Shown here piece after piece: positions 1 to 64,000 of a stretch of 64,000 nucleotides of DNA. A program made the translations under genes and the position numbers. Every line of letters starts with the position of its first letter. Positions within the stretch are counted from its first letter, which is position 1. The notes beneath the pieces are model-generated. The model was given only the letters and a program-made list of their open reading frames with translations, searched no databases and was not told where the DNA came from. The stretch is from Agreia sp. Leaf283 (GTDB lineage Bacteria > Actinomycetota > Actinomycetes > Actinomycetales > Microbacteriaceae), in assembly GCF_001422485.1 (NCBI RefSeq), contig NZ_LMNF01000004.1:1-64000 (forward strand), read 5' to 3'.

Positions 1-68
1 TCAAGACCGACGCCGTCAAGGCCGGCCTCCTCGTCGGAATCGCCAAGATCACCGTCAACACCAAGTAA
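1..68 (+). CDS. 3' end of an unidentified protein-coding gene
   Basis: An open frame enters from the left edge and stops at TAA 66-68. The 21 visible codons end in VGIAKITVNTK. The hydrophobic/beta-like tail is too short to assign to a family. A strong hairpin at 143-174 follows it in the sense direction, which supports a real gene end here. The product is unknown. Confidence 0.55.
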   Translation, partial: KTDAVKAGLLVGIAKITVNTK

Positions 69-76
69 CACCCCCT

Positions 77-126
77 CGTTCGTCGAGCCTGTCGAGACGC
101 ACACCCTTCGACAAGCTCAGGGAACG
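77..126. repeat. Inverted pair of the dispersed GTTCCCTGAGC..TCGAAGGG repeat
   Basis: A degenerate copy (CGTTCGTCGAGCCTGTCGAG, 77-96) faces a full copy in the opposite sense (104-126). The same element recurs at 24691, 26259, 26304, 48155-48283, 50565, 50593, 54819, 54924, 54979 and 62576. It is intergenic here and can fold into a stem-loop. Confidence 0.8.
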
Positions 127-142
127 AAAAGGTACGAACGCC

Positions 143-174
143 GAATGGCCCGCCACCGAAGTGGCGGGCCATTC
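143..174 (+). terminator. Perfect 14-bp hairpin, likely terminator of the first gene
   Basis: GAATGGCCCGCCAC (143-156), a CGAA loop and the exact complement (161-174) form a very stable GC-rich stem between the gene ending at 68 and the one starting at 227. There is no long T-run, as is usual for actinobacterial terminators. Confidence 0.75.
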
Positions 175-226
175 CGCGTTTCACCACCCCCGCACCTTCC
201 CAGCTCGATGATGCAAGGATCGATCA

Positions 227-1603
227 GTGAGAACAGTTCTGGCACTCGTCGCCTCTGCGGCCGTCGCCGTCGCCATCGGCTTCGAGACGACGCAGCTGAA
301 CCTCTTCTCCCGCACCGATCGACCGGCGATGCTGGCGGTTCTCGCCGCGGCCTGGCTGTTCTTCGCCCTGGCATTCCTCGCCCTGAGAAAGGTGCCCGCC
401 CGGCACGTGACGTCGGTCGTCGTCGCCGGCGCCGTGCTCATCGGCGGAGCCGCGATGCTCGCCCCGCCCAACACCAGCACCGACTCGGCTCGCTACGCCT
501 GGGACGGCATCGTCGCCACCGCGGGAATCTCGCCCTACGACCACGTCCCGGCATCCGATGCTCTCGAAGATCTGCGGCCCGACTGGCTGTTCCCCGCCGA
601 CTGCGACGCCACCCGCCTCAGCGAGACCACCACCGTTCCGAGCGGCGAGCCGCTGTGCACCGCCATCAACCGGCCGCACGTTCCCACGATCTACCCGCCG
701 CTCGCCGAGCTCTACTTCACGGGCGTGCGCGCCCTCGTCGACCCGAGCGTCGAGTACTGGCCGTTCCAGCTCGGCGGGCTCGTCATCTCGCTCGGTGTCA
801 CATGGATGCTGCTGGTCGCGCTGCGTCGCCGCGGCATGGACCCGAGGTGGGCGGCCCTTTGGGCATGGTGCCCCCTGGTCGCGACCGAGGCGGTCACCAA
901 CTCCCACGTCGATGCGCTCGGAGTGGCGCTCGCCCTCGCGGCCAGCCTGCTCGTCGCATCCGGTCGCCGCGTCTGGGGCGGAATCGCGCTCGGCGCCGCC
1001 ATCGCCACCAAGCTCATCCCCGTCATCCTCGCACCGCCGCTGCTCAAGAAGCGCCCGCTCACCCTGATCACGGTCTCGGTGGCCACCTTCGCGCTGCTCT
1101 ACGTTCCCTACGTGGTGATGTCGGGATTCGGCGTGCTCGGCTACCTGCCCGGCTACCTGTCGGAGGAGGGCTACGACGACGGAAGTCGCTTCGCGCTGCT
1201 GTCGATCGTGCTCCCCGGATCGGCCTCCATCGTGGTCGCCGCCGCGCTCATCGCGGTGGCGACGGGCCTCGCGTGGTGGAAGTCGGACGCCTCGGCGCCG
1301 TGGCTCGCCCAGCTCGCGCTCGTCGGCAGCATCCTCATCATCGTGAGCCCGCGCTATCCCTGGTACGCGCTGCTGATGATCCCGTTCATCGTGCTCAGCC
1401 AGCGCTGGGAGTGGTTCGCAGTTCCGCTCGCCCTGTCGTGGCGCATGACCATGCCCACGCTCGCCGTGACGCGCATCGGCCTCGCGGTGGCCGCCGTGGT
1501 CGTGATCGGCGCCTGGCTGTACCGGCGCCGACGGGCGCGCGCCGTCGCATCCGGAACCCCGCAGGCGAGCCCACCCGCGACCCCACCGGCGGTGCCCGCG
1601 TGA
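227..1603 (+). CDS. Polytopic glycosyltransferase, GT87/DUF2029-like
   Basis: A 458-residue protein with about ten hydrophobic segments. Near residues 85-105 it shows the pattern DSARYAWDGIV..GISPYDH. This acidic, aromatic loop followed by a G.SPY element is typical of membrane mannosyltransferases that use polyprenyl-phosphate sugars (GT87, as in PimE-type enzymes). Donor and acceptor cannot be read from the sequence. The GTG start is chosen because AAGG lies about 8 bp upstream. Its stop overlaps the next gene's GTG by 4 bp (GTGA), so the two glycosyltransferases are probably co-translated and work on the same envelope glycan or glycolipid. The C-terminal tail is Pro/Ala-rich. Confidence 0.75.
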   Translation: MRTVLALVASAAVAVAIGFETTQLNLFSRTDRPAMLAVLAAAWLFFALAFLALRKVPARHVTSVVVAGAVLIGGAAMLAPPNTSTDSARYAWDGIVATAGISPYDHVPASDALEDLRPDWLFPADCDATRLSETTTVPSGEPLCTAINRPHVPTIYPPLAELYFTGVRALVDPSVEYWPFQLGGLVISLGVTWMLLVALRRRGMDPRWAALWAWCPLVATEAVTNSHVDALGVALALAASLLVASGRRVWGGIALGAAIATKLIPVILAPPLLKKRPLTLITVSVATFALLYVPYVVMSGFGVLGYLPGYLSEEGYDDGSRFALLSIVLPGSASIVVAAALIAVATGLAWWKSDASAPWLAQLALVGSILIIVSPRYPWYALLMIPFIVLSQRWEWFAVPLALSWRMTMPTLAVTRIGLAVAAVVVIGAWLYRRRRARAVASGTPQASPPATPPAVPA

Positions 1604-3216
1604 CGCTCGGGGCGGTCGGGGCGCCCGGCACGCTCGGCGCGCTCGTGAGGCGGCGCATCGAGATTCCGATCCTGGCGGTCGTCGGCGCCCTGATCGTGCT
1701 CATCGGCATCGACACCCCCTCGATCTGGTATGACGAGGCGGCCACGATCGTGTCGGCCACGCGCACCTGGCCCGAGCTCTGGGCGATGCTGCACACCGTC
1801 GACGCCGTGCACGGGGTCTACTACGCGTTCATGCACGTGTGGTTCGACATCGTGGGCTATTCGCCGTTCACCCTGCGGCTGCCGAGCGCGATCATCTCGG
1901 GCGGCACGGTGGCGCTCACGATGCTGCTGGCCTCGCGGTTCGGAACCCGCGGGTTCGCCCTGCTCGCGGGCGTCGTGCTGATCACGATCCCGCGGTTCAC
2001 CTGGGCCGGCATCGAGGGCCGCTCGTATGCGCTGACCGCGCTGCTCGCCGCGGCCCTGACCCTGCTGCTGATGCGCGCGCTGCGCTCGCCTGTACGAGAC
2101 TCGCGCTGGTCGGCCGTCTGGCCGTGGCTCGCCTACGCAGGCGTAGCGCTCGTCTCGGTGGGCGTCTTCGTGTACCTGTCGCTCGTGGTCGTGGCCCACG
2201 CGGTGACCGTGCTCGTGCTCACGAGCTCGGGCACGCTGAGCCGGCGCCAGCTGTTCGCCTTCGGCCGCACGGTGGTGCCGCTCGGCGTCGTCTGCATTCC
2301 CTTCGTGCTCATCGTGGCATCGCAGTCGGGTCAGGTGGCGTGGATCGATCCCATCAGCCAGCGCACCCTCACCGGAATCCTGATCACCCAGTTCGCGCCG
2401 ATGAACCCGCCGTTCGCCATCTTCACCTGGCTCGTGGTGCTCATCGGAATCGCCACCTTCATCGTCGCCCGCCGCGCCGCGACGACCAGGGCCAGGGCCG
2501 CGCGCGATCTCATGGCGTGGGTGCTGCCGTGGCTCGTCGTTCCGACCGTGGTGCTGGTGCTCACATCGGTGCTGGTCACTCCGCTGTACTCGCCGCGCTA
2601 CCTCACCTTCCTCGTGCCCGCGCTGGCAATCGCGATCGCCGGCGGAATCGTGGGCCTTGGGCGCCTCACCCGCCGCGCCACGCGACTGCCGGGCGCCGCC
2701 CGGTGGCCCCGGATGCGATCGGTTCCGTGGACCGCGTTGGCCGCGATCTCGGGGGTGCTGGTTCTCGCACTGCTGACGCAGCCCTCGTATGTCGCACAGC
2801 GCGGAGCGGAGGCGAAGCAGGACGCCTCGTGGTCGAAGGCGGCGTGGCGCGTGTCGGAGGTAGCGGCGTCGTTGCCGGCCGACGCCTCGCCAGCGGTCGT
2901 GTTCGGAAGCATCGCGTACCACCCGGCAGCCACGGCACGGGTGGTCGAGTACGCGTATCCGTGGGCCTTCACGTCGCTCGACGACGTGGCTCTCGTCGAG
3001 CCGATCGGCGTCACGGATCGGCTGTGGGAGACGGCCGAGCCCGTCGATACCGCGATGCTCGAGGGCGACGACACGGTGATCCTCGTGTCGAGCGGCCGCG
3101 ACCGCGAGGTGAACGAGGCAGCGATCGAGGGAGCGGGCTTCACCGAGGTCGACCGCTGGCACTACACGAACCTCTGGGTGAAGGTCTACGACCGAACTCC
3201 TGTGCCGCTCAAGTAG
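1600..3216 (+). CDS. Polytopic glycosyltransferase, GT39/ArnT-like
   Basis: A 538-residue membrane protein starting at the GTG that overlaps the upstream stop. The first hydrophobic segment is followed by IWYDEAATI, the Asp-Glu loop used as the catalytic base in GT-C enzymes of the ArnT/PMT type. About ten further membrane segments and a C-terminal extracytoplasmic domain of roughly 130 residues follow. By family it would transfer a sugar from a lipid-linked donor on the outer face of the membrane. The partner at 227-1603 is probably in the same pathway. The substrate is unknown. The stop codon TAG lies inside a 39-bp dispersed repeat (3213-3251). Confidence 0.75.
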   Translation: MTLGAVGAPGTLGALVRRRIEIPILAVVGALIVLIGIDTPSIWYDEAATIVSATRTWPELWAMLHTVDAVHGVYYAFMHVWFDIVGYSPFTLRLPSAIISGGTVALTMLLASRFGTRGFALLAGVVLITIPRFTWAGIEGRSYALTALLAAALTLLLMRALRSPVRDSRWSAVWPWLAYAGVALVSVGVFVYLSLVVVAHAVTVLVLTSSGTLSRRQLFAFGRTVVPLGVVCIPFVLIVASQSGQVAWIDPISQRTLTGILITQFAPMNPPFAIFTWLVVLIGIATFIVARRAATTRARAARDLMAWVLPWLVVPTVVLVLTSVLVTPLYSPRYLTFLVPALAIAIAGGIVGLGRLTRRATRLPGAARWPRMRSVPWTALAAISGVLVLALLTQPSYVAQRGAEAKQDASWSKAAWRVSEVAASLPADASPAVVFGSIAYHPAATARVVEYAYPWAFTSLDDVALVEPIGVTDRLWETAEPVDTAMLEGDDTVILVSSGRDREVNEAAIEGAGFTEVDRWHYTNLWVKVYDRTPVPLK

Positions 3217-3251
3217 CCGCACGATGCTGGAGCCGGCGTATCGAGATCACC
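3213..3251 (+). repeat. 39-bp dispersed repeat (GTAGCCGC...GTATCGAGA)
   Basis: 35 of 39 positions match 24746-24784. Related pieces (GTCGAGTAG, GTATCGAG, CGATACGCCGG) occur at 54780-54925. It begins at the stop codon of the glycosyltransferase gene, so it is a 3'-flank element. Confidence 0.7.
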
Positions 3252-3260
3252 GATCCGGTA

Positions 3261-3341
3261 TCACAGGACGAACCGAGGGATTGTCGGTGTGTCGTCCCTC
3301 CTCCGACGGAGTGTCGTCGATTCATCCTGTTGAACGATTCC
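3261..3341 (-). repeat. 81-bp structured direct repeat, copy 1 (3' side of DUF559 gene)
   Basis: It aligns without gaps to 4431-4511, exactly 1,170 bp away. ACAGGACGAAC and TTCATCCTGTTGAACGA are identical in both. Read on the minus strand, ACAGGATGAA pairs with TTCGTCCTGT (one T.G pair) to form a 10-bp outer stem around conserved CGACGACAC and ACGACACACCGAC blocks and a small inner hairpin. This copy contains the last six codons and the stop of the DUF559 gene. Its function is unknown. Confidence 0.8.
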
Positions 3342-4305
3342 GGTTCATCCGTCGGAGTCGGTGAAGGTCCTCCATGTCCGAGACAGCCCGACTGATCGCG
3401 GCCAGAGTCGACGGCCACATGTCGAAGATGTGATGGGGAAGAATGCGAAGAGTCGGCCGGCCGAACGCGAACGACTGGAGAGTCTTTCCGTAGTCCCAGC
3501 TGATCTGCTCCTCTCCGGTGTGCCAGGCCCGGCTGTCGATATCGAGGCCGACCACGCCATTGATCAGCAGATCCAGATCGCTCGAGCCCGGAATGCCGAC
3601 CTGCGGCTCGACCACGAAGCCGGCCCGTCGCATCCGCACCCGAACGATCGACTCGGGACCGGAATCGGCCGCGGGATCGAGCTCGACTCTCAGCCTCTGC
3701 AATCGACGCGGGAGCGATCTGAAGAGAGATTCGAGATTGTGAGCGTGCACGACCTCCTTCCGCAGTGCGGAGTCGATGGCTGCGATCGCATGTTCGTCGT
3801 CGAGGCAGAGCACCGCCTGACGGAGCGCGCTCATCGGATCGGCCAGCCAGTCGTCCGCCCACGACCGCGCCGTTCGAGTGCTCGCGGCGTTCGCGCGCTG
3901 CCAGTGCACACGTGGTGGGCCCGGCTCCGCCCAGAAGGTCTTGTCGGTCCGACGGGTCTCGGGACTCCGGCCGAGCGCGGCGATCTCGTCGAGGTGGAGA
4001 CGAGATGCCGATGGGGGAACGTGGATATGAATCGCCGTGTCGAGCCCGCCCCATACGCCGACACGGCGAAGGGCACTCACACAGCCGACGCGTCCCCCGG
4101 CCATCACGGCCCGACGCTGGTCGATGTCGGCTTCCGGGAGCGCGTACATTCCTCGGCGGAGCCTCTCGAGAGCCCCCGAGCGGCATGCCGCATCGATGCT
4201 GGCCGGGTCTATGCGTGCCTCGAGGAGTGTTCGTCTCGACGCGACGTTGCCGTTGCGACGGACACAATGCTGGATGAGCCGGAGATCTCTCGAGGAAGCA
4301 GTCAT
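3322..4305 (-). CDS. AbiEi-like/DUF559 (Vsr-fold) protein of unknown function
   Basis: A 327-residue protein. The first ~70 residues resemble the winged-helix N-terminus of AbiEi-type antitoxins (LRRGMYALPE, then SALRRVGVWGG). The last ~110 residues carry the DUF559 pattern (ESIVRVRMRRAGF, then GSSDLDLLINGVVGLDIDSRAWH), related to the Vsr/PD-(D/E)XK nuclease fold. Such proteins are common and often multi-copy in Microbacteriaceae, and none is known to me to have an assigned role. No AbiEii toxin neighbour is present, so a toxin-antitoxin role is not supported. The gene stands alone between two 81-bp repeats, one overlapping its 3' end and one about 125 bp upstream of its ATG. It could be part of a small mobile or self-maintaining unit; that is inference. 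Confidence 0.75.
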   Translation of the reverse strand: MTASSRDLRLIQHCVRRNGNVASRRTLLEARIDPASIDAACRSGALERLRRGMYALPEADIDQRRAVMAGGRVGCVSALRRVGVWGGLDTAIHIHVPPSASRLHLDEIAALGRSPETRRTDKTFWAEPGPPRVHWQRANAASTRTARSWADDWLADPMSALRQAVLCLDDEHAIAAIDSALRKEVVHAHNLESLFRSLPRRLQRLRVELDPAADSGPESIVRVRMRRAGFVVEPQVGIPGSSDLDLLINGVVGLDIDSRAWHTGEEQISWDYGKTLQSFAFGRPTLRILPHHIFDMWPSTLAAISRAVSDMEDLHRLRRMNRNRSTG

Positions 4306-4430
4306 TCGAGGATCGTCGTCTCGGTCGACTGGTGGGTGGACCAGAGATCGTCGTCGCGGGGGAGAATCCGCCGAGTTCGAGGATTCGGGAGGAGAAGTCG
4401 GGGTCGGATGGTTCCGGACGTTTCTCGTAT

Positions 4431-4511
4431 TACAGGACGAACGGAGGAGTCGTCGGTGTGTCGTCGGTAGAACGACCGAGTGTCGTCAGTTCATCCTGTT
4501 GAACGAATCCC
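4431..4511 (-). repeat. 81-bp structured direct repeat, copy 2 (5' side of DUF559 gene)
   Basis: Partner of 3261-3341 in the same orientation. The outer stem is kept. In the inner hairpin one base pair is changed on both sides (C-G in copy 1, G-C in copy 2) and another is lost. The copy lies between the 3' end of the lacI-type gene and the promoter region of the DUF559 gene. Confidence 0.8.
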
Positions 4512-4548
4512 GGCCCGGACTCGGGAGTCACTCGATGGAACCCAGGAC

Positions 4549-5610
4549 TCAGACAGTCGGAGCAGGCCCCGTCGTCGACCCCACGTGCAGTTCGCACGTG
4601 AACGCGATCGGAGTGTCGGGGCGCTCCCCGGCGAGCAGCGCGGTGACCGCGGCTCCGGCCGCGTGGCCCTTCTCGCTGGCGGGCTGCACCATCGTCGTGA
4701 GGTCGTGCGCGAAGCCGTCGATGCGGATTCCGTCGAAACCGATCACACTCACGTCCACCCCGACCACGAGACCGAGCTCCTCGACGGCCTGGATCACTCC
4801 GATCGCGAGCAGGTCGGCCTGGGCGACGATGGCGGTCGGGCGCTCCGACGCGGCGACGGAGAGCAGTTCGAGCGCCGCACGCCGACCGTCTTCGGGCGTG
4901 TTGTGCACCGACGACCAGGCCGGCGCATCCGGGTACACCTCGCGCGTGCCGAGCAGCCGCTCGCGAGTCACCGACACCGCGATCGGGGTGTCGTCGGTGA
5001 CGGGGCCGGCGTCGTGGCCGTCGGCCGTGGCGAGCGTGGCGATGCCCACGCGGGTGTGGCCCAACGACTGCAGGTGCCGCGCGGCGACGACGGACGCAGC
5101 GCGGTTGTCGAGGGTCACCTCCACGAGCTCGGGGCGAGACGGCCCCTCGACCGAGACGACCGGAATGTCGCGGCGACCGAAGACCTCGATCGAGTGGTCG
5201 ACGCGGGTCGAGCATCCGAGCAGGATCACGGCGTCGACGGCCGCCGTATCGATGGTCGCGGCGCCCTCGCCCGAGTCGGTGAGTAGCAGCAGTCCGGCGC
5301 CCTGCGGGCCGAGCGCGGTGGCGACTCCGTCGAGAGTGATGGATGTCACGGGGTCGCGGAACGCGTACAGCAGGCTGCCCTCGAGAACGACGCCGATCAC
5401 GCCGCTGCGCCCCTGACGCAGCGAGCGTGCCCGGGGGTCTGGACCGTCGTAGCCCAGCGAAGCCGCGGCGGCGAGCACGCGCTCGCGCGTCGCATCCGAC
5501 ACCGGGCCCGACCCGCTGAACGCGATCGACGCGGTCGAAACGGAGACTCCGGCGGCCTTGGCCACGTCTGCGAGAGTGGGACGGCGGGTGTGTTGATCGC
5601 TCGCGGTCAT
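4549..5610 (-). CDS. LacI-family transcriptional repressor
   Basis: 353 residues. The N-terminal helix-turn-helix and hinge read TLADVAKAAGVSVSTASIAF, followed by a periplasmic-binding-protein-like effector domain with the usual segments (GVVLEG; AVILLGCS; SVIGFDGI). The ATG at 5610 is chosen because it puts the HTH at residues 12-31; the frame stays open far upstream but overlaps the divergent gene. It faces an MFS transporter gene with a 14-bp palindrome between them, so it probably represses that transporter and itself until a ligand, presumably the transported compound, binds. The ligand is not predictable. Confidence 0.9.
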   Translation of the reverse strand: MTASDQHTRRPTLADVAKAAGVSVSTASIAFSGSGPVSDATRERVLAAAASLGYDGPDPRARSLRQGRSGVIGVVLEGSLLYAFRDPVTSITLDGVATALGPQGAGLLLLTDSGEGAATIDTAAVDAVILLGCSTRVDHSIEVFGRRDIPVVSVEGPSRPELVEVTLDNRAASVVAARHLQSLGHTRVGIATLATADGHDAGPVTDDTPIAVSVTRERLLGTREVYPDAPAWSSVHNTPEDGRRAALELLSVAASERPTAIVAQADLLAIGVIQAVEELGLVVGVDVSVIGFDGIRIDGFAHDLTTMVQPASEKGHAAGAAVTALLAGERPDTPIAFTCELHVGSTTGPAPTV

Positions 5611-5623
5611 GTTGGTAGCGTAG

Positions 5624-5637
5624 TCGAATCGATTCGA
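5624..5637. promoter_or_regulatory. LacI-type operator palindrome
   Basis: TCGAATCGATTCGA is a perfect 14-bp palindrome with the central CG expected for LacI-family operators. It lies 14 bp upstream of the repressor ATG and 40 bp upstream of the MFS ATG, so one site can control both promoters. Confidence 0.8.
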
Positions 5638-5677
5638 TTTCGTGCGATACCGCTCTTCAACGCATTCAGGACACCCC

Positions 5678-6916
5678 ATGACCACACCCACGAGCGACGT
5701 CGCCGTGCATCCCCCGCGTACCCTCGTCGCCTGGCGCAACGCGGTCTTCATCGTCTTCATCCTGAGCGGCGTGAGCATCGCCACGTGGGTGGCTCGCCTC
5801 CCGGCCATCCGCGACGGACTCGAACTGAACACGGCCAACGTCGGCGTGCTCATCTTCGGAATGTCCGCCGGATCGGTCGTCGGACTCATCGTGTCGCCCG
5901 CAATTCTTCGTCGCTTCGGGCCGCGCGCCGGAATCACGTTCTGCATCTCGCTGGTCGCCACGGGTCTCGTACTCATCGGAATCGGCGGTGGCCTCGTTCC
6001 TGCCGTCACCGTCGCCTTCATCGGCCTCGTGCTCTTCGGCTTCGGCAACGGAGCCTGCGACGTGATGATGAACGTCGAGGGCGCCGCGGCCGAACGCGCC
6101 ATCGGCAAGACCCTCATGCCATTGATGCACGCGATGTTCTCGGGCGGAACCGTGCTCGGCGCCGGCATCGGCGCGCTCGCCTCGGCCCTCGCCATCCCGG
6201 TGTTCGCCCACCTGGTCGCCATCGCGGTCATCCTCGTGGCGGTCGTGATTGTCGCCGTCAGGTTCATCCCCCACGATCTGGATGCCGCCGACCAGGCCGA
6301 ATCCGCAGGCTCGGCCCCGCGCATCCCGCTCGGCCAGCGACTCAAGGCGAGCCTCAAGATCTGGGCCGACGCCCGCCTGCTTCTCATCGGCGCGGTCATG
6401 CTCGGCATGGCGTTCGCCGAGGGCAGCGCCAACGACTGGATCGCGATCGCGACCGTCGACGGCCACGAGCAGTCGAACACCACGGGCGCCATCGTCTTCG
6501 GCATCTTCGTGGCCGCCATGACCGTTGGCCGCGTCGCCGGAGGGCCGCTGCTCGATCGCTTCGGACGCGTTCCGACGCTGCGCGTCACAGCCATCGTCGG
6601 CATCGCGGGATTGCTGCTCTTCATCCTCTCGACCGACCTGTGGGTCACCATCATCGGTGCGATCCTCTGGGGGCTCGGCGCCGCCCTCGGCTTCCCCGTG
6701 GGCATGAGCGCCGCGGCAGACGACGAGAAGAACTCGGCCGCGCGCGTGAGCGCCGTGGCGATCATGGGCTACACCGCGTTCCTTGCGGGCCCGCCGCTGC
6801 TCGGATTCCTCGGCGAGCACTTCGGCATCCTGAACGCTCTCTACGTGATCCTCGCGCTGCTCGTAGTCTCGTTCTTCGCGTCGCCGGCCACCCGCGAGCG
6901 CACGTACGAGAAATAG
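5678..6916 (+). CDS. MFS transporter, YbjJ-like
   Basis: 412 residues with twelve predicted membrane segments. The first half carries the GLELNTANVGVL..GMSAGSV pattern and FGNGACDVMMNVEGAAAE, typical of the YbjJ/FucP-like MFS branch. The ATG at 5678 is preferred (AGGA just upstream); an upstream ATG at 5642 would add 12 poorly hydrophobic residues and lies beside the operator. It is divergent from the LacI regulator and probably controlled by it. The substrate is unknown; sugars or small metabolites are usual for the branch. Confidence 0.8.
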   Translation: MTTPTSDVAVHPPRTLVAWRNAVFIVFILSGVSIATWVARLPAIRDGLELNTANVGVLIFGMSAGSVVGLIVSPAILRRFGPRAGITFCISLVATGLVLIGIGGGLVPAVTVAFIGLVLFGFGNGACDVMMNVEGAAAERAIGKTLMPLMHAMFSGGTVLGAGIGALASALAIPVFAHLVAIAVILVAVVIVAVRFIPHDLDAADQAESAGSAPRIPLGQRLKASLKIWADARLLLIGAVMLGMAFAEGSANDWIAIATVDGHEQSNTTGAIVFGIFVAAMTVGRVAGGPLLDRFGRVPTLRVTAIVGIAGLLLFILSTDLWVTIIGAILWGLGAALGFPVGMSAAADDEKNSAARVSAVAIMGYTAFLAGPPLLGFLGEHFGILNALYVILALLVVSFFASPATRERTYEK

Positions 6917-6941
6917 GCCCGTCGCGAAGTAGTCTCTCCCC

Positions 6942-7745
6942 ATGGCAGGCCGCAGCGAATCCGCGAACTTCGTCGAGGCGCTCGCACGGGGTTTCGACAT
7001 CATCGGCGCGTTCAGCGACAACCACACGGGAATGTCACTGGCCGAGATCGCCGCGGCCACGAACCTCGCGCGACCCACGGCGCACCGACTGCTCGCCACC
7101 CTGATCGAGCTCGGCTACGTGCGGCAAGACGGCTCGGTCTTCGAACTCACCCCCCGGGTACTCGACCTCGGCTACGCGTTCGTCAGTTCGCAGGGGCTGT
7201 GGCAGGTGGCGAAACCCCATCTCGAGGCCCTCGTTCACCTTACTGGCGAGTCGTCGTCGATGGCCCAGCTGAGCGGCAGCGACATCGTCTACACGGCCAG
7301 GGTCGCTGTGCCGAAGATCATCGCGCTGCGCGTCGAGATCGGCACCCGGTTTCCCGCCGTGGTCACCTCCCAGGGCAAGGTGCTGCTGGCTTGGCTGGCC
7401 CCGGATGCGCTGGAGCTCGCCCTCGATGCGCCCAGCCTGTCGCGGGTGGTGATCGCCCATCGAGACCGCGCCGACCTCGATCGCGAACTCGCCCTTGTGC
7501 GTGAGCGTGGGTGGGCACTCGCCGACGAGGAACTCGCTCCCGGGGTGCGGTCCATCGCCGCCCCCGTGCGTGACAAATCGGGCACCGTTCAGGCCGCCGT
7601 CAACGTCACCGTGCACGCCGCCGAGACGGCGACCTCCGACCTCGTCGAGCGTCACCTCAGCCACCTTCTGGAGACGGCGGCGCACATCTCCGCCGACTGG
7701 GCTCGGCTCGAGGCCCGCCCGTTCAGCGAGATTCTCGAGCCGTGA
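6942..7745 (+). CDS. IclR-family transcriptional regulator
   Basis: 267 residues. The N-terminal winged helix has the recognition region MSLAEIAAATNLARPTAHRL (about residues 31-50), and the C-terminal GAF-like effector domain contains RFPAVVTSQGKVLLAWL and ELAPGVRSIAAPVRD. This layout matches PcaR/PobR-type regulators of aromatic acid catabolism. It lies directly upstream of, and in the same direction as, the catabolic operon at 7852-13218. Two inverted repeats sit in the gap, so it is the likely regulator of that operon, with an aromatic or ring-cleavage product as plausible effector (inferred). Confidence 0.9.
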   Translation: MAGRSESANFVEALARGFDIIGAFSDNHTGMSLAEIAAATNLARPTAHRLLATLIELGYVRQDGSVFELTPRVLDLGYAFVSSQGLWQVAKPHLEALVHLTGESSSMAQLSGSDIVYTARVAVPKIIALRVEIGTRFPAVVTSQGKVLLAWLAPDALELALDAPSLSRVVIAHRDRADLDRELALVRERGWALADEELAPGVRSIAAPVRDKSGTVQAAVNVTVHAAETATSDLVERHLSHLLETAAHISADWARLEARPFSEILEP

Positions 7746-7813
7746 TCGGCCATCCGCACGGAGCCCGCATCTGAGCATTGACGCGCGCCCAGCGGAGGCG
7801 CATACTTGGCTCG

Positions 7814-7845
7814 TGTCCGCCTGACGGACATTTGTCCGCAAGACA
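7814..7845 (+). promoter_or_regulatory. Probable IclR-regulator operator pair
   Basis: TGTCCG (7814-7819) and CGGACA (7825-7830) form a 17-bp inverted repeat. Immediately after, TGTC (7833-7836) and GACA (7842-7845) form a second, weaker one that repeats the TTGTCCGC half. Both lie just upstream of the first operon gene, where an IclR-type regulator would bind. Confidence 0.55.
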
Positions 7846-7851
7846 GATCTG

Positions 7852-9024
7852 GTGACGATGACGACTCCATCCCCCCGCACGACCCCCCGGTCCGGCCCGC
7901 TGGCCGGGCTCGTGGTCGCCGACTTCTCGCGCGTGCTCGCCGGCCCGTACTCCACGCAGCTGATGGCCGACCTCGGCGCAGATGTGATCAAGGTGGAGAG
8001 CCCCAGGGGCGACGAGACGCGCGACTGGGCGCCGCCCGAGCGCGACGGCGTGTCCACCTACTTCCTCGGCATCAACCGGAACAAGCGCGACGTCGTGCTC
8101 GACTTCGGCGACGAGGCCGACCGGGAACTCGCCCACGAGCTCGCCGCGCGGGCCGACATCGTGATCGAGAACTTCCGGCCCGGAGGCCTGACCAAGTTCG
8201 GGCTCGACTACGACTCCGTCGCGGCGCTCAACCCCGCCGTCATCTACGCCTCGATAAGTGGATTCGGCTCGAAGGGCGGGGCGGCGCTGCCCGGTTACGA
8301 CCTGATCGTGCAGGCCGCATCCGGCTTGATGAGTCTGACGGGCGAACCCGACGGGCCTGCCTACCGAAGCGGCGTCTCGGTCTTCGACATCATGACCGGC
8401 ATGCAGGCGACGATAGGCATCCTCGCCGCCCTGAACCACCGCAACAACACGGGCGAGGGGCAGCACATCGAGGTGAATCTGCTGTCGACGGCGCTCTCTG
8501 CGATGGCCAACCACAGCTCGACTTTTGTCGCCGGTGGCCAGGTGCCGTTCCGCATGGGCAACGCGCATCCGAGCCTGTTCCCCTACGAACCGCTGGCGGC
8601 CAGCGACGGCGTGATCGTGATCGTCGCCGCCAACGACGCCCAGTTCGTGAAGCTCGCCACCGCCCTGGGGCTCGCGCACCTGGCCGACGATCCCCGCTTC
8701 GCGAAGACCGAACTGCGCAACCGCAACCGCGAAGAGCTGCGTCCCCTGCTGCTGGAGGCCCTCGCGACCGCATCCGTGGCCGAGTGGTTCGAGACTCTGA
8801 CACGGGCCGGCGTCGCCTGTGGGCCGATCAACACCATCGACGGGGGTGTGGCACTCGCCGAGAGCCTCGGCCTCGAGCCCGTGGTGCTCGTGGGCGAGGG
8901 CGAGAATGCCGTGCCCATGATCAGGAACCCCATCGATTTCTCTCTCACCCCGCCCGCCTACCGCAGCGCCCCACCCGCCCTGGGTGCCGACGACACCGAG
9001 ATCAAGGACTGGCTCAGATCATGA
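7852..9024 (+). CDS. Family III CoA-transferase (CaiB/BaiF type)
   Basis: 390 residues. The family signature is complete: VVADFSRVLAGPYSTQLMADLGADVIKVE near the N-terminus, IENFRPGGLTKFGLDY near 105-120, and the expected catalytic aspartate D150 in PGYDLIVQA. Family members move CoA between a thioester and a free carboxylic acid. The start is either GTG 7852 or ATG 7858. It is the first gene of a six-gene operon and overlaps the next by 4 bp (ATGA). Because the next gene is citryl-CoA-lyase-like, the pair probably activates a (hydroxy)acid as its CoA ester and then splits it (inferred). Confidence 0.88.
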   Translation: MTMTTPSPRTTPRSGPLAGLVVADFSRVLAGPYSTQLMADLGADVIKVESPRGDETRDWAPPERDGVSTYFLGINRNKRDVVLDFGDEADRELAHELAARADIVIENFRPGGLTKFGLDYDSVAALNPAVIYASISGFGSKGGAALPGYDLIVQAASGLMSLTGEPDGPAYRSGVSVFDIMTGMQATIGILAALNHRNNTGEGQHIEVNLLSTALSAMANHSSTFVAGGQVPFRMGNAHPSLFPYEPLAASDGVIVIVAANDAQFVKLATALGLAHLADDPRFAKTELRNRNREELRPLLLEALATASVAEWFETLTRAGVACGPINTIDGGVALAESLGLEPVVLVGEGENAVPMIRNPIDFSLTPPAYRSAPPALGADDTEIKDWLRS

Positions 9025-9845
9025 CCGACTACCCCACCGGAATCGGAACAAGCGATCTCTCGAGCATCTCGCTGCTGGGGCAGGATCTCAGCGCCGACCT
9101 TCTCGGCAAGGTCACCTTCGGCGAGCTGGCGTTCTGGCTCGTCGCCAAGAGGCGCCCCACGGCGGCCGAGGGCCGGGTGTTCGAAGCGGTGCTCGTGTCG
9201 CTTGCCGACCACGGCTTCACCCCGACCGCCATTGCCGCGCGGCTCACCTACTACAGCGCTCCGGATTCGCTTCAGGGAGCAGTCGCCGCCGGCCTGCTCG
9301 GCGGCGGCTCGCGCTTTCTCGGAGTCACGGAAGACACGGGCCTCTACCTCGACGCGATCGTGCAGTCCCTCGACGCGGATACGACGGCCTTCGACGACTC
9401 CGACTGGGACGAGGTGGCGCGCACCGCCCTGCACGCAGCGAAAGCCGAGAAGCGGCGCATTCCCGGCCTCGGGCATCCGGTTCACAAAGACGGCGACCCG
9501 CGCACCCCCGTGATCATGCGCATCGCCGAGGAGGAGGGCACCCTCGGCCCCCACCTGCGGCTGTTCGCGGCCATCGGCCGGGTGCAGCACGAGGTGCTCG
9601 GCAAGAACCTGCCCCTGAACGGCGCGGGAGTCGCGGGCGCGGCCCTCGCAGACTTGGGGCTGCCCGTCACGATGCTGCGCGGCTTCGCCCTTCTCGCCCG
9701 CACGGCCGGGCTGCTCGGCCACATCAGGGAGGAGCAGGTCAGCCCGATCGGCCCCGACGTCTACTACTCGGTCGACCGCAACGCGACGTATGTGCCGCCC
9801 CCCGTCGTTCCGCCCACCCCCGACCACTCCGGCGAAGGAGCCTGA
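9021..9845 (+). CDS. Citryl-CoA-lyase/citrate-synthase-like protein
   Basis: 274 residues, clearly shorter than citrate synthase (about 430) and typical of the short citryl-CoA-lyase-type members of the superfamily. Conserved blocks are FGELAFWLVAKRRPT near the start, the central RIPGLGHPVHK (151-156 holds the His-containing motif) and the late IGPDVYYSVDR. Such enzymes break or make a C-C bond next to a CoA thioester, releasing acetyl-CoA or a similar acyl-CoA and an oxo acid. It overlaps the CoA-transferase gene by 4 bp and is followed by a ring-cleaving dioxygenase, which suggests action on a citramalate- or citrate-like product of aromatic ring fission. The exact substrate is unknown. Confidence 0.78.
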   Translation: MTDYPTGIGTSDLSSISLLGQDLSADLLGKVTFGELAFWLVAKRRPTAAEGRVFEAVLVSLADHGFTPTAIAARLTYYSAPDSLQGAVAAGLLGGGSRFLGVTEDTGLYLDAIVQSLDADTTAFDDSDWDEVARTALHAAKAEKRRIPGLGHPVHKDGDPRTPVIMRIAEEEGTLGPHLRLFAAIGRVQHEVLGKNLPLNGAGVAGAALADLGLPVTMLRGFALLARTAGLLGHIREEQVSPIGPDVYYSVDRNATYVPPPVVPPTPDHSGEGA

Positions 9846-9847
9846 CG

Positions 9848-10708
9848 ATGGCAGAACTGAGCGCCGTTCTGGCGACCACACACCACCCCTTCTATCTGAA
9901 GGCCACCACGGCGCCGCCCGAGAACCGGATGCCCCAGGCCGACGAATGGAAGCGCAAGGTCGAGGCCTACCGCGAGACGCTGACCGTGGCCAAGCCCGAC
10001 ATCCTCGTGATGGTCGGGGCAGACCACTTCCACCAGTTCTTCTCCGACAACTACCCCGCGTTCCTCATCGGCAAGCAGCCCACCTACGACGCGATCTTCT
10101 ACAACGAGGAGCGCGAGTTCGGCATCCCGCCCTATGTGCTCGACGGCCACGAAGAGCTCTCGGGCTTTATGCTGCAGGGTCTGCTCGACCGCGGATTCGA
10201 CTTCTCCGTCAGCCACGAACTGAAGCTCGATCACTCCATCATCTGCCCGATCATCACGACCAGGCCCGACGCCGATCTGCCCGTCGTGCCCATCTACACG
10301 AACATCTTCGCCCCGCCCCTGCCCAGCCCGAAGCGCTTCTGGCAGCTGGGCAGGGCCATCCGCAGCATCATCGACGAGTACCCCTCAGACCTGCGCATCG
10401 CCGCGGTCGGCAGCGGGCATCTGTCGCTCGAGCTCGGAGGGCCGAGGCAGTTCGGCGAGACGGGCCCCGACCCCGTCTTCGACCGCAAGGCGATCGACTG
10501 GCTGGCCTCCGGCGACATCGACGCGATCCTCGAGAACGTCACGCACGAGTCGATGGCTGGCGCGGGCAATGCCACGCACGGCTTCATGGACCTCATCCTC
10601 ATGATGGGCATCGCGGGCTCCATTCCCGCCTCCTACGTCGACGAGCTCGACCTCTTCCACACCCGCGAGATGTACATGACCTGGTACCCGGGAGGCGACC
10701 CGCGATGA
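9848..10708 (+). CDS. LigB-type extradiol ring-cleavage dioxygenase, catalytic subunit
   Basis: 286 residues of the protocatechuate 4,5-dioxygenase beta (LigB) family. Likely Fe(II) ligands are visible: H12 (with H13) in ATTHHPF, a His of MVGADHFHQFF (H60/H62), and a Glu in the late THESMAGAGNATHG block. By family it inserts O2 next to a vicinal diol of an aromatic or heteroaromatic ring. The gene starts 2 bp after the lyase gene and its stop overlaps the small-subunit gene (ATGA), so alpha and beta subunits are made together. The ring substrate is unknown; protocatechuate- or gallate-like acids and dihydroxypyridines are the obvious candidates. Confidence 0.85.
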   Translation: MAELSAVLATTHHPFYLKATTAPPENRMPQADEWKRKVEAYRETLTVAKPDILVMVGADHFHQFFSDNYPAFLIGKQPTYDAIFYNEEREFGIPPYVLDGHEELSGFMLQGLLDRGFDFSVSHELKLDHSIICPIITTRPDADLPVVPIYTNIFAPPLPSPKRFWQLGRAIRSIIDEYPSDLRIAAVGSGHLSLELGGPRQFGETGPDPVFDRKAIDWLASGDIDAILENVTHESMAGAGNATHGFMDLILMMGIAGSIPASYVDELDLFHTREMYMTWYPGGDPR

Positions 10709-11079
10709 GCAGGTACTACGTGAACAAGTTCCTCTACCAGGTCGATCGCGACCCCGAACTTCTGGCCTCATACAAGGCCGATCCGGATGGCCTGGTCGAG
10801 CGGTGGGAGGCCGAGTACGGCCGGTGGCTGGGCACGGGGAACCGGGTCGAGACGACCAGTTGGCTCTCGTTCACCGACGAGGAGCGCCGCGCTCTCGTGG
10901 AGCACGACTACACCCGACTCTTCGAGCTCGGCGCCCACTTCTTCCTCACCCTCACGATTTTCATCGCCCTCTACAACGACGACTACGAGACGAAGTCCGG
11001 TCCGCTGGCGTTCCAGCGGGAGTATGCCGTCAAACTCGCCCACTGGCTCGGCAAGGACTACCCGACCGTCGCGCTCTGA
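10705..11079 (+). CDS. LigA-type small subunit of extradiol dioxygenase
   Basis: 124 residues, the usual size for the alpha subunit that caps the LigB active site. It contains the all-helical pattern YYVNKFLYQVDRDPELLASY, and LTEEE-like SFTDEERRALVEHDYTRLFELGAH further on. ATG 10705 overlaps the beta-subunit stop by 4 bp. It is needed with LigB for ring cleavage in family members. About 80 bp of non-coding DNA separate it from the next gene. Confidence 0.82.
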   Translation: MSRYYVNKFLYQVDRDPELLASYKADPDGLVERWEAEYGRWLGTGNRVETTSWLSFTDEERRALVEHDYTRLFELGAHFFLTLTIFIALYNDDYETKSGPLAFQREYAVKLAHWLGKDYPTVAL

Positions 11080-11158
11080 GCCATCCGAACACCCCACGTC
11101 ACGCCCCCCTCCCCGCATCACCCAGCACGACCGCAGACATCGCCGAAGGAGTCGAATC

Positions 11159-12646
11159 ATGTCGCAGAACCCGAACACCCCCGAACCGCCCACCGACGGC
11201 AGGCCGATCGTCTTCCGAAACGGAACGGTCGTGACCGTCGACGATCAGCGTCGGGTCCTGAACAACGCCGATGTACTCGTGATCGGAAACAGCATCGCGG
11301 CCATCGGCGAGCGGCTGGCCGTGCCCGACGGCACCTTCGAGATCGACGCGACCGACGGCATCCTGATGCCCGGCATGATCGACACCCACCGGCACATGTG
11401 GCAGACCGCCATGCGCGGGTACGGCGCCGACTGGACCCTGACGCAATACTTCGTCTGGTACTACCTCGAGCACGGCAAGAGCTTCCGCCCCGAAGACGTG
11501 CACGCGGGCAACCGCCTCTCGGCGCTCGACGCGATCGATGCCGGTGTCACGACGACCGTCGACTGGTCGCACGGGCTTCGCACCATCGAGCACGGCGAGG
11601 CTGCCCTCGAAGCCCTCCGCGCATCCACGGGGCGGTTCGTTTTGGCGTACGGCAACATCTTCGCCGGCCCCTGGGAGTGGTCCGCCGACCCGGACGTGCT
11701 CGCCTTCCTCGCGAGGAACAACACGGGCGCCGACGACCTGAGGTTCCAGCTGGCATTCGATGTGACCGGCGACCCCGCCTTCCCCGAGCGCGCGGCGTTC
11801 GAGGCAGCTCGCGAGCTCGGCCTGCCGGTCACCACTCACGCGGGAGTCTGGGGCGCGACCAACGACGACGGCATCCGGCTCATGCACGAGAACGGATTCA
11901 TGGCACCCGAGACGGTCTACGTGCACGCGGCCACGCTCAGCGACGACTCCTACCAGCGCATTGCCGCCACGGGCGGGTCCGTCTCCCTCTCGACCGAGAG
12001 CGAGCTGAGCTGCGGCCAGGGCTATCCGCCGTCGTGGATCCTGCGCCAGCACGGCATCCCGGTGTCTCTGTCGGTCGACACCAGCGTCTGGTTCTCGAGC
12101 GACCTGTTCTCGGCCATGCGGTCGACGCTCGGCGCGGATCGCGGGTGGGAGCACACCAAGGCCCACGACCACGGCGACACCGTCACCCACTCGCACCTGC
12201 GGGCAGAGCACGTCGTCGACTGGGCCACGCGGGGCGGAGCAGCGAGCCTCGGCATGCAGAACTTGGTGGGCTCGCTCGAGGTGGGCAAGCGGGCCGACAT
12301 CGTTCTCATCAAGAACGATCACTCGCCGACTATGTACCCGATTCTCAATCCGAACGGGCACATCGCCCTGCAGGCCGGCCGCGGCGACGTGCACACGGTG
12401 ATGGTCGACGGTGTGATCGCCAAGTACGACGGCAGGCTGCTGGGCGACGACCTCGCCTCGGTGAAGAAGGAGGTCGAGTCGACCGTCGACTACCTGCAGA
12501 GCGAGCTCGGCGAACCGGCCTGGAGGCAGGGCATGAACCCCGACGCCCCCGAGGCCAAGATGCTCGACAACCCCTACACCTACACCGAGTACAAAGACGC
12601 CTCGACTCATCAGAAGGAGTCGGAGCGGGCAGACGTGACGCTGTGA
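11159..12646 (+). CDS. Amidohydrolase of the TRZ/ATZ (metal-dependent deaminase) family
   Basis: 495 residues. The N-terminal metal motif is DTHRHMWQTAMRG (H77, H79), followed by a later THAGVWG His, VHAATLSD His and the SLSVDTSVWFSSDLF Asp, the ligand set of cyclic amidohydrolases and deaminases. ATG 11159 follows GAAGGA at good spacing. Family members deaminate or dechlorinate N-heterocycles, or act on nucleoside-like substrates. Its place between a ring-cleaving dioxygenase and a flavin reductase suggests it prepares or processes a nitrogen-containing ring or its cleavage product (inferred). The substrate cannot be named. Confidence 0.82.
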   Translation: MSQNPNTPEPPTDGRPIVFRNGTVVTVDDQRRVLNNADVLVIGNSIAAIGERLAVPDGTFEIDATDGILMPGMIDTHRHMWQTAMRGYGADWTLTQYFVWYYLEHGKSFRPEDVHAGNRLSALDAIDAGVTTTVDWSHGLRTIEHGEAALEALRASTGRFVLAYGNIFAGPWEWSADPDVLAFLARNNTGADDLRFQLAFDVTGDPAFPERAAFEAARELGLPVTTHAGVWGATNDDGIRLMHENGFMAPETVYVHAATLSDDSYQRIAATGGSVSLSTESELSCGQGYPPSWILRQHGIPVSLSVDTSVWFSSDLFSAMRSTLGADRGWEHTKAHDHGDTVTHSHLRAEHVVDWATRGGAASLGMQNLVGSLEVGKRADIVLIKNDHSPTMYPILNPNGHIALQAGRGDVHTVMVDGVIAKYDGRLLGDDLASVKKEVESTVDYLQSELGEPAWRQGMNPDAPEAKMLDNPYTYTEYKDASTHQKESERADVTL

Positions 12647-13218
12647 GACTCCTCGTGCTCGTCGCGAGCGTGCGCGAGACGCGGGTGGGCCGCGCCGTCG
12701 GCGACTGGGTGGTCGCGGCGGCCGGCGCTCATGCGCCGCATCCGGATGCCGGGGCGCTCGACATCGATCTCGTCGATCTGCGGGAATTGCGGCTCCCTCT
12801 GCACGACGAGCCGCATCATCCGAAGCTCGGCAATTACGTCGGCGAGCCGGCGAAGCGATGGAGCGCGCGGGTGGCCGCGGCCGATGCCGTGATCTTCGTG
12901 ATGCCGGAATACAACCACAGCTTCTCGGCGCCGCTGAAGAACGCGATCGACTATCTGCACGCCGAGTGGGCAGGAAAGCCCGTAGGCATCGTGAGCTACG
13001 GCGGCCTCTCGGGCGGCACCCGCGCGGTCGTCGCTCTGCAGCCCGTCATGGTGAACCTCGGCATGAGGTGCCTGAGCACGAACGTCGAGATCGCGTGGGT
13101 GTCGGAGCACGTCGCCGACGGCGTCTTCGCCGCGACGGAGAGGCACGACCGAGCGCTGGCCGCCCTGCTCGGGGACCTACTCGCTGAGCGAGGTGAGGGC
13201 AGATCACTCTCGCGGTGA
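12643..13218 (+). CDS. NADPH-dependent FMN reductase-family protein
   Basis: 191 residues with a flavodoxin-like fold: an N-terminal phosphate-binding loop (VASVRETRVGRAVGDW) and the family signature MPEYNHSFSAPLKNAIDYL (about 86-104). GTG 12643 overlaps the amidohydrolase stop by 4 bp, so it closes the operon. It may supply reduced flavin to a hydroxylase of the same pathway encoded elsewhere, or act as a quinone/azo-type reductase. A second, clearly related copy lies at 55892-56503 next to an HxlR regulator. Confidence 0.82.
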   Translation: MRLLVLVASVRETRVGRAVGDWVVAAAGAHAPHPDAGALDIDLVDLRELRLPLHDEPHHPKLGNYVGEPAKRWSARVAAADAVIFVMPEYNHSFSAPLKNAIDYLHAEWAGKPVGIVSYGGLSGGTRAVVALQPVMVNLGMRCLSTNVEIAWVSEHVADGVFAATERHDRALAALLGDLLAERGEGRSLSR

Positions 13219-13230
13219 CGTACTTACAAA

Positions 13231-13250
13231 TGGTACGTTATCAAGTACCA
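13231..13250. promoter_or_regulatory. Autoregulatory operator of the toxin-antitoxin pair
   Basis: TGGTAC (13231-13236) and GTACCA (13245-13250) form an inverted repeat with an 8-bp centre. An overlapping CGTAC...GTACG pair (13219-13237) adds a further GTAC half-site. YefM/Phd-type antitoxins bind such palindromes at their own promoter. Confidence 0.7.
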
Positions 13251-13267
13251 CACTCGGAAAGGGCCCC

Positions 13268-13528
13268 ATGTCTGCGATCACCGCAACCGACGCACGCAAG
13301 AATCTCTTCGGCCTGATCCAGCAGGTCAACGACGACCATGCTCCCGTCGAGGTGGTCTCCAAGCACGGCAACGCGATCATCATGTCGAAGGACGACTACG
13401 ACGCGATGGCAGAGACGGCGTACCTGTTGCGAAACCCTAAAGGAGCAGAGCGGCTGCTCGCAGCGCTGGAGCGCGCGAAGCGGGGCGAGGTCGAACACCA
13501 CGATCTCATCGAGGTCGAGAGCGAGTGA
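13268..13528 (+). CDS. YefM/Phd-family antitoxin
   Basis: 86 residues. The N-terminal DNA-binding part reads ITATDARKNLFGLIQQVNDD and is followed by PVEVVSKHGNAIIMSKDDYD, the classic Phd/YefM fold. The C-terminal half is charged and would wrap the toxin. The ATG at 13268 is chosen over an earlier in-frame start because the operator lies upstream of it. Its stop overlaps the toxin GTG by 4 bp. It neutralises the YoeB-type toxin and represses the operon together with it. Confidence 0.92.
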   Translation: MSAITATDARKNLFGLIQQVNDDHAPVEVVSKHGNAIIMSKDDYDAMAETAYLLRNPKGAERLLAALERAKRGEVEHHDLIEVESE

Positions 13529-13788
13529 CCCGCCGCCTCGCGTTCGAATCCGAGGGCTGGGAGGACTATCTCTCCTGGCAGACGCAAGACCGCAAGACGC
13601 TCAGACGCATCAACACCCTCATCGCCGACATCCTCCGCGGCGACCCTTTCGAAGGAATCGGCAAGCCGGAGCCGCTCCAGCACCTGCTCTCCGGTGCATG
13701 GTCGCGGCGCATAGATGAAGTGAATCGACTCGTGTACTTCGTGTCCGAGTCTGAGATCGTCATCCTTCAAGCGCGCGATCACTACTGA
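13525..13788 (+). CDS. yoeB: YoeB-family mRNA interferase toxin
   Basis: 87 residues, the usual YoeB size. The family-defining stretch GKPEPLQHLLSGAWSRRI is intact. By comparison with E. coli YoeB the catalytic set is E49, an Arg of SRRI (R61/R62), and the terminal H86-Y87 of ARDHY. It would cleave mRNA in the ribosomal A site when released from the antitoxin. All key residues are present, so the toxin looks functional. Confidence 0.93.
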   Translation: MTRRLAFESEGWEDYLSWQTQDRKTLRRINTLIADILRGDPFEGIGKPEPLQHLLSGAWSRRIDEVNRLVYFVSESEIVILQARDHY

Positions 13789-13810
13789 GTTAACCCGATA
13801 CCGTTGACGG

Positions 13811-14506
13811 GTGCGTCTCGTCATTGCGAACTGTTCCGTCGACTACGCAGGCCGCCTCTCGGCGCACCTGCCGCTGGCCACCCGACTCCTCATGCTCAAG
13901 AGCGACGGGTCGATCCTGGTGCACTCCGACGGCGGCTCGTACAAGCCGCTCAATTGGATGAGCCCGCCCTGCTACATCACCTTCGACGAGCCCGACGACG
14001 TGCAAAAGGATGCCGGCATCACCCAGCTCTGGAAGGTCACCCAGAAGAAGACCGACGACGTTCTGGTGGTCAGCATCTACGACGTTCTGCATGACTCGTC
14101 GCACGAGCTCGGCATCGACCCCGGCCTCCAGAAAGACGGAGTCGAGGCGCACCTGCAGAAGCTCCTCGCCGAGCAGATCACCCTGCTGGGCGACGGGCAC
14201 ACGCTCGTTCGCCGCGAATACATGACCGCCATCGGGCCCGTCGACATCCTGGCCCGCGATTCCGGCGGCGCGGCCGTGGCCATCGAGATCAAACGACGCG
14301 GCGACATCGACGGCGTCGAGCAGCTGACCCGCTACCTCGAGCTCATGAACCGCGACCCGCACCTCTCGCCCGTGCAGGGCATCTTCGCCGCCCAGGAGAT
14401 CAAGCCGCAGGCCCGCACGCTCGCCCAGGACCGCGGCATCCGCTGTGTGGTGCTCGACTACGACGCCATGCGCGGCCTCGACGACAGCGACTCCCGACTC
14501 TTCTAG
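13811..14506 (+). CDS. nucS: Endonuclease NucS (mismatch-specific, EndoMS)
   Basis: 231 residues, full length for actinobacterial NucS. The C-terminal nuclease core shows D145 in GPVDILARD and E159/K161 in AIEIKRRG, the PD-(D/E)XK set. The protein ends in SRLF, resembling the C-terminal sliding-clamp tail of mycobacterial NucS. It cuts both strands at mismatches and replaces MutS/MutL in most Actinobacteria. It starts at GTG 13811, only 22 bp after the toxin stop, and is followed 8 bp downstream by the SseB-like gene. Confidence 0.95.
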
Positions 14507-14514
14507 GAGCCCCC

Positions 14515-14928
14515 ATGGCCAAGCGCCCCGTTCCCTTTCCCCGCTCGTACGTGAACACGTCCGTGCGCGACGCCCTCGCCGCGTTCGAGGCCGAGCCGAG
14601 CGTGGCCGGCATCCAGAAGGTCTTGTCGCTCGCGACCACGGGCGGGCTGGTCGTGGATGTCACGGGGTCGACCCCCGAGTCCGGCCCGCGTGTGCGCACA
14701 CTCACCTCCACAGACGGCCAGCTGGTGCTGCCCCTGTTCACGAGCCTCGCCGAGCTGGGACTCGCCGTGCCCGAGGCCGAACGCGCCGACGTGCAGGGAA
14801 CGATCCTCGCGGGCCGCGATGCCCTCGCGATCGTGCAGAGCGCCGACATCGTGGCCGTGCAGTTCGACCCGGGCAGCCGCCAGGTCATCGTGAAGCGCGC
14901 CTTCGTCGACGAGGCGCTGGCGAACTAG
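14515..14928 (+). CDS. SseB-like protein
   Basis: 137 residues matching the SseB N-terminal domain family: a short helix, then LVVDVTG, LPLFTSLAEL and the late VVQ-like AVQFDPGSRQVIVKR. Family members are small soluble proteins of poorly known role; in actinobacteria they are often near nucS. The ATG follows AGGAGCCCCC closely. There are no membrane segments or catalytic motifs to report. Confidence 0.7.
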   Translation: MAKRPVPFPRSYVNTSVRDALAAFEAEPSVAGIQKVLSLATTGGLVVDVTGSTPESGPRVRTLTSTDGQLVLPLFTSLAELGLAVPEAERADVQGTILAGRDALAIVQSADIVAVQFDPGSRQVIVKRAFVDEALAN

Positions 14929-14938
14929 GCTCCCACTC

Positions 14939-15337
14939 ATGGAACCAGACAAGAGCGCGCTCAAGCTGCTTCCGAAACCCCTCGTCAACAGCGCCGCCCG
15001 CACCGCAACGGTGAACGCGACGCTGGCGGGAGTGCTCACCGTGATCGGCTTCGTCGTTCTCTGGGCGCCGCTCTATCTGCTGCGCGCCGACGGGCAGCTG
15101 GTGCTCGCGCCCTTCGTGTTCATCTGCATCCCGGTGATCTGGTACTTCGCGATCCGCGCGATCGTCTTCGCGCGCCGCGGACTGCGCTGGGCTGAGACAC
15201 CGGATGCGGCGGGAGCCACCGGACTCGGAGTGCGCGCCGCGCGCCGAAGCCTCGTCGGAGGAATCGCCGCAGTCGTCCTCCCGATCCCGCTCTTCCTGTT
15301 CGGCGGCCTCCCGCTGACTCTGCTCGGCCTCGCCTGA
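14939..15337 (+). CDS. Small integral membrane protein, function unknown
   Basis: 132 residues with three clear hydrophobic segments (about 26-48, 56-76 and 105-130) and a basic cytoplasmic loop between the second and third. No motif recognised. It starts 10 bp after the SseB-like gene, so it is probably the last gene of the nucS transcript. It converges with the APC transporter gene; a 16-bp perfect palindrome lies between them. Confidence 0.7.
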   Translation: MEPDKSALKLLPKPLVNSAARTATVNATLAGVLTVIGFVVLWAPLYLLRADGQLVLAPFVFICIPVIWYFAIRAIVFARRGLRWAETPDAAGATGLGVRAARRSLVGGIAAVVLPIPLFLFGGLPLTLLGLA

Positions 15338-15359
15338 GCCTCGACACCGCGCTCGGCGA

Positions 15360-15375
15360 AGCTAGCCGGCTAGCT
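15360..15375. other. Perfect 16-bp palindrome at a convergent gene boundary
   Basis: AGCTAGCCGGCTAGCT reads the same on both strands and contains the stop codon of the transporter gene (15370-15372) plus in-frame stops in other frames. It may act as a short bidirectional terminator or as an all-frame stop. No U-tract is present. Confidence 0.5.
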
Positions 15376-17313
15376 CACGTGCACGTCGGGGCGCCTCGTG
15401 CGCTGAGACTCGGCCCGACGCAGCACCTCGCGCGTCACCGGCGCGACCTCGCCGCCGCCCGTGATCAGGTACTTGAACATGTTCGAGATGGGGTTGCCCT
15501 CGGTCCACTCGAAGTAGATATCGGGCACCGTGCCCGTGAGGTCGCGGATAGCGAGCAGCACCGTCGCGATCGTGTTCGGGATGTTGCCGCTCGTCACCTG
15601 CAGCACCCGGTTTCCGTGCCGCACGACGCCTCGCACCTCGAGATCCTCCTCGAAGTTCGACGAGTCGGTGGGGTAGACCTCGAGAAAGATCACCGGCCGT
15701 CGCGACGGGATTCCGCTGTCTCGCCGCTCCTCTGAGATCTTCTGCTTGTATTCGCTCGCGCTGCCGTCGTCGGGCTCGTTGGCGACGATGAGAACCTGGT
15801 CGTAGGCATCCGCGTCGGCCAGCACGAAGTCCTGCGCCGCCGCATCCAACGTGACCGAAGTCGCGCGCAACTGGAACGAGCGCTGCACCCGCGACACGAT
15901 CGACACTACGAGAATGCCGAGGATGAACAGCGCCGCGATGCGCACACCGTCGGGCCGCTCGAACACGTTCGTGATGGTCGTGTACACGAAGACGATCGCG
16001 ATCACGCCGAATCCGATCGTGCGCTTGCGCTGCTTCTTGTGCAGGGCCGAGAGCGTCACGGCCACGGATGCCGAGGTGATCAGCACCAGCACGCCGGTCG
16101 CATAAGCGCCGCCCTGGGCATCCACGTCGGCCTGGAACACGATCGTGATCACGAACGCGATCAGCGAGAACACGATCACGAGCGGCCGCACGGCTCGCGC
16201 CCACTGCGGCGCCATTCCATAGCGCGGCAGGTAGCGGGGCACCAGGTTAAGCAGGCCGGCCATGGCCGAGGCGCCGGCGAACCACAGGATGCAGATGGTG
16301 CTGATGTCGTAGATCGTTCCGAACGCGGGCCCCAGGTATTCGTGCGCGAGGTAGGCGAGGGCGCGCCCGTTGGCCTCGCCGCCCGACTTGAACTCCGCCT
16401 GCGGAATGAGGAACGTGGTCACGATGCTCGACGTGATGAGGAACGTCGACATGATGATGGCCGCGGTCGTGAGCAGCCGCTGCGCGCCCCGAATGCGTCC
16501 GGCCGGGTTCGCCTCGGTGTCGCCGGGCTTTCCCGAGATCTGCGGCATGACCGCGACGCCGGTCTCGAAGCCGGAGAGTCCCAGTGCGAGCTTGGGGAAG
16601 ACGATGAGGGCGATGCCGACCATCACCACGGGGTTGCCGTGTTGTGCGGTGAGCGCGGCCCACCAGTCGGTGACGACGACCGCGTTCTCGGCGACGTGCC
16701 CGATCGACACGGCGATCACGATCGCGTTGAGCACGAGGAACACGGCCACGAGCACCACGGCGATGTTGATGGCCTCCTTGAATCCGCGCAGGAACACCGC
16801 GGCCAGCAGGGCCACGAGCACGAGCGTGATCACGACCTCGTTGCCGTGGAACCAGCTCGGTGCGAACGGATTCTCGACGGCGTGCGCCGTCGCATCCGCC
16901 GCCGACAGAGTGATGGTGATCATGAAGTCGGTGACCGCGAAGCCCAGCAGCACGAGCACGAAGAGCTTGCCGCCCCACCACGGAAGCAGGCGCTCGAGCA
17001 TGGCGATCGAGCCCTCTCCGCGGAAGCTCTCGCGGGCGACGCGGCGGTAGACGGGCAACGCCCCGAAGAGGGTCAGCAGCACGAGCACGACCGTGGCGAA
17101 GGGCGAGAGCAGCCCCGCGGCGACGGCCGCGATCGCGGGCTGGTAGCCGAGGGTCGAGAAGTAATCGACGCCGGTGAGGCACATCACCCGCCACCACGAG
17201 TTCGTCTTCTCGACCTTCGCGGCGTGGGGGCCCTGATGAGAGCCGGAGTCGTCGGTCAGGCCATCCAGAAGCCACGCGCCCAGGCCGCGCCGGCGCACTG
17301 TGGAAGTCGTCAT
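15370..17313 (-). CDS. APC-superfamily transporter with cytosolic C-terminal domain, possible K+ importer
   Basis: 647 residues. About twelve membrane segments fill residues 45-465; the first follows [21 protein letters not shown], a glycine-rich broken helix as in APC transporters. The last ~170 residues are a soluble domain ([29 protein letters not shown]). Amino-acid permeases normally lack such a tail, whereas APC-type potassium importers of the KimA kind have one. The promoter carries a two-half-site box that also sits upstream of the kdp operon in the same orientation. I therefore suggest a potassium-related role (inference); a plain amino-acid transporter remains possible. ATG 17313 begins a basic N-terminus. 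Confidence 0.7.
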
Positions 17314-17374
17314 GAGTACAGCTTGGCCCCCGCGCGGCTCGGCCGGTGACCGGATGCCGCCGCAGCACTGCAGT

Positions 17375-17398
17375 CCTAACGGATTCCTAACGGGCGCC
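17375..17398 (-). promoter_or_regulatory. Putative KdpE-type box upstream of the APC transporter
   Basis: Two CCTAACG half-sites 11 bp apart (17375-17381 and 17386-17392) followed by GGCGCC. 22 of 24 bases match 54741-54764 upstream of the kdp operon. The box is 62-85 bp upstream of the transporter ATG. An 11-bp direct-repeat spacing is typical of OmpR/PhoB-family regulators such as KdpE. It overlaps the stop codon of the next gene. Confidence 0.5.
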
Positions 17399-18505
17399 AC
17401 TCGTCAGCCACAGCGCCACGGTCGCGAGCGGCACCGTCAGCAGCACCACGCCGAGGCCGGCCAGCATGAACTTCGGCCACGAGAGTGTCACTCCGAGGCC
17501 GGTGATCTTCTGGTGCCAGAGCAGCGTCGCGAGCGAGGCCCACGGGGTGATCAGCGGCCCGAGGTTGACTCCGATGAGCAGGGCGGCGAGGCGCACCGGC
17601 GAGTGGCCGATCGGCTCGAGCACGAGGTAGGCGGGCAGGTTGTTGATGGCGTTCGACGAGACCGTGCCGAGGGCCGAGAGCTGCAGCAGGCTCAGCAGGT
17701 CGGTGCCCGACCCGCCGATGTTCGAGATGAAGGCCGTGAGCCCGCGCGCGTGGGCCGTCTCGACGAGCACGAACAGCCCCACCGCGATTCCGAGAGGCTG
17801 CCAGGGCACGAGCTTCAGGCTCAGGGCGCCGGGGCGCCGGATGCCGAACAGCACCACGATCACCACGGCCGCGACGGTGGCCGGAATCCAGACGGGCAGT
17901 CCGGAGACGAGCAGCGGCAGCAGGGCCGCGACCACGATCGCGCTCACGAGGAGGAGGGTGCGGTCGGGCGCCTTCTCCACGGCGGGCGCGGAGTAGCGGC
18001 CGCGCAGCTCCTTGCGGAACATCAGGCTGAGCACGATCACCGGCACGAGGATGCCGACCGCGGCAGGAGCGGCGACGAGCGCCGCGAATCCGGCCGGACC
18101 ACCGACATCCATTCGCCCTTCGGCGAGCAGGTTGGTGAGGTTCGACACCGGCAGCAGCAGTGACGCGGTGTTCGCCAGCCACACCGTGGCGAGCGCGAAC
18201 GGCAGGGGCGGCAGGCCCGCGTGCAGGGCGAGCAGCACGACCACCGGCGTCACGAGCACGGCGGTCGTGTCGAGCGACAGGAAGATGGTCGAGACCACCG
18301 CGAGCGCCAGCACGAACAGCCAGAGCAGGATGCGTCGGCCGCGGCCCCAGCGCGCCAGCCGGCCCGCGAGCGCGGTGAAGACTCCCGCGTCGGCGGCGAG
18401 TTCGGTGACGATCGTGATCGCGGCCACGAAGCCGAGAACCGGCACGACACGATCAGCGAGCACGAGGGTGTCGCGCCACGGCAGGATGCCCGTGGCGATC
18501 ACCAC
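17387..18505 (-). CDS. ArsB/NhaD-type (SLC13-like) ion transporter
   Basis: 372 residues as given, with ten or more hydrophobic segments. The ArsB/NhaD pattern is clear: [16 protein letters not shown], then [14 protein letters not shown], and the second repeat with [11 protein letters not shown]. These two inverted halves form the substrate site in the superfamily. The listed GTG is the first usable start, but the frame stays open and hydrophobic upstream to about 18607 without ATG, GTG or TTG, and the true first membrane helix seems to begin before 18505. The ion is not predictable (arsenite, citrate/Na+ or H+ are family options). Confidence 0.75.
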
Positions 18506-18705
18506 GAAGGAGGCCGCCAGGAGCGAGACGACGACAACGAGTCCGCGGCGACTGGGTGGCTCGGCAGAGGAGGCGGAATCCGGTGCGGCCGTGGGGTGCT
18601 GTTCTATGAAGGTGATTCTATGACTGAGTTGCTGACAAGGAGGCGAGGGAGTCCCCAGCGCGTCAGACAGGCGGTCGAGCGCTCGCCAACCTCACATCGT
18701 CTGCC

Positions 18706-19062
18706 CTAGTAGGCCGCGGCGAACATCCAGATCGAGGGGATAAAGCACACGACGGGAGCTAGAAGGGCGAAAACTATTGTCGGAATCCTAAGCCAGCCCG
18801 ACTCTCTACTTCGGATTGCGATCACCAAGGCTGCCACCCCGAAGAGTGTTCCGACGATGTTGATCCAGAGGACGGCTGCGGCGTATCGCCCAAGCACTTC
18901 TAGCCCGGATGCATCGAGTTCATTCGCGTCGTCGAGGTCTATGGCCGCGCCGGTATAGGCGGTTGAGACAGTGATGATATGGATGATAGACACGGTCCAT
19001 CCGATGAATGTCACGAGCGACAGAATGAATCCGAAGATTGCGATTCGACGACTAGAAGACAT
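18706..19062 (-). CDS. Small membrane protein in a low-GC islet
   Basis: 118 residues with three or four hydrophobic segments (about 6-28, 50-75, 90-115). The ATG at 19062 is chosen because GGAGGG lies 7 bp upstream; the frame stays open further upstream but has no good ribosome site. No domain recognised. Its codon choice and base composition are more AT-rich than the neighbours, which suggests recent acquisition. Confidence 0.6.
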   Translation of the reverse strand: MSSSRRIAIFGFILSLVTFIGWTVSIIHIITVSTAYTGAAIDLDDANELDASGLEVLGRYAAAVLWINIVGTLFGVAALVIAIRSRESGWLRIPTIVFALLAPVVCFIPSIWMFAAAY

Positions 19063-19171
19063 AAGTCTTCCCTCCATGAAATCGTTCTCCACTACTGCCA
19101 CACCGACCATCACAGAGTCGCGGCGACTCCGTTCCTGACCGGTAGGCGAAGACCCTCGATGTTTGGAAAGG

Positions 19172-19468
19172 CTAGAGCAAGTCAACCAGTTTGGTTCGAT
19201 CCGTCATTTCCTTGATTCGGCGCAGTGGGAGCCATTCCGCACGGGGCTCGGGAATGAGTGGACGCAGAGGTCCCCGAATCAGCGAGACACAGAAGTTGTA
19301 GTCGACCCATGTAATGAACTGTGGAAGGGACTTCGAATACCTGAATAACCACAGAAAAGCCACGATCCAAAAAACGAACGCGAGCGGAATCAACAGGTAT
19401 AGGGCCAATCCCCGGACGATTGCAAGGATGAAGGCTGGTACATCAGGCATGGTCGGTGGACGCTTCAT
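19172..19468 (-). CDS. Small membrane protein translationally coupled to a TetR regulator
   Basis: 98 residues: a long hydrophobic region (about 10-45), then an Arg-rich cytoplasmic tail. AAGGAGGG lies 6-7 bp before ATG 19468, and this ATG overlaps the TetR stop (ATGA), so it is co-translated with the regulator. No family recognised. It lies in the lower-GC islet. Being downstream of and coupled to TetR, it may be part of the same response. Confidence 0.6.
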   Translation of the reverse strand: MKRPPTMPDVPAFILAIVRGLALYLLIPLAFVFWIVAFLWLFRYSKSLPQFITWVDYNFCVSLIRGPLRPLIPEPRAEWLPLRRIKEMTDRTKLVDLL

Positions 19469-20157
19469 CGAAGCCCTCCTTCCACAGCTACCGCCGCGAT
19501 GCCGGCGAGGACGAAGTCGATTCCGTCACTGTACTGCTGCCGGTCGTCGTGCTCGGCGAGCTGGTCTGCCATCCGGCGGGAGAACGGGTGCGACGCGGCG
19601 GTCGCCTCGTCTTTCCAGCCTTCGGCGATGTCTCGGAGAAAAGTGCTGCGGTCGAGGTCGCGCGCGAGGCGTGTTGCAGATGCGTGCTGCCCAGCCACGC
19701 CGAGCACGAAGTTGAGCAGGCTCGAGGCGGCGGTGAACTGATATCGCTCGTCAACGCCCAGTGCATCGAGATGGGCCCCGATGGCTTCGAACATCTCCAG
19801 CAATGCGGCCTGCCAGGGTTCGCGCGAGAGCTGCGTGCCGACCCAGGGATGCGCGTCGAACAGGTCGAAGAACGCCAGCATCACCGCACGGATCCCGCCC
19901 TCCGCGTCGAGATCCGTCGGCACGTCTGCGAGCGCGTGAACCACGAGCCTCTGTGCCGCCGCGGCCAGGATCTCCTGCTTGCTCGCGAGGTGGTGGTAGA
20001 TCGCGCCCGGTCCGGTCTCGAGCGCAATCGACAGGGCTCGGAAGGTCAGCGCCTCCTCACCCTCCGCGTCGAGCACCGCGATCGCGGCATCGATGATGGC
20101 GGCCGCCGACAGCGCGTCGGTTCGCCGCGACCGGCGAGCAGGAGTCGGGGATGTCAC
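19465..20157 (-). CDS. TetR-family transcriptional regulator
   Basis: 230 residues. The N-terminal HTH is standard (AIIDAAIAVLDAEGEEALTF, then GAIYHHLASKQEIL), followed by a C-terminal ligand domain of the TetR_C type (HPWVGTQLSREPWQ, SSLLNFVLGVAGQ). It is divergent from the ABM-family gene at 20237. Two 17-bp palindromes with the same sequence pattern lie in the 79-bp gap, so it most likely represses both promoters. The ligand is unknown; the neighbour suggests a quinone or reactive aromatic. Confidence 0.9.
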   Translation of the reverse strand: MTSPTPARRSRRTDALSAAAIIDAAIAVLDAEGEEALTFRALSIALETGPGAIYHHLASKQEILAAAAQRLVVHALADVPTDLDAEGGIRAVMLAFFDLFDAHPWVGTQLSREPWQAALLEMFEAIGAHLDALGVDERYQFTAASSLLNFVLGVAGQHASATRLARDLDRSTFLRDIAEGWKDEATAASHPFSRRMADQLAEHDDRQQYSDGIDFVLAGIAAVAVEGGLR

Positions 20158-20176
20158 TCAGCCATCTTGACACAGA

Positions 20177-20218
20177 ATGGAATAGCGTTCCATAATCGCT
20201 TTTGGAACAACGTTCCAA
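20177..20218. promoter_or_regulatory. Twin TetR operator
   Basis: ATGGAA-5-TTCCAT (20177-20193) and TTGGAA-5-TTCCAA (20202-20218) are 17-bp inverted repeats whose centres are 25 bp apart. Shared pattern TGGAAY.NCGTTCCA. They sit between the divergent TetR and ABM genes. Confidence 0.8.
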
Positions 20219-20236
20219 TAACGAGAGAAGGAAGTC

Positions 20237-20554
20237 ATGAAGAAGAACCAGCCCGGCGTGGTCCTGCGATTCCAGGCGAAGGAGGGCCAGGGAGACGCTC
20301 TGTTCAGCTACGTCAACGACCTGCACTACACCGGCGATCCCGATGGCCCGGTCGACTGGATGCTCAGCCGAGACGACGAGAACCCCGACGTGATGTGGGC
20401 GTTCGAGTTCTACCGCGACCAGGAGTCGTTCGACCGGCACTACTCCGACCCGTCGCTCGACGAGCCCCACCAGCGCATCTTCGACATGTTGGAGAGTCGG
20501 GAGGGCCTGGACTCGTCGATGAGGGTCGACGTGCACGTCGTCTCATCGAGCTGA
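20237..20554 (+). CDS. Antibiotic-biosynthesis-monooxygenase (ABM)-family protein
   Basis: 105 residues with the short ABM/dimeric alpha-beta barrel pattern: VVLRFQAKEGQGDALFSYV, then MWAFEFYRDQESFDRHYSD. Such proteins are small cofactor-free oxygenases or quinol monooxygenases, and some are only stress-induced. The ATG follows AGAGAAGGAAG. It is divergent from the TetR gene and downstream of the twin operator, so it is the likely main target. Confidence 0.75.
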   Translation: MKKNQPGVVLRFQAKEGQGDALFSYVNDLHYTGDPDGPVDWMLSRDDENPDVMWAFEFYRDQESFDRHYSDPSLDEPHQRIFDMLESREGLDSSMRVDVHVVSSS

Positions 20555-20594
20555 TCGGAGAACAGCCGCCCGGGTCATAGGCCTGCAGCGACGG

Positions 20595-21398
20595 TCATTC
20601 CTCGGATGCGCGAATCGCCTCGGCCGCGACGGCGGCGGCATCCCTCGGCTCACGACCGAGCAGCCGCGCGAGATCACCCGAGGTGCGAGCAAGAAAGCCG
20701 TGCCTGACAGCGGTGTGGATCGACATGAGCATGGCCGGCTGGAAGGGCTTCAGGCCGGCCACGCCCAGCTGCTTCCTCCGCCCCTCCAGGGTGATGTCCA
20801 CCGGCACCACGCCCGCGAGTGCAGCGACCTGATGAGCGGTGATCGGCGGCCCGACGAGCTCATACGTCTGCCCCGAGTGCGCGGGAGGCGACGCTGCGAC
20901 CACGGCGGCGGCCTCTGCCAGGTCGTCCCGTGAGACGGCGGCCAGGGCGCCTTCGCCGAAGGCCGACGTCAATTGCGACCCTGACCACTGCAGGAGGGAG
21001 CCGAACAGCTCGGCGTACATCCCGTTTCGCATGATCGTCCACGACAGCGCACTCTGCTGCAGTCGACGCTCCGTCCACCGATGGGCCAGCGCGAACGCGA
21101 GATGATCGCCCTCGCCGACGAGGCTCGTGTAGACCACATGCGACACGCCATCGCGCTCGGCAGCGGCAATGACGGACTCATGCCGCGCGATCACCACGTC
21201 GTCCTCGGCCTCGCCAGCCGACACGAGAACCAGGGTGTCGACGCCCACCAGCGAGATGCCGTCGGACCGGTCGAAGTCGAGCGGGCGAGATCCGCCGGCG
21301 CCGCTTCGGCTGCTCGCGACCACGGGCACACCGCGGTCGACGAGGTGGTTGAGGATGGCGTGGCCGAGCTTGCCCGTGCTGCCGGTGACGAGGATCAC
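20595..21398 (-). CDS. NmrA-like/QorB-type NAD(P)H:quinone oxidoreductase
   Basis: 267 residues of the atypical short-chain dehydrogenase group. The N-terminal nucleotide motif is TGSTGKLG (5-12), with SHVVYTSLVGEGD and ERRLQQSALSWTIMRNGMY in the middle, typical of QorB/NmrA-type proteins that bind NAD(P) and act on quinones or sense redox state. It faces the HxlR regulator at 21479 across an 80-bp gap. HxlR/QorB pairs are commonly linked in quinone or aldehyde stress responses. Confidence 0.82.
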   Translation of the reverse strand: MILVTGSTGKLGHAILNHLVDRGVPVVASSRSGAGGSRPLDFDRSDGISLVGVDTLVLVSAGEAEDDVVIARHESVIAAAERDGVSHVVYTSLVGEGDHLAFALAHRWTERRLQQSALSWTIMRNGMYAELFGSLLQWSGSQLTSAFGEGALAAVSRDDLAEAAAVVAASPPAHSGQTYELVGPPITAHQVAALAGVVPVDITLEGRRKQLGVAGLKPFQPAMLMSIHTAVRHGFLARTSGDLARLLGREPRDAAAVAAEAIRASEE

Positions 21399-21478
21399 GT
21401 GATCGCCTTTCGTGGTTCTTTTCGGTAACTAGGCTGATTGTGTTCCGGTCGCTCGACCCGTCACAAGAAGGCACTCTC

Positions 21479-21892
21479 ATGTCACTCACGAACACCGAAG
21501 TAACCGCCGAGCTCGAGCCCTGCGGAAAGGACGAGCATCCGGATTGCGGCATCCGCGACGTTCTCGACCGGGTGGGTGATAAATGGTCGGTTCTCGTGGT
21601 GGTCGAACTCGCCTCCGGTACCCGCAGGTTCCGCGAACTGCAGCGTGCCATCGACGGGATCTCACAGCGCATGCTGACACTCACGCTTCGCCGCCTCGAA
21701 CGCGATGGCCTCGTGGAACGCACGGTCTACCCGACGGTGCCGCCGCAGGTGACCTACGAACTCACCGAATCGGGCAGGAGCCTGACCCACCTGGTCAAGG
21801 CGTTGGCGGACTGGTCGATCGAGCAGCGACCCGCCATCGCCGCGGCACGGCACCGCTACGACGCCTCCAATCCGGGACACCCCATCCGGTGA
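21479..21892 (+). CDS. HxlR-family transcriptional regulator
   Basis: 137 residues. A Cys-containing N-terminus (PCGKDEHPDCGIRDVLDR) precedes the winged-helix core DKWSVLVVVELASGTRRF and GISQRMLTLTLRRLERDGLVER. Cysteines at this place are redox or quinone sensors in YodB/QorR-like members. ATG 21479 follows AGAAGG at good distance. Divergent from the QorB-like gene, which it probably controls. Confidence 0.88.
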   Translation: MSLTNTEVTAELEPCGKDEHPDCGIRDVLDRVGDKWSVLVVVELASGTRRFRELQRAIDGISQRMLTLTLRRLERDGLVERTVYPTVPPQVTYELTESGRSLTHLVKALADWSIEQRPAIAAARHRYDASNPGHPIR

Positions 21893-21926
21893 CTGCACGA
21901 GAGGTGCGCCACCTCATCCCCATAAG

Positions 21927-22607
21927 ATGTCTGCGATGACTAGCCACGCCCCCACCAAGCCCTGGTCGACGATCCTGTTCGATCTCGACGGCACGATCAC
22001 CGACTCGGCCCCGGGCATCCTGCACCGGTTGGCACGCACGCTCGAGATCCTCGGACACCCCGTTCCGCCGCCCAGCGAACTGGTCAAGTTCGTGGGTCCG
22101 CCCATTCTCGACGGCTTCCGGGCCGTGGCCGACATCGATGCCGAAGGCGCGCAGGAGGCGCTCGTCGTCTATCGCGGGCTCGCCGCATCAGACGGGCCCG
22201 AGGGCGACAGCGTCGTGTACCCGGGAATCCTCGGTGTGCTGCGCGACATCCACGCCGCCGGTGTGCCGCTCGCCATCACGACGTCGAAGTCGGAGGTGCA
22301 GGCCGTGCGCATTCTGCAGCACCTCGGCATCGCCGACCTCTTCGCCACCATCACGGGCTCGAGCGAAGACGAGACCCGCAGCGCCAAGGCCGATGTCGTG
22401 GCCGAGGCGCTCGTTCGCCTGCGCGCCGCCGACGTCGACCTCTCGAACATGGTTCTCGTGGGCGACCGGCACCACGACATCGAGGGCGCGGCCGAGCACG
22501 GCATCCCCACGATCATGGTCGAGTGGGGCTACGGCTCCCCCGCCGAGGCGGCCGGCGCGATCCACGTGGTGCACTCGATGGAGCAGCTGCGGGCGCTGCT
22601 CGTCTAG
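21927..22607 (+). CDS. HAD-family phosphatase (Gph-like)
   Basis: 226 residues. HAD motif I is LFDLDGTITDS (nucleophile and acid Asp), motif II TTSKSE with Ser/Thr, motif III Lys in SAKADVV, and motif IV GDRHHDIEGA. The alpha-helical cap between motifs I and II matches phosphoglycolate-phosphatase-like members. It would remove phosphate from a small metabolite; the substrate is not certain. Start either ATG 21927 or ATG 21936. It stands alone on the plus strand before two minus-strand genes. Confidence 0.85.
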   Translation: MSAMTSHAPTKPWSTILFDLDGTITDSAPGILHRLARTLEILGHPVPPPSELVKFVGPPILDGFRAVADIDAEGAQEALVVYRGLAASDGPEGDSVVYPGILGVLRDIHAAGVPLAITTSKSEVQAVRILQHLGIADLFATITGSSEDETRSAKADVVAEALVRLRAADVDLSNMVLVGDRHHDIEGAAEHGIPTIMVEWGYGSPAEAAGAIHVVHSMEQLRALLV

Positions 22608-22618
22608 GGCTGCGCTGT

Positions 22619-22685
22619 CCGCGCCCTTTCGGCGCATCCGCTGCCGGCCGACCGGGCGCCGACATGCCTAACGGGCGCGGATGCT
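22619..22685 (-). repeat. 67-bp 3'-end repeat, copy A (terminator-like)
   Basis: It aligns without gaps to 23713-23779 (57 of 67 identical). On the minus strand it encodes the last codons (SIRAR) and stop of the EEP gene and continues about 50 bp past the stop. GCATCCGC pairs with a distal GCGGATGC and GCGCC..GGCGC adds a second stem, so it probably works as a terminator. Confidence 0.7.
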
Positions 22686-23687
22686 CACGGTCGCGGCGAC
22701 CGGGCGGTGGTCGCTGCCCGCGGAGTCCTCGGTCGTGACGACCTCGGCAGCGTCGGCGCGCCAGTCTCCCGTGGTCAACACGTGGTCGATCGGCGCAGCG
22801 ACGAGTGCCGGCAGGCTTGTGGGCCAGGTGCCCACGCCGGCCGAGCCCGCCTCGGCGAGCGCGTCGGAGCATCCGCCCAGCGACCCGAGGTGATCGGGCG
22901 TCGCGTTGAGGTCACCGCCCAGAATCAGGTCGGGCTCGTCGCACAGCGACAGCACCCAGTCGACGTCGCTGCGCCACGACGACATGATCGACGGCAGCGG
23001 GGGCATCGGATGCGCCGCGACGATCACGGGGCCGCTCCCGTCTGCGGGTCGCGCCACGACGCTGGGCAGCATGCCGGTGTCGCCGAGCTCGGCTGTGATC
23101 TCGTAGCTGCCGAGGTCCTGCGCCACGAGCAGCGACGTCGGAGGCGTCTCGGCGGGGTCGCCGCGCTCGGCGGTGAAGACCTGCATGGGCCGGCCCGCGG
23201 CATCCATCGCACGACCGACGGCCTCGGCCGTCTCGCGCGTCGTCTCGGGGAGGGTGATCACCGAGGAATTCCGGGCGAGGGCCACACGAGCGATCTCGTC
23301 GGCGGTGACGGTGTCGTAGGTGTTCCAGCTGAGAACCCGGATGCTCGTGGCCGGGTCGGCGGAATCGGTAGCTGAGGCGGCGGGCTCGGGCGGTGCGTCC
23401 GATCCGAAGCCGCGCCCGGCCTGCACGGCGGCGTTCCCGCCGGCCGCGAGCAGGGCGATCACGGCCAGGCCGGCGACGACCGGACGTGCCTTGCGGGCCC
23501 GGCCCCGGAGCATCCAGAACAGCACCGCGCCGACCACTGCCAGCGCGACGAAGCCCACGGCGAGCAGCCCGCGAAACGCGATCAGCTGCGCGAAGACGAG
23601 CTGTCGCTGCAGCCCGAACAGTCCGGGCGCGCTGACGAGAAGCGCCGCGGCGGCGCAGATGACGAGCAGAACGATGCGACCCCACAT
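22668..23687 (-). CDS. Membrane-anchored endonuclease/exonuclease/phosphatase-family protein
   Basis: 339 residues. Three hydrophobic segments cover the first ~95 residues, so the catalytic domain is probably extracytoplasmic. The domain shows RVLSWNTYDTVTADEI, LPETTRETAEAV (metal-binding Glu), LILGGDLNATPDH and the C-terminal AGSDHRPVAA (SDH motif), the complete EEP set. The substrate could be a phosphoester, lipid or nucleic acid. The stop and C-terminal SIRAR tail are shared with the EamA protein through a repeat. Confidence 0.82.
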   Translation of the reverse strand: MWGRIVLLVICAAAALLVSAPGLFGLQRQLVFAQLIAFRGLLAVGFVALAVVGAVLFWMLRGRARKARPVVAGLAVIALLAAGGNAAVQAGRGFGSDAPPEPAASATDSADPATSIRVLSWNTYDTVTADEIARVALARNSSVITLPETTRETAEAVGRAMDAAGRPMQVFTAERGDPAETPPTSLLVAQDLGSYEITAELGDTGMLPSVVARPADGSGPVIVAAHPMPPLPSIMSSWRSDVDWVLSLCDEPDLILGGDLNATPDHLGSLGGCSDALAEAGSAGVGTWPTSLPALVAAPIDHVLTTGDWRADAAEVVTTEDSAGSDHRPVAATVSIRAR

Positions 23688-23712
23688 GTGCCCGACCCTA
23701 GCGGCTGAACAT

Positions 23713-23779
23713 CCGCGCCTCCTCGGCGCATCCGCCGCCGGTCGGCCGGGCGCCGACGCACCTAGCGGGCGCGGATGCT
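23713..23779 (-). repeat. 67-bp 3'-end repeat, copy B (terminator-like)
   Basis: Partner of 22619-22685. It supplies the last codons and stop of the EamA transporter gene and its downstream hairpin. Both copies lie at the 3' ends of minus-strand genes. Confidence 0.7.
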
Positions 23780-24652
23780 GGCCGACGCTACGCGGGCGCG
23801 CACCGCGGTCGCCGCGCACGCCACGACCACCAGGGCCCCCAACCAGACCAGCAGGTCGAGGCGCTCGCCCACGATCAGGGCAGACCACACGATCGTGAGC
23901 ACCGGCTGCACGAGCTGGATCTGGCTCACCTGCGCGATCGGCCCGATGGCGAGACCGCGGTACCAGGCGAAGAATCCCAGGAACATGCTCACGAGGGCCA
24001 GGTACCCGAAGGCCAGCCAGTGCGCGGTGTCGGCCTGCGGCCAGCCGCCCGTCGACACCGAGACGGCCGTGAGCGGGATCATGATCGGCAGGCCCACCAC
24101 GAGCGCCCAGCAGATCGTCTGCCACGAGCCGAGCTCGCGCGCGAGCAGGGCACCCTCGGCGTAGCCGATCGCCGCGAGCACGACCGCCCCGAGCAGCAGC
24201 AGGTCGCTCGGGTGCAGCCCCTCGAGGCCGCCGCCCGCGAGCGCGATGAACGCGATCACAGCCAGGACGCCGGCGCCCGACGCGATCAAGAAGGCGATGG
24301 ATGGCCGCTCCTTCGCGCGGATCACCGCCGCGATGGCCGTCGCGGCCGGCAGCAGGCCGATGACCACGGCGCCATGCGCCGCCGGAACGGTCTGAAGCGC
24401 GAAGCTCGTGAGCAGCGGGAATCCGGCGACGACGCCGACCGCGACGACCGCGAGCCGCATCCATTGGCCGCCTCGGGGAAGGCGCTGTCGGCTGACAGCC
24501 AGCACGACCAGGGCGAGCACAGCGGCGACGACCGCGCGACCGGCCCCGATGAAGAGGGGATCGATCTGTTCGACCGCGATGCGGGTGAACGGCAGCGTGA
24601 ACGAGAAGGCGAGGACTCCGAGGAACCCGAAGACGAGGCCGCCGCGGCTCAT
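23762..24652 (-). CDS. EamA/DMT-family exporter
   Basis: 296 residues with ten hydrophobic segments arranged as two EamA repeats (FLGVLAFSFTLPFTRIAVEQIDP first, LGSWQTICWALVVGLP start of second). DMT members export amino acids or small metabolites. The ATG at 24652 is preferred; the frame runs on to an ATG at 24838 but that extension is made of dispersed-repeat sequence. It is divergent from a MocR regulator, and MocR/EamA pairs are frequent, so the regulator probably controls it. Confidence 0.78.
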   Translation of the reverse strand: MSRGGLVFGFLGVLAFSFTLPFTRIAVEQIDPLFIGAGRAVVAAVLALVVLAVSRQRLPRGGQWMRLAVVAVGVVAGFPLLTSFALQTVPAAHGAVVIGLLPAATAIAAVIRAKERPSIAFLIASGAGVLAVIAFIALAGGGLEGLHPSDLLLLGAVVLAAIGYAEGALLARELGSWQTICWALVVGLPIMIPLTAVSVSTGGWPQADTAHWLAFGYLALVSMFLGFFAWYRGLAIGPIAQVSQIQLVQPVLTIVWSALIVGERLDLLVWLGALVVVACAATAVRARVASASIRAR

Positions 24653-24690
24653 GCGCGGAGTTGCGCCGGTCGGTTTCGATACGACCGCGG

Positions 24691-24784
24691 CGTTCCCTGA
24701 GCCTGTCGAAGGGCGGTCTGCGTTTCGCGGAGCTGCGCCGGTCGAGTAGCCGCGCGATGAAGGAGCCGGCGTATCGAGACCACC
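24691..24784. repeat. Composite dispersed repeat between EamA and MocR genes
   Basis: Contains one GTTCCCTGAGCCTGTCGAAGGG copy (24691-24713) and the 39-bp GTAGCCGC..GTATCGAGA repeat (24746-24784) also seen at 3213-3251. If translated on the minus strand it would extend the EamA protein, which argues against that longer start. Confidence 0.7.
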
Positions 24785-24791
24785 ATCGGAG

Positions 24792-24854
24792 GATAGCGCT
24801 GGCGCCGTCGACTCGATAGCGCTACTGTCATCTTTCATGAGCGACGATAGCACT
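24792..24854 (+). promoter_or_regulatory. Three direct repeats GATAGCRCT, probable MocR binding sites
   Basis: GATAGCGCT at 24792-24800 and 24815-24823, and GATAGCACT at 24846-24854, all in one orientation, with starts 23 and 31 bp apart. MocR/PdxR-type regulators bind direct repeats at their own promoter. The third copy lies inside the first codons of the regulator. Confidence 0.6.
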
Positions 24855-26237
24855 TCCGCGATCGAGCGCCACCTCCGACGCCTGGTCGAGTCGCGCCCGG
24901 CAGGCTCGCGCCTGCCTTCCACCCGCGCGCTCGTCACTGAGCACTCAGCCAGTCCTCTGACGGTGCAGCGCGCCGTGCAGCGCCTGGTCGGCGAGGGACT
25001 CATCGAGACCCGCCCCGGAGCGGGCAGCTTCGTTGCGCGCCCCCGGGCCGTGCGGCACGCCGACTTCGCGTGGCAGACCACGGCCCTCGGCGAGGCGCGC
25101 GCCGATGCGTCCGCCGTGGGCACCGCCATGGCGTCGGTCGCGCCGTCGGTCATCACGATGCACTCGGGCTACCCCATAGAGGAACTGCTTCCCGGCCGCC
25201 TCGTTCGCGCGGCCCTGTCTCGGGCGGCGCGCGGCGCATCCGCCCTCGCCCGCGGCCCGGTCGACGGCCAGCCCGAGCTGCGCTCGTGGTTCGCCGGCGA
25301 GATCGCGCCGGTCGGAGCATCCGCGCCCGTCTCGAGCGACGACGTGATGATCACGCCGGGCGGGCAGAGTGCGCTCTCGTCGATCTTCCGCGCACTGGCG
25401 GCGCAGGGCGACGCGGTGATCATGGAATCGCCCACGTACTGGGGCGCGATCGCGGCGGCACGGCAGGCCGGGCTCCGCGTCATCCCGGTGGCCCGCGGGT
25501 CGCATGCGCCCTCGGCGTCCGAGCTCGACGACGCCTTCGCCTCGAGCGGAGCCCGCCTCTTCTACGCCCAACCTCACTTCGCGAACCCCACGGGCGCCCA
25601 GTGGAGCCGCGACGAGCGGCGCGACATCCTGGCCGTCGTTCGGGCACGCGGGGCGTATCTCATCGAAGACGATTGGGCGCACGACTTCGCCATCGAGGGC
25701 GATGTGCATCCGCTGGTGGCCGACGACGCCGACGGCCACGTGGTCTACATCCGCTCGCTTACAAAGAGCCTCAGTCCCTCGCTGCGGGTGGGCGCGGTGA
25801 TCGCGCGCGGGCCCGCGCTCGCGCGCATCCAGGCCGATCGCACGGTCGACGATCTCTATGTGAGCGGGGTGCTGCAGTCGGCTGCCCTCGACGTGGTGCG
25901 CGACCCCGGATGGCGCAGCCACCTCGGGCGACTGCGGGTGCAGCTGCGCGATCGCCGCGACGAACTGGCGCGTCAGGTCGAGGCGCATCTGGGCGCCGGC
26001 GCGCTCACGTTTCTGCCCCGGGGCGGGCTCAATCTGTGGGTTCGGCTGGCCGACAACGTGGATGTCGCGGGGCTGGTCGCGCGCAGTCGCGCGGCGGGCG
26101 TGATGGTCGCGCCGGGCGCGGACTGGTTTCCGGCGGAGCCGACGGGGTCGTTCATCCGGCTCAACTACTCGGGGGCTCGGCCGGAGCAGTTCGCGGGCGC
26201 GATGGAGACGGTGGCGGCGCAACTCGCCGCTTCCTGA
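24837..26237 (+). CDS. MocR-family (GntR-aminotransferase) regulator
   Basis: 466 residues. An N-terminal GntR winged helix (SRLPSTRALVTEHSASPLTV) joins a fold-type-I aminotransferase domain with ITPGGQSALSSIFRAL, LIEDDWAHDF (PLP ring Asp) and YIRSLTKSLSPSLRVG, where the Lys would hold PLP. The domain binds PLP or an amino acid and is usually not catalytic. It faces the EamA exporter, and direct repeats lie in between. The substrate or effector is unknown. Confidence 0.9.
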   Translation: MSDDSTSAIERHLRRLVESRPAGSRLPSTRALVTEHSASPLTVQRAVQRLVGEGLIETRPGAGSFVARPRAVRHADFAWQTTALGEARADASAVGTAMASVAPSVITMHSGYPIEELLPGRLVRAALSRAARGASALARGPVDGQPELRSWFAGEIAPVGASAPVSSDDVMITPGGQSALSSIFRALAAQGDAVIMESPTYWGAIAAARQAGLRVIPVARGSHAPSASELDDAFASSGARLFYAQPHFANPTGAQWSRDERRDILAVVRARGAYLIEDDWAHDFAIEGDVHPLVADDADGHVVYIRSLTKSLSPSLRVGAVIARGPALARIQADRTVDDLYVSGVLQSAALDVVRDPGWRSHLGRLRVQLRDRRDELARQVEAHLGAGALTFLPRGGLNLWVRLADNVDVAGLVARSRAAGVMVAPGADWFPAEPTGSFIRLNYSGARPEQFAGAMETVAAQLAAS

Positions 26238-26258
26238 GGGCCCGCTCCCTGAGCCGCC

Positions 26259-26326
26259 CGTTCCCTGAGCCTGTCGAAGGGCGACAACCAGCGCGAAGAC
26301 TTTCCCTTCGACAAGCTCAGGGAACG
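26259..26326. repeat. Inverted pair of the dispersed TCGAAGGG repeat
   Basis: CGTTCCCTGAGCCTGTCGAA(GGG) at 26259-26281 faces its reverse complement at 26304-26326, 22 bp apart. They can form a long stem downstream of the MocR gene. Confidence 0.85.
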
Positions 26327-26363
26327 GAGGCCGGGAGGCTCTGGGAACGGCGGCCGGACGCAC

Positions 26364-26397
26364 GGATGCCCGGGCCGCGTGTGCGGTCCGGGCATCC
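26364..26397. terminator. Bidirectional hairpin terminator
   Basis: GGATGCCCGGGCCGC (26364-26378), loop GTGT, then a complementary arm (26383-26397) with one G.T pair. It lies between convergent MocR and SHOCT-protein genes. Confidence 0.75.
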
Positions 26398-26418
26398 GGT
26401 GTTCAGTTCAGCGTCGCG

Positions 26419-26817
26419 TTACGCGTCGCTGGGCTTGCCGTTCTTGGAGCGGGCCTCGCGGGCAGCCTCGTGGGCCGCCCGTCCTTCGGCCTGCACCTCG
26501 CGGAGCACGGCGACGCGCTCCCGGTACTCGGTCGCGTCGATCTCGCCGCGGGCGAAGCGCTCGGCGAGAACGACCTCGCCGAGGTGGCCGCCGAGCCCTC
26601 GTCCACCGCGGAAGCCGCGGGGTCCGAAGTGGCCGCCGTGGCCGCCGCGTGCGGCGAAGCCGGGGAAGCCGGGGCCGAAGCCCGGGCCGCCGAACGGGAA
26701 GCCCGGGCCGAAGCCGGGGCGCTGTCCGCGACCGAACCCGCGTCGCTCGGAGTTGTCGGTGTTCTCTGTGTCGGGCTCGTAGCCCTCATCGAAATTGTGA
26801 GTCATGTGCTGTTCCAT
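26419..26817 (-). CDS. Gly/Phe/Pro-rich protein with C-terminal SHOCT domain
   Basis: 132 residues from ATG 26817 (ATG 26805 also possible). Residues ~25-80 are low-complexity, built from GFGPGFP-like units. The C-terminal part, VVLAERFARGEIDATEYRER, is the SHOCT motif, a short helical module found in many oligomerising or membrane-linked small proteins. The role is unknown; similar proteins are often stress-induced. The preceding ~170 bp up to the GH38 stop hold only weak GC-rich hairpins. Confidence 0.65.
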   Translation of the reverse strand: MEQHMTHNFDEGYEPDTENTDNSERRGFGRGQRPGFGPGFPFGGPGFGPGFPGFAARGGHGGHFGPRGFRGGRGLGGHLGEVVLAERFARGEIDATEYRERVAVLREVQAEGRAAHEAAREARSKNGKPSDA

Positions 26818-26989
26818 TCTGGGGATCGTGTGCCCCGGAAGGGCGTTCGTGCCGGGCCGGGGAGGCAGCCGTTCTGGCTGCTGTAGTAGATACTCCTCCG
26901 ATCGGCCGCGAAGGGAATCCGCCCGCGGGATACACCTCGCCCACTCCCCCGGGGGTATCTTCACCGACCCGGGAATACGGGTTGGCCCC

Positions 26990-29900
26990 CTACCGCACGA
27001 AGCGCAGCGTCGCGATCTCGAACGCACGAAGCGTCACGACGTCGCCCGAGAGAACGGGGTCGCGCTGCAGCCCGAGCTGCTCCATCGGCCGCTCCAGCAG
27101 ATCGACCTCGCGAAGCTCCGACACGTCGAAGCTCGCCGACACCCGCGCCACTGATGTCTGCCCGAGCGACTCGTAGAGCCGCACGATCACATCGCCCGAC
27201 CCGTCCTCCGCGAGCTTCACCGCCTCGACGACGACGCCCGACATCCCGTCGCCCGACACACCGTCACCCACCACGGCCACGAGCGGTTCCACCGGCATCC
27301 CGAGGCCCTCGCGAAGCGGAATGTTCAGCTCGTACCCGGCCCGCACGGCGTCTCCGATGCTCGCCGAGGGAACGATCGCGGTGTGGAACTCGTGCACCCC
27401 GTGGTCGGTGTCGGGATCGGGGTAGGTGGGCGCGCGCAGCAGCGAGACCCGCACGATCGTGTTCATACCGCCTCCCTGGCGGGCGACCCGTCGAACCTCG
27501 TGCCCGTAGCTCGAGTCGTTCGCGATGGCGACTCCCTCGCCCTCGCCCACGTGCACCCAGCGGTGCGCGCAGACCTCGAAACGCGCGGCATCCCACGACG
27601 TGTTCTCGTGGATCGGCCGCGACAGGTGCCCGAATTGCGTCTCGAACCGGGCGCGCTCGGCGTGCACGTCGACGGGGTAGCTGAGCTTGAGCAGCTTCTC
27701 GGTCTCGTGCCAGTCGACCCGGGTGGCGCAGTGCACGGTCGCCGATTCGTCGTCGAGCGTGATGCGCTGTTCGACGGTCGACGCGCCGAAGCCGCGCCGC
27801 ACCAGCACTCCCCCGGGCACCATCTCGATGCCGTCGACGTCGAGCAGGTCTGTGACCGCGTTGCGGTAGTAGCCGTCGATGTCCCACGCGTCCCACATCA
27901 CGGGCTTGTCGTCGTGCAGCTGCAGCAGGTTCGCCCGCTGCCCGGGCGCCACGGCCTCGCGCCCGTCGGCGGCGGTCACGATCGACACGATCGTTCCCGC
28001 GCCGTCGAGGCGCACGGTCACGGCGTCGTTCGACAGCACGAATCCGTCGCCGTCGGGCGAAACACGAACGGCGTCAGCGAATGCGACGGGTCGCGCGATC
28101 GCGCCCGCCCCGCCCGCGGGCACCCCGTCGACCGCGTGCGGCCTCGCGTTGAAGACCAGCCGTGCGGCATCCGGAGCCCGGCCCGAGCCCGAGCCGAGCG
28201 CAGCACCCGCGAGCGCCTCCTGCGCCGCGGCGATGAGCCGCTCGAGCGTCTCCCGCACCAGCGCGTACCTCTCGCGCGCCTCGCGGTGCACCCAGGCGAT
28301 CGACGATCCGGGCAAAATATCGTGGAACTGCTGGAGCAGCACCAGCCGCCACGCCTCGGCGAGCTCTGAGACGGGATAGTCGGCGACGCCGCGCACGGCG
28401 GCGGTCGTAGCCCACAGCTCGGCCTCGCGCAGCAGGTGCTCGCTGCGGCGGTTGCCGGACTTCATCTCGGACTGGCTCGTGTACGTGCCGCGGTGCAGCT
28501 CGAGGTAGAGCTCGCCGAACCACTGCGGGGCCGGATCGTATTCCGTCCGGGCGGCATCGAAGAACTCCTCGGGCGATTCGATGGCCACGCGCGGCAGCCC
28601 CTCGATGTCCGCGGCGCGCTCGGCCCTGTCGAGCATCTCGCGTACTGGCCCGCCACCGCCGTCTCCGAACCCGAACGGAATCAGCGACCGCGACGCGCGG
28701 GCCTTGTCGGCGAAGTTGCGAGCCGTGTGCGCCAGTTCGGCGGGAGTGAGGTCGCCGTTGTAGGTGTCGGCGGCCGGAAAGTGGGTGAAGACCGTGGTGC
28801 CGTCGATGCCCACCCAGTCGAAGGTGTGGTGCGGAAAGGTGTTGACCTGGTTCCACGAGATCTTCTGGGTGAGAAAGTAGTCGAACCCCGCAAGCCGCAC
28901 GATCTGAGGCAGCGCGGCCGAGTATCCGAAGCTGTCGGGCAGCCACACCACACGACTGTCGATGCCGAGCTCGTCGTGAAAGAAGCGGGATCCGGCAACG
29001 AACTGCCTCACCATGGCCTCGCCGCCCACCATGTTCGTGTCCGACTCGACCCACATTCCGCCCACCGGAATGAACCGACCCTCGCGCACCCTCTCGAGCA
29101 CGCGCGCATAGAGTTCGGGCCGGTCGTCGCGCAGCCAGACCCACTGCTGGGCGCTCGACATCACGAACTTCAGCTCGGGGCGATCCTCCATGAGCTGCAG
29201 CACGTTCGCCGCCGTGCGGGCCACCTTGCGCACCGTCTCACGCGTCGGCCACAGCCAGGCCGAGTCGATGTGCGCGTGGCCGATCGCGCTCACCCGGTGG
29301 GCGGATGCGACGGCCGGCGCATCCAGAACCGGTCTCAGCGCCGCGCGCGCGGCCGGGGCGCTGCCGGGCACCTCGGCCGGATCGACGAGGTCGAGCGCAC
29401 GGTCGATTGCCTCGAGGATGCGCCAGCGCCGCGCATCCTGGGCGCCGAGCGTGGCGGCCAGCGCCCCGAGAAACTCGAGATCGGCGACGAGCGCGGTCAC
29501 GTCCTCGTCGACGGCCACGATGTCGGCGCGGTTCACGCGATAGCGGGGCCGGATGCCGGCGGTCGCCTTCTCGCCGAGCGGCGTGGGGGTGAACGGCCGG
29601 TCGTGCCGGTCGAACACCTGCGGGTTGGCGGCAGCCTCTATGTAGAGGTCGATGTCTGCTCCCTCGCCGCTCTCCGCGGCGATCGGAATCCACTGGTTCA
29701 TGGGGTTGAGCCCCTTCACCGCACGCCCGTCGGGCGTGTAGACGAGACCCTCCGCCTGGAAGCCCGACGAGTCGCCGTGCCAGCCGAGGTCGACGAGCAG
29801 CTCGATGCGGCGACCGGCCTCACTCGAGGGAACGCGGCCCCGCACCCGGAACCAGGTGGTTCCCCAGGCGGGACCCCACGCGTCGCCCACCTCGAACGGC

Positions 29901-30082
29901 TCGTAGAGCGCCGCGGTCTCGTCTGAGAGGGCGACGGCCGGCTCGACCGGCTCTCCTTGGCCGCCGTCGACGTGCCACGCGGTCAGCTGCAGTTCGGCGA
30001 GAACGATGCTGGCGTGCGGCCGGATGCGATCGCGCAGAAACCGTTCGAGCCGGCCCTCGATGAGATGGTTGGTGTCGTGCAT
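26990..30082 (-). CDS. GH38 alpha-mannosidase
   Basis: 1,030 residues, the usual length of bacterial GH38 enzymes. The N-terminal ~260 residues are the helical/beta leader domain. The catalytic domain carries the zinc motif GHAHIDSAWLWP (His/Asp about 269-273) and the nucleophile Asp (about D383) in WLPDSFGYSAALPQ. A beta-rich C-terminal domain follows. No signal peptide, so it acts in the cytoplasm on imported mannosides. It lies 5 bp after the GH29 gene in the same direction, which suggests co-use on fucose- and mannose-containing glycans such as N-glycan fragments (inferred). Confidence 0.93.
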   Translation of the reverse strand: MHDTNHLIEGRLERFLRDRIRPHASIVLAELQLTAWHVDGGQGEPVEPAVALSDETAALYEPFEVGDAWGPAWGTTWFRVRGRVPSSEAGRRIELLVDLGWHGDSSGFQAEGLVYTPDGRAVKGLNPMNQWIPIAAESGEGADIDLYIEAAANPQVFDRHDRPFTPTPLGEKATAGIRPRYRVNRADIVAVDEDVTALVADLEFLGALAATLGAQDARRWRILEAIDRALDLVDPAEVPGSAPAARAALRPVLDAPAVASAHRVSAIGHAHIDSAWLWPTRETVRKVARTAANVLQLMEDRPELKFVMSSAQQWVWLRDDRPELYARVLERVREGRFIPVGGMWVESDTNMVGGEAMVRQFVAGSRFFHDELGIDSRVVWLPDSFGYSAALPQIVRLAGFDYFLTQKISWNQVNTFPHHTFDWVGIDGTTVFTHFPAADTYNGDLTPAELAHTARNFADKARASRSLIPFGFGDGGGGPVREMLDRAERAADIEGLPRVAIESPEEFFDAARTEYDPAPQWFGELYLELHRGTYTSQSEMKSGNRRSEHLLREAELWATTAAVRGVADYPVSELAEAWRLVLLQQFHDILPGSSIAWVHREARERYALVRETLERLIAAAQEALAGAALGSGSGRAPDAARLVFNARPHAVDGVPAGGAGAIARPVAFADAVRVSPDGDGFVLSNDAVTVRLDGAGTIVSIVTAADGREAVAPGQRANLLQLHDDKPVMWDAWDIDGYYRNAVTDLLDVDGIEMVPGGVLVRRGFGASTVEQRITLDDESATVHCATRVDWHETEKLLKLSYPVDVHAERARFETQFGHLSRPIHENTSWDAARFEVCAHRWVHVGEGEGVAIANDSSYGHEVRRVARQGGGMNTIVRVSLLRAPTYPDPDTDHGVHEFHTAIVPSASIGDAVRAGYELNIPLREGLGMPVEPLVAVVGDGVSGDGMSGVVVEAVKLAEDGSGDVIVRLYESLGQTSVARVSASFDVSELREVDLLERPMEQLGLQRDPVLSGDVVTLRAFEIATLRFVR

Positions 30083-30087
30083 CCGAG

Positions 30088-31431
30088 TCAGACGATGTCG
30101 AAGGTCAGCTGAACAGGCCCGGCGATCGTGGCGGCCGGCAGGCTCGCGACGATTCCGCCGTCGCCCTCCGAGACGGAGACGGGCTCGCCGCTCGCCGTGC
30201 GGGCGCTCGAGGCGACGAGCCGTGACGCGTCGAGCTGCAACAGAACCGTGGGCTCGGTCGTCTCGACGAAGGCGTGGGCGGTGTCACCGGTGCGGGTCCA
30301 CCGCACCCAGGGTTCGTCGGAGGCCGTCGCGATGGAGGGATCGAGCGGACGGGAGTCGAAGATCGACGAGCCGTTCACCTCGTTCCACGCACCGAGCTGC
30401 TCGAGCGTGCGTCGCTGCAGCTCGGGCACGAGCCCCTCGCCGGTGAGGCCGATATTGAGCAGCAGGTTGCCGCCGCGTGACACCACGTCGACGAAGTGAT
30501 GGATGGCCGCCGCCCCGTCGAGCGAGTTGCTCTCGTCTTCGAGGCGGTTGTAGCCGAAGGAGTAGCCGATGCCGCGGCAGTTCTCCCACGTCGACTCGGC
30601 CTCGACGCCCAGCCCCTGCTCGTACTCGCTCGTGCGGAAGTCCCAGTGGGTCTCGCCCCAGCGGTCGTTCACGACGCCGTCGGGAGCGGCGGCATAGAAC
30701 TGCTCGAACATCGTGATGAGGCTCTTCGGGCCCGGCGTCTTGCCGGCATCCGGCCACTCGATGTCGCCCCACAGCACATCGGGAGTGTACTTCGCGATGA
30801 GATCGCTCACGTGGTCGAAGGCGTAGTCGGCGTAGGCCTGGTCGACCGGCCGGGGCATGTCGTCGCGCACGATCGGCGGATTCTTGCCGAAGAACCAGTC
30901 GAGGCCGCCCGAGTAGTAGACGCCGAAGCGCAGGCCCGCGTCGAGCGTCGCCCGCTGGAACTCGGCGACGAGGTCGCGCTTGGGGCCGCGGTGCACGGTG
31001 TTGCGGTCGCCCGTTCCCGGCGCATCCCACAGCGTGACGCCGTCGTGGTGCTTGGTGGTGGGCACGAAGTAGCGGGCGCCCGTGCTCGCCACGAGGGCGA
31101 GCACGGCGTCGGCGTCGAACTTCTCGGCCGTCCACGTGTCGATGAAGTCGTCGTAGGGAGCGCCCCCGTAGGTCTCGAGCTGGTGCTGCTGCGCCGGGCT
31201 GCCCTCGATGCGGATGGTGTTGTAGTACCACTCGGCATACGGGTTGTGCCGGAACCAGTGCTCCTTCTCGATGGTTCCGAGGGCGCCGATGGGCTCGGCC
31301 CAGGCGGGAACCGAGAACGGCCCCCAGTGCACGAAGATGCCGAGCTTCGCGTCGGAATACCACTGCGGTGTCGGGGTGACGAACTTCTCGTAGTCCGCCG
31401 GGCGGGTCGCTCCGTCTGTGAACATGGCCAT
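30088..31431 (-). CDS. GH29 alpha-L-fucosidase (first)
   Basis: 447 residues. It starts with PTPQWYSDAKLGIFVHWGPF, the GH29 hallmark; TTKHHDGVTLWD (127-131 KHHDG) and VLWGDIEWPD follow, with D223 as the nucleophile. NLLLNIGLTGEG closes the barrel. A short C-terminal beta domain follows. No signal peptide, so it is cytoplasmic. ATG 31431 is chosen; the upstream extension has no homology-like features and would cross the operator. It is divergent from a second GH29 gene, with a shared palindrome between them, and is co-directional with GH38. Confidence 0.92.
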   Translation of the reverse strand: MAMFTDGATRPADYEKFVTPTPQWYSDAKLGIFVHWGPFSVPAWAEPIGALGTIEKEHWFRHNPYAEWYYNTIRIEGSPAQQHQLETYGGAPYDDFIDTWTAEKFDADAVLALVASTGARYFVPTTKHHDGVTLWDAPGTGDRNTVHRGPKRDLVAEFQRATLDAGLRFGVYYSGGLDWFFGKNPPIVRDDMPRPVDQAYADYAFDHVSDLIAKYTPDVLWGDIEWPDAGKTPGPKSLITMFEQFYAAAPDGVVNDRWGETHWDFRTSEYEQGLGVEAESTWENCRGIGYSFGYNRLEDESNSLDGAAAIHHFVDVVSRGGNLLLNIGLTGEGLVPELQRRTLEQLGAWNEVNGSSIFDSRPLDPSIATASDEPWVRWTRTGDTAHAFVETTEPTVLLQLDASRLVASSARTASGEPVSVSEGDGGIVASLPAATIAGPVQLTFDIV

Positions 31432-31523
31432 GGGCTTCGTATGCCTCTCTGCATCGTGGGCTGGGTGCCGGTAGAACATCATTCGTCGCGCGCACCCTTG
31501 CAGAGCGACGATGATCGCTCTTA

Positions 31524-31533
31524 TCCTATAGGA
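31524..31533. promoter_or_regulatory. Palindromic operator between divergent fucosidase genes
   Basis: TCCTATAGGA, a perfect 10-bp palindrome within an AT-rich stretch (TTATCCTATAGGAAATA), 45-93 bp from the two divergent ATGs. The CCTATAG core recurs three times upstream of the ABC transporter operon (32958-32996). It is probably the site of one of the two GntR regulators of this locus (inferred). Confidence 0.6.
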
Positions 31534-31577
31534 AATAGCCACTGACCTACAGGGCCGACTCAAGGGAGAGTTCATCC

Positions 31578-32930
31578 ATGGCGCATCTGCCTGACAGCTT
31601 CATCAGACCCGACGACTTCACACTGCCGGGCGGGGAATGGTTCATCGGAGCGGGCTTCGGCCTCTTCGTGCACTGGGATCACGCCAGCCAGCAGGGCATC
31701 GAGATCTCGTGGCCCCTGGTCGGCCGCTCCATCATCCCCGGCGTCGCCCAGGCGGAAGACCCGGTCACGGTCGACGAATACCAGTCGAGTGCGGCGACGT
31801 TCAACCCCGTCGAATGGAACGCGACAGAGCTGGCCCGCCTCGCCAAGCGCGCCGGCGCCCAGTACGTGGTCTTCACCGCGCGCCATCACGCCGGCTACTC
31901 GATGTTCCACACCGAGCACTCCGACTTCGGCATCCAGAACTCGCCGTTCGGCCGCGACGTCACGAAGGAGTTCGTCGAGGCGATCCGCGCCGAGGGCATC
32001 CGTGTCGGCATCTACTACAGCCTTCCCGACTGGAACCACCCCGACTACCCGGCCTTCCAGCCCTCGGACCTGCCCTACGCCGAAGAGCACTGGCCCGCCG
32101 CCGGCCTGCCCGAGAACGCCGACAAGCCCATCGCCGCAGACCGGCACCGCCGCTCGAGCCCCGAGCAGTGGGCGAGGTTCCAGCAGTACCTGCGCGGCCA
32201 GCTCACCGAACTGCTCAGCAACTACGGCACGATCGATCTGCTCTGGTTCGACGGCGAGTGGGAGCGCAACGAGGACGAGTGGAACAGCGCCGGGCTCCGC
32301 GAGCTCATCAAGAGCCTGCAGCCCGACGTCGTGATCAACGAGCGCCTCCTAGGCCAGGGCGACTACAAGACCCCTGAGCAGGCCTTCCCGATCGAGGCGC
32401 CGACGGGCCCGTGGGAGCTGTGCCTGACCATCGGCGACAACTGGGCGTACAGGCCGGATGACACGGCCTACAAGTCCCCCCGATCGCTGGTGACCACACT
32501 CGTCGAGGTGGCGAGCCGCGGCGGCAATCTGCTGCTGAACATCGGGCCCAAGGGCGACGGCAGCCTCAACCCGGTGCAGATCGAGCGGCTGGAAGACATC
32601 GGCTCGTGGATGGACCGGCACGCGGAGAGCGTGATCGGCGTGCAGCCGACCGTGGGAGTTGACTTCTACGGCCCGAGCACGGCGCGGCCCGGCACGCTCT
32701 ATCTCCACCTCGTGATGACACCCGTCGAGGAGGTCGTGGTTCGCGGGCTGCCGGTTCGGCGCATCAGCGGCATCCGGCTCCTCGAGACGGGCGAGGCGCT
32801 CGATCACTCCGTGAGCTTCGAGGTGCACGAGCAGGTCTCGCACGACTCCGAGCCCAGCGGCGAGATCCGTATTCCCGCACCCCGGGCATCCGGCGCCCTC
32901 ATCGACGTCATCGCCGTCGACTTTCGCTGA
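31578..32930 (+). CDS. GH29 alpha-L-fucosidase (second)
   Basis: 450 residues. GFGLFVHWDHASQQG (26-40), VVFTARHHAGYSMF and IDLLWFDGEWERNEDE follow the GH29 order; D225 is the expected nucleophile. It is only distantly similar to the first GH29 protein, so the two likely split fucose from different linkages. No signal peptide. It is transcribed towards the ABC transporter operon, 170 bp upstream of it. Confidence 0.9.
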   Translation: MAHLPDSFIRPDDFTLPGGEWFIGAGFGLFVHWDHASQQGIEISWPLVGRSIIPGVAQAEDPVTVDEYQSSAATFNPVEWNATELARLAKRAGAQYVVFTARHHAGYSMFHTEHSDFGIQNSPFGRDVTKEFVEAIRAEGIRVGIYYSLPDWNHPDYPAFQPSDLPYAEEHWPAAGLPENADKPIAADRHRRSSPEQWARFQQYLRGQLTELLSNYGTIDLLWFDGEWERNEDEWNSAGLRELIKSLQPDVVINERLLGQGDYKTPEQAFPIEAPTGPWELCLTIGDNWAYRPDDTAYKSPRSLVTTLVEVASRGGNLLLNIGPKGDGSLNPVQIERLEDIGSWMDRHAESVIGVQPTVGVDFYGPSTARPGTLYLHLVMTPVEEVVVRGLPVRRISGIRLLETGEALDHSVSFEVHEQVSHDSEPSGEIRIPAPRASGALIDVIAVDFR

Positions 32931-32957
32931 CAGACCTTGACGCCGGATCGGCGCCGA

Positions 32958-32996
32958 CCTATAGTCCCAATGACCCTATATCAAAGACCCTATAGG
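32958..32996 (+). promoter_or_regulatory. Triple CCTATAG operator upstream of the sugar ABC operon
   Basis: CCTATAG at 32958-32964, CCCTATA at 32974-32980 and the palindrome CCTATAGG at 32989-32996, spaced about 15 bp, within the 170-bp gap before the binding-protein gene. The same core occurs at 31524-31533, indicating a common regulator. Confidence 0.6.
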
Positions 32997-33100
32997 ATTT
33001 GGCTCCCGATCGGTCCCGACAATGACCGTCGCCCGATCGGCCGCGAACAGGGTCTCGCGTAGGCAATCACATGATGAATCCAATGAAGGAGGCACACACA

Positions 33101-34351
33101 GTGACACGCAACAATCGACGCAGACGGGCCGCAACGCTCGGAACAGCCGTTCTCATGGCCGGAGCCATGACCGCCCTCGCCGGGTGCTCGAGCGGAGGAT
33201 CGGCCGCGGCCGACGGAACGCTCTCGATGTACACCTGGGTCAGCAGCCAGAGCGACCGCGACCAGTGGGAGTCGTTCGTCTCGCTCGCCCAGAAAGAGGA
33301 CCCCGACCTCAAGATCACGATCGACGGGCCGAACTTCAACGACTACTGGACCAAGGTGAAGACGCGCCTCTCCGGCAGCAACCCGCCCTGCATCCTCACG
33401 ACACAGGCGGCCCGTGCACAGGAGCTCGAAGGACTGCTGCTGCCGCTCGACGATCTGATCAAGTCGAACGACGTCGACACGTCGGACTACGACGCGTCGA
33501 TGCTCGACGGCATGACGGTCGACGGAACGATCCGCGCCATCCCCTATGACGCGGAGCCGATCGTGCTGTTCTACAACGCCGACGCGTTCACCGCAGCGGG
33601 CCTCACCCCGCCCGGGGCGACGTACACCCGCGAGCAGTTCATCAGCGACGCCAAGGCGCTGACCAGCGGTGACAAGAAGGGTCTGGCCATCGCGCCCGGC
33701 ATCTCCATCCCCACCGCCTGGGCCACGGCCGACGGCTACAGCGGGGTGGATGAGGACGGCACGCTCGACCTCACGAACTCCGACTTCGTCGACGAGATCC
33801 AGAGCTTCTTCGACCTCGTGTCGGTCGACCAGGTGGCCAACGCCCCCGAGGCCGCCGACTCCTCCGACGTCTCGCAGGCCGCCTTCACCAGCGGCGACGC
33901 GGCCATGCTGCTGGAGGGCCCGTGGATGTACGGAACCTTCGACGAGGCCGCGGACTTCACGATGGGCGTGACCATCGTTCCGAGCACATCCGGTGAGGCG
34001 CACGGCATGACGCAGGGCTCCGGCTTCGGCATCGCCAAGAACTGCTCCGACCCCGACGCGGCGTTCAAGGCGATCCTCGCCATGACCACCACCCCCGTGC
34101 TCGAGGCGCAGGCGCAGTCCCGCGGCATCGTCCCCTCCCGCCCCGAGGCGGTTCCGGCCTGGGCGGAGGGCAAGTCGCCCGAAGCCGCCGCGGCCGTGGA
34201 CGCGCTGCTCGAGAACGCGAGCGCCTACATCACGACCCCCACCTGGAACCAGGTGGAGACGCTGATGAGCCAGTACGGCGTCGAGGGCTACCGCGGCGAG
34301 AAGACGGCAGACGAGATCATGGACACCATCCAGAACTCGGTGGGCGAGTAG
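33101..34351 (+). CDS. ABC sugar transporter, solute-binding lipoprotein
   Basis: 416 residues from GTG 33101, which has GAAGGAGG 8 bp upstream; the earlier ATG at 33071 lacks a ribosome site. A basic N-terminus and hydrophobic core lead to the lipobox LAGC with C29 as the lipidated residue. The mature part matches group-1 sugar-binding proteins (TLSMYTWVSSQSDRDQWESF; EGPWMYGTFDEAADF). It catches the sugar outside and delivers it to the two permeases downstream. The ligand is probably a fucosylated oligosaccharide or fucose, judged from its neighbours. Confidence 0.9.
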   Translation: MTRNNRRRRAATLGTAVLMAGAMTALAGCSSGGSAAADGTLSMYTWVSSQSDRDQWESFVSLAQKEDPDLKITIDGPNFNDYWTKVKTRLSGSNPPCILTTQAARAQELEGLLLPLDDLIKSNDVDTSDYDASMLDGMTVDGTIRAIPYDAEPIVLFYNADAFTAAGLTPPGATYTREQFISDAKALTSGDKKGLAIAPGISIPTAWATADGYSGVDEDGTLDLTNSDFVDEIQSFFDLVSVDQVANAPEAADSSDVSQAAFTSGDAAMLLEGPWMYGTFDEAADFTMGVTIVPSTSGEAHGMTQGSGFGIAKNCSDPDAAFKAILAMTTTPVLEAQAQSRGIVPSRPEAVPAWAEGKSPEAAAAVDALLENASAYITTPTWNQVETLMSQYGVEGYRGEKTADEIMDTIQNSVGE

Positions 34352-34355
34352 CCGC

Positions 34356-35324
34356 ATGGCCATCTCCACCAGCCCGGGTGTCATCGCCTCTTCGGAGGCG
34401 GTGGCACCCGCCGCCGACCAGCCGGCCGTGCGCATCCCCACCCCGGCCGGCAAGAAGAAGAAGGGCGACGGACTCACCGCCCTCGCGTACCTCGCGCCCG
34501 GGTTCACCGGATTCGTGTTCTTCATCGTGGTTCCGCTCATCGGCTCGCTCGTCATCAGTCTCTTCGAGTGGCCGCTCTTTGGCTCGCCCACCTTCATCGG
34601 CTTCGCCAACTACGAGAAGCTCTTCGGCGACCCGACCTTCTATACGGTTCTGCTGAACACCGTCATCTTCGCGTTCGTCTACACCGCGGTGAACCTGGCC
34701 CTGGCCCTCGGCGTCTCGCTCTGGCTCACGACCAAGCTCAAGTTCTCCGGCTTCTGGCGGGTCATCTTCTTTCTGCCGGCGATCACTCCCATGGTCGCCA
34801 ACGCCCTCATCTGGCGCCTGATGCTCTCGCAGGACGGGCTGCTCAACTCGCTGCTGGGCACGTTCGGCATCGAGGGCGCCTCGTGGCTGTCAGACTCGCG
34901 CTTCGCCCTGCTCGCCGTCATCACCATGTCGGTCTGGCAGTCGTTCGGCTACAACGTGATCGTGCTCTCGGCCGGCCTCGGCGGCATCCCGAAGGAGATT
35001 CTCGAGGCCTCGCGCGTCGACGGCACGAGCGCGTGGAACCGGCTGCGCTTCATCATCCTTCCGATGATCTCGCCGTCGCTCTTCTTCACGATGACGATGA
35101 CCATGATCGGCGCATTCCAGGTGTTCGTGCAGCCCCAGATCCTCACCCAGGGCGGACCCGGCGAATCGACCAACACGTTCGTGCTCTACCTGTATCGCAA
35201 CGGCTTCGTGTTCGACAAACTCGGCTACGCCTCGGCGCTCGCCTGGATCCTGTTCATCGTCGTGATGCTCATCACCGCCCTGCAGTTCGCGGGCCAGAAG
35301 AAGTGGGTCAACTATGACAAGTGA
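34356..35324 (+). CDS. ABC sugar transporter permease (MalF/UgpA type)
   Basis: 322 residues with six main membrane segments; the cytoplasmic EAA loop reads EASRVDGTSAWNRLRFIILP. The N-terminal ~45 residues are a charged cytoplasmic leader. It starts 4 bp after the binding-protein stop and its 3' end overlaps the next permease by 11 bp. No ATPase gene is present in the operon, as usual for actinobacterial sugar systems that share one MsiK-type ATPase. Confidence 0.92.
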   Translation: MAISTSPGVIASSEAVAPAADQPAVRIPTPAGKKKKGDGLTALAYLAPGFTGFVFFIVVPLIGSLVISLFEWPLFGSPTFIGFANYEKLFGDPTFYTVLLNTVIFAFVYTAVNLALALGVSLWLTTKLKFSGFWRVIFFLPAITPMVANALIWRLMLSQDGLLNSLLGTFGIEGASWLSDSRFALLAVITMSVWQSFGYNVIVLSAGLGGIPKEILEASRVDGTSAWNRLRFIILPMISPSLFFTMTMTMIGAFQVFVQPQILTQGGPGESTNTFVLYLYRNGFVFDKLGYASALAWILFIVVMLITALQFAGQKKWVNYDK

Positions 35325-36198
35325 CACCGTGACCCGGCCCCGCAGGGTCAAGACCCGGATGCGTCCGGCCCAGCGGCGGACGGCCGTCAAGACGTGGGCC
35401 AACACGGCCGCCATCGCCGTCGTGGCGCTGGTCTTCACCTTCCCGTTCATCTGGATGTTCTTCACCGCGCTCAAGCCGGAGGACGAGGTCTTCTCGAGCA
35501 GCCCCACGTTCGTCGGATCGGAGGTGCGCTGGCAGAACTTCAGCGACGCCTGGACCCTCGTCCCGTTCGGCCGCTTCATCTTCAACGGCTTCTTCGTCTC
35601 GATCCTCGGCGCGCTGCTGTCGATCATCGTCGCCGTGTTGTCGGCCTACGCGTTCTCGCGGCTGCGCTTCAAATTCCGCGACCGTCTCTTCCTGCTCTAC
35701 GTGCTCACGCTCGTGCTGCCCCAGGAGGTGCTGGTCGTTCCGCTGTTCATCATGATGAACAAGCTCGGACTCGTCGACACCTACGCCGCCCTCATCGTGC
35801 CGTTCGCGTTCACCGCCTTCGGCACGTTCCTCATGCGGCAGTTCTTCCTCACGATCCCCCTCGAATACGAGGAGGCGGCCCTGATCGACGGCGCCTCGCG
35901 GTTCCGCACCCTGTGGTCGGTGCTGCTCCCCCAGCTCACGGCGCCGCTATCGGTGCTGGCCGTGTTCTCGTTCATCGGCTACTACAACTCCTATCTGTGG
36001 CCGCTCATCGTGATCAACAGCCAGGACCTGGCCACGGTGCCTCTCGGTCTCTCGATGTTCACGGGCGAACGCGGCACCCAGTGGAGCCTGATGATGGCGG
36101 CCGCGACCCTCGCGGTCATCCCGTCGCTCATCATCGTGGCGCTGCTGCAGCGGCAGCTCATCAAGGGCGTCGCCCTCGGCGGATTCGGAGGCCGCTGA
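35314..36198 (+). CDS. ABC sugar transporter permease (MalG/UgpE type)
   Basis: 294 residues, six membrane segments, EAA loop EYEEAALIDGASRFRTLWSV. It overlaps the upstream permease by 11 bp, and the next gene's ATG overlaps its stop by one base (TGATG), so all are co-translated. It forms the heterodimeric membrane channel with the preceding protein. Confidence 0.92.
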   Translation: MTSDTVTRPRRVKTRMRPAQRRTAVKTWANTAAIAVVALVFTFPFIWMFFTALKPEDEVFSSSPTFVGSEVRWQNFSDAWTLVPFGRFIFNGFFVSILGALLSIIVAVLSAYAFSRLRFKFRDRLFLLYVLTLVLPQEVLVVPLFIMMNKLGLVDTYAALIVPFAFTAFGTFLMRQFFLTIPLEYEEAALIDGASRFRTLWSVLLPQLTAPLSVLAVFSFIGYYNSYLWPLIVINSQDLATVPLGLSMFTGERGTQWSLMMAAATLAVIPSLIIVALLQRQLIKGVALGGFGGR

Positions 36199-37292
36199 TG
36201 GGCGCCCACACGATCGTGGATGCCGATGCCTGGCTCTGCGACATCGCCGTCGAGACCGTGCGCACAGACGCCATGCAGTCGTTCCTCAAGCAGGAGACCA
36301 TCTTCGTGCGCATCCGCACCTCGGCCGGGATCGAGGGGATCGGCTACAGCTATACGATCGGCACCGGCGGACCGGCGGTGCTCAGCCTGCTGCGCACGAG
36401 CCTGCTGCAGGTTCTCGTGGGCATGGACGCGACGCGCACGGAGGAGATCTACACGACCCTCTTCAACTCGACCCGCGCCACCACGGTGGGCCCGATCACC
36501 GCGCTCGCCCTGGCGGCCGTCGACACCGCCGTCTGGGATGCCCGGAGCAAGGCCGCCGGCCTGCCCCTGTGGATCGAGGCCGGCGGCTCGAGCCCGTCGG
36601 TTCCCGTGTACGACACGGAGGGCGGGTGGCTGCACTTCACGACCGACGAGCTCGTCAGCCAGGCGGTCGAGTCTCAAAGACTCGGCATGAACGGCGTCAA
36701 GATCAAGGTCGGCAGGCCCCGAGCCCATGAGGATGCCGAGCGCCTCGCCGCGGTGCGCGACGCGGTCGGCCCGGGCATGGACATCATGATCGACGCCAAC
36801 CAGTCGATGACCGCGGCCGAGGCCATCCGGCGGGCGCGGCTGTTCGAGCCCCTCGACATCTTCTGGTTCGAGGAGCCACTGCCCGCCGAGGATGTACAGG
36901 GCCATCTCGCCCTGGCGCGCTCCACGAGCATCCCGGTCGCCGTGGGCGAGAGCATGTACTCGATCGGCCACTTCCGCGAGTACCTCCAGGCCGGTGCCGC
37001 CTCCATCGTCCAGGTCGACGTCGCTCGCATCGGCGGCATCACGCCCTGGCTGAAGGTGGCGCATCTGGCCGAGGCATTCAATGTGAAGGTCGCCCCGCAT
37101 TTCCTCATGGAACTGCACGTCTCATTGACGTGCGCGATTCCCAACGCGCTCTACCTCGAGCACATCCCCCAGCTGCGGGCCGTGACCCACCAGGATTTGT
37201 CGATCGTCGACGGGCGCGCTCAGGCGCCGGGAGAACCGGGCATCGGCATCGACTGGAACCTCGACGCCCTCGACACAGTGAAAGTACGGTGA
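36198..37292 (+). CDS. Enolase-superfamily acid-sugar dehydratase (mandelate-racemase subgroup)
   Basis: 364 residues. The subgroup's residues are all visible: K168-x-K170 in GVKIKVG, metal ligands D199 (IDANQSM), E225 (WFEEPLP) and E251 (VGES), and the D274/H301 general-acid/base dyad (VDVARIGG; APHFLMEL). It would dehydrate an acid sugar with an anti or syn arrangement set by K170 and H301. It is encoded in the ABC operon, separate from the fuconate-dehydratase gene at 41982. It may therefore serve a second sugar acid or a different epimer; the substrate is unknown. Confidence 0.85.
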   Translation: MGAHTIVDADAWLCDIAVETVRTDAMQSFLKQETIFVRIRTSAGIEGIGYSYTIGTGGPAVLSLLRTSLLQVLVGMDATRTEEIYTTLFNSTRATTVGPITALALAAVDTAVWDARSKAAGLPLWIEAGGSSPSVPVYDTEGGWLHFTTDELVSQAVESQRLGMNGVKIKVGRPRAHEDAERLAAVRDAVGPGMDIMIDANQSMTAAEAIRRARLFEPLDIFWFEEPLPAEDVQGHLALARSTSIPVAVGESMYSIGHFREYLQAGAASIVQVDVARIGGITPWLKVAHLAEAFNVKVAPHFLMELHVSLTCAIPNALYLEHIPQLRAVTHQDLSIVDGRAQAPGEPGIGIDWNLDALDTVKVR

Positions 37293-37296
37293 ACCG

Positions 37297-38304
37297 GTGA
37301 ACGAGACGACGCTCTCCCCCGGAACGGTTACGCGCCCATTCGGCCGCGGCGGCCTGCGCGTCGGGCCGGTGGGCTTCGGCGCCGCGGGGCTCGGCAACCT
37401 CTATGGCGCCGTCCCCGACGACGTGTGGCCCGGATGCGTGCCCGCGGCCTGGGAGTCGGGCATCCGGTATTTCGACGTGGCGCCGCACTACGGTCTGGGA
37501 CTGGCAGAGCAGCGCCTGGGCGAGTCGCTTGCCGGCCTGCCCCGCGACGAGTACGTGCTGTCGACGAAGGTGGGCCGCATCATCGTGCCGCGCGAGAATC
37601 CCGAGGGCGCGAACGACATGGCGAACCTGTTCGACGTGCCGGCCGACCGGGAGCGCATCGTCGACTATTCCCGCGACGGCGTTCTCCGCTCGGTGGAGGG
37701 CAGCCTCGAACGGCTGGGGGTCGACCGCATCGACGTGCTGTTCGTGCACGATCCCGACGCGCACTACCGCGAGGCGCTCGACGGCGCCTTCCCCGCTCTC
37801 GACGAGCTGAGGTCGCAGGGCGTCATCGGCTCGTACGGCGCCGGAATGAACCAGTCGGCGATGCTGACGCGTTTCGTCGAGAACACCGACCTCGACATCG
37901 TGATGCTGGCCGGACGCTTCAGCCTGCTCGATCAGAGCGGGCTCGCCGACCTCCTGCCCGCCGCGCTCGCCCGCGGCGTCTCGATCGCCGCGGCCGGCGT
38001 CTTCAACTCCGGCATCCTCGCGACCGATCGCCCGACGCCCGGCGCGCACTACGACTACGCCGCGGCATCCGGCGATCTCGTCGCGAAGGTCGACGCCATC
38101 GCCGACATCGCCGAGGCGCACGGCTTCACGGTTCCCGAGCTGGCGGCCCAGTTCCCCCTGCGGCATCCGGCGGTCTCGACGGTCGTGCTGGGTGCCCGCG
38201 ATGCGCGACAGACCGAGCGCAACGCACGCCTGCTCGCGCGGGCCGTTCCCGACGAGATCTGGTCGGAGCTGGCCGAGGCGGGCCTCGTCTCCCTTTCATC
38301 GTGA
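37297..38304 (+). CDS. Aldo/keto reductase, probable L-fucose (aldose) 1-dehydrogenase
   Basis: 335 residues. The AKR tetrad is complete: D60 and Y65 in RYFDVAPHYG, K91 in LSTKVG, H151 in DVLFVHDPD. FGAAGLGNLYG at the N-terminus and PHYGLGLAEQRLGE are typical of the L-fucose/D-arabinose dehydrogenase branch. It would oxidise L-fucose to its lactone with NAD(P)+. GTG start 4 bp after the previous gene. Together with the lactonase, dehydratase, SDR and FAH genes at 39402-43271 it completes a non-phosphorylative fucose route. Confidence 0.85.
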   Translation: MNETTLSPGTVTRPFGRGGLRVGPVGFGAAGLGNLYGAVPDDVWPGCVPAAWESGIRYFDVAPHYGLGLAEQRLGESLAGLPRDEYVLSTKVGRIIVPRENPEGANDMANLFDVPADRERIVDYSRDGVLRSVEGSLERLGVDRIDVLFVHDPDAHYREALDGAFPALDELRSQGVIGSYGAGMNQSAMLTRFVENTDLDIVMLAGRFSLLDQSGLADLLPAALARGVSIAAAGVFNSGILATDRPTPGAHYDYAAASGDLVAKVDAIADIAEAHGFTVPELAAQFPLRHPAVSTVVLGARDARQTERNARLLARAVPDEIWSELAEAGLVSLSS

Positions 38305-38318
38305 GACAACGCAATAAC

Positions 38319-39059
38319 ATGGGCCACATGAGCATGAGCGCCGACGACGGGTCGAGGTTTCTTCCCGCGCGCCGTGCGCTCGCCGACGATGTCTACGACG
38401 CCGTGCTCGAGCTGCTCATGGACCAGGTGATCGAACCCGGGTCGCGCGCGAGCATCGACGGCATCGCCCGCCAGCTGAACGTGTCGCCCACGCCGGTGCG
38501 CGAGGCCCTGGCCCGCCTCGAGTCGGAGGGGCTCGTTCTCAAGCAGGCACTCAAGGGCTACACGGCCGCACCGCTGCTCGACGACGACGGGCTGCGTCAG
38601 CTGTTCGAGATGCGCAGACTGCTCGAGCCCACGGCCACTCGTCTCGCCGTGGAACGGCTCACCCCTGAGGCCCTGGCCGAGCTCGAGCGCCTGGCGATCG
38701 AGATGCACCGCAGTGGCGAGGCGTCGCAGTCGGGCGACGACCGCTTTCAGGACTACAAAGACTTCATGAATCAAGATGCGCAGTTCCACAAGCTCATCGC
38801 CGAGCACTCGGGGAACGTACTGCTCTCCGACGCCATCGTGCGGTTGCGTTCGCACATGCACCACTACCGCCTGTTCTTCAAGCATGGAGTCGCCGACGAG
38901 ACGTCGGGTGAGCACGAGGCCGTTCTCGAGGCGCTGCGCAGCGGAGACGCCGCCGCGGCCGAGAGTGCGATGATCGAGCACATCTCGCACTCGTATGTGC
39001 GCATCGCGTCGGCTATCGGCGCCAGCGACCCAAGCTCTCCGCAGACATCGGATGTCTAA
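38319..39059 (+). CDS. GntR/FadR-family regulator (first of locus)
   Basis: 246 residues (start ATG 38319; ATGs at 38328 and 38334 are alternatives). Winged helix VIEPGSRASIDGIARQLNVS with SPTPVREALARLESEGLV, then an all-helical FCD domain with metal-binding His residues (AQFHKLIAEHSGN; HMHHYRLF). It follows the aldose dehydrogenase by 14 bp and is last in the operon. It probably controls the sugar locus in response to an acid sugar. Its last codons form a 15-bp palindrome (AGACATCGGATGTCT, 39042-39056). Confidence 0.88.
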   Translation: MGHMSMSADDGSRFLPARRALADDVYDAVLELLMDQVIEPGSRASIDGIARQLNVSPTPVREALARLESEGLVLKQALKGYTAAPLLDDDGLRQLFEMRRLLEPTATRLAVERLTPEALAELERLAIEMHRSGEASQSGDDRFQDYKDFMNQDAQFHKLIAEHSGNVLLSDAIVRLRSHMHHYRLFFKHGVADETSGEHEAVLEALRSGDAAAAESAMIEHISHSYVRIASAIGASDPSSPQTSDV

Positions 39060-39074
39060 TCCGGCCCATTACCG

Positions 39075-39398
39075 CTAGTCCTGTTCGCTGAGCCTCCACA
39101 CCCGCGGCACGATCATGCCGGTGTAGCCGGGGCCCACTGTTTTGAAGTGGTCGACGAACGGCCCGATCATGTCCTGCCAGCGGGCGTTCGCCGGGTCTGA
39201 GTCGAGGGCCGTCAGGGCGGCCTCGAAGTCGTCGCAGTCGACCACGTGGAAGAGGTCGCGGCCGCTGCGCCAGATCGTCCAGTCGTGGATTCCGACGCGC
39301 GCGAAGCTCTCGACGAGGTCGGCGGGAACCGTCGCGTGGGTGCTGTCGTAGTCGTCTTCAAGGCCTTCGCGTACGAGAGAGTGCAGGGCGACGCGCAT
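39075..39398 (-). CDS. L-rhamnose-mutarotase-family protein, probable L-fucose mutarotase
   Basis: 107 residues, one RhaM-like ferredoxin-fold domain: RVALHSLVREGLEDDYDSTH at the start, HDWTIWRSGRDLFHVVDCDDF in the middle, and a late DHFKTVGPG. Family members interconvert alpha and beta anomers of 6-deoxy sugars. It begins the minus-strand fucose gene set (mutarotase last in the transcript), 3 bp after the lactonase gene. By context it speeds presentation of the right anomer to the dehydrogenase. Confidence 0.82.
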   Translation of the reverse strand: MRVALHSLVREGLEDDYDSTHATVPADLVESFARVGIHDWTIWRSGRDLFHVVDCDDFEAALTALDSDPANARWQDMIGPFVDHFKTVGPGYTGMIVPRVWRLSEQD

Positions 39399-39401
39399 GG
39401 G

Positions 39402-40256
39402 TCAGTCCTTTCGAGGTGAGGGGATGGGTCGATAGACGCGCGCCGCCGTGCGGCCGAAGATGTCGTCGCGCTCGCTCTGGGAGAGCCCCGACGTCAGGTG
39501 GCCGGCAGCATCCGCCCAGCTCGCCAGCCCGCCAGTCACCCGCGTGAGCGGCCAGTCGCTGCCGAACATCAGGCGACTCGGCCCGAACACCTCGAGGGCG
39601 AGCTCGACCGGTTCGCGCAGCTCGTCGATCGACCACGACGACCAGTCGGCCTCGATCACCAGCCCGGAGAGCTTCGCGTGGACGTTGAGCGAGGACGCGA
39701 GCGCCCTCAGGCCCGCCGACCAGTCGGCGAGGTCGCCGCCGGCGATCGGCGGCTTGCCGAGGTGATCGAGAACGAAGGCGACGGCCGGATGCTCGGCCAC
39801 GACAGCCGCCGCGTCGGCCAGCTGGTCGGGCCGCACCACCAGGTCGAACACGAGTCCCGCCGCGGCCAACGCCTCGAGGCCCGCGCCCACGTCGGGCCGG
39901 CGCAGCCAGTGGTCGTCGGGATCCTGATGGGCCAGGTGCCGTATTCCCACGAGGTGGTCGCCCCCGGGAGCCTGGCGCACGCGCTCCAGCTGGGATGCCA
40001 CGTCGGCTGTCAGGTCGATCCAACCGACGACGCCGCGAACCCCCGGGTCGGCAGCAAGCGCCAGCAGGTCGATGGTCTCCGAAGCGCCGTTCGCCGACTG
40101 CACGAGGATCGTGCCGTCGATGCCCGCCTCGCGCTGTGCCTCATGCAGGTCGTCGAGCCAGAAGTCGCGATCGATCGGCGCCATGGACGCGCCGTCGATC
40201 CACGGCTGCGGCGTGCGCTCCCTTCGCCAGAGGTGCGCGTGGGAGTCGAGGATCAC
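39402..40256 (-). CDS. Amidohydrolase-2 family, probable L-fuconolactonase
   Basis: 284 residues from GTG 40256, which overlaps the SDR stop by 4 bp. N-terminal metal motif LDSHAHLW (H6, H8), central VFDLVVRPDQL and VLDHLGKPP, and final FGSDWPLTR with the metal Asp. This is the pattern of COG3618 lactonases that open L-fucono-1,5-lactone or related aldonolactones to the acid. It fits between the aldose dehydrogenase and fuconate dehydratase in the pathway. Confidence 0.85.
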   Translation of the reverse strand: MILDSHAHLWRRERTPQPWIDGASMAPIDRDFWLDDLHEAQREAGIDGTILVQSANGASETIDLLALAADPGVRGVVGWIDLTADVASQLERVRQAPGGDHLVGIRHLAHQDPDDHWLRRPDVGAGLEALAAAGLVFDLVVRPDQLADAAAVVAEHPAVAFVLDHLGKPPIAGGDLADWSAGLRALASSLNVHAKLSGLVIEADWSSWSIDELREPVELALEVFGPSRLMFGSDWPLTRVTGGLASWADAAGHLTSGLSQSERDDIFGRTAARVYRPIPSPRKD

Positions 40257-41023
40257 GAGTCGGCTCGTGGCTCGGCGGGGCGCAGGCGCAGCTCCTGCAT
40301 TCCTCCGTCGACCGCGATGCTCGTGCCGGTGGTCGAGCGGCTGCGCGGGCTGGCGAGGTAGCAGACGGCGTCGGCGATCTCGGATGCCGCGACCAGGCGA
40401 CCGTGCGGCTGCCGCGCCTCGAGGGCCGCGCGTTCGGAGGCCGGGTCGGCAGCACTGTCGAGCAGGCGCCCCACCCACGGCGTGTCGGCCGTGCCCGGGT
40501 TCACGCAGTTCACGCGCACGCCCTCGCGCAGGTGATCGGCCGCCATCGCTCGGGTGAGCGACAGCACGGCACCTTTCGACGCGCTGTAGAGCGCACGCTG
40601 CGGAAGGCCCGCGGTGGCCGCGATCGAGCAGGTGTTCACGATGGATGCGGCCGCCGACCTCCTGAGATGCGGCAGCGCTGCCCGGCTCACGCGGGCGATG
40701 CCGATCACGTTCACGTCGAGCACGCGCGTCCACTCATCGTCGGGGTTGTCCTCCACAGTTCCTTGGGCTCCGATGCCGGCGTTGTTGATCACGATGTCGA
40801 GCGATCCGTATTCGGCGACCACGGCATCCACCGCCCCGCGCACCGACGCGTCGTCACCGATGTCGGTCGCCACGGCGAAGGCGTCGGGATGCGCGCCGTC
40901 GATCCGCAGGTCGAGCACGGCCACCCGGGCGCCGCGCTCGATGAGTTCGGTCACGACGGCGGCGCCGATTCCCGACGCCCCGCCCGTGACGACGGCCACG
41001 AGTCCGTCGAATTCCTGTGTCAT
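40253..41023 (-). CDS. Short-chain dehydrogenase, probable 2-keto-3-deoxy-L-fuconate dehydrogenase
   Basis: 256 residues. Cofactor motif TGGASGIG (13-20), NNAG at 80-83, catalytic S133, Y146 and K150 (YSASK). The acidic D38 after the second strand (VLDLR) suggests NAD+. By position with FAH and fuconate dehydratase it would oxidise 2-keto-3-deoxy-L-fuconate to the 2,4-diketo acid. ATG 41023; 11 bp after the FAH gene. Confidence 0.85.
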   Translation of the reverse strand: MTQEFDGLVAVVTGGASGIGAAVVTELIERGARVAVLDLRIDGAHPDAFAVATDIGDDASVRGAVDAVVAEYGSLDIVINNAGIGAQGTVEDNPDDEWTRVLDVNVIGIARVSRAALPHLRRSAAASIVNTCSIAATAGLPQRALYSASKGAVLSLTRAMAADHLREGVRVNCVNPGTADTPWVGRLLDSAADPASERAALEARQPHGRLVAASEIADAVCYLASPRSRSTTGTSIAVDGGMQELRLRPAEPRADS

Positions 41024-41034
41024 GGCTTCTCCTC

Positions 41035-41883
41035 CTATGCCTGGCCGAAGAGCTGGCGCTGGCGGCCGAGCCCCTCGATCTCGATCTCGACGACGTCGCC
41101 CTCGGCGATGTAGGGGAACCTGCCGGAGAGCGCGACTCCCTCCGGCGTTCCCGTGAGGATCACATCGCCAGGGTCGAGTGCGAGGTACTGGCTGAGGTGC
41201 CACACGATGTGATTCACGTCGAAGATGAGGTCGGCGGTCGACGAGTCCTGACGCGGTTCGCCGTTCACCCAGCTGCGCAGGCGCAGATCGCCCGGGTCGA
41301 CCTCGTCGGCCGTGACGAGCCAGGGGCCGAGCGGCGTGAAGCCCGGCGCCGACTTGCCCTTGCTCCACTGGCCGCCGGACTCGGCGAGCTGGAAGTCGCG
41401 CTCCGACAGGTCGTTCGCGGTCAGATAGCCCGCGATGTGCCGAGCGGCGTCGGCCGGCGAGTCGAGGTAGAGGGCGCGCTCGCCGATCACGACGCCGAGT
41501 TCGACCTCCCAGTCGGTCTTCACGCTGCGCTTCGGAATGTCGACCTCGTCGAAGGGCCCGCCCACCGTGTTGGTGGTCTTGAGGAACAGGATCGGGATCT
41601 CCGGCGGCGCCGAGCCCGACTCGGCGGCGTGCGCCGCGTAGTTCATGCCGATGCACAGGATCGCCCCCGGCCTGGCGATGGGCGCGCCGACTCGCAGCTC
41701 GGCCGCCCCCTCGAGCTCGGGCAGCTCTCCGGCGTCGCGCGCCGCGGCTATGCGGTCGAGCACCGTGGATGCGAGGTGTGCGCCGTCGAGATCGGTCACG
41801 ACGCCGCGCAGGTCGAGATGGCGGTCTCCATCGATCAGTACGGGGATCTCGTGGCCCACCGGGCCCAGTCTGGAGAATTTCAT
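41035..41883 (-). CDS. FAH-family hydrolase, probable 2,4-diketo-3-deoxy-L-fuconate hydrolase
   Basis: 282 residues. The catalytic domain begins at RPGAILCIGMNYAAHAAESG and has the metal-binding E127/E129 in TDWEVELGVV; DPGDVILTGTPEGVAL is the late signature. Members cleave C-C bonds of diketo acids; here the expected products are pyruvate and L-lactate. It is first in the minus-strand operon and divergent from fuconate dehydratase. Confidence 0.87.
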   Translation of the reverse strand: MKFSRLGPVGHEIPVLIDGDRHLDLRGVVTDLDGAHLASTVLDRIAAARDAGELPELEGAAELRVGAPIARPGAILCIGMNYAAHAAESGSAPPEIPILFLKTTNTVGGPFDEVDIPKRSVKTDWEVELGVVIGERALYLDSPADAARHIAGYLTANDLSERDFQLAESGGQWSKGKSAPGFTPLGPWLVTADEVDPGDLRLRSWVNGEPRQDSSTADLIFDVNHIVWHLSQYLALDPGDVILTGTPEGVALSGRFPYIAEGDVVEIEIEGLGRQRQLFGQA

Positions 41884-41923
41884 CGATGCTTCCTCTTCGA
41901 AGTGGTCGTGACGGACGCCGTGT

Positions 41924-41953
41924 TTGACAGTACAGACATCCTATGTTTAGGCT
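41924..41953 (+). promoter_or_regulatory. Promoter with overlapping GntR-type operator, fuconate dehydratase gene
   Basis: TTGACA (41924-41929) and TAGGCT (41948-41953) are separated by 18 bp. An imperfect palindrome AGACATCCTATGTTT (41934-41948) fills the spacer and resembles AGACATCGGATGTCT at 39042-39056; it also contains ATCCTAT, as at 31522. A regulator bound here would block RNA polymerase. Confidence 0.55.
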
Positions 41954-41981
41954 CGGCACCACCGTAGCCCGAAGGAGCGCA

Positions 41982-43271
41982 ATGAGCAAGATCACCGAGT
42001 TCCGCCTCAGCGATGTGAGATTTCCCACGTCGCTGTCGCTCGACGGCTCCGACGCGATGAACCCCGACCCCGACTATTCGGCCGCCTACCTGGTGATCGG
42101 CACCGACGCGTCCGATGGCCACGAGGGTCATGGCTTCGTCTTCACCATCGGCCGGGGCAACGACGTCGAGGTCGAGGCGATCCGCTCGCTCGAGCCCTAC
42201 TTCGTGGGCCGCGAGGTCGAAGCGCTGCTCGCCGACATGGGCGGCACGTGGCGAGAACTCGTCTACGACTCGCAGCTGCGCTGGCTCGGGCCGGAGAAGG
42301 GCGTGATGCATATGGCCATCGGCGCCGCCGTGAACGCGCTGTGGGATCTGCGGGCCAAGCGCGAGGGGCTGCCCCTCTGGCAGCTGCTCTCGCGTCTGAC
42401 TCCCGATGAGATCGTCGACCTGGTCGACTTCCGCTACCTCTCCGACGCCCTCACCCGTGACGACGCGCTACACATCCTGCGTGCCGCGCAGGACGGCAGA
42501 GAGGGCCGCGAGGCATCGCTGATCGAGCACGGCTATCCCGCCTACACGACCACGCCGGGGTGGCTCGGCTATTCCGACGAGAAGCTGGCGCGGCTGTGCT
42601 CCGAGGCGGTCTCCGACGGCTTCACCCAGATCAAGCTGAAGGTCGGCGCAGACCGGGCCGACGACATCCGGCGCCTGGGAATCGCGCGCGACACGGTCGG
42701 ACCCGACGTGCGCATCGCCGTCGACGCGAACCAGCGCTGGGATCGCGACGAGGCGATCGAATGGATCTCGCTGCTCGCGCCCTTCGACCTCGCCTGGGTC
42801 GAGGAGCCCACGAATCCCGACGACGTGCTGGCGCACGCCGCCATCTCACGCGCGATCGCCCCCACCCCGGTGGCCACGGGCGAACACGGCGCCAACCGGG
42901 TGATGTTCAAGCAGTTCCTGCAGGCGGATGCCCTGCAGGTCCTCCAGATCGACGCCACCCGCGTGGCAGGTGTCAACGAGAACATCGCGATCCTGCTGCT
43001 CGCGGCCAAGTTCGGCGTGCCTGTCTGCCCGCACGCCGGCGGCGTCGGCCTGTGCGAACTGGTGCAGCACCTGGCGATGTTCGATTCGATCGCGATCTCG
43101 GGCACGACCGAGGGGCGTCTCATCGAATTCGTCGATCACCTGCACGAGCACTTCGTCGAGCCGGTCGCTCTTCGCAACGGGCGCTACCGTGCGCCGCAGC
43201 AGCCGGGGTCGGGCGCGCAGATGCTCGACGAGACGGTCGAACGGTTCCGTTTTTCTCCCCGGCTAGGCTGA
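41982..43271 (+). CDS. L-fuconate dehydratase
   Basis: 429 residues. K218/K220 (QIKLKVG), D248 (VDANQRW), E274 (WVEEP), E301 (TGEHG) and H351 (CPHAGG) are all present, and to my memory the Lys220 and His351 numbering matches the characterised Xanthomonas FucD. N-terminal [21 protein letters not shown] is also typical of FucD. The enzyme turns L-fuconate into 2-keto-3-deoxy-L-fuconate. It shares a control region with the divergent FAH operon; the next gene is a GntR regulator 4 bp downstream. Confidence 0.92.
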
Positions 43272-43275
43272 CCCG

Positions 43276-43953
43276 GTGGCAGTGACGGATGACGCGATCT
43301 CGACGATCAAGGCGATGATCGTCTCGGGCGAGCTGAAGCCCGGGCAGCGGCTCCCGCCGGAGAAGGAGCTGAGCGAGACGCTCGGCCTGTCTCGCAATTC
43401 ACTGCGCGAGGCGGTGAAGTCGCTCGAGATCATCCGGGTGCTGGATGTCCGCCGCGGCGATGGCACGTACGTCACGAGCCTCGAGCCCCAGCTTCTCCTC
43501 GAGGCGATGGCATTCGTCGTCGACCTGCACCAGGACCAGTCGATCGTCGAGATCTTCGACGTGAGGCGTGTGCTCGAACCGCACGCGGCCGCCCTGGCGG
43601 CCACCCGCATCACCGACGAGGAGCTGGAGCGGCTGCGCGTCTCGCTCGACGCCGTGTCGCTCACCACCTCGGTGGAGGACCTCGTGACGCACGACCTGGA
43701 GTTCCACCGGCTGATCAGCGAGGCCGGAGGCAACGGCTACCTCGCGAGCCTGCTCGACAGCATGTCCGGCGAGACGATCCGGGCCCGCATCTGGCGGGGC
43801 ATCACGCAGGAGGGCTCCTCGGCACGCACCCTTGCGGAGCACGCCGCCATTCTGCAGGCCCTTCAGAACCACGATCCCGAGATGGCCCGAGCCGCCCTCA
43901 CGCTGCACATCGGCGGCGTCGAGTCGTGGATCCGCTCCGCGCTCGAGCACTGA
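43276..43953 (+). CDS. GntR/FadR-family regulator (second of locus)
   Basis: 225 residues. Winged helix GELKPGQRLPPEKELSETLG, then SRNSLREAVKSLEIIRVLDV and a GDGTYVT wing, followed by an FCD ligand domain (HDLEFHRLISEAGGN, EHAAILQAL). GTG 43276 lies 4 bp after fuconate dehydratase, so both are one transcript. It probably represses the divergent fucose-oxidation genes, with an acid-sugar inducer. Confidence 0.9.
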   Translation: MAVTDDAISTIKAMIVSGELKPGQRLPPEKELSETLGLSRNSLREAVKSLEIIRVLDVRRGDGTYVTSLEPQLLLEAMAFVVDLHQDQSIVEIFDVRRVLEPHAAALAATRITDEELERLRVSLDAVSLTTSVEDLVTHDLEFHRLISEAGGNGYLASLLDSMSGETIRARIWRGITQEGSSARTLAEHAAILQALQNHDPEMARAALTLHIGGVESWIRSALEH

Positions 43954-43981
43954 CCTCGAGCACCGCTCGCCCTGCTCGCGC

Positions 43982-44845
43982 CTACTCGCGCCGGCCCAGC
44001 AGGTACGCCGTCATGCGCGCGCTGAGTTCGGCGTCGATCTCCCGCTCGACACCGTCGAGGCTGTTGATCGGAACGGCCTGCCGCACGCTCGACACCAACC
44101 AGAGCGCGTCGGCCGAGGCGAGCTCGGCCACGGGAACCACCGCGTACTCCGTCGCCAGGCCGATCGAGTGCGCGAAGTCGAACACGCTCGCCTGCGTCGT
44201 TCCGGCCAGGATCCCCTGGTCGGTGCGGGGCGTGACCAGGGTGTCGCCCCGACGCAGGATGACGTTGGCCGTGGGGCCCTCGAGAACGTAGCCATCGCTC
44301 GACGTGAAGATCACGTCGTCGGCGTCGCGGCGCTCGGCCTCCCGCAGCGCGGCGCGATTCACGGCATAGGAGAGGGTCTTGGCGCCCTGGAGCAGCCAGG
44401 GCGAGGTCTGGGCGACGTCGTGCCTGAGGCCCCGGTCGAGGGTCACGGCCCGGATGCCCTCGGTGCGGGCCCGCGCGAAGTCGCCCGCCTCGGCTGCGTA
44501 CGCCCACCCCGTCGGAACCCCCGTTCCCTCTATGCCCCGCGTCATGACCGTCTTGACGTAGAGCTCGGCGACGTCGTCGTGCGCCTCGATGGCCGCGAGC
44601 ACGGCCCTCCTGTAGAGGTCGAGATCGGGCTCGGGCAGGTCGAGCAGGCGCGCCGAGCGCGCGAAGCGGGCGAGATGAGGCTCCAACGCCTGCGCCCGGC
44701 CGTCGCAGACGCTGATGGTCTCGAAGATGCCATCGCCCCGGGTCACCCCGAGGTCCATGACCGACACGTGAGGAGTCTCGGGATCGGCCCGCACGCATCC
44801 GGCTTCGGCAGAGACAAGGAACAGCACTGGGCGCGACGAACTCAT
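43982..44845 (-). CDS. Class IV aminotransferase / aminodeoxychorismate-lyase-like
   Basis: 287 residues of fold-type-IV PLP enzymes. VMDLGVTRGDGIFETISVCDG is the N-terminal signature; K156 in LLQGAKTLSYA is the likely PLP lysine, and E189 in VLEGPTANV binds the ring nitrogen. Length and pattern fit 4-amino-4-deoxychorismate lyase (folate pathway) or a D/branched-chain aminotransferase; the sequence alone does not decide. It is alone on the minus strand after the sugar locus. Confidence 0.8.
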   Translation of the reverse strand: MSSSRPVLFLVSAEAGCVRADPETPHVSVMDLGVTRGDGIFETISVCDGRAQALEPHLARFARSARLLDLPEPDLDLYRRAVLAAIEAHDDVAELYVKTVMTRGIEGTGVPTGWAYAAEAGDFARARTEGIRAVTLDRGLRHDVAQTSPWLLQGAKTLSYAVNRAALREAERRDADDVIFTSSDGYVLEGPTANVILRRGDTLVTPRTDQGILAGTTQASVFDFAHSIGLATEYAVVPVAELASADALWLVSSVRQAVPINSLDGVEREIDAELSARMTAYLLGRRE

Positions 44846-44894
44846 ACCGAGAAAGGTACCCGCATGACGGCGCCGCCGCCGCTAGCATCGAGCC

Positions 44895-45320
44895 ATGATC
44901 GTTGTGACAACCAATGAAATCGCCGGCCACCGCATCGATGCCGTCTTCGGCGAGGTCATGGGCCTCACCGTGAGATCGCGCGATATCGGCGCCCAGTTCA
45001 CGGCCAGTTTCCGCGCGCTCGGCGGCGGCGAACTGCCCGAGATGACCAAGGCCCTGTACGAGAGCCGCCAGGAGGTCATGCACCGCATGGTTCTCGAGGC
45101 CGAGGCCAAGGGCGCGAACGCGATCGTCGCCATGCGGTTCGACACCTCGGAGATGGGAACCAACTGGACCGAGGTCTGCGCTTACGGCACGGCCGTCTAC
45201 GTGATCCCGCTGGGTCGCGGAGAGGCCGGGGCGACGGGACAGTCGGCCTACATCGTCGAGTCCGCGGCGTCCGCACCGGCACCCGCGCAGGCGGATCAGA
45301 CTCCTCCCACGCAGCTTTAG
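44895..45320 (+). CDS. YbjQ-family (DUF74) protein
   Basis: 141 residues. The YbjQ core TTNEIAGHRIDAVFGEVMGL, AEAKGANAIVAMRFDTSEM and VCAYGTAV is intact, followed by a 30-residue Ala/Pro/Gln tail. Family members form pentameric dodecin-like rings of unknown role, sometimes called heavy-metal-binding. ATG shortly after a weak ribosome site. Stands alone between the aminotransferase and nadE. Confidence 0.82.
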   Translation: MIVVTTNEIAGHRIDAVFGEVMGLTVRSRDIGAQFTASFRALGGGELPEMTKALYESRQEVMHRMVLEAEAKGANAIVAMRFDTSEMGTNWTEVCAYGTAVYVIPLGRGEAGATGQSAYIVESAASAPAPAQADQTPPTQL

Positions 45321-45356
45321 GCGCGTCGGGGCGCTGTTCGGCGTAGCTTTGTACTC

Positions 45357-46178
45357 ATGCGCGAAGAACAGGCCCACATCATCGATGCCCTCACCGTTTT
45401 GCCGACGATCGACGCTCACGCCGAGATCGAACGCCGCACCTCCTTTCTCGTCGACTACCTGCGCCGCACGGGGGCCAAAGGCCTCGTGCTCGGCATCAGC
45501 GGCGGCCAGGACTCCTCGCTCGCGGGTCGGCTCTGCCAGCTGGCCGTCGAGCGCCTCCAGGGCGAGGGTGTGCAGGCGACCTTCATCGCCGTGCGCCTGC
45601 CCTACGGCGTTCAGGCCGACGAAGACGACGCCCAGCTCGCGCTGACGTTCATCAAGCCCGAGCGCGTGATCACCTTCGACATCAAGCGCGGGGTCGACGG
45701 CATCGCCGCGGAGTTCGTCGACGCTGTCGGGCGGCCCATCTCCGACTTCAACAAGGGCAACGTCAAGGCCCGCGCCCGCATGGTCGCCCAGTACGCCATC
45801 GCCGGCGACGAGGGCCTGCTGGTCGTGGGAACCGACCACGCGGCCGAGGCCGTGACGGGCTTCTTCACCAAGTTCGGTGACGGCGGCGCCGACATCCTGC
45901 CGCTGTCGGGTCTCACCAAGCGGCAGGGCCGCGCGCTGCTCGAAGCACTGGATGCGCCCGAGCGGCTCTACCTCAAGGCCCCGACAGCGGACCTGCTCGA
46001 CGACACCCCCGGCCAGACCGACGAGGCGAACCTCGGGCTCACCTACTCCGACATCGACGACTTCCTCGAGGGCAAAGAGGTCGCCGACAGCGTCGCCGAC
46101 GCGCTCATCGCGCGCTACGCGGCGACGGAGCACAAGCGTTCGCTCCCGGTCGGCCCGGCCGACTCCTGGTGGAGGTAG
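45357..46178 (+). CDS. nadE: NH3-dependent NAD+ synthetase
   Basis: 273 residues, the length of ammonia-dependent NadE. The ATP pyrophosphatase P-loop is [15 protein letters not shown] (SGGQDS 48-53). [18 protein letters not shown] and [20 protein letters not shown] match the NadE core, and the C-terminal HKRSLP closes the active site. It makes NAD+ from nicotinate adenine dinucleotide, ATP and ammonia. No glutaminase domain. Confidence 0.95.
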
Positions 46179-46195
46179 CGCGCTAGGGTCGGTGC

Positions 46196-46576
46196 ATGGC
46201 ATCCAGTTACGACTTCTTCATCTCCGGCGACCACAACGCGGCGAAGACCCTCATCGGCGACGCGCTCACCGCCGAGGGGTTCACCATCACGATGAACACC
46301 GACGGCGGCTTCCACGCCGTTCGCGGCAGCACCGCGGCCACGGTTCTCTGGGGAGGCCTCGCGGGCAAGAAGCTGCACATGGCGTTCGACACCCAGTTCT
46401 TCGTCGACAATCAGGGGCAGCTCGTCGCCCGCCTCGTTCGCGATCTGGGCACGAGCGCTCTCAAGGGCGGCGCGCTCGGAGCATCGAAGACCGCGACCGC
46501 ATTCGAGGCGACCTCGCACGCGGTCGGCACGGCGCTGACCAACGCCGGGGTCCTCACGTCGAGCATCGCCAACTAG
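46196..46576 (+). CDS. Conserved-looking small protein, function unknown
   Basis: 126 residues, 17 bp after nadE. It has an alternating beta pattern (SYDFFISGD; HAVRGSTAATVLWGG; LHMAFDTQFFV) and a C-terminal Ala/Thr-rich helix. No membrane segment, no catalytic motif seen. It could be co-transcribed with nadE. I do not recognise the family. Confidence 0.65.
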   Translation: MASSYDFFISGDHNAAKTLIGDALTAEGFTITMNTDGGFHAVRGSTAATVLWGGLAGKKLHMAFDTQFFVDNQGQLVARLVRDLGTSALKGGALGASKTATAFEATSHAVGTALTNAGVLTSSIAN

Positions 46577-46601
46577 AGCCGACTCAGACTCAGGCTCAGA
46601 C

Positions 46602-47288
46602 TCAGACCACGAAGCGGTAGCCCATGCCGGCCTCGGTCAGCAGGTGGCGTGGCCGCGCCGGTTCGCTCTCGAGCTTCTTGCGCAGCTGGGCGAGATACAC
46701 GCGCAGGTAGCCCGAGTCGTTCGTGTGGTTCGGCCCCCACACCGCAGTGAGCAGGGCCGCCCTGGTCACGAGTCGCCCGGGGCTCCGCACCAGGGTCTCG
46801 AGAATGATCCATTCCGTCGGCGTGAGCCTCACGGTCTCGTCGCCACCGGCATCCGATCGCTTGGTGACCCGCTTGGCCGAGAGGTCAACGGTGACGTCGC
46901 CGAAGGCGATCAGCGCCTCATCGCCGGCCGACGGCACACGTCGGGTGAGGGCCCGGATGCGCGCGAGCAGCTCGTCGATGGCGAACGGCTTCGTGACGTA
47001 GTCGTCGGCGCCCGCATCGAGCGCGAGCACCTTCTCCGCCCCGTCGGTGCGGCCCGAGACCACGAGAATGGGCACCTGCGACCAGCCGCGCAGGCCCTCG
47101 ATGACCTCGATGCCCGTCAGTTTCGGCATGCCGAGATCGAGCATGACCAGATCCGGATGCTCGTCGATCGCCGCGTTGAGGGCCTCGGCTCCGTCGCGGG
47201 CCACCACCACGTCGTAGCCGCGGGCCCGGAGCGTCACCGAGAGGGCGCGCAGGATCTGGGGGTCGTCGTCGGCGATGAGAATCTTCAT
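46602..47288 (-). CDS. kdpE: KdpE response regulator
   Basis: 228 residues. Receiver domain with acidic cluster D7-D9, phospho-acceptor D51 (VMLDLGMP) and K100 (DYVTKPF); C-terminal OmpR-type winged helix (VRLTPTEWIILETLVRSPGR; SGYLRVYLAQLRKKLE). ATG overlaps the kdpD stop (ATGA), so both are co-translated. It activates kdp expression under potassium limitation. Its stop lies in a run of four NCTCAG units (46582-46605). Two candidate target boxes are in the window (54741, 17375). Confidence 0.95.
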   Translation of the reverse strand: MKILIADDDPQILRALSVTLRARGYDVVVARDGAEALNAAIDEHPDLVMLDLGMPKLTGIEVIEGLRGWSQVPILVVSGRTDGAEKVLALDAGADDYVTKPFAIDELLARIRALTRRVPSAGDEALIAFGDVTVDLSAKRVTKRSDAGGDETVRLTPTEWIILETLVRSPGRLVTRAALLTAVWGPNHTNDSGYLRVYLAQLRKKLESEPARPRHLLTEAGMGYRFVV

Positions 47289-49921
47289 TGCTGCTCCTCG
47301 AGATCGTCGGCCGACCGTTCATGCGGCGCCGTGGGCAGTGAGACGACCATCGTCAGCCCGCCTCCGGGGGTGTCCTCTGCCTCGATGGTTCCACCCATGC
47401 CCTCGACGAAGCCCTTCGACAGGGCGAGGCCCAGCCCGAGGCCGGTCGAGTTGTCGGTGTCTCCGAGGCGCTGGAACGGAACGAAGATCTCGTCTCGTCT
47501 CTCGCCCGGCACGCCCGGCCCGCTGTCGACGACCCGCAGCTCGACGCGACCGCGGAAGTCGCTGGCCGACAGCCGCACCCTCGCGCCATCCGGCGAGAAC
47601 CGCACGGCGTTCGACAGCAGGTTCACCAGAACGCGCTGAAGCAGGATCTCGTCGGCCAGTACGGGGGGCAGCACGTCGCCGCCGAGCGAGAGCTCCACGC
47701 GATCGGGGCCGAGCTCCAACTCGTCGAGGGCGGGAACGATCACGTCTTCGACGTCGATCGGGTGCACCGAGACCGCCAGCACGCCCGCCTCGACCCGGCT
47801 CACGTCGAGCAGGTCGGTCACGAGGGTGGCGAGGGCGTCGAGACTCTCCTGGGCCGTGTCGAGCAGTTCCGCTCTGTCATCCGGACTGAGCTGCACCTCG
47901 GTCGAGCGCAACCCGCTGACCGCAGCCGTCGCCGCCGTCAGCGGGCGCCGCAGGTCGTGGCCGACCGCCGCGAGAAGCGCGCTGCGCATACGATCCGCGA
48001 TCGCGAGCGGGCCGACCTCGCTCGCCGTCGCGGCCAGATCCCTGTGCTCGAGAGCCTGCTCCATCTGCGCGGCGATGACCCCGAGCAGGCGACGCTCGGA
48101 TGCCGCGAGGTCGGGGCCGCACAGCTCGAGCGTGGCGCGGTCGCCGACGGGCACGATCGAGTCGCGCCCGTTCGTCGAGACGCTCCCGTTCGTCGAGCTT
48201 GTCGAGACGCGCCCGTTCGTCGAGACGCTCCCGTTCGTCGAGCCTGTCGAGACGGGTTTCCCTTCGACAGGCTCAGGGAACGGGGCAGCCTCACGGAACG
48301 GACCCGTGGACACGGCCAGCACACTGCCGTCGTCGCCCTTCAGACGCACCTCGCTCAGACTGAAAGCCTCGCGGGTCCTGTCGACGAGCGCCTGAAGCGC
48401 ATCCTGCCCGCGCAGCACGCTGCCGGCGACGGTCGCGAGTAGCTCCGACTCGGCGGCCGCGCGTCGCGCCTGACGAGCACGCCGCGCCGCCCTGTCGACG
48501 ACAACGCTGACGAGCACGGCATTCACGACATACAGGCCGAGCGCAAGCAGGTGCAGCGGTTCGCCCACAGAGACCGTGTAGAGCGGATCGACGAAGAAGA
48601 AGTCGAGCGTGAGGCCTGAGAGCAGCGCGGCGAACAGTGCGGGCCAGATGCCGCCGACCAGCGCCACGAGAACGACCAGCAGCTGGAACGTCAGCACGTC
48701 CGAGGTGATCGACTCATCCGACCTCAGTGAGACGAGCAGCCAGGTCACCAGCGGCCCGCCGCCGAGGGCGAGCACGAATCCGAGCACGCGACGGCGCACG
48801 GTCAGCGATCCGGTGAAACGAGGAAGAGAGAGCCGCCCTCCGGCCGCCGCGTGCGTCACGATGTGCACGTCGATGTCGCCGGATGCGCGGATCACGGTCG
48901 CGCCGATGCCCGGCCCCGACAGGGCCGCGCTGAGCCGGCTACGACGGCTCACGCCGATCACGAGCTGGGTCGCGTTCACGCCGCGGGCGTAGTCGACGAG
49001 GGCGGCCGGGATGTCGTCGCCGACCACCTGATGAAAGGTTCCGCCGAGCGACTCCACGAGCGAGCGCTGGGCCGCGAGCGCGCCGGGATGGGCCGCGCGC
49101 AGGCCGTCTTGACTGGTGACGTGAACGGCCACCAGCGTGCCGCCGGCCGACCGGGCTGCGATGCGGGCGCCGCGCTTCAGCAGCGTCTCCCCCTCGGGTC
49201 CGCCGGTCAGGGCCACGACCACGCGCTCCCTGGCCTCCCACTTGCTCGCGATGCCGTGGTCGGCGCGATACGACGTGAGCGCCGAGTCGACCTCGTCGGC
49301 CAGCCAGAGCAGGGCCAGCTCGCGAAGGGCGGTGAGGTTGCCGAGCCGGAAGTAGTTCGAGAGCGCGGCATCGATGCGCTCGGCCGGATAGACCCGCCCG
49401 TCGGCCAGCCGGTCGCGCAGGGCCTGGGGCGCCAGGTCGACGACCTCGAGCTGGTCGGCCGCGCGCACGACCCGATCGGGCACGGTCTCCTGCTGCCGGG
49501 CACCCGTGATCTGCTCCACGACGTCGCCGAGCGACTCGAGGTGCTGGATGTTCACGGTCGTCATCACGTCGATGCCGGCGTCGAGCAGTGCCTCGACGTC
49601 GTTCCAGCGCTTCGGATTGCGGGAGCCCGGCGCGTTGCTGTGGGCGAGCTCGTCGACGAGCGCGACATCCGGATGCCGCTCGAGCACCGCATCCAGATCC
49701 ATCTCGCTCAGCGTCACCCCTCGGTGGGTCACAGCGACGCGCGGTACGACCTCGAGGCCGGCCACCATGCGGGCGGTGGCCTCGCGGCCGTGGGTCTCGA
49801 CCACGGCGACCACGACGTCGCGCCCCTCGGCCGCAAGACGCGAGCCCTCTTCGAGCATCGTGTAGGTCTTGCCCACGCCGGGCGCGGCGCCGAGCAGCAC
49901 GCGCAGCCGACCCCGCGACAT
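47285..49921 (-). CDS. kdpD: KdpD sensor histidine kinase carrying a repeat insertion
   Basis: 878 residues. N-terminal KdpD domain with Walker A GAAPGVGKT (11-19), a Usp-like domain (~230-360), four membrane segments (~378-475), a GAF-like region, phospho-acceptor H655 in AAVGHDLRRPL, and a C-terminal ATPase domain. It senses low K+ or turgor and phosphorylates KdpE. Odd point: residues ~547-589 are encoded by dispersed repeat DNA (PFPEPVEG then STNGSVSTNGR units), inserted in frame in the GAF-like region. The gene begins 2 bp after kdpC. Confidence 0.93.
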   Translation of the reverse strand: MSRGRLRVLLGAAPGVGKTYTMLEEGSRLAAEGRDVVVAVVETHGREATARMVAGLEVVPRVAVTHRGVTLSEMDLDAVLERHPDVALVDELAHSNAPGSRNPKRWNDVEALLDAGIDVMTTVNIQHLESLGDVVEQITGARQQETVPDRVVRAADQLEVVDLAPQALRDRLADGRVYPAERIDAALSNYFRLGNLTALRELALLWLADEVDSALTSYRADHGIASKWEARERVVVALTGGPEGETLLKRGARIAARSAGGTLVAVHVTSQDGLRAAHPGALAAQRSLVESLGGTFHQVVGDDIPAALVDYARGVNATQLVIGVSRRSRLSAALSGPGIGATVIRASGDIDVHIVTHAAAGGRLSLPRFTGSLTVRRRVLGFVLALGGGPLVTWLLVSLRSDESITSDVLTFQLLVVLVALVGGIWPALFAALLSGLTLDFFFVDPLYTVSVGEPLHLLALGLYVVNAVLVSVVVDRAARRARQARRAAAESELLATVAGSVLRGQDALQALVDRTREAFSLSEVRLKGDDGSVLAVSTGPFREAAPFPEPVEGKPVSTGSTNGSVSTNGRVSTSSTNGSVSTNGRDSIVPVGDRATLELCGPDLAASERRLLGVIAAQMEQALEHRDLAATASEVGPLAIADRMRSALLAAVGHDLRRPLTAATAAVSGLRSTEVQLSPDDRAELLDTAQESLDALATLVTDLLDVSRVEAGVLAVSVHPIDVEDVIVPALDELELGPDRVELSLGGDVLPPVLADEILLQRVLVNLLSNAVRFSPDGARVRLSASDFRGRVELRVVDSGPGVPGERRDEIFVPFQRLGDTDNSTGLGLGLALSKGFVEGMGGTIEAEDTPGGGLTMVVSLPTAPHERSADDLEEQQ
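48155..48283. repeat. In-frame dispersed-repeat cluster inside kdpD
   Basis: CCCTTCGACAGGCTCAGGGA at the kdpD 5' side, then four degenerate CCGTTCGTCGAGAC-type units in tandem towards the 3' side. It encodes about 43 residues without a stop. It is the only copy of this repeat seen inside a recognised gene in the window. Confidence 0.8.
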
Positions 49922-49923
49922 CG

Positions 49924-50535
49924 TCAGTCGGCCAGCGCGGCGAGCGCGAGGTTGAGTTCGAGCACGTTCACGGTGGGGTCGCCGAGAATGCCGAGGTCGC
50001 GTGCCTGGATGTGATTCTCGACGAGCTCTGCCACCTCGTCTTCGGGGAGATCTCGGGCCTCGGCGATGCGCGGCACCTGAAGGCGCGCGTACTCCGGGCT
50101 GATCTGGGGATCGAGACCGGATGCGGATGCGGTCACGGCATCTGCGGGAACCTCGGACTCCGACACGCCCTCCAGTTTAGCGACCGAGGCCAGTCGGTCG
50201 CCGATGGCGGCGATGAGATCGGCATTCTCGGGCCCGTAGTTGCTGCCGCTCGACGCGGAGGCGTCGTACCCGTCACCGGCAGCGGACGGGCGTGACTGGA
50301 ACCACTCGGGCAGGGCCGCCCCGTCGGCGTCGGTGAACGACTGGCCGATGAGGGCCGAACCGACCGTCTGGCCGTCGGCATCCTGAACCAGCTGGCCGTT
50401 GGCCTGGGCCGGCATCGCCAGCTGGCCGACGCCCGTGATGACGGCGGTGTACCCGACGCCGAGCACGGCGGTGAGGACCACCATGGCGCGGATCGCCACC
50501 CAGTACTGGCGGCCGGACCGTGAACGTGAACTCAT
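49924..50535 (-). CDS. kdpC: KdpC, potassium-transporting ATPase subunit C
   Basis: 203 residues with one N-terminal membrane helix (~10-35) and an outer domain containing GSALIGQSFTDADG and SGSNYGPENADLI, the KdpC signature. It stabilises the KdpFABC complex. There is a 87-bp gap after kdpB that holds an inverted pair of dispersed repeats. kdpD follows after 2 bp. Confidence 0.95.
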   Translation of the reverse strand: MSSRSRSGRQYWVAIRAMVVLTAVLGVGYTAVITGVGQLAMPAQANGQLVQDADGQTVGSALIGQSFTDADGAALPEWFQSRPSAAGDGYDASASSGSNYGPENADLIAAIGDRLASVAKLEGVSESEVPADAVTASASGLDPQISPEYARLQVPRIAEARDLPEDEVAELVENHIQARDLGILGDPTVNVLELNLALAALAD

Positions 50536-50564
50536 TTTCTTAGCTTCTCTCTGTATGAATGCGG

Positions 50565-50615
50565 CCCTTCGACGAGCTCAGGGAACGACGTCCGTTCCCT
50601 GAGCTTGTCGAAGGG
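50565..50615. repeat. Inverted dispersed-repeat pair between kdpB and kdpC
   Basis: CCCTTCGACGAGCTCAGGGA(ACG) (50565-50587) and the opposing copy (50593-50615), 5 bp apart, form a near-perfect 23-bp hairpin inside the operon. It may attenuate or stabilise the mRNA and so set the kdpAB:kdpC ratio. Confidence 0.85.
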
Positions 50616-50622
50616 AAAATGC

Positions 50623-52797
50623 CTAGAACCCGGGGATCAGACTGACGACGAGGTCGACCAGCTTGATGCCGATGAACGGCGCGACCACCCCGCCGAGTCC
50701 GTAGACCAGCAGGTTGCGGCCCAGGATGCGCGAGGCCGACAGCGCCCGGTACTTCACGCCGCGCAGGGCCAGCGGCACGAGCACCACGATGATGACCGCG
50801 TTGAAGATGATCGCCGACAGGATCGCCGACGCCGGCGAGTGCAGCTGCATGATGTTCAGCAGCGCCAGCCCCGGGAACACCCCCGCGAACATGGCCGGGA
50901 TGATCGCGAAGTACTTGGCCACGTCGTTCGCGATCGAGAAGGTCGTGAGCGCCCCGCGGGTGATGAGCAGCTGCTTGCCGATGCGCACGATATCGATGAG
51001 CTTCGTCGGGTCGCTGTCGAGGTCGACCATGTTGCCGGCCTCCTTCGCGGCCGACGTGCCCGTGTTCATCGCCACGCCCACGTCTGCCTGGGCAAGGGCG
51101 GGCGCGTCGTTCGTGCCGTCTCCGGTCATGGCGACGAGGTTGCCGCCCTCCTGCTCGCGCTTGATCAGCTCGAGCTTCTGCTCCGGCGTCGCCTCGGCGA
51201 GGAAGTCGTCGACCCCGGCCTCGGCCGCGATCGCCGCGGCCGTGAGCGGGTTGTCGCCCGTGACCATCACGGTGCGGATGCCCATGGCCCGCAGCTCCGC
51301 GAATCGCTCAGCGATGCCCTCCTTCACGATGTCCTTCAGGTAGACGACACCGAGGATGCGGGCTTCGCCCGGCTGCTCCCCGACGGGCGCCGCCTTGGTG
51401 GCGACCACCAGGGGTGTGCCGCCCGCGTTCGAGATGCGCTCGACGTGCTCGTCGAGCTGCGCGATCGTCGACGACGCCGCCCTTCCGGACTCCTCCACCC
51501 AGGCGAGCACGGCAGAACCGGCGCCCTTGCGGATCTGCGACCCGTCGGGCAGGTCGAGCCCCGACATCCGGGTCTGCGCGGTGAACGGCACGATCACTCC
51601 GTCGATGTCGACGGGCCGGTCGAAGCCCTTCGTCTCGGCGAGCGTCACGATCGACTTGCCCTCCGGGGTGGGGTCGGCGAGCGACGACGTGGCGGCGGCC
51701 TGGATGAGCTCCAGCGGCGCGACACCGTCGAGGGCCGAGAACTCGGCCGCCTGCCGGTTGCCGTAGGTGATGGTTCCGGTCTTGTCCATGAGCAGCGTGG
51801 TCACGTCGCCCGCGGCCTCGACGGCGCGCCCCGACATGGCGAGCACGTTGTGCTGCACCAGACGGTCCATGCCCGCGATGCCGATGGCCGAGAGCAGCGC
51901 GCCGATGGTGGTCGGGATCAGGCAGACGAGCAGCGCCACGAGCACCGGAACGCTGACTGACGCGGCCGAGTATCCGGCGATCGGGTTGAGCGTCAGCACG
52001 ACCACCACGAAGATCACCGACAGGCTGGCGAGCAGGATATTGAGGGCGATCTCGTTCGGCGTCTTCTGCCGGGCGGCCCCCTCGACGAGCGCGATCATGC
52101 GGTCGACGAACGTCTCACCGGGCTTCGACGTGATGCGCACGACGATGCGGTCGGAGAGCACACGGGTGCCTCCGGTGACGGCGCTGCGGTCTCCGCCCGA
52201 CTCCCGCACGACGGGCGCGGACTCGCCGGTGATGGCCGACTCGTCGACCGAGGCGATGCCCCACACGATGTCGCCATCGCCGGGGATCAGCTCCCCCGCC
52301 TCGACCACGACGTGGTCGCCGAGGGTGAGGTCGGCGCTCGAGACGGGACGGGTCTGCGCACGCTGGCCGCCGGCATCCGTCTCGGCGTCGTACGACGCGA
52401 TCACGTTCGCGGTGGTCGAGGTGCGGGTCTGGCGCAGGCTGTCGGCCTGGGCCTTGCCGCGGCCCTCGGCCACCGACTCGGCGAGGTTCGCGAAGATGAC
52501 GGTGAGCCAGAGCCACACCGCGATGCCCGCGGTGAAGCTGACCGGCACGGTCGAGCCGCCGGATGAGGCCGGCCCGCCGAGAAACGGCTCGGCGACGGCC
52601 AGAACGGTCGTGAGCGCGGCGCCGACCTCGACGACGAACATCACGGGGTTGTGCCACATCTGGCGTGGATCGAGCTTGCGGAACGCTCCGGGGAGCGCCG
52701 CGACGAGCTGGGCCGCGCCGAAGCCGCCCTGGGGAGGCTTCGGTGCGCCGGCGCCGGGCTTCTGCGTGGGCGAAACGGTTTCAGTCACAGATGACAT
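50623..52797 (-). CDS. kdpB: KdpB, potassium-transporting P-type ATPase
   Basis: 724 residues. Phosphorylated Asp in [19 protein letters not shown] (A-domain TGES variant) and [20 protein letters not shown] hinge are all intact, with the expected membrane helices. It drives uptake of K+ at the cost of ATP. ATG 52797 lies 5 bp after kdpA. The N-terminal ~30 residues are a Pro/Gly-rich leader. Confidence 0.97.
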
Positions 52798-52802
52798 GGG
52801 TA

Positions 52803-54479
52803 TTACTGCAGCCCTTCAGCGAGCGGTGCGAGTGCGAGAACGGGGAAATAGGTGAGGGCCGAGACGATGATCGTGACGCCCACGAGCAGGCCCACGAACT
52901 GAGGGCGATGCGTCGGCAGGGTGCCGGCCGTGGAGGGGATCTTCGGCTGGGCAGCCAAGGAGCCCGCGAGCGCGAGCACCAGGACGATCGGAATGAACCG
53001 GCCGAACAGCATGGCCACACCGAGTGCCGTGTTGAACCACGGGGTGTTCGCCGTGAGTCCCGCGAAGGCCGACCCGTTGTTGTTGGCCGCCGAGGTGAAC
53101 GCGTAGAGCACCTCGGTGAGCCCGTGCAGTCCGGGGTTCCAGATCGACGTGCTCTCGACGTCGTCGCGGATCGCGGGAATCGCGAAGCTCAGCGCCGTTC
53201 CGGCGAGCACCAGCGTCGGGGTGACCAGGATGTAGAGGCTGGCCAGCTTGATCTCCCGCGGGCCCAGCTTCTTGCCCAGGTACTCGGGGGTGCGTCCGAC
53301 GAGCAGGCCGGCGATGAACACGGCGATCACGGCGAGGATCAGCATGCCGTAGAGACCCGAGCCCACGCCGCCCGGTGCGACCTCGCCGAGCATCATGTTG
53401 ATGAGCGGCATCATGCCGCCGAGCGAGGTGAACGAGTCGTGCATCGAGTTGACGGCACCCGTCGAGGTGAGCGTCGACGTCGAGGCGAAGAGTGTGGACG
53501 TGGCGATGCCGAAGCGGGTCTCCTTGCCCTCCATCGCTCCGCCTGCGAGTTGCGGGGCTGTGCCCGCGCCGCCCAGTTCGAACAGCGTCAGTGCGGTGAG
53601 CGAGACCACGAAGATGGCGGCCATCGCCGCGAGGATCGCGAAGCCCTGGCGCTTGTCACCGACCATCACGCCGAAGGTGCGCGGCAGGCTGAACGGAATA
53701 GCGAGCATGAGCACGATCTGCAGCAGGTTCGTGAACCCTGTGGGGTTCTCGAAGGGGTGCGACGAGTTCGCGTTGAAGAAGCCGCCACCGTTGGTGCCGA
53801 GCATCTTGATGGCCTCCTGGCTGGCCACGGGCCCGCCCGGGATGCTCTGGGTTCCGCCGGTCAGGGTCGTCACCTCGGTGAAGCCCGAGAAGTTCTGGAT
53901 GACGCCTCCCGCGATCAGCACGATCGCCGTGAGGGCGGCCAGGGGCAGCAGCAGGCGCAGCGTTCCGCGAGTGAGGTCGACCCAGAAGTTGCCGAGGGTG
54001 CCCTGGCGGGTGCGGGCGAATCCGCGCACGAGGGCGATCGCCACGGCGATGCCGACGGCGGCCGAGACGAAGTTCTGCACCGCGAGGCCGGCGAGCTGCA
54101 CCGTGTAGCCCATGGTGACGTCGGGCGAGTAGCTCTGCCAGTTGGTGTTCGTGACGAAGGAGATCGCCGTGTTGAACGAGAGACCCTCGGGGATGGCGGG
54201 GAACCCGAGCGAGTACGGCAGGATCGCCTGCGCTCGCTGCAGGGCGTAGACCAGCAGCACGCCGACGAGCGAGAAAGCGAGCACGCTGCGGAGGTAGGCC
54301 ATCCAGGTCTGCTCGCCCCGGGCATCCACCCCGATCAGCCTGTAGAAGCCGCGCTCGACCCGCAGGTCTTTCGACGACGAGTAGATGCGGGCCATGTAGT
54401 CGCCCAGCGGACGGTGGATCGCCACGAGGATGAGAACCAGCGCGCCGACCTGCAGAATCGCGAGAAGAGAGGAGTCCAT
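52803..54479 (-). CDS. kdpA: KdpA, potassium-transporting ATPase channel-like subunit
   Basis: 558 residues, normal length, with ten membrane helices. Selectivity-filter-like loops are visible (e.g. [45 protein letters not shown]). It binds and conducts K+. ATG 54479 lies 2 bp after the kdpF stop. Confidence 0.97.
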
Positions 54480-54481
54480 GT

Positions 54482-54571
54482 CTAGAACTTCTCCGGCTTC
54501 ACGAGTGCGTACACGAGGTAGGCGAGGGTGGCGACGGCCAGCACGGCCGAGAGCACGTCGAAGACGATCAC
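54482..54571 (-). CDS. kdpF: KdpF small subunit
   Basis: 29 residues, a single membrane helix ending in [12 protein letters not shown], the typical KdpF C-terminus. GTG 54571 overlaps the stop of the upstream 31-codon gene (GTGA). It stabilises the Kdp complex in the membrane. Confidence 0.9.
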
Positions 54572-54663
54572 AGCTTCGACACCCCCCAGGCGATGAGGCC
54601 GACGAGTGCGAACGCGGCGAAGATGCCGAGGACGTAGACGAGGTCGAGCACGGAGAACTCCAT
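54568..54663 (-). CDS. 31-residue membrane peptide coupled to kdpF
   Basis: ATG 54663 to TGA 54568. The peptide begins [15 protein letters not shown], is one hydrophobic helix and ends AWGVSKL. It overlaps kdpF by 4 bp and is the first gene of the kdp transcript. The size and single-helix form echo KdpF but the sequence differs (no KPEKF end). It may be a second accessory peptide or a regulatory leader. It is not part of the textbook Kdp complex. Confidence 0.7.
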
Positions 54664-54740
54664 CGGATGATGTGGCATAACGCGCCCCGGTCGGGGTCGC
54701 ACATCCGAGTAGATACCTGCTTTCGCCCGTGTTTCCGGGC

Positions 54741-54764
54741 CCTAACGAATCCCTAACGGGCGCC
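54741..54764 (-). promoter_or_regulatory. Putative KdpE box upstream of the kdp operon
   Basis: CCTAACG at 54741-54747 and 54752-54758, 11 bp apart, then GGCGCC. It matches 17375-17398 at 22 of 24 bases and lies 78-101 bp upstream of the first kdp-operon ATG, upstream of a TATCTACT -10-like stretch on the minus strand. Confidence 0.55.
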
Positions 54765-54797
54765 CCGCGCATCCATACGCTCTCGATACGCCGGCCC

Positions 54798-55001
54798 CGT
54801 TCCCTGAGCTTGAGCCCCCGTTCCCTGAGCCTGTCGAAGGGAGCTCCCGCACACCGCGCAGGTCGAGTAGGCCGCCTGCGGCCGTATCGAGGCCACCGTG
54901 GCGGATTTCGATACGCCGGCTCCCGTTCCCTGAGCTTGTCGAAGGGAGCTCCCGCACACCGGGTGAGTCGGCCAGCCGCCCTTCGACGAGTTCAGGGAGC
55001 G
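54798..55001. repeat. Cluster of dispersed repeats in the 400-bp gap upstream of kdp
   Basis: Holds a truncated copy (54798-54814), full copies at 54819-54841 and 54924-54946, an opposing degenerate copy at 54979-55001, two GGGAGCTCCCGCACACCG segments (54840, 54944) and GTCGAGTAG/GTATCGAG/CGATACGCCGG pieces. No credible gene is present between 54664 and 55063. Confidence 0.8.
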
Positions 55002-55019
55002 ACTCCTCTACACGACGAA

Positions 55020-55044
55020 GGCCCCGGGTTCATCACCCGGGGCC
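55020..55044 (-). terminator. Hairpin terminator of the CsbD-like gene
   Basis: GGCCCCGGGT, loop TCATC, ACCCGGGGCC; perfect 10-bp stem, 19 bp after the stop of the gene at 55064. Confidence 0.8.
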
Positions 55045-55063
55045 CTCGATCGATCGGCTGCTG

Positions 55064-55279
55064 CTAGTCGCGCAGCTTCTCTTTGTACTCGTTCTTCGCT
55101 TCGGTGGAGTCGCGCTCGGCCTCGGCGCGCTTCACATCGGCCTCGGCCTTCTTGACCTCCGCGTCCGCACGGACCTCATCGACCTTGTCGCCGATGCGGT
55201 CCTTCGCGTCGTCGACCGCCTCGCCGATCTTCTTACCGGTGGCCTGTGCAGCGTCTTTGGCGTTCTCGAGAAAACCCAT
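55064..55279 (-). CDS. Small charged helical protein, CsbD/stress-like
   Basis: 71 residues, very rich in Glu, Lys, Asp and Ala, with KKIGEAVDDAKDRIGDKVDE followed by an A/E/K coiled-coil-like tail. It resembles small CsbD/YtxH-type stress proteins but lacks a clear signature. No membrane segment. ATG 55279 is preceded by GGAAGGAA. It is followed by a strong terminator, so it is monocistronic. Confidence 0.7.
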   Translation of the reverse strand: MGFLENAKDAAQATGKKIGEAVDDAKDRIGDKVDEVRADAEVKKAEADVKRAEAERDSTEAKNEYKEKLRD

Positions 55280-55353
55280 GAGTTCGTTCCTTCCGGTTGC
55301 TTTTCTCCACGGTATGAGCGTGCGCTGGGAGTTGCCGGGGAGCCGTCTCGGTG

Positions 55354-55755
55354 TCAGCCGTCGAAGCGGCGCCGGCTCTCCTCGATCTCGGACTGGTGCT
55401 GCTGGGTCCACCGAATGAACGCGCGCACCGGCTCGCTCAGCGTCTCGCCGAGTTCGGTGAGCTCGTACTCGACGCGCGGCGGCGACTCCGGGTAGCTGGT
55501 CCGGCTGACCAGGCCGTCCCTCTCGAGCGAGCGAAGCGTGCGGGTGAGCATCCGGTGCGAGATACCCTCGACCGCGTTCATCAGAGCCGTGAACCGCATC
55601 GGGCCGTCGTCGAGGGCTCGAATGACCGGCATCGACCAGCGGTCGCCCGTCATGGTGAAGATGTCGCGAACGAGGTTTCGGGTGCCCGGAACCTCGCACG
55701 CCTTCTCCACCCCCGCAATCGATTCCACTGCGGTCGCGATAGACAATGCCGCCAT
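55354..55755 (-). CDS. HxlR-family transcriptional regulator
   Basis: 133 residues. A single Cys near the N-terminus (KACEVPG, C20), then the winged helix DRWSMPVIRALDDGPMRF and GISHRMLTRTLRSLERDGLV. The lone Cys could be a redox or electrophile sensor as in YodB-like proteins. It is divergent from the FMN reductase at 55892 with two similar palindromes between them. Confidence 0.9.
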   Translation of the reverse strand: MAALSIATAVESIAGVEKACEVPGTRNLVRDIFTMTGDRWSMPVIRALDDGPMRFTALMNAVEGISHRMLTRTLRSLERDGLVSRTSYPESPPRVEYELTELGETLSEPVRAFIRWTQQHQSEIEESRRRFDG

Positions 55756-55775
55756 CTCGGATTACTTCCCTTCGT

Positions 55776-55865
55776 GTGCGTGACGCACTCCAAAGTGCGC
55801 GGTGAGAGGCGGGACTAAAACGCGCTCTCGACCTCTTCGTATGACTGACAACGTGCGTTAGGCAC
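55776..55865. promoter_or_regulatory. Two GTGCGTKASGCAC palindromes, probable HxlR operators
   Basis: GTGCGTGACGCAC (55776-55788) and GTGCGTTAGGCAC (55853-55865) are 13-bp inverted repeats of the same type, 77 bp apart. The first is 21 bp from the regulator ATG and the second 27 bp from the reductase ATG, one near each divergent start. Confidence 0.7.
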
Positions 55866-55891
55866 GAAAAGTTCCTAAGGAGAGAATCCAG

Positions 55892-56503
55892 ATGACCAAG
55901 ATCGCAATCATTCTCGGCAGCACGCGCCCCGGACGCAACGGAGAGGCCGTGGCGAAGTGGGTGCGCGACATCGCCTTGCAGCGCGACGACGCGACCTTCG
56001 AGCTCGTCGACCTGGCCGACTTCCCGCTCCCCCACCTCGACGAGCCCGGCTCGGCCGCGTGGGGCAACTACCAGAACGAGCACACCAAGGCCTGGTCGGC
56101 GAAGATCGCCGAGTTCGACGGCTTCGTCTTCGTGACCCCCGAGTACAACCACTCGACCTCCGGTGTTCTGAAGAACGCCCTCGACTACCTCTATAAGGAG
56201 TGGAACAACAAGGCCGCAGCCTTCGTGAGCTACGGCGGCGTCGGCGGCGCGCGTGCGGTCGAGCACCTGCGTCTCATCGCATCCGAGCTGCAGCTGGCCA
56301 CTGTGCGCGCCCAGGTCGCGATCTCGCTCATGACCGAGTTCGAGAACTTCTCGGTCTTCACGCCCAGCGACTACCTGCTGCCCCAGGTCGACACCATGCT
56401 CGACCAGGTCGTCGCCTGGTCGAAGGCGCTCGAGCCGCTGCACGCCGCCGTCGCCGTGAACGACGCCGCCGCTGCCGACTCCGACGAGACCGTCGCCGCC
56501 TGA
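55892..56503 (+). CDS. NADPH-dependent FMN reductase-family protein
   Basis: 203 residues. LGSTRPGRNGEAVAKWV is the phosphate-binding loop and VTPEYNHSTSGVLKNALDYL the signature. It probably reduces quinones, azo compounds or flavin using NAD(P)H. The ATG follows AAGGAGAG. Divergent HxlR regulation suggests induction by quinones or electrophiles. It is similar over its length to 12643-13218. Confidence 0.88.
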   Translation: MTKIAIILGSTRPGRNGEAVAKWVRDIALQRDDATFELVDLADFPLPHLDEPGSAAWGNYQNEHTKAWSAKIAEFDGFVFVTPEYNHSTSGVLKNALDYLYKEWNNKAAAFVSYGGVGGARAVEHLRLIASELQLATVRAQVAISLMTEFENFSVFTPSDYLLPQVDTMLDQVVAWSKALEPLHAAVAVNDAAAADSDETVAA

Positions 56504-56518
56504 TCGACTGAGATCACG

Positions 56519-56549
56519 GCCGGCCCGTCGTGGGATGCGACGGGCCGGC
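56519..56549 (+). terminator. Hairpin terminator after the FMN reductase gene
   Basis: GCCGGCCCGTCG, 7-base loop, CGACGGGCCGGC, then TCTTGT. Perfect 12-bp stem, 16 bp after the stop. Confidence 0.85.
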
Positions 56550-56585
56550 TCTTGTCCGGGTGCAGGCACGGTGGGAAAATCGGGC

Positions 56586-56942
56586 ATGGCCACCGATGTC
56601 ACGGACTACATCTCCAGCCTGACCGGTTCCGACCGACTTCGCATCGAGGAGATCTACTCGGCTGCCCGAGCTCTCGCGCCCGATGCCGTCGAGGGCTACA
56701 CCTACGGCGTACCCGCGCTCCTGTACAAGGGCAAAGGCCTCCTCGCCGTGGTGAGGACGAAGAAGCACATCGGCATCTACCCGTTCGGCAATCTGGCCGA
56801 GCTCGCGAGCGAGGTCGCCGCCGCCGGCCTCGACACGACGAAAGGGTCCATCCATCTGAAAGACGGGCAGACATTGCCAGTCGATCTCCTCGGCGCATTC
56901 ATCCGACGCCGCATGGAGCAGATCGATCGAACCGGGCGCTAG
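56586..56942 (+). CDS. DUF1801/YdhG-like small protein
   Basis: 118 residues. TDVTDYISSLTGSDRLRIEEI at the start, GYTYGVPALLYKGKGLLAVV and KKHIGIYPFGN in the middle fit the DUF1801 (iron-chaperone/YdhG-like) fold. The role is uncertain; related proteins bind iron or are stress-linked. The ATG at 56586 puts the domain at residue 1. It converges with the epimerase-like gene, 25 bp apart. Confidence 0.8.
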   Translation: MATDVTDYISSLTGSDRLRIEEIYSAARALAPDAVEGYTYGVPALLYKGKGLLAVVRTKKHIGIYPFGNLAELASEVAAAGLDTTKGSIHLKDGQTLPVDLLGAFIRRRMEQIDRTGR

Positions 56943-56967
56943 CCCCGCACCTTCTCGACGCGGCGTT

Positions 56968-57810
56968 TCACAGAGAAGCGAATCCGTCGCGCCAACTCGC
57001 GTGGCGCAGAACGAGACCGCTTTCATAGGCGCGCGCGTTCGAGACAGGTCGACCGATGTCGCCAGAGCGCACCACGGCCGGCTCCGGCGCGTCCACGGCC
57101 GCCGCAAATCTCGGTGCCCACTCGCGGCCCGAGACGGGATCGTTGTCGACGATGTTCCAGGTGCCGCTCGGCCAGCCCACCGCGAGCGCAATCGCGCGAA
57201 CGGCATCCGAGGTGTGGATGAACGACGTGACGGTGTCGGGGACCGACAGGTGTCCGGCTCGTGCGTCCTGCCCGAAGCGCCCTTCCCGGGAATACCAGGT
57301 GCCCGGGCCGTAGAGCTGTCCGAATCTCAGCACGACATGCTCGGGCAACTCCGCCACGGAGGATTCGAGCGCCGTTACGGCGGAGATCGTCGTGCGCCTC
57401 GGCTCGACGGACTCCGGATCGAGCGGTTCGTCTTCCGTGGCGGGCGTAGCGCCAGGCGGGTACGCCCAGGCGATGCTCTCCGCGATAATCCGAGGCGTAC
57501 CGGCATGCGCCGCCGCATCGACGAGGTTGCGGGAACCGGCGACGCGGAGCCGGGCGTTGCTGACAGAGTCCCCCGCACTCAGATCGGTCAGCAGATGCAC
57601 GATCACGTCTGGCCGACCCCGGTCGACCGCTTGCAACACGGCATCCCGGTCGAGCGCGTCGATGACGTCCGGGGTTGCACCGAGTCTGCTGATCAGTGAG
57701 GTCTTCCCGGTGGAGCGGGTCGTGGCGGTGACCTCGTGGCCGGCCCCGGCGAGCAGCGGAATGAGCTCGCGACCAAGCACGCCGGAACCTCCGGCGATGA
57801 AGATGCGCAT
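56968..57810 (-). CDS. NAD-dependent epimerase/dehydratase-family protein
   Basis: 280 residues. N-terminal Rossmann motif IAGGSGVLGRELIPLL (GGSGVLG), then DVIDALDRDAVLQAV and the short ESIAWAYPP in place of the usual catalytic YxxxK. TSFIHTSDAVRAIALAV matches SDR-extended proteins. The standard Tyr-Lys pair is not obvious, so it may bind NAD(P) without classical epimerase chemistry. The gene is 37 bp downstream of the GNAT gene, in the same direction. Confidence 0.78.
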   Translation of the reverse strand: MRIFIAGGSGVLGRELIPLLAGAGHEVTATTRSTGKTSLISRLGATPDVIDALDRDAVLQAVDRGRPDVIVHLLTDLSAGDSVSNARLRVAGSRNLVDAAAHAGTPRIIAESIAWAYPPGATPATEDEPLDPESVEPRRTTISAVTALESSVAELPEHVVLRFGQLYGPGTWYSREGRFGQDARAGHLSVPDTVTSFIHTSDAVRAIALAVGWPSGTWNIVDNDPVSGREWAPRFAAAVDAPEPAVVRSGDIGRPVSNARAYESGLVLRHASWRDGFASL

Positions 57811-57847
57811 GGTGATGTCCTCCGTTAGCAACGCCGATAGTCGAGCA

Positions 57848-58462
57848 TCAGCCCCGCACCTTCTCGACGCGGCGGCGCAGCCCCGCACGCACCGACGGCC
57901 ACTCGCTCTCCACGATCGAGAACACGACCGTGTCGCGCAGGGTTCCGTCTGCCGTGCGGGTGTGGCTGCGCAGCACCCCGTCCTGCTTCGCGCCGAGCCT
58001 GGCGATCGCCTCGCGTGACTGCTGGTTCATCCAGTTCGTGCGGAACTCGACGGCCACGCATCCGAGCACTTCGAAAGCGTGCCCGAGCAGCAGCAGCTTC
58101 GAGTCCGGGTTCGTGCCTGTTCCATGCACCGACGCGGCGTTCCAGGTGAAGCCGATCTCGAGCCGGGGCGTCGTGTGGTCGATGTCCATGTAGGTGGTCA
58201 TGCCGATCACGCGTCCCGGCTCTCCCGTCTCGCGCTCGCGCAGGCGGGTCACGAACGGAAGCATCGAGCCCTCCTGCTGCAGCCCGAGTCGTCGATCGAT
58301 CTCGGCGCGCATCCCCTCGGGCGACGGCACCGTCGTGTACCAGAGCTTCCAGAGCTCGCCGTCGCGCACGGCATCGACGAGTCCGTCGTGGTGATCGTGG
58401 CTGAGCGGCTCCAGAACGACGTGGGTTCCAGAGAGGGTGACGGGAGTGATGGCGAGTGTCAT
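57848..58462 (-). CDS. GNAT-family N-acetyltransferase (RimJ/RimL-like)
   Basis: 204 residues from ATG 58462 (58483 is an alternative). TLSGTHVVLEPLSHDHHDGL start, IGMTTYMDIDHTTPRLEIGF, then GTGTNPDSKLLLLGHAFEVL (acetyl-CoA binding region) and EFRTNWMNQQSREAIARLGA are typical of RimL-like enzymes. It would acetylate a protein N-terminus or small amine. Divergent from a MocR regulator, which may control it. Confidence 0.85.
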   Translation of the reverse strand: MTLAITPVTLSGTHVVLEPLSHDHHDGLVDAVRDGELWKLWYTTVPSPEGMRAEIDRRLGLQQEGSMLPFVTRLRERETGEPGRVIGMTTYMDIDHTTPRLEIGFTWNAASVHGTGTNPDSKLLLLGHAFEVLGCVAVEFRTNWMNQQSREAIARLGAKQDGVLRSHTRTADGTLRDTVVFSIVESEWPSVRAGLRRRVEKVRG

Positions 58463-58543
58463 GCGGTCGAGTCTGCCCGCCACAGTGGTTCATCGACTAT
58501 GCCACTATTGGCCGAAACGATGAGACCAGTTTCGAGGAGCATC

Positions 58544-59986
58544 ATGCGGCACGCGCGCGCCATCGACATCGCAGAGCTGATCGCTGCCGACGGCCCCGGC
58601 AGCCCGCGCGACCGACTGTCGGCGGGGCTCAGGGCGGCCATCCTCAGCGGGCGCATGCGGCCGGGTGACGCGGTGCCGTCGAGCCGCGCCGTCGCATCCG
58701 CCGTCGGAGTCGCGCGGGGCACCGTCGTGCGCATCTACGACGAGCTGTCGGGAGAGGGATACCTCGAGACCGTCGCGGGGTCGGGCACCTTCGTGTCGAC
58801 CAGCGTGCCCGTGCGAACGCCACATCACGGCGCAAAGCCCTCCGACGAGGCTCCGAACGTTCACGGCACAAACGATCCGTCCGACTCCCCCGGCCGATCT
58901 ATCGAGCTGCGCCCGGGCATCCCCTCGACCGCGTCGATCGCGCGCGGCGACTGGGCCTCGGCCTGGCGCCGGGCGACCGCCGGCGAACCGGCCGCCGTCT
59001 ACCCGCCACCCGCGGGTCTGCCGGCCCTGCGCGAGCAGATCGCGCGGCACCTGTTCCACTCGCGCGGCCTCGCCTGCGACCCCGACGACGTGATCGTCAC
59101 CTCTGGCGCACGAGAGGGCCTGGCCCTGGTCGCGCTCGGCCTTTCGGCGCGACTCGGCGAGCGGCTGCGGGTCGGATGCGAGAACCCGGGTCATGTGGGA
59201 AGTCGTGCGGTGCTCGGTCGTCTCGGCGCCGAGATCGTGCCGATCGAGGTCGTCGACGGAGGGGTCGACTTCGCATCGGTGCAGAACTCGACCATCTCGG
59301 CGCTGCTCGTCACACCGAGTCACCAGTATCCGCTCGGCGGCAGTCTCGACGTGGGGCGGCGGCTGCAGCTGCTCGAGTGGGCCGAGCGAACGAACGCGAT
59401 CATCATCGAAGACGACTACGACAGCGAATTCCGGCATGGTCGCAGGGCGCTGCCGTCTATCGCTTCGCTCGACGACTCCGGCCGCGTCGTGCACGTCGGC
59501 AGCTACTCGAAGGTGATCACGCCGTGGCTGCGCTGCGGCTACGTGGTCGCGCGCGATCCCGCGGTGCGGGCCCAGATTCTGGATGCGCGGGCCGACATCG
59601 GCGAAACCGTGTCGGGCATCCCGCAGCAAGCGCTGGCCCACTACCTCGAGAGCGGCGGACTCAGCCGGCACCTCGCTCGAACCCGGCGCGCGTACGCGCA
59701 CAAGCGCGCCCTCGTTCTGGATGCGCTCGGCGGCCGTCTCGGCTCATCGCTCGAGCTGAGCGCGGTCGACGGAGGGCTGCACGCTGTGCTCTCGTCGCCC
59801 GTGGAAGCCGGAAACGCCCACCTGGCCGAGCGGCTGCAGCGACGCGGAGTCATCGTGAGCGGCCTGGCCAGGCACTACGTCGCGTCCACCTCGCGAGCGC
59901 GCGAAGGAATTGTCTTCGGCTACGGAGCTGCAACCGATCTCGAGCTGCAGGCGGCACTCGAAGGCATCCGCCGCGAGACGGCCTGA
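58544..59986 (+). CDS. MocR/PdxR-family regulator
   Basis: 480 residues. Winged helix MRPGDAVPSSRAVASAVGVA with RGTVVRIYDELSGEGYLE, a long flexible linker (~85-120), then an aminotransferase-like domain with VTSGAREGLALVALGL, IIEDDYDSEFRH and HVGSYSKVITPWLRCGYV (PLP Lys). The ATG at 58544 has GAGGAG 5-6 bp upstream. A PLP- or amino-acid-responsive activator or repressor. It is divergent from the GNAT gene, with ACTAT repeats in the short gap. Confidence 0.9.
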   Translation: MRHARAIDIAELIAADGPGSPRDRLSAGLRAAILSGRMRPGDAVPSSRAVASAVGVARGTVVRIYDELSGEGYLETVAGSGTFVSTSVPVRTPHHGAKPSDEAPNVHGTNDPSDSPGRSIELRPGIPSTASIARGDWASAWRRATAGEPAAVYPPPAGLPALREQIARHLFHSRGLACDPDDVIVTSGAREGLALVALGLSARLGERLRVGCENPGHVGSRAVLGRLGAEIVPIEVVDGGVDFASVQNSTISALLVTPSHQYPLGGSLDVGRRLQLLEWAERTNAIIIEDDYDSEFRHGRRALPSIASLDDSGRVVHVGSYSKVITPWLRCGYVVARDPAVRAQILDARADIGETVSGIPQQALAHYLESGGLSRHLARTRRAYAHKRALVLDALGGRLGSSLELSAVDGGLHAVLSSPVEAGNAHLAERLQRRGVIVSGLARHYVASTSRAREGIVFGYGAATDLELQAALEGIRRETA

Positions 59987-60053
59987 CGAGTGAGACCTGA
60001 GGGATGAGAGGTATCGCAGCAAAGACGAGCCTAGCCCCTGATACGTTGAAGCG

Positions 60054-60686
60054 ATGCCCTCCACTCGCCAGATCACCGAGTTCTCCGACGAACCGGCCGC
60101 CGGAAACCCCTGGGTCGTCGAGCCCCTGCCCACGACGATCGAGCTGGTCGAGTACGACCCGGAATGGCCCAGGCAGGCCCGTAAGATCCGCGAGCGGCTC
60201 AATGATCTGCTGGGCCTCCGGGCTATCCGCATCGATCACGTCGGATCGACCGCCGTCGAGGGCCTGCCCGCCAAACCGGTCATCGACATCGATCTCACGG
60301 TGGCCGACTCCGCCGACGAGGCGGGCTATGTGAGCACGCTGCAGGACGCCGGATTCGTTCTCACCGTGCGCGAGCCGTGGTGGCACGAGCACCGCCTGTT
60401 CCGTGGCGGCCGACGCGCCGACGATCGTGTCGCGCCGACCGACGGCGGGCCGGCCACGAACATCCATGTCTTCGGACCCGACAGCCCGGAGCTCATCAAG
60501 CACCTCGTCTTCCGCAACTGGCTGCGCTCGAGCGAGAGCGATCGAAAGCTGTATGCCGACGCGAAACGTGCGGCCGCCGCTGCCCAGCAGGAACACGACG
60601 CGGTCATGGACTACAACGTGCGCAAGCAGGCCGTGATCCTCGAGATCTACGAACGCGCGTTCCGCGCCTCCGGATTCCTCAGCTGA
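60054..60686 (+). CDS. GrpB-family (UPF0157) protein
   Basis: 210 residues. IELVEYDPEWPRQARKIRER, then RIDHVGSTAVEGLPAKPVID is the diagnostic GrpB stretch, with nucleotidyltransferase-fold acids in DIDLTVAD. NIHVFGPDSPELIKHLVFRN follows. Related proteins are nucleotidyltransferase-like and of unknown substrate. Stands alone, convergent with the UDG-like gene. Confidence 0.9.
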   Translation: MPSTRQITEFSDEPAAGNPWVVEPLPTTIELVEYDPEWPRQARKIRERLNDLLGLRAIRIDHVGSTAVEGLPAKPVIDIDLTVADSADEAGYVSTLQDAGFVLTVREPWWHEHRLFRGGRRADDRVAPTDGGPATNIHVFGPDSPELIKHLVFRNWLRSSESDRKLYADAKRAAAAAQQEHDAVMDYNVRKQAVILEIYERAFRASGFLS

Positions 60687-60698
60687 CACACACCCGCT

Positions 60699-61319
60699 TC
60701 ACGGTTCGACAGACAGCGCCCGCCGCACCTCCTGCGCGAGCCGCGGAACGGTCGTCTGCTCGAACCACGGATTGCGGGAACGCCAGCCCCGCGCCAGTGG
60801 CGACGGATGCACGAGCGGAAAGAAGGGCAGAAACGACTCGGCCGCCCGCACGGTCTCGGTCACGGACTGCCGCTTCTGTCCGTGAAGGTAGTAGCGCTGA
60901 GAGTAGGCACCCACCAGCACCGTCAGGCGCACCTCGGTCAGTGCGCTGAGAATGCGCGGATGCCACAGCGGTGCGACGTCCGGTCGAGGGGGCAGGTCGC
61001 CACTGGCACCTTTGCCGGGAAAGTAGAAGTCCATGGGCAGCAGCGCGAACTTGTCGGGATCGTAGAACGCGGCCTCCGTCACGCCGAGCCACGATCGCAG
61101 CAACCGCCCGCTGACGTCGCTCCACGGCTGCCCCATCTCCTGCGCGACCCGGCCGGGCGCCTGGCCGATCACCAGCACGCGAGCGCGAGCCGATCCGGCG
61201 AACAGGGGCTCCCACCCCAGATCCGTCGCCCAGGCGTTCGACGGGTGCTCCGTGATCTCCCGACGAATGCGATCGAGCTCATCCACGGGGCGCCCGGCTC
61301 TGCCCGGCAAGCCGGTCAC
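60699..61319 (-). CDS. Uracil-DNA-glycosylase-family protein
   Basis: 206 residues from GTG 61319, which overlaps the GGDEF gene stop by 4 bp and has GGGAGGG just upstream. VLVIGQAPGRVAQEMGQPWSD is the water-activating loop region, WHPRILSALTEVRLTVLVG the core strand, and PLVHPSPLARGW carries the HPS DNA-binding loop. It probably removes damaged bases; some members lack activity. Linked in one transcript to the diguanylate cyclase. Confidence 0.85.
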   Translation of the reverse strand: MTGLPGRAGRPVDELDRIRREITEHPSNAWATDLGWEPLFAGSARARVLVIGQAPGRVAQEMGQPWSDVSGRLLRSWLGVTEAAFYDPDKFALLPMDFYFPGKGASGDLPPRPDVAPLWHPRILSALTEVRLTVLVGAYSQRYYLHGQKRQSVTETVRAAESFLPFFPLVHPSPLARGWRSRNPWFEQTTVPRLAQEVRRALSVEP

Positions 61320-62278
61320 GTACCGGCCCTCCCCTTGCGCGACGCCTTGTGCACGTAGAGGCGCTGATCCGCGCGCTCCCTGATCGCGTGAGCGGTGTCG
61401 TCCGATCGCGCCTCCGTCAGCCCGAACGACCACTGCTCCGACGTCGACGCACGCAGCCGATCGATCAGGTCGAGCGCCTGCTGCTCCGTCGTCGCGGGCA
61501 GCACAAGAAGGAACTCGTCGCCCCCGATGCGCGCCACAGAGTCGTAGGGCCGGGTCACCGACCTGAGAGCGGCCGCATACTGAACGAGCAGGTGGTCACC
61601 GGCAGCGTGGCCGCGCTCGTCATTGATGCGCTTGAAGTCGTCGAGGTCGATGATCACGAGCACCAGCGCCTGGCCGGTCCTCGTCGAGCGCGCCAGCTCC
61701 GTCTCGATCCGCGCGTCGAGTCCCGAGCGGTTCAGAACGCCGGTGAGCGGGTCGGTGGTGATCTCCTGGTCGAGTCTGCTCCGCAGGTAGCCCGCGGCCT
61801 CGAGACAGAACGTCGAGACGAGCGCGATGTTGATCCACGGCAGCAGCACGTCGTCGAGGGGGTTCACGAAGATCGCGATTCCTGACAGCGCGAACCCGCC
61901 CGCAGTGGCCGAGCGCGCGATCCACCGCCGATAGAACCAGCCCAGGTAGCAGGCCAGCATCGGGTAGAGCAGAACGTTGTTGACGGATGCGATGGGTGCG
62001 GTCGATACCGACAGCTGCAGCGACGTGACGACGAAGAAGATGCAGGCTCCCGCCAGGCCGACCCCGTTCACGAACCGCGTCCCGAGGGCGAGCGGGGTGC
62101 CCGCGAGCACGACGGTCACGGCGATCCAGAACCAGGTCCATGCTCCGCCGAGCGGATCCCCGGTCGAGGTGACGGCGTCGAGAAGGCCGCTGGCGGCAAT
62201 CACCGCGCCGGCCGCCGAGGTGACCCAGGCGAACGGCGGAATCGACCGCCGCGCCACCCACGCGGACATGCGGCTCAC
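61316..62278 (-). CDS. Membrane diguanylate cyclase (GGDEF)
   Basis: 320 residues from GTG 62278 (ATG 62269 also possible). Five or six membrane segments fill the first ~150 residues, then the GGDEF domain: DPLTGVLNRSGLDARI, VIIDLDDFKRINDERGHAAG and the signature RIGGDEFLLVLP intact. The I-site RxxD is not clear. It would make cyclic-di-GMP in response to a membrane signal. No EAL partner nearby. Confidence 0.92.
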   Translation of the reverse strand: MSRMSAWVARRSIPPFAWVTSAAGAVIAASGLLDAVTSTGDPLGGAWTWFWIAVTVVLAGTPLALGTRFVNGVGLAGACIFFVVTSLQLSVSTAPIASVNNVLLYPMLACYLGWFYRRWIARSATAGGFALSGIAIFVNPLDDVLLPWINIALVSTFCLEAAGYLRSRLDQEITTDPLTGVLNRSGLDARIETELARSTRTGQALVLVIIDLDDFKRINDERGHAAGDHLLVQYAAALRSVTRPYDSVARIGGDEFLLVLPATTEQQALDLIDRLRASTSEQWSFGLTEARSDDTAHAIRERADQRLYVHKASRKGRAGT

Positions 62279-62333
62279 CAGGCACCCCCCAGACCTTCGA
62301 TGTCGTCGAATTCTAACGAGCGGATTCAACGAC

Positions 62334-62369
62334 GAAGGCCGGACCGGGATTTCTCCCGATCCGGCCTTC
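62334..62369 (-). terminator. Hairpin terminator after tRNA-Leu
   Basis: A 16-bp stem (62334-62349 with 62354-62369, one G.T pair) and TTTC loop lies 12 bp downstream of the tRNA in its direction and upstream of the GGDEF gene. Confidence 0.85.
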
Positions 62370-62380
62370 ACTCGTTCGCG

Positions 62381-62464
62381 TGCGCGAGGGGGGACTTGAA
62401 CCCCCACGCCCTTTCGAGCACTGGCACCTGAAGCCAGCGCGTCTGCCAATTCCGCCACTCGCGC
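62381..62464 (-). tRNA. tRNA-Leu (anticodon CAG)
   Basis: 84 nt on the minus strand. Acceptor stem GCGCGAG/CTCGCGC, D-arm with GGCAGACGCG, anticodon loop CTTCAGG (CAG), a long variable arm as in class II tRNAs, and T-loop GTTCAAGTC. The discriminator base is A and no CCA is encoded. Divergent from fhaA. Confidence 0.96.
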
Positions 62465-62510
62465 GAACTTAGAGAGATTAGCACGAAGGGGCGGCGCGGG
62501 GGAATTCGAC

Positions 62511-62577
62511 GGAACGGGAGGAGATCTGCACATCCGAGCCGAATACGGGGTCGGATGTCGAAATCTCCTCCCGTTCC
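62511..62577. other. 67-bp two-stage hairpin upstream of tRNA-Leu and fhaA
   Basis: GGAACGGGAGGAGAT (62511-62525) pairs perfectly with 62563-62577, and the inner ACATCCGA (62530-62537) pairs with TCGGATGT (62551-62558). It lies between two divergent transcripts and abuts a dispersed repeat. No gene is credible between 62465 and 62764. Confidence 0.7.
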
Positions 62578-62638
62578 CTTCGACAAGCTCAGGGAACGGG
62601 GATGCAATGGTTAAAGGGAACGGGGACGCAGTGGTTAA
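62576..62638 (+). repeat. Dispersed repeat followed by two tandem 23-bp units
   Basis: CCCTTCGACAAGCTCAGGGA(ACG) at 62576-62598 runs into two copies of a unit GGGAACGGGGAYGCARTGGT(TAA) at 62592-62614 and 62616-62638 (21 of 23 identical). They lie 127 bp upstream of fhaA. Confidence 0.8.
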
Positions 62639-62764
62639 GAGGTACGAGAATCACGCGGGAACACGCACAGACGGCGCACTGGGTGGATTTTCACGCAACA
62701 CAAGTAACATCTACCTGAGCCACGCCGCCCGTGCCGTGGCGCGCGCGCAGAAATTGGGAGACAC

Positions 62765-63568
62765 GTGGGACTGCTGGACAACTTCGAGAAGGGTCTCGAG
62801 CGCGCCGTCAACGGCGCCTTCGCCAAGACCTTCCGCTCGGGGCTGGCACCGGTCGAGATCACGTCCGCCCTGCGTCGCGAGCTCGACACCAAGGCCGCCG
62901 TCATCTCCCGCGATCGCATTCTCGTGCCCAACTCGTTCCGGGTAATCGTGGGCCCCAACGACTACCAGCGCATGATGGCCCTCGGCCCCACACTCAACGA
63001 CGACCTCATCCAGTTCGTTCAGACCCACGCCAAGCAGCAGGGCTACCAGTTCGCCGGCGGCATCTCGATGGAGCTCGTGCAGAACGCCCGCCTCACCGAC
63101 GGTCTGGTGCAGATCGAGTCGGCCAACGCGGCCGGCGAGGTCACCTGGACCCCGGTGCTCGACGTGGCCGGCAAGCGCTACCCCATCACCTCGTCGCGCA
63201 CCGTCATCGGCCGCGGGTCGGATGCCGACATCACCATCGACGATCCCGGCACCTCCCGCAAACACGTCGAGATCCTGTGGGACGGCAAGCGGGCCCTGGT
63301 CAAAGACCTCGGCTCCACCAACGGATCGCAGCTCAACGGCGTCGCGGTGTCGAAGGCCCCGCTCGAGCCCGAGTCGGTCATCCAGATCGGCCGCACGCGC
63401 ATCGTGTTCCGCGTTCTCGCGCAGTCCGCCAGCGTCGACCAGTACTCCGACCTGCGCACGCAGCGCCAGACCCGGCCCCCGGAGCAGTTCCGCGAGCAGC
63501 GACCGCTGCCACCGCGCCCCGACCGCCCCCGCCACGACCCGGGCGGTTTCTGGAGGGACCAGAGTTGA
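62765..63568 (+). CDS. fhaA: FhaA, DUF3662-FHA domain protein
   Basis: 267 residues. N-terminal DUF3662 domain (MGLLDNFEKGLERAVNGAFA through ~120) and C-terminal FHA domain with TVIGRGSDADITIDDPGTSR and KDLGSTNGSQLNG, the phosphothreonine-binding residues; a basic Pro/Arg/Gln tail ends the protein. In mycobacteria FhaA binds phosphorylated partners of cell-wall synthesis (MviN) and kinase PknB. GTG start. Its stop overlaps the next gene's TTG (TTGA). Confidence 0.93.
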   Translation: MGLLDNFEKGLERAVNGAFAKTFRSGLAPVEITSALRRELDTKAAVISRDRILVPNSFRVIVGPNDYQRMMALGPTLNDDLIQFVQTHAKQQGYQFAGGISMELVQNARLTDGLVQIESANAAGEVTWTPVLDVAGKRYPITSSRTVIGRGSDADITIDDPGTSRKHVEILWDGKRALVKDLGSTNGSQLNGVAVSKAPLEPESVIQIGRTRIVFRVLAQSASVDQYSDLRTQRQTRPPEQFREQRPLPPRPDRPRHDPGGFWRDQS

Positions 63569-64000
63569 GTGAACTCACCCTCCTGATCCTGCAGTTCGCG
63601 TTCCTCGCCCTGCTCTGGATCTTCGTCTTCGTGGTGGTCTACGCCATGCGCAGCGACCTCTTCGGTCGCCGGGTCAAGAAACTGCCGGATGCGCAGGCCG
63701 CGAGCGCCGGCGGCTTCCCCGGTGCGGCCCCGGCCCCGGCCGCCGCCGTCAGCACCAACACCCCTCCCCGGCAGCAAGCCCCTGTTCCCCAGTCGAAGGT
63801 GCCGACCTTCACCCCCCTCGAGGGTTCCTCCGCCGGAACCCACCCCCGCGCCACGACCGGCAACGCCGCCCGTCTCGTCATCACCACGGGCACGAAGAGC
63901 GGCACGGAGATCCCCCTCGGAACCATGCCCCTCACCATCGGCCGCTCCACAGACTCGAGCGTCGTCATCCGCGACGACTACACCTCCACGCACCACGCCC
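63565..64000 (+). CDS. fhaB: FhaB (FipA-like) FHA protein, cut by window end
   Basis: TTG 63565 (GGAGGG upstream) starts a protein with one N-terminal membrane helix (TLLILQFAFLALLWIFVFVV), a Pro/Ala-rich linker and an FHA domain that is open at the edge (LTIGRSTDSSVVIRDDYTST). 145 codons are visible. In Actinobacteria it follows fhaA and precedes phosphatase, ftsW, pbpA and pknAB genes, and helps join FtsZ to the wall machinery. Confidence 0.92.
   Translation, partial: MSELTLLILQFAFLALLWIFVFVVVYAMRSDLFGRRVKKLPDAQAASAGGFPGAAPAPAAAVSTNTPPRQQAPVPQSKVPTFTPLEGSSAGTHPRATTGNAARLVITTGTKSGTEIPLGTMPLTIGRSTDSSVVIRDDYTSTHHA

Follow-up and report, generated by a model that had tools for sequence, protein, structure and literature searches.

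Palindromic repeats of bacteria are a long-standing puzzle. The enzymes tied to them are the RAYTs, which are Y1 transposases, and in REPtrons a RAYT gene is flanked by REPs, with family-specific repeats dispersed mostly between convergent or unidirectional genes (PMC3733652, accessible part of the text). The same part describes the CGTC-tagged REPs, a large class of dispersed extragenic palindromes, and reports them without a dedicated transposase (PMC3733652). AbiE is a type IV toxin-antitoxin system (excerpts of PMC3985639 and PMC7319586), and AbiEi antitoxins autoregulate via inverted repeats (excerpt of PMC7319586).

We analysed a window, that is, the whole stretch of 64,000 nucleotides from Agreia sp. 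Leaf283 (Microbacteriaceae; contig NZ_LMNF01000004.1, positions 1 to 64,000). It contains a nuclease-like gene bracketed by two copies of a repeat:

3258..3341, plus strand: 84-nt imperfect palindromic repeat, copy 1, on the 3' side of the gene; holds the gene's last codons and stop

3322..4305, minus strand: gene for a protein of 327 aa with an AbiEi-type winged helix and a Vsr/homing-endonuclease-like nuclease (Pfam, alignment and predicted model)

4427..4510, plus strand: 84-nt imperfect palindromic repeat, copy 2, on the 5' side of the gene, in the same orientation as copy 1

We read this locus, with a probability of about 60%, as a REPtron-like unit, in which a nuclease gene lies between two copies of a palindromic repeat specific to it, further copies are scattered extragenically and the nuclease would nick and spread them. 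We call the anatomy REPtron-like because bracketing, gene specificity, dispersal and extragenic placement all recur; the enzyme differs.

The two copies are in direct orientation and align without gaps over 84 nt with 82% identity. A whole-genome search with copy 1 returned copy 2 at E 8.1e-18, and the pair is far above chance level. A sequence-only reading of the window had already described two direct, ungapped copies, which is correct, although the spacing of 1,170 bp it gave was one base off and the start-to-start distance is 1,169 bp. It had also placed the last codons and the stop of the gene within one copy, and the TGA stop and last codons of the minus-strand gene 3322-4305 are indeed inside copy 1. 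Its claim that both copies fold in the same way on the minus strand holds for the outer ACAGGATGAA/TTCGTCCTGT stem, which forms in both, and fails for the inner part, where the folds differ.

The window's genome has six copies of this repeat: the bracketing pair, two on the same contig and two on another. The sequence-only reading had held that repeats found mostly away from DUF559 genes would speak against a link with the gene. Taken literally this is the case, with four of the six copies elsewhere in the window's genome, but we do not count it against the link because a REP-type family predicts exactly such scatter.

The window-type repeat is present in seven of eight Agreia genomes, the window's included. 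Twenty Agreia copies, namely those passing a regular expression on the ends with cores of 54 to 74 nt (L061, for example, falls outside it), align gap-free over 84 columns, with the ends ACAGG...CCTGT and two CGGNGTGTC blocks in direct orientation at a distance of 22 nt. Several Agreia copies are at orthologous positions and are therefore old. The orthologous gene likewise lies between two copies in four other Agreia. In G006 both copies are 99% identical to each other, whereas their identity to the copies around the orthologous gene of four other Agreia is only 52-63%; therefore, the pair turns over together.

The sequence-only reading had suggested that the repeats may be the ends of a small mobile unit and had proposed a comparison of empty sites. 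Each repeat is by itself an imperfect palindrome, and strong pairs, described below, are found in direct as well as inverted orientation. In two Agreia genomes (G001 and G002) the gene and both repeats are absent at the window's site, and the joints are too diverged for a clean junction or a target duplication to be read. The genome of G005 matches the window site on one side only. None of the loci compared showed a transposition event, a duplicated target site or a cleanly empty site. At the window site G002 has a palindrome which resembles, by eye, the distinct repeat family of L036.

Several further observations concern repeats in Agreia. At G004:C106:33468-33881 two near-alike window-type repeats (L025 and L023) enclose a short stretch that may be a small ORF. 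In two other species a single repeat is present at this site and the stretch is missing, and in the window's genome the stretch is accompanied by one repeat. Synteny between two Agreia genomes breaks at the repeat copy L009 (G000:C4:254312), with the G004 flanks (L104/L098) on different contigs, and a partial repeat is found at one synteny break in G004 (L104/L098). About 50 bases of positions 3200-3262 of the window match 24 other Agreia places among the matches listed, at 80-90% identity, and one match is near 24733 in the window. This stretch looks like a further extragenic repeat family.

The repeats had also been proposed to be a non-coding RNA. This reading found no support in the window family, where Rfam, RNAalifold and covariation on the 20 copies were used. 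No Rfam family was found at the window repeats at the cut-off, and RNAalifold retained 9 pairs over the 20 copies. Covariation in the 20 copies was not above that of shuffled alignments, 93 of 500 of which reached its score, and the real count of pairs changed on both sides was matched in 288 of 500 shuffles. Since the covariation is within the range of the shuffles, the compensated pair pointed out in the sequence-only reading is no evidence for a conserved RNA. On the lack of an Rfam match together with the lack of covariation beyond shuffles, a conserved structured non-coding RNA was rejected for the window family as not supported.

Residues 10-57 of the window protein match Pfam AbiEi_4 above the cut-off (E 2.7e-7), and the match to the Pfam MTES_1575 nuclease is weak (E 0.015, below the cut-off). 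AbiEi_4 was below the cut-off or absent among the matches listed in five other relatives. Among six proteins scanned with Pfam only L034 exceeded the DUF559 cut-off, and none exceeded that of MTES_1575. NCBIfam gave no match for four of these proteins. In PADLOC the winged helix matched AbiEi (best E 1.2e-6), and L034 alone gave a weak match to a homing endonuclease (E 0.0039); phage records gave a single weak relative (E 2e-5).

The predicted model of the window protein has a mean pLDDT of 69, which is moderate confidence. Its residues 6-59 align with the AbiEi antitoxin 6y8q at Z 7.8, a value equalled by several unrelated winged helices, and Foldseek matched 6y8q at E 3.4e-4 over a larger part of the chain. 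Residues 212-313 align at Z 10.3 both with NGO0050 (3hrl, endonuclease-like) and with the catalytic domain of the homing endonuclease I-Bth0305I (3r3p). In 13 aligned sequences, the window protein included, S215, G216, E218, Q235, D245, H262 and D271 are invariant, so that a nuclease fold (Z 10.3) goes together with conserved catalytic-type residues (E, D, H and D). Based on the AbiEi_4 match, the invariant residues and the model alignments, the protein therefore reads as a predicted DNA-binding winged helix followed by a predicted Vsr/homing-type nuclease. No AbiEii toxin gene was found beside the window gene, whose neighbours are a LacI regulator and a stretch without a Pfam match. With no partner toxin gene adjoining it, a toxin-antitoxin system was rejected for the window locus.

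The protein is present in 48 of the 70 Microbacteriaceae genomes searched. Relatives down to about 30% identity, as well as paralogues, can have other, gene-specific repeats on both sides, mostly palindromic. Our first sample was the best 80 of about 150 places listed in Microbacteriaceae, with the window's own genome left out, and a flank-to-flank match of at least 35 bits was found at 44 of these 80 loci, whereas 3 of the 351 control ORFs that they contain had one. Since these loci had been viewed before the 35-bit cut was set, the cut was then fixed and tested afresh on 40 further loci, where a pair was found at 29 versus 2 of 167 control ORFs (Fisher p 4.5e-24). The further loci from Microbacteriaceae, which were 20 of the 21 new places from a second search, had the pair in 18 of 20 cases (control 1/78). 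Those from other families of the class had it in 11 of 20 (control 1/89) and were hand-picked among the better-scoring places, a stop-codon locus, second pieces and a few partial hits being skipped. Below the cut were 36 of the first 80 loci and 11 of the further 40. After removal of eight of the further 40 loci as partial hits or at contig edges, 70 of the remaining 112 had a pair versus none of the 90 genes with a gap of at least 80 nt on both sides, and versus 9 of 554 GC3-called genes; gene calls behind the control and mapping counts are heuristic. The counts of 44/80, 18/20 and 11/20, against 3/351, 1/78 and 1/89, support both the link between the gene family and its flanking repeats and the RAYT/REP-like logic which the sequence-only reading had suggested.

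On named plasmids, AbiEi-type relatives had the pair in three of four cases (Tsukamurella 2/3, Actinomyces 1/1). Alphaproteobacterial plasmid genes of the DUF559 type, which were matched via the nuclease part only, had it in none of four, and one alphaproteobacterial DUF559-type gene with guessed bounds reached 33.1 bits. As none of the four plasmid loci had a flanking pair, we rejected a connection with alphaproteobacterial DUF559 genes and with CGTC REPs.

Eight loci each contributed one flanking repeat for a comparison with all eight genomes, and every match listed was in the genome from which the repeat came. In seven of the eight genomes we found dispersed copies at a distance from the gene, at at least 24, 17, 12, 12, 6, 4, 1 and 0 places, which makes at least 76 in total. 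Places are merged match rows, and the numbers are lower bounds, as five genomes yielded 42-78 candidates each, 40 of which were scored. Short or partial rows occur in G080, G075 and G027. G013 has a bracketing pair and no dispersed copy among the matches listed, and G101 has one weak copy only. We mapped 40 of the 76 places (20/24 in G023, 17/17 in G000 and 3/6 in G035). None was inside a called ORF, and a few overlapped a gene end by at most 13 nt; 20 copies were between convergent genes, 8 between unidirectional and 8 between divergent ones, and 4 had no assigned context. Identity between the dispersed copies and the query is about 70-94%, and recent spread is therefore not evident.

Two side observations concern single families. 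All 19 members among the matches listed of the AATTCAGGAGGAG repeat family (L324-L340 and L036; best 40 of 54 candidates) are in one 0.75-Mb stretch of the 3.98-Mb genome (G000:C1:582384-1332494), around a nuclease gene at C1:1.21 Mb. This clustering hints at local spread. In one genome (L208 and G023:C2:827313) a second nuclease paralogue has, about 0.4 kb downstream of its match, a repeat copy that belongs to the family of another nuclease gene.

The elements have sharp ends in the alignments of two families (21 and 18 rows), and in the G023 family we recognised by eye four GTGTAGGT modules, two per orientation. Palindromic copies with sharp ends could also be MITE-like elements moved by another transposase or recombinase, with the nuclease gene carried along by chance or selection. 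The second short stretch found between two window-type repeats in G004 and the one synteny break at a repeat would fit such passengers. However, in many genomes members of this one protein family lie between repeats that are unrelated to each other from genome to genome, and control genes are not bracketed in this way. Moreover, Y1_Tnp (PF01797, the RAYT family) was found in none of the eight genomes, while the same search was positive in 5 of 14 named control genomes; this covers the Y1 family only and is a weak test of the passenger explanation. We consider it improbable that the nuclease is a mere passenger, and the REPtron-like reading, in which gene and repeat belong together, is preferred.

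The 45 strong pairs, drawn from the first 80 and 19 further loci over 45 bits with the partial locus L269 left out, comprise 25 direct and 20 inverted ones, with a median match of 89 nt. The median distance from the stop to the downstream copy is 9 nt, and in 15 pairs this copy abuts the stop or overlaps with it. For upstream copies the median distance to the beginning of the profile match is 144 nt, and the upstream copy is palindromic at z > 3 in 35 of the 45. This upstream position would suit a regulatory role, in which the AbiEi-type winged helix binds the palindromes as operators or as RNA hairpins and nothing is mobile. The upstream copy would then autoregulate the gene, as AbiEi antitoxins do through inverted repeats (excerpt of PMC7319586), and the dispersed copies, 20 of the 40 mapped ones between convergent genes, would be a regulon or protein-dependent terminators. 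Nevertheless, an operator needs no copy immediately downstream of the stop, and neither the wholesale change of the repeat between orthologues (52-63% identity) nor the retained nuclease residues are expected of it. RNA hairpins, for their part, are at odds with the absence of RNA covariation in the Agreia family. A purely regulatory role is thus unlikely, though it is the alternative we take most seriously.

A hairpin score of at least 16 was reached upstream at 35 of 80 loci versus 21 of 359 controls, and downstream at 28 of 80 versus 28 of 359. Plain transcription terminators, duplicated around an accessory gene, would also place hairpins near stop codons and between convergent genes. We find this explanation very improbable: terminators have no need to be alike on two sides and no gapped control gene (0/90) had such a likeness, one copy precedes the gene, and the window family is conserved in sequence without compensatory change.

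Returning to the REPtron-like unit, we infer that the protein binds, cuts and spreads its repeats. The winged helix would bind the repeat, and the Vsr/homing-fold domain would nick or cut it, probably as an extruded imperfect hairpin. Repair might then copy the hairpin to new extragenic places or homogenise existing copies. The outline would be that of RAYT/REP, with a different chemistry.

These results suggest that many actinobacteria of soil and plants carry a kind of gene, not described before, which is associated with a small repeat of its own and perhaps spreads it. There is a real chance that the system, a REP-type repeat with a dedicated enzyme, is a class of its own. In the open-access literature outside bioRxiv, judged by titles and the beginnings of abstracts, we found no paper tying DUF559/AbiEi genes to palindromic repeats. 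Tentatively, with somewhat less than even odds, we propose a second, RAYT-independent class of REP systems that would be widespread in Actinomycetes, in which winged-helix and Vsr/homing nucleases each spread or homogenise their own hairpin. Gene and repeat would diverge together, as a selfish or domesticated pair that shapes the genome. If true, a distinct nuclease family with cognate hairpins would mean that the repeat/enzyme arrangement arose more than once. It would also account for many "AbiEi antitoxin domain" genes that stand alone in the genomes of actinobacteria, and provide defined enzyme-hairpin pairs open to bench testing.

Compared with known systems, the window protein shares with AbiE an N-terminal AbiEi-type winged helix, whereas no AbiEii nucleotidyltransferase toxin was found beside the gene and a nuclease domain follows the winged helix. 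With the Vsr-like nucleases (I-Bth0305I 3r3p, NGO0050 3hrl, DUF559 and MTES_1575) it shares the fold of residues 212-313 and the conserved acidic and His residues, but here the nuclease comes together with an AbiEi-type domain in one protein, and its gene lies between copies of a dispersed palindrome specific to it. Repeat ends of the form GTTCAAC...GTTGAAC presumably resemble integron attC boxes; an attC reading was considered for that reason and set aside. The CGTC REPs are likewise dispersed extragenic palindromes, although the species named in the accessible text are from other phyla (PMC3733652).

The closest likeness is to REP/RAYT, as far as the accessible part of PMC3733652 describes it. 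In both, an enzyme gene is flanked by copies of a palindromic repeat, the repeat families are gene-specific with several families possible per genome, and dispersed copies are extragenic and often between convergent genes, here in seven of eight genomes. They differ in size, the elements here being about 65-110 nt in the aligned families, with flank matches up to 162 nt, and REPs 20-40 nt. They also differ in the enzyme, which here is a winged helix with a Vsr/homing-fold nuclease and not an HUH/Y1 (IS200/IS605-type) transposase. As Y1_Tnp was found in none of the eight genomes, the arrangement is built like a RAYT system without being one.
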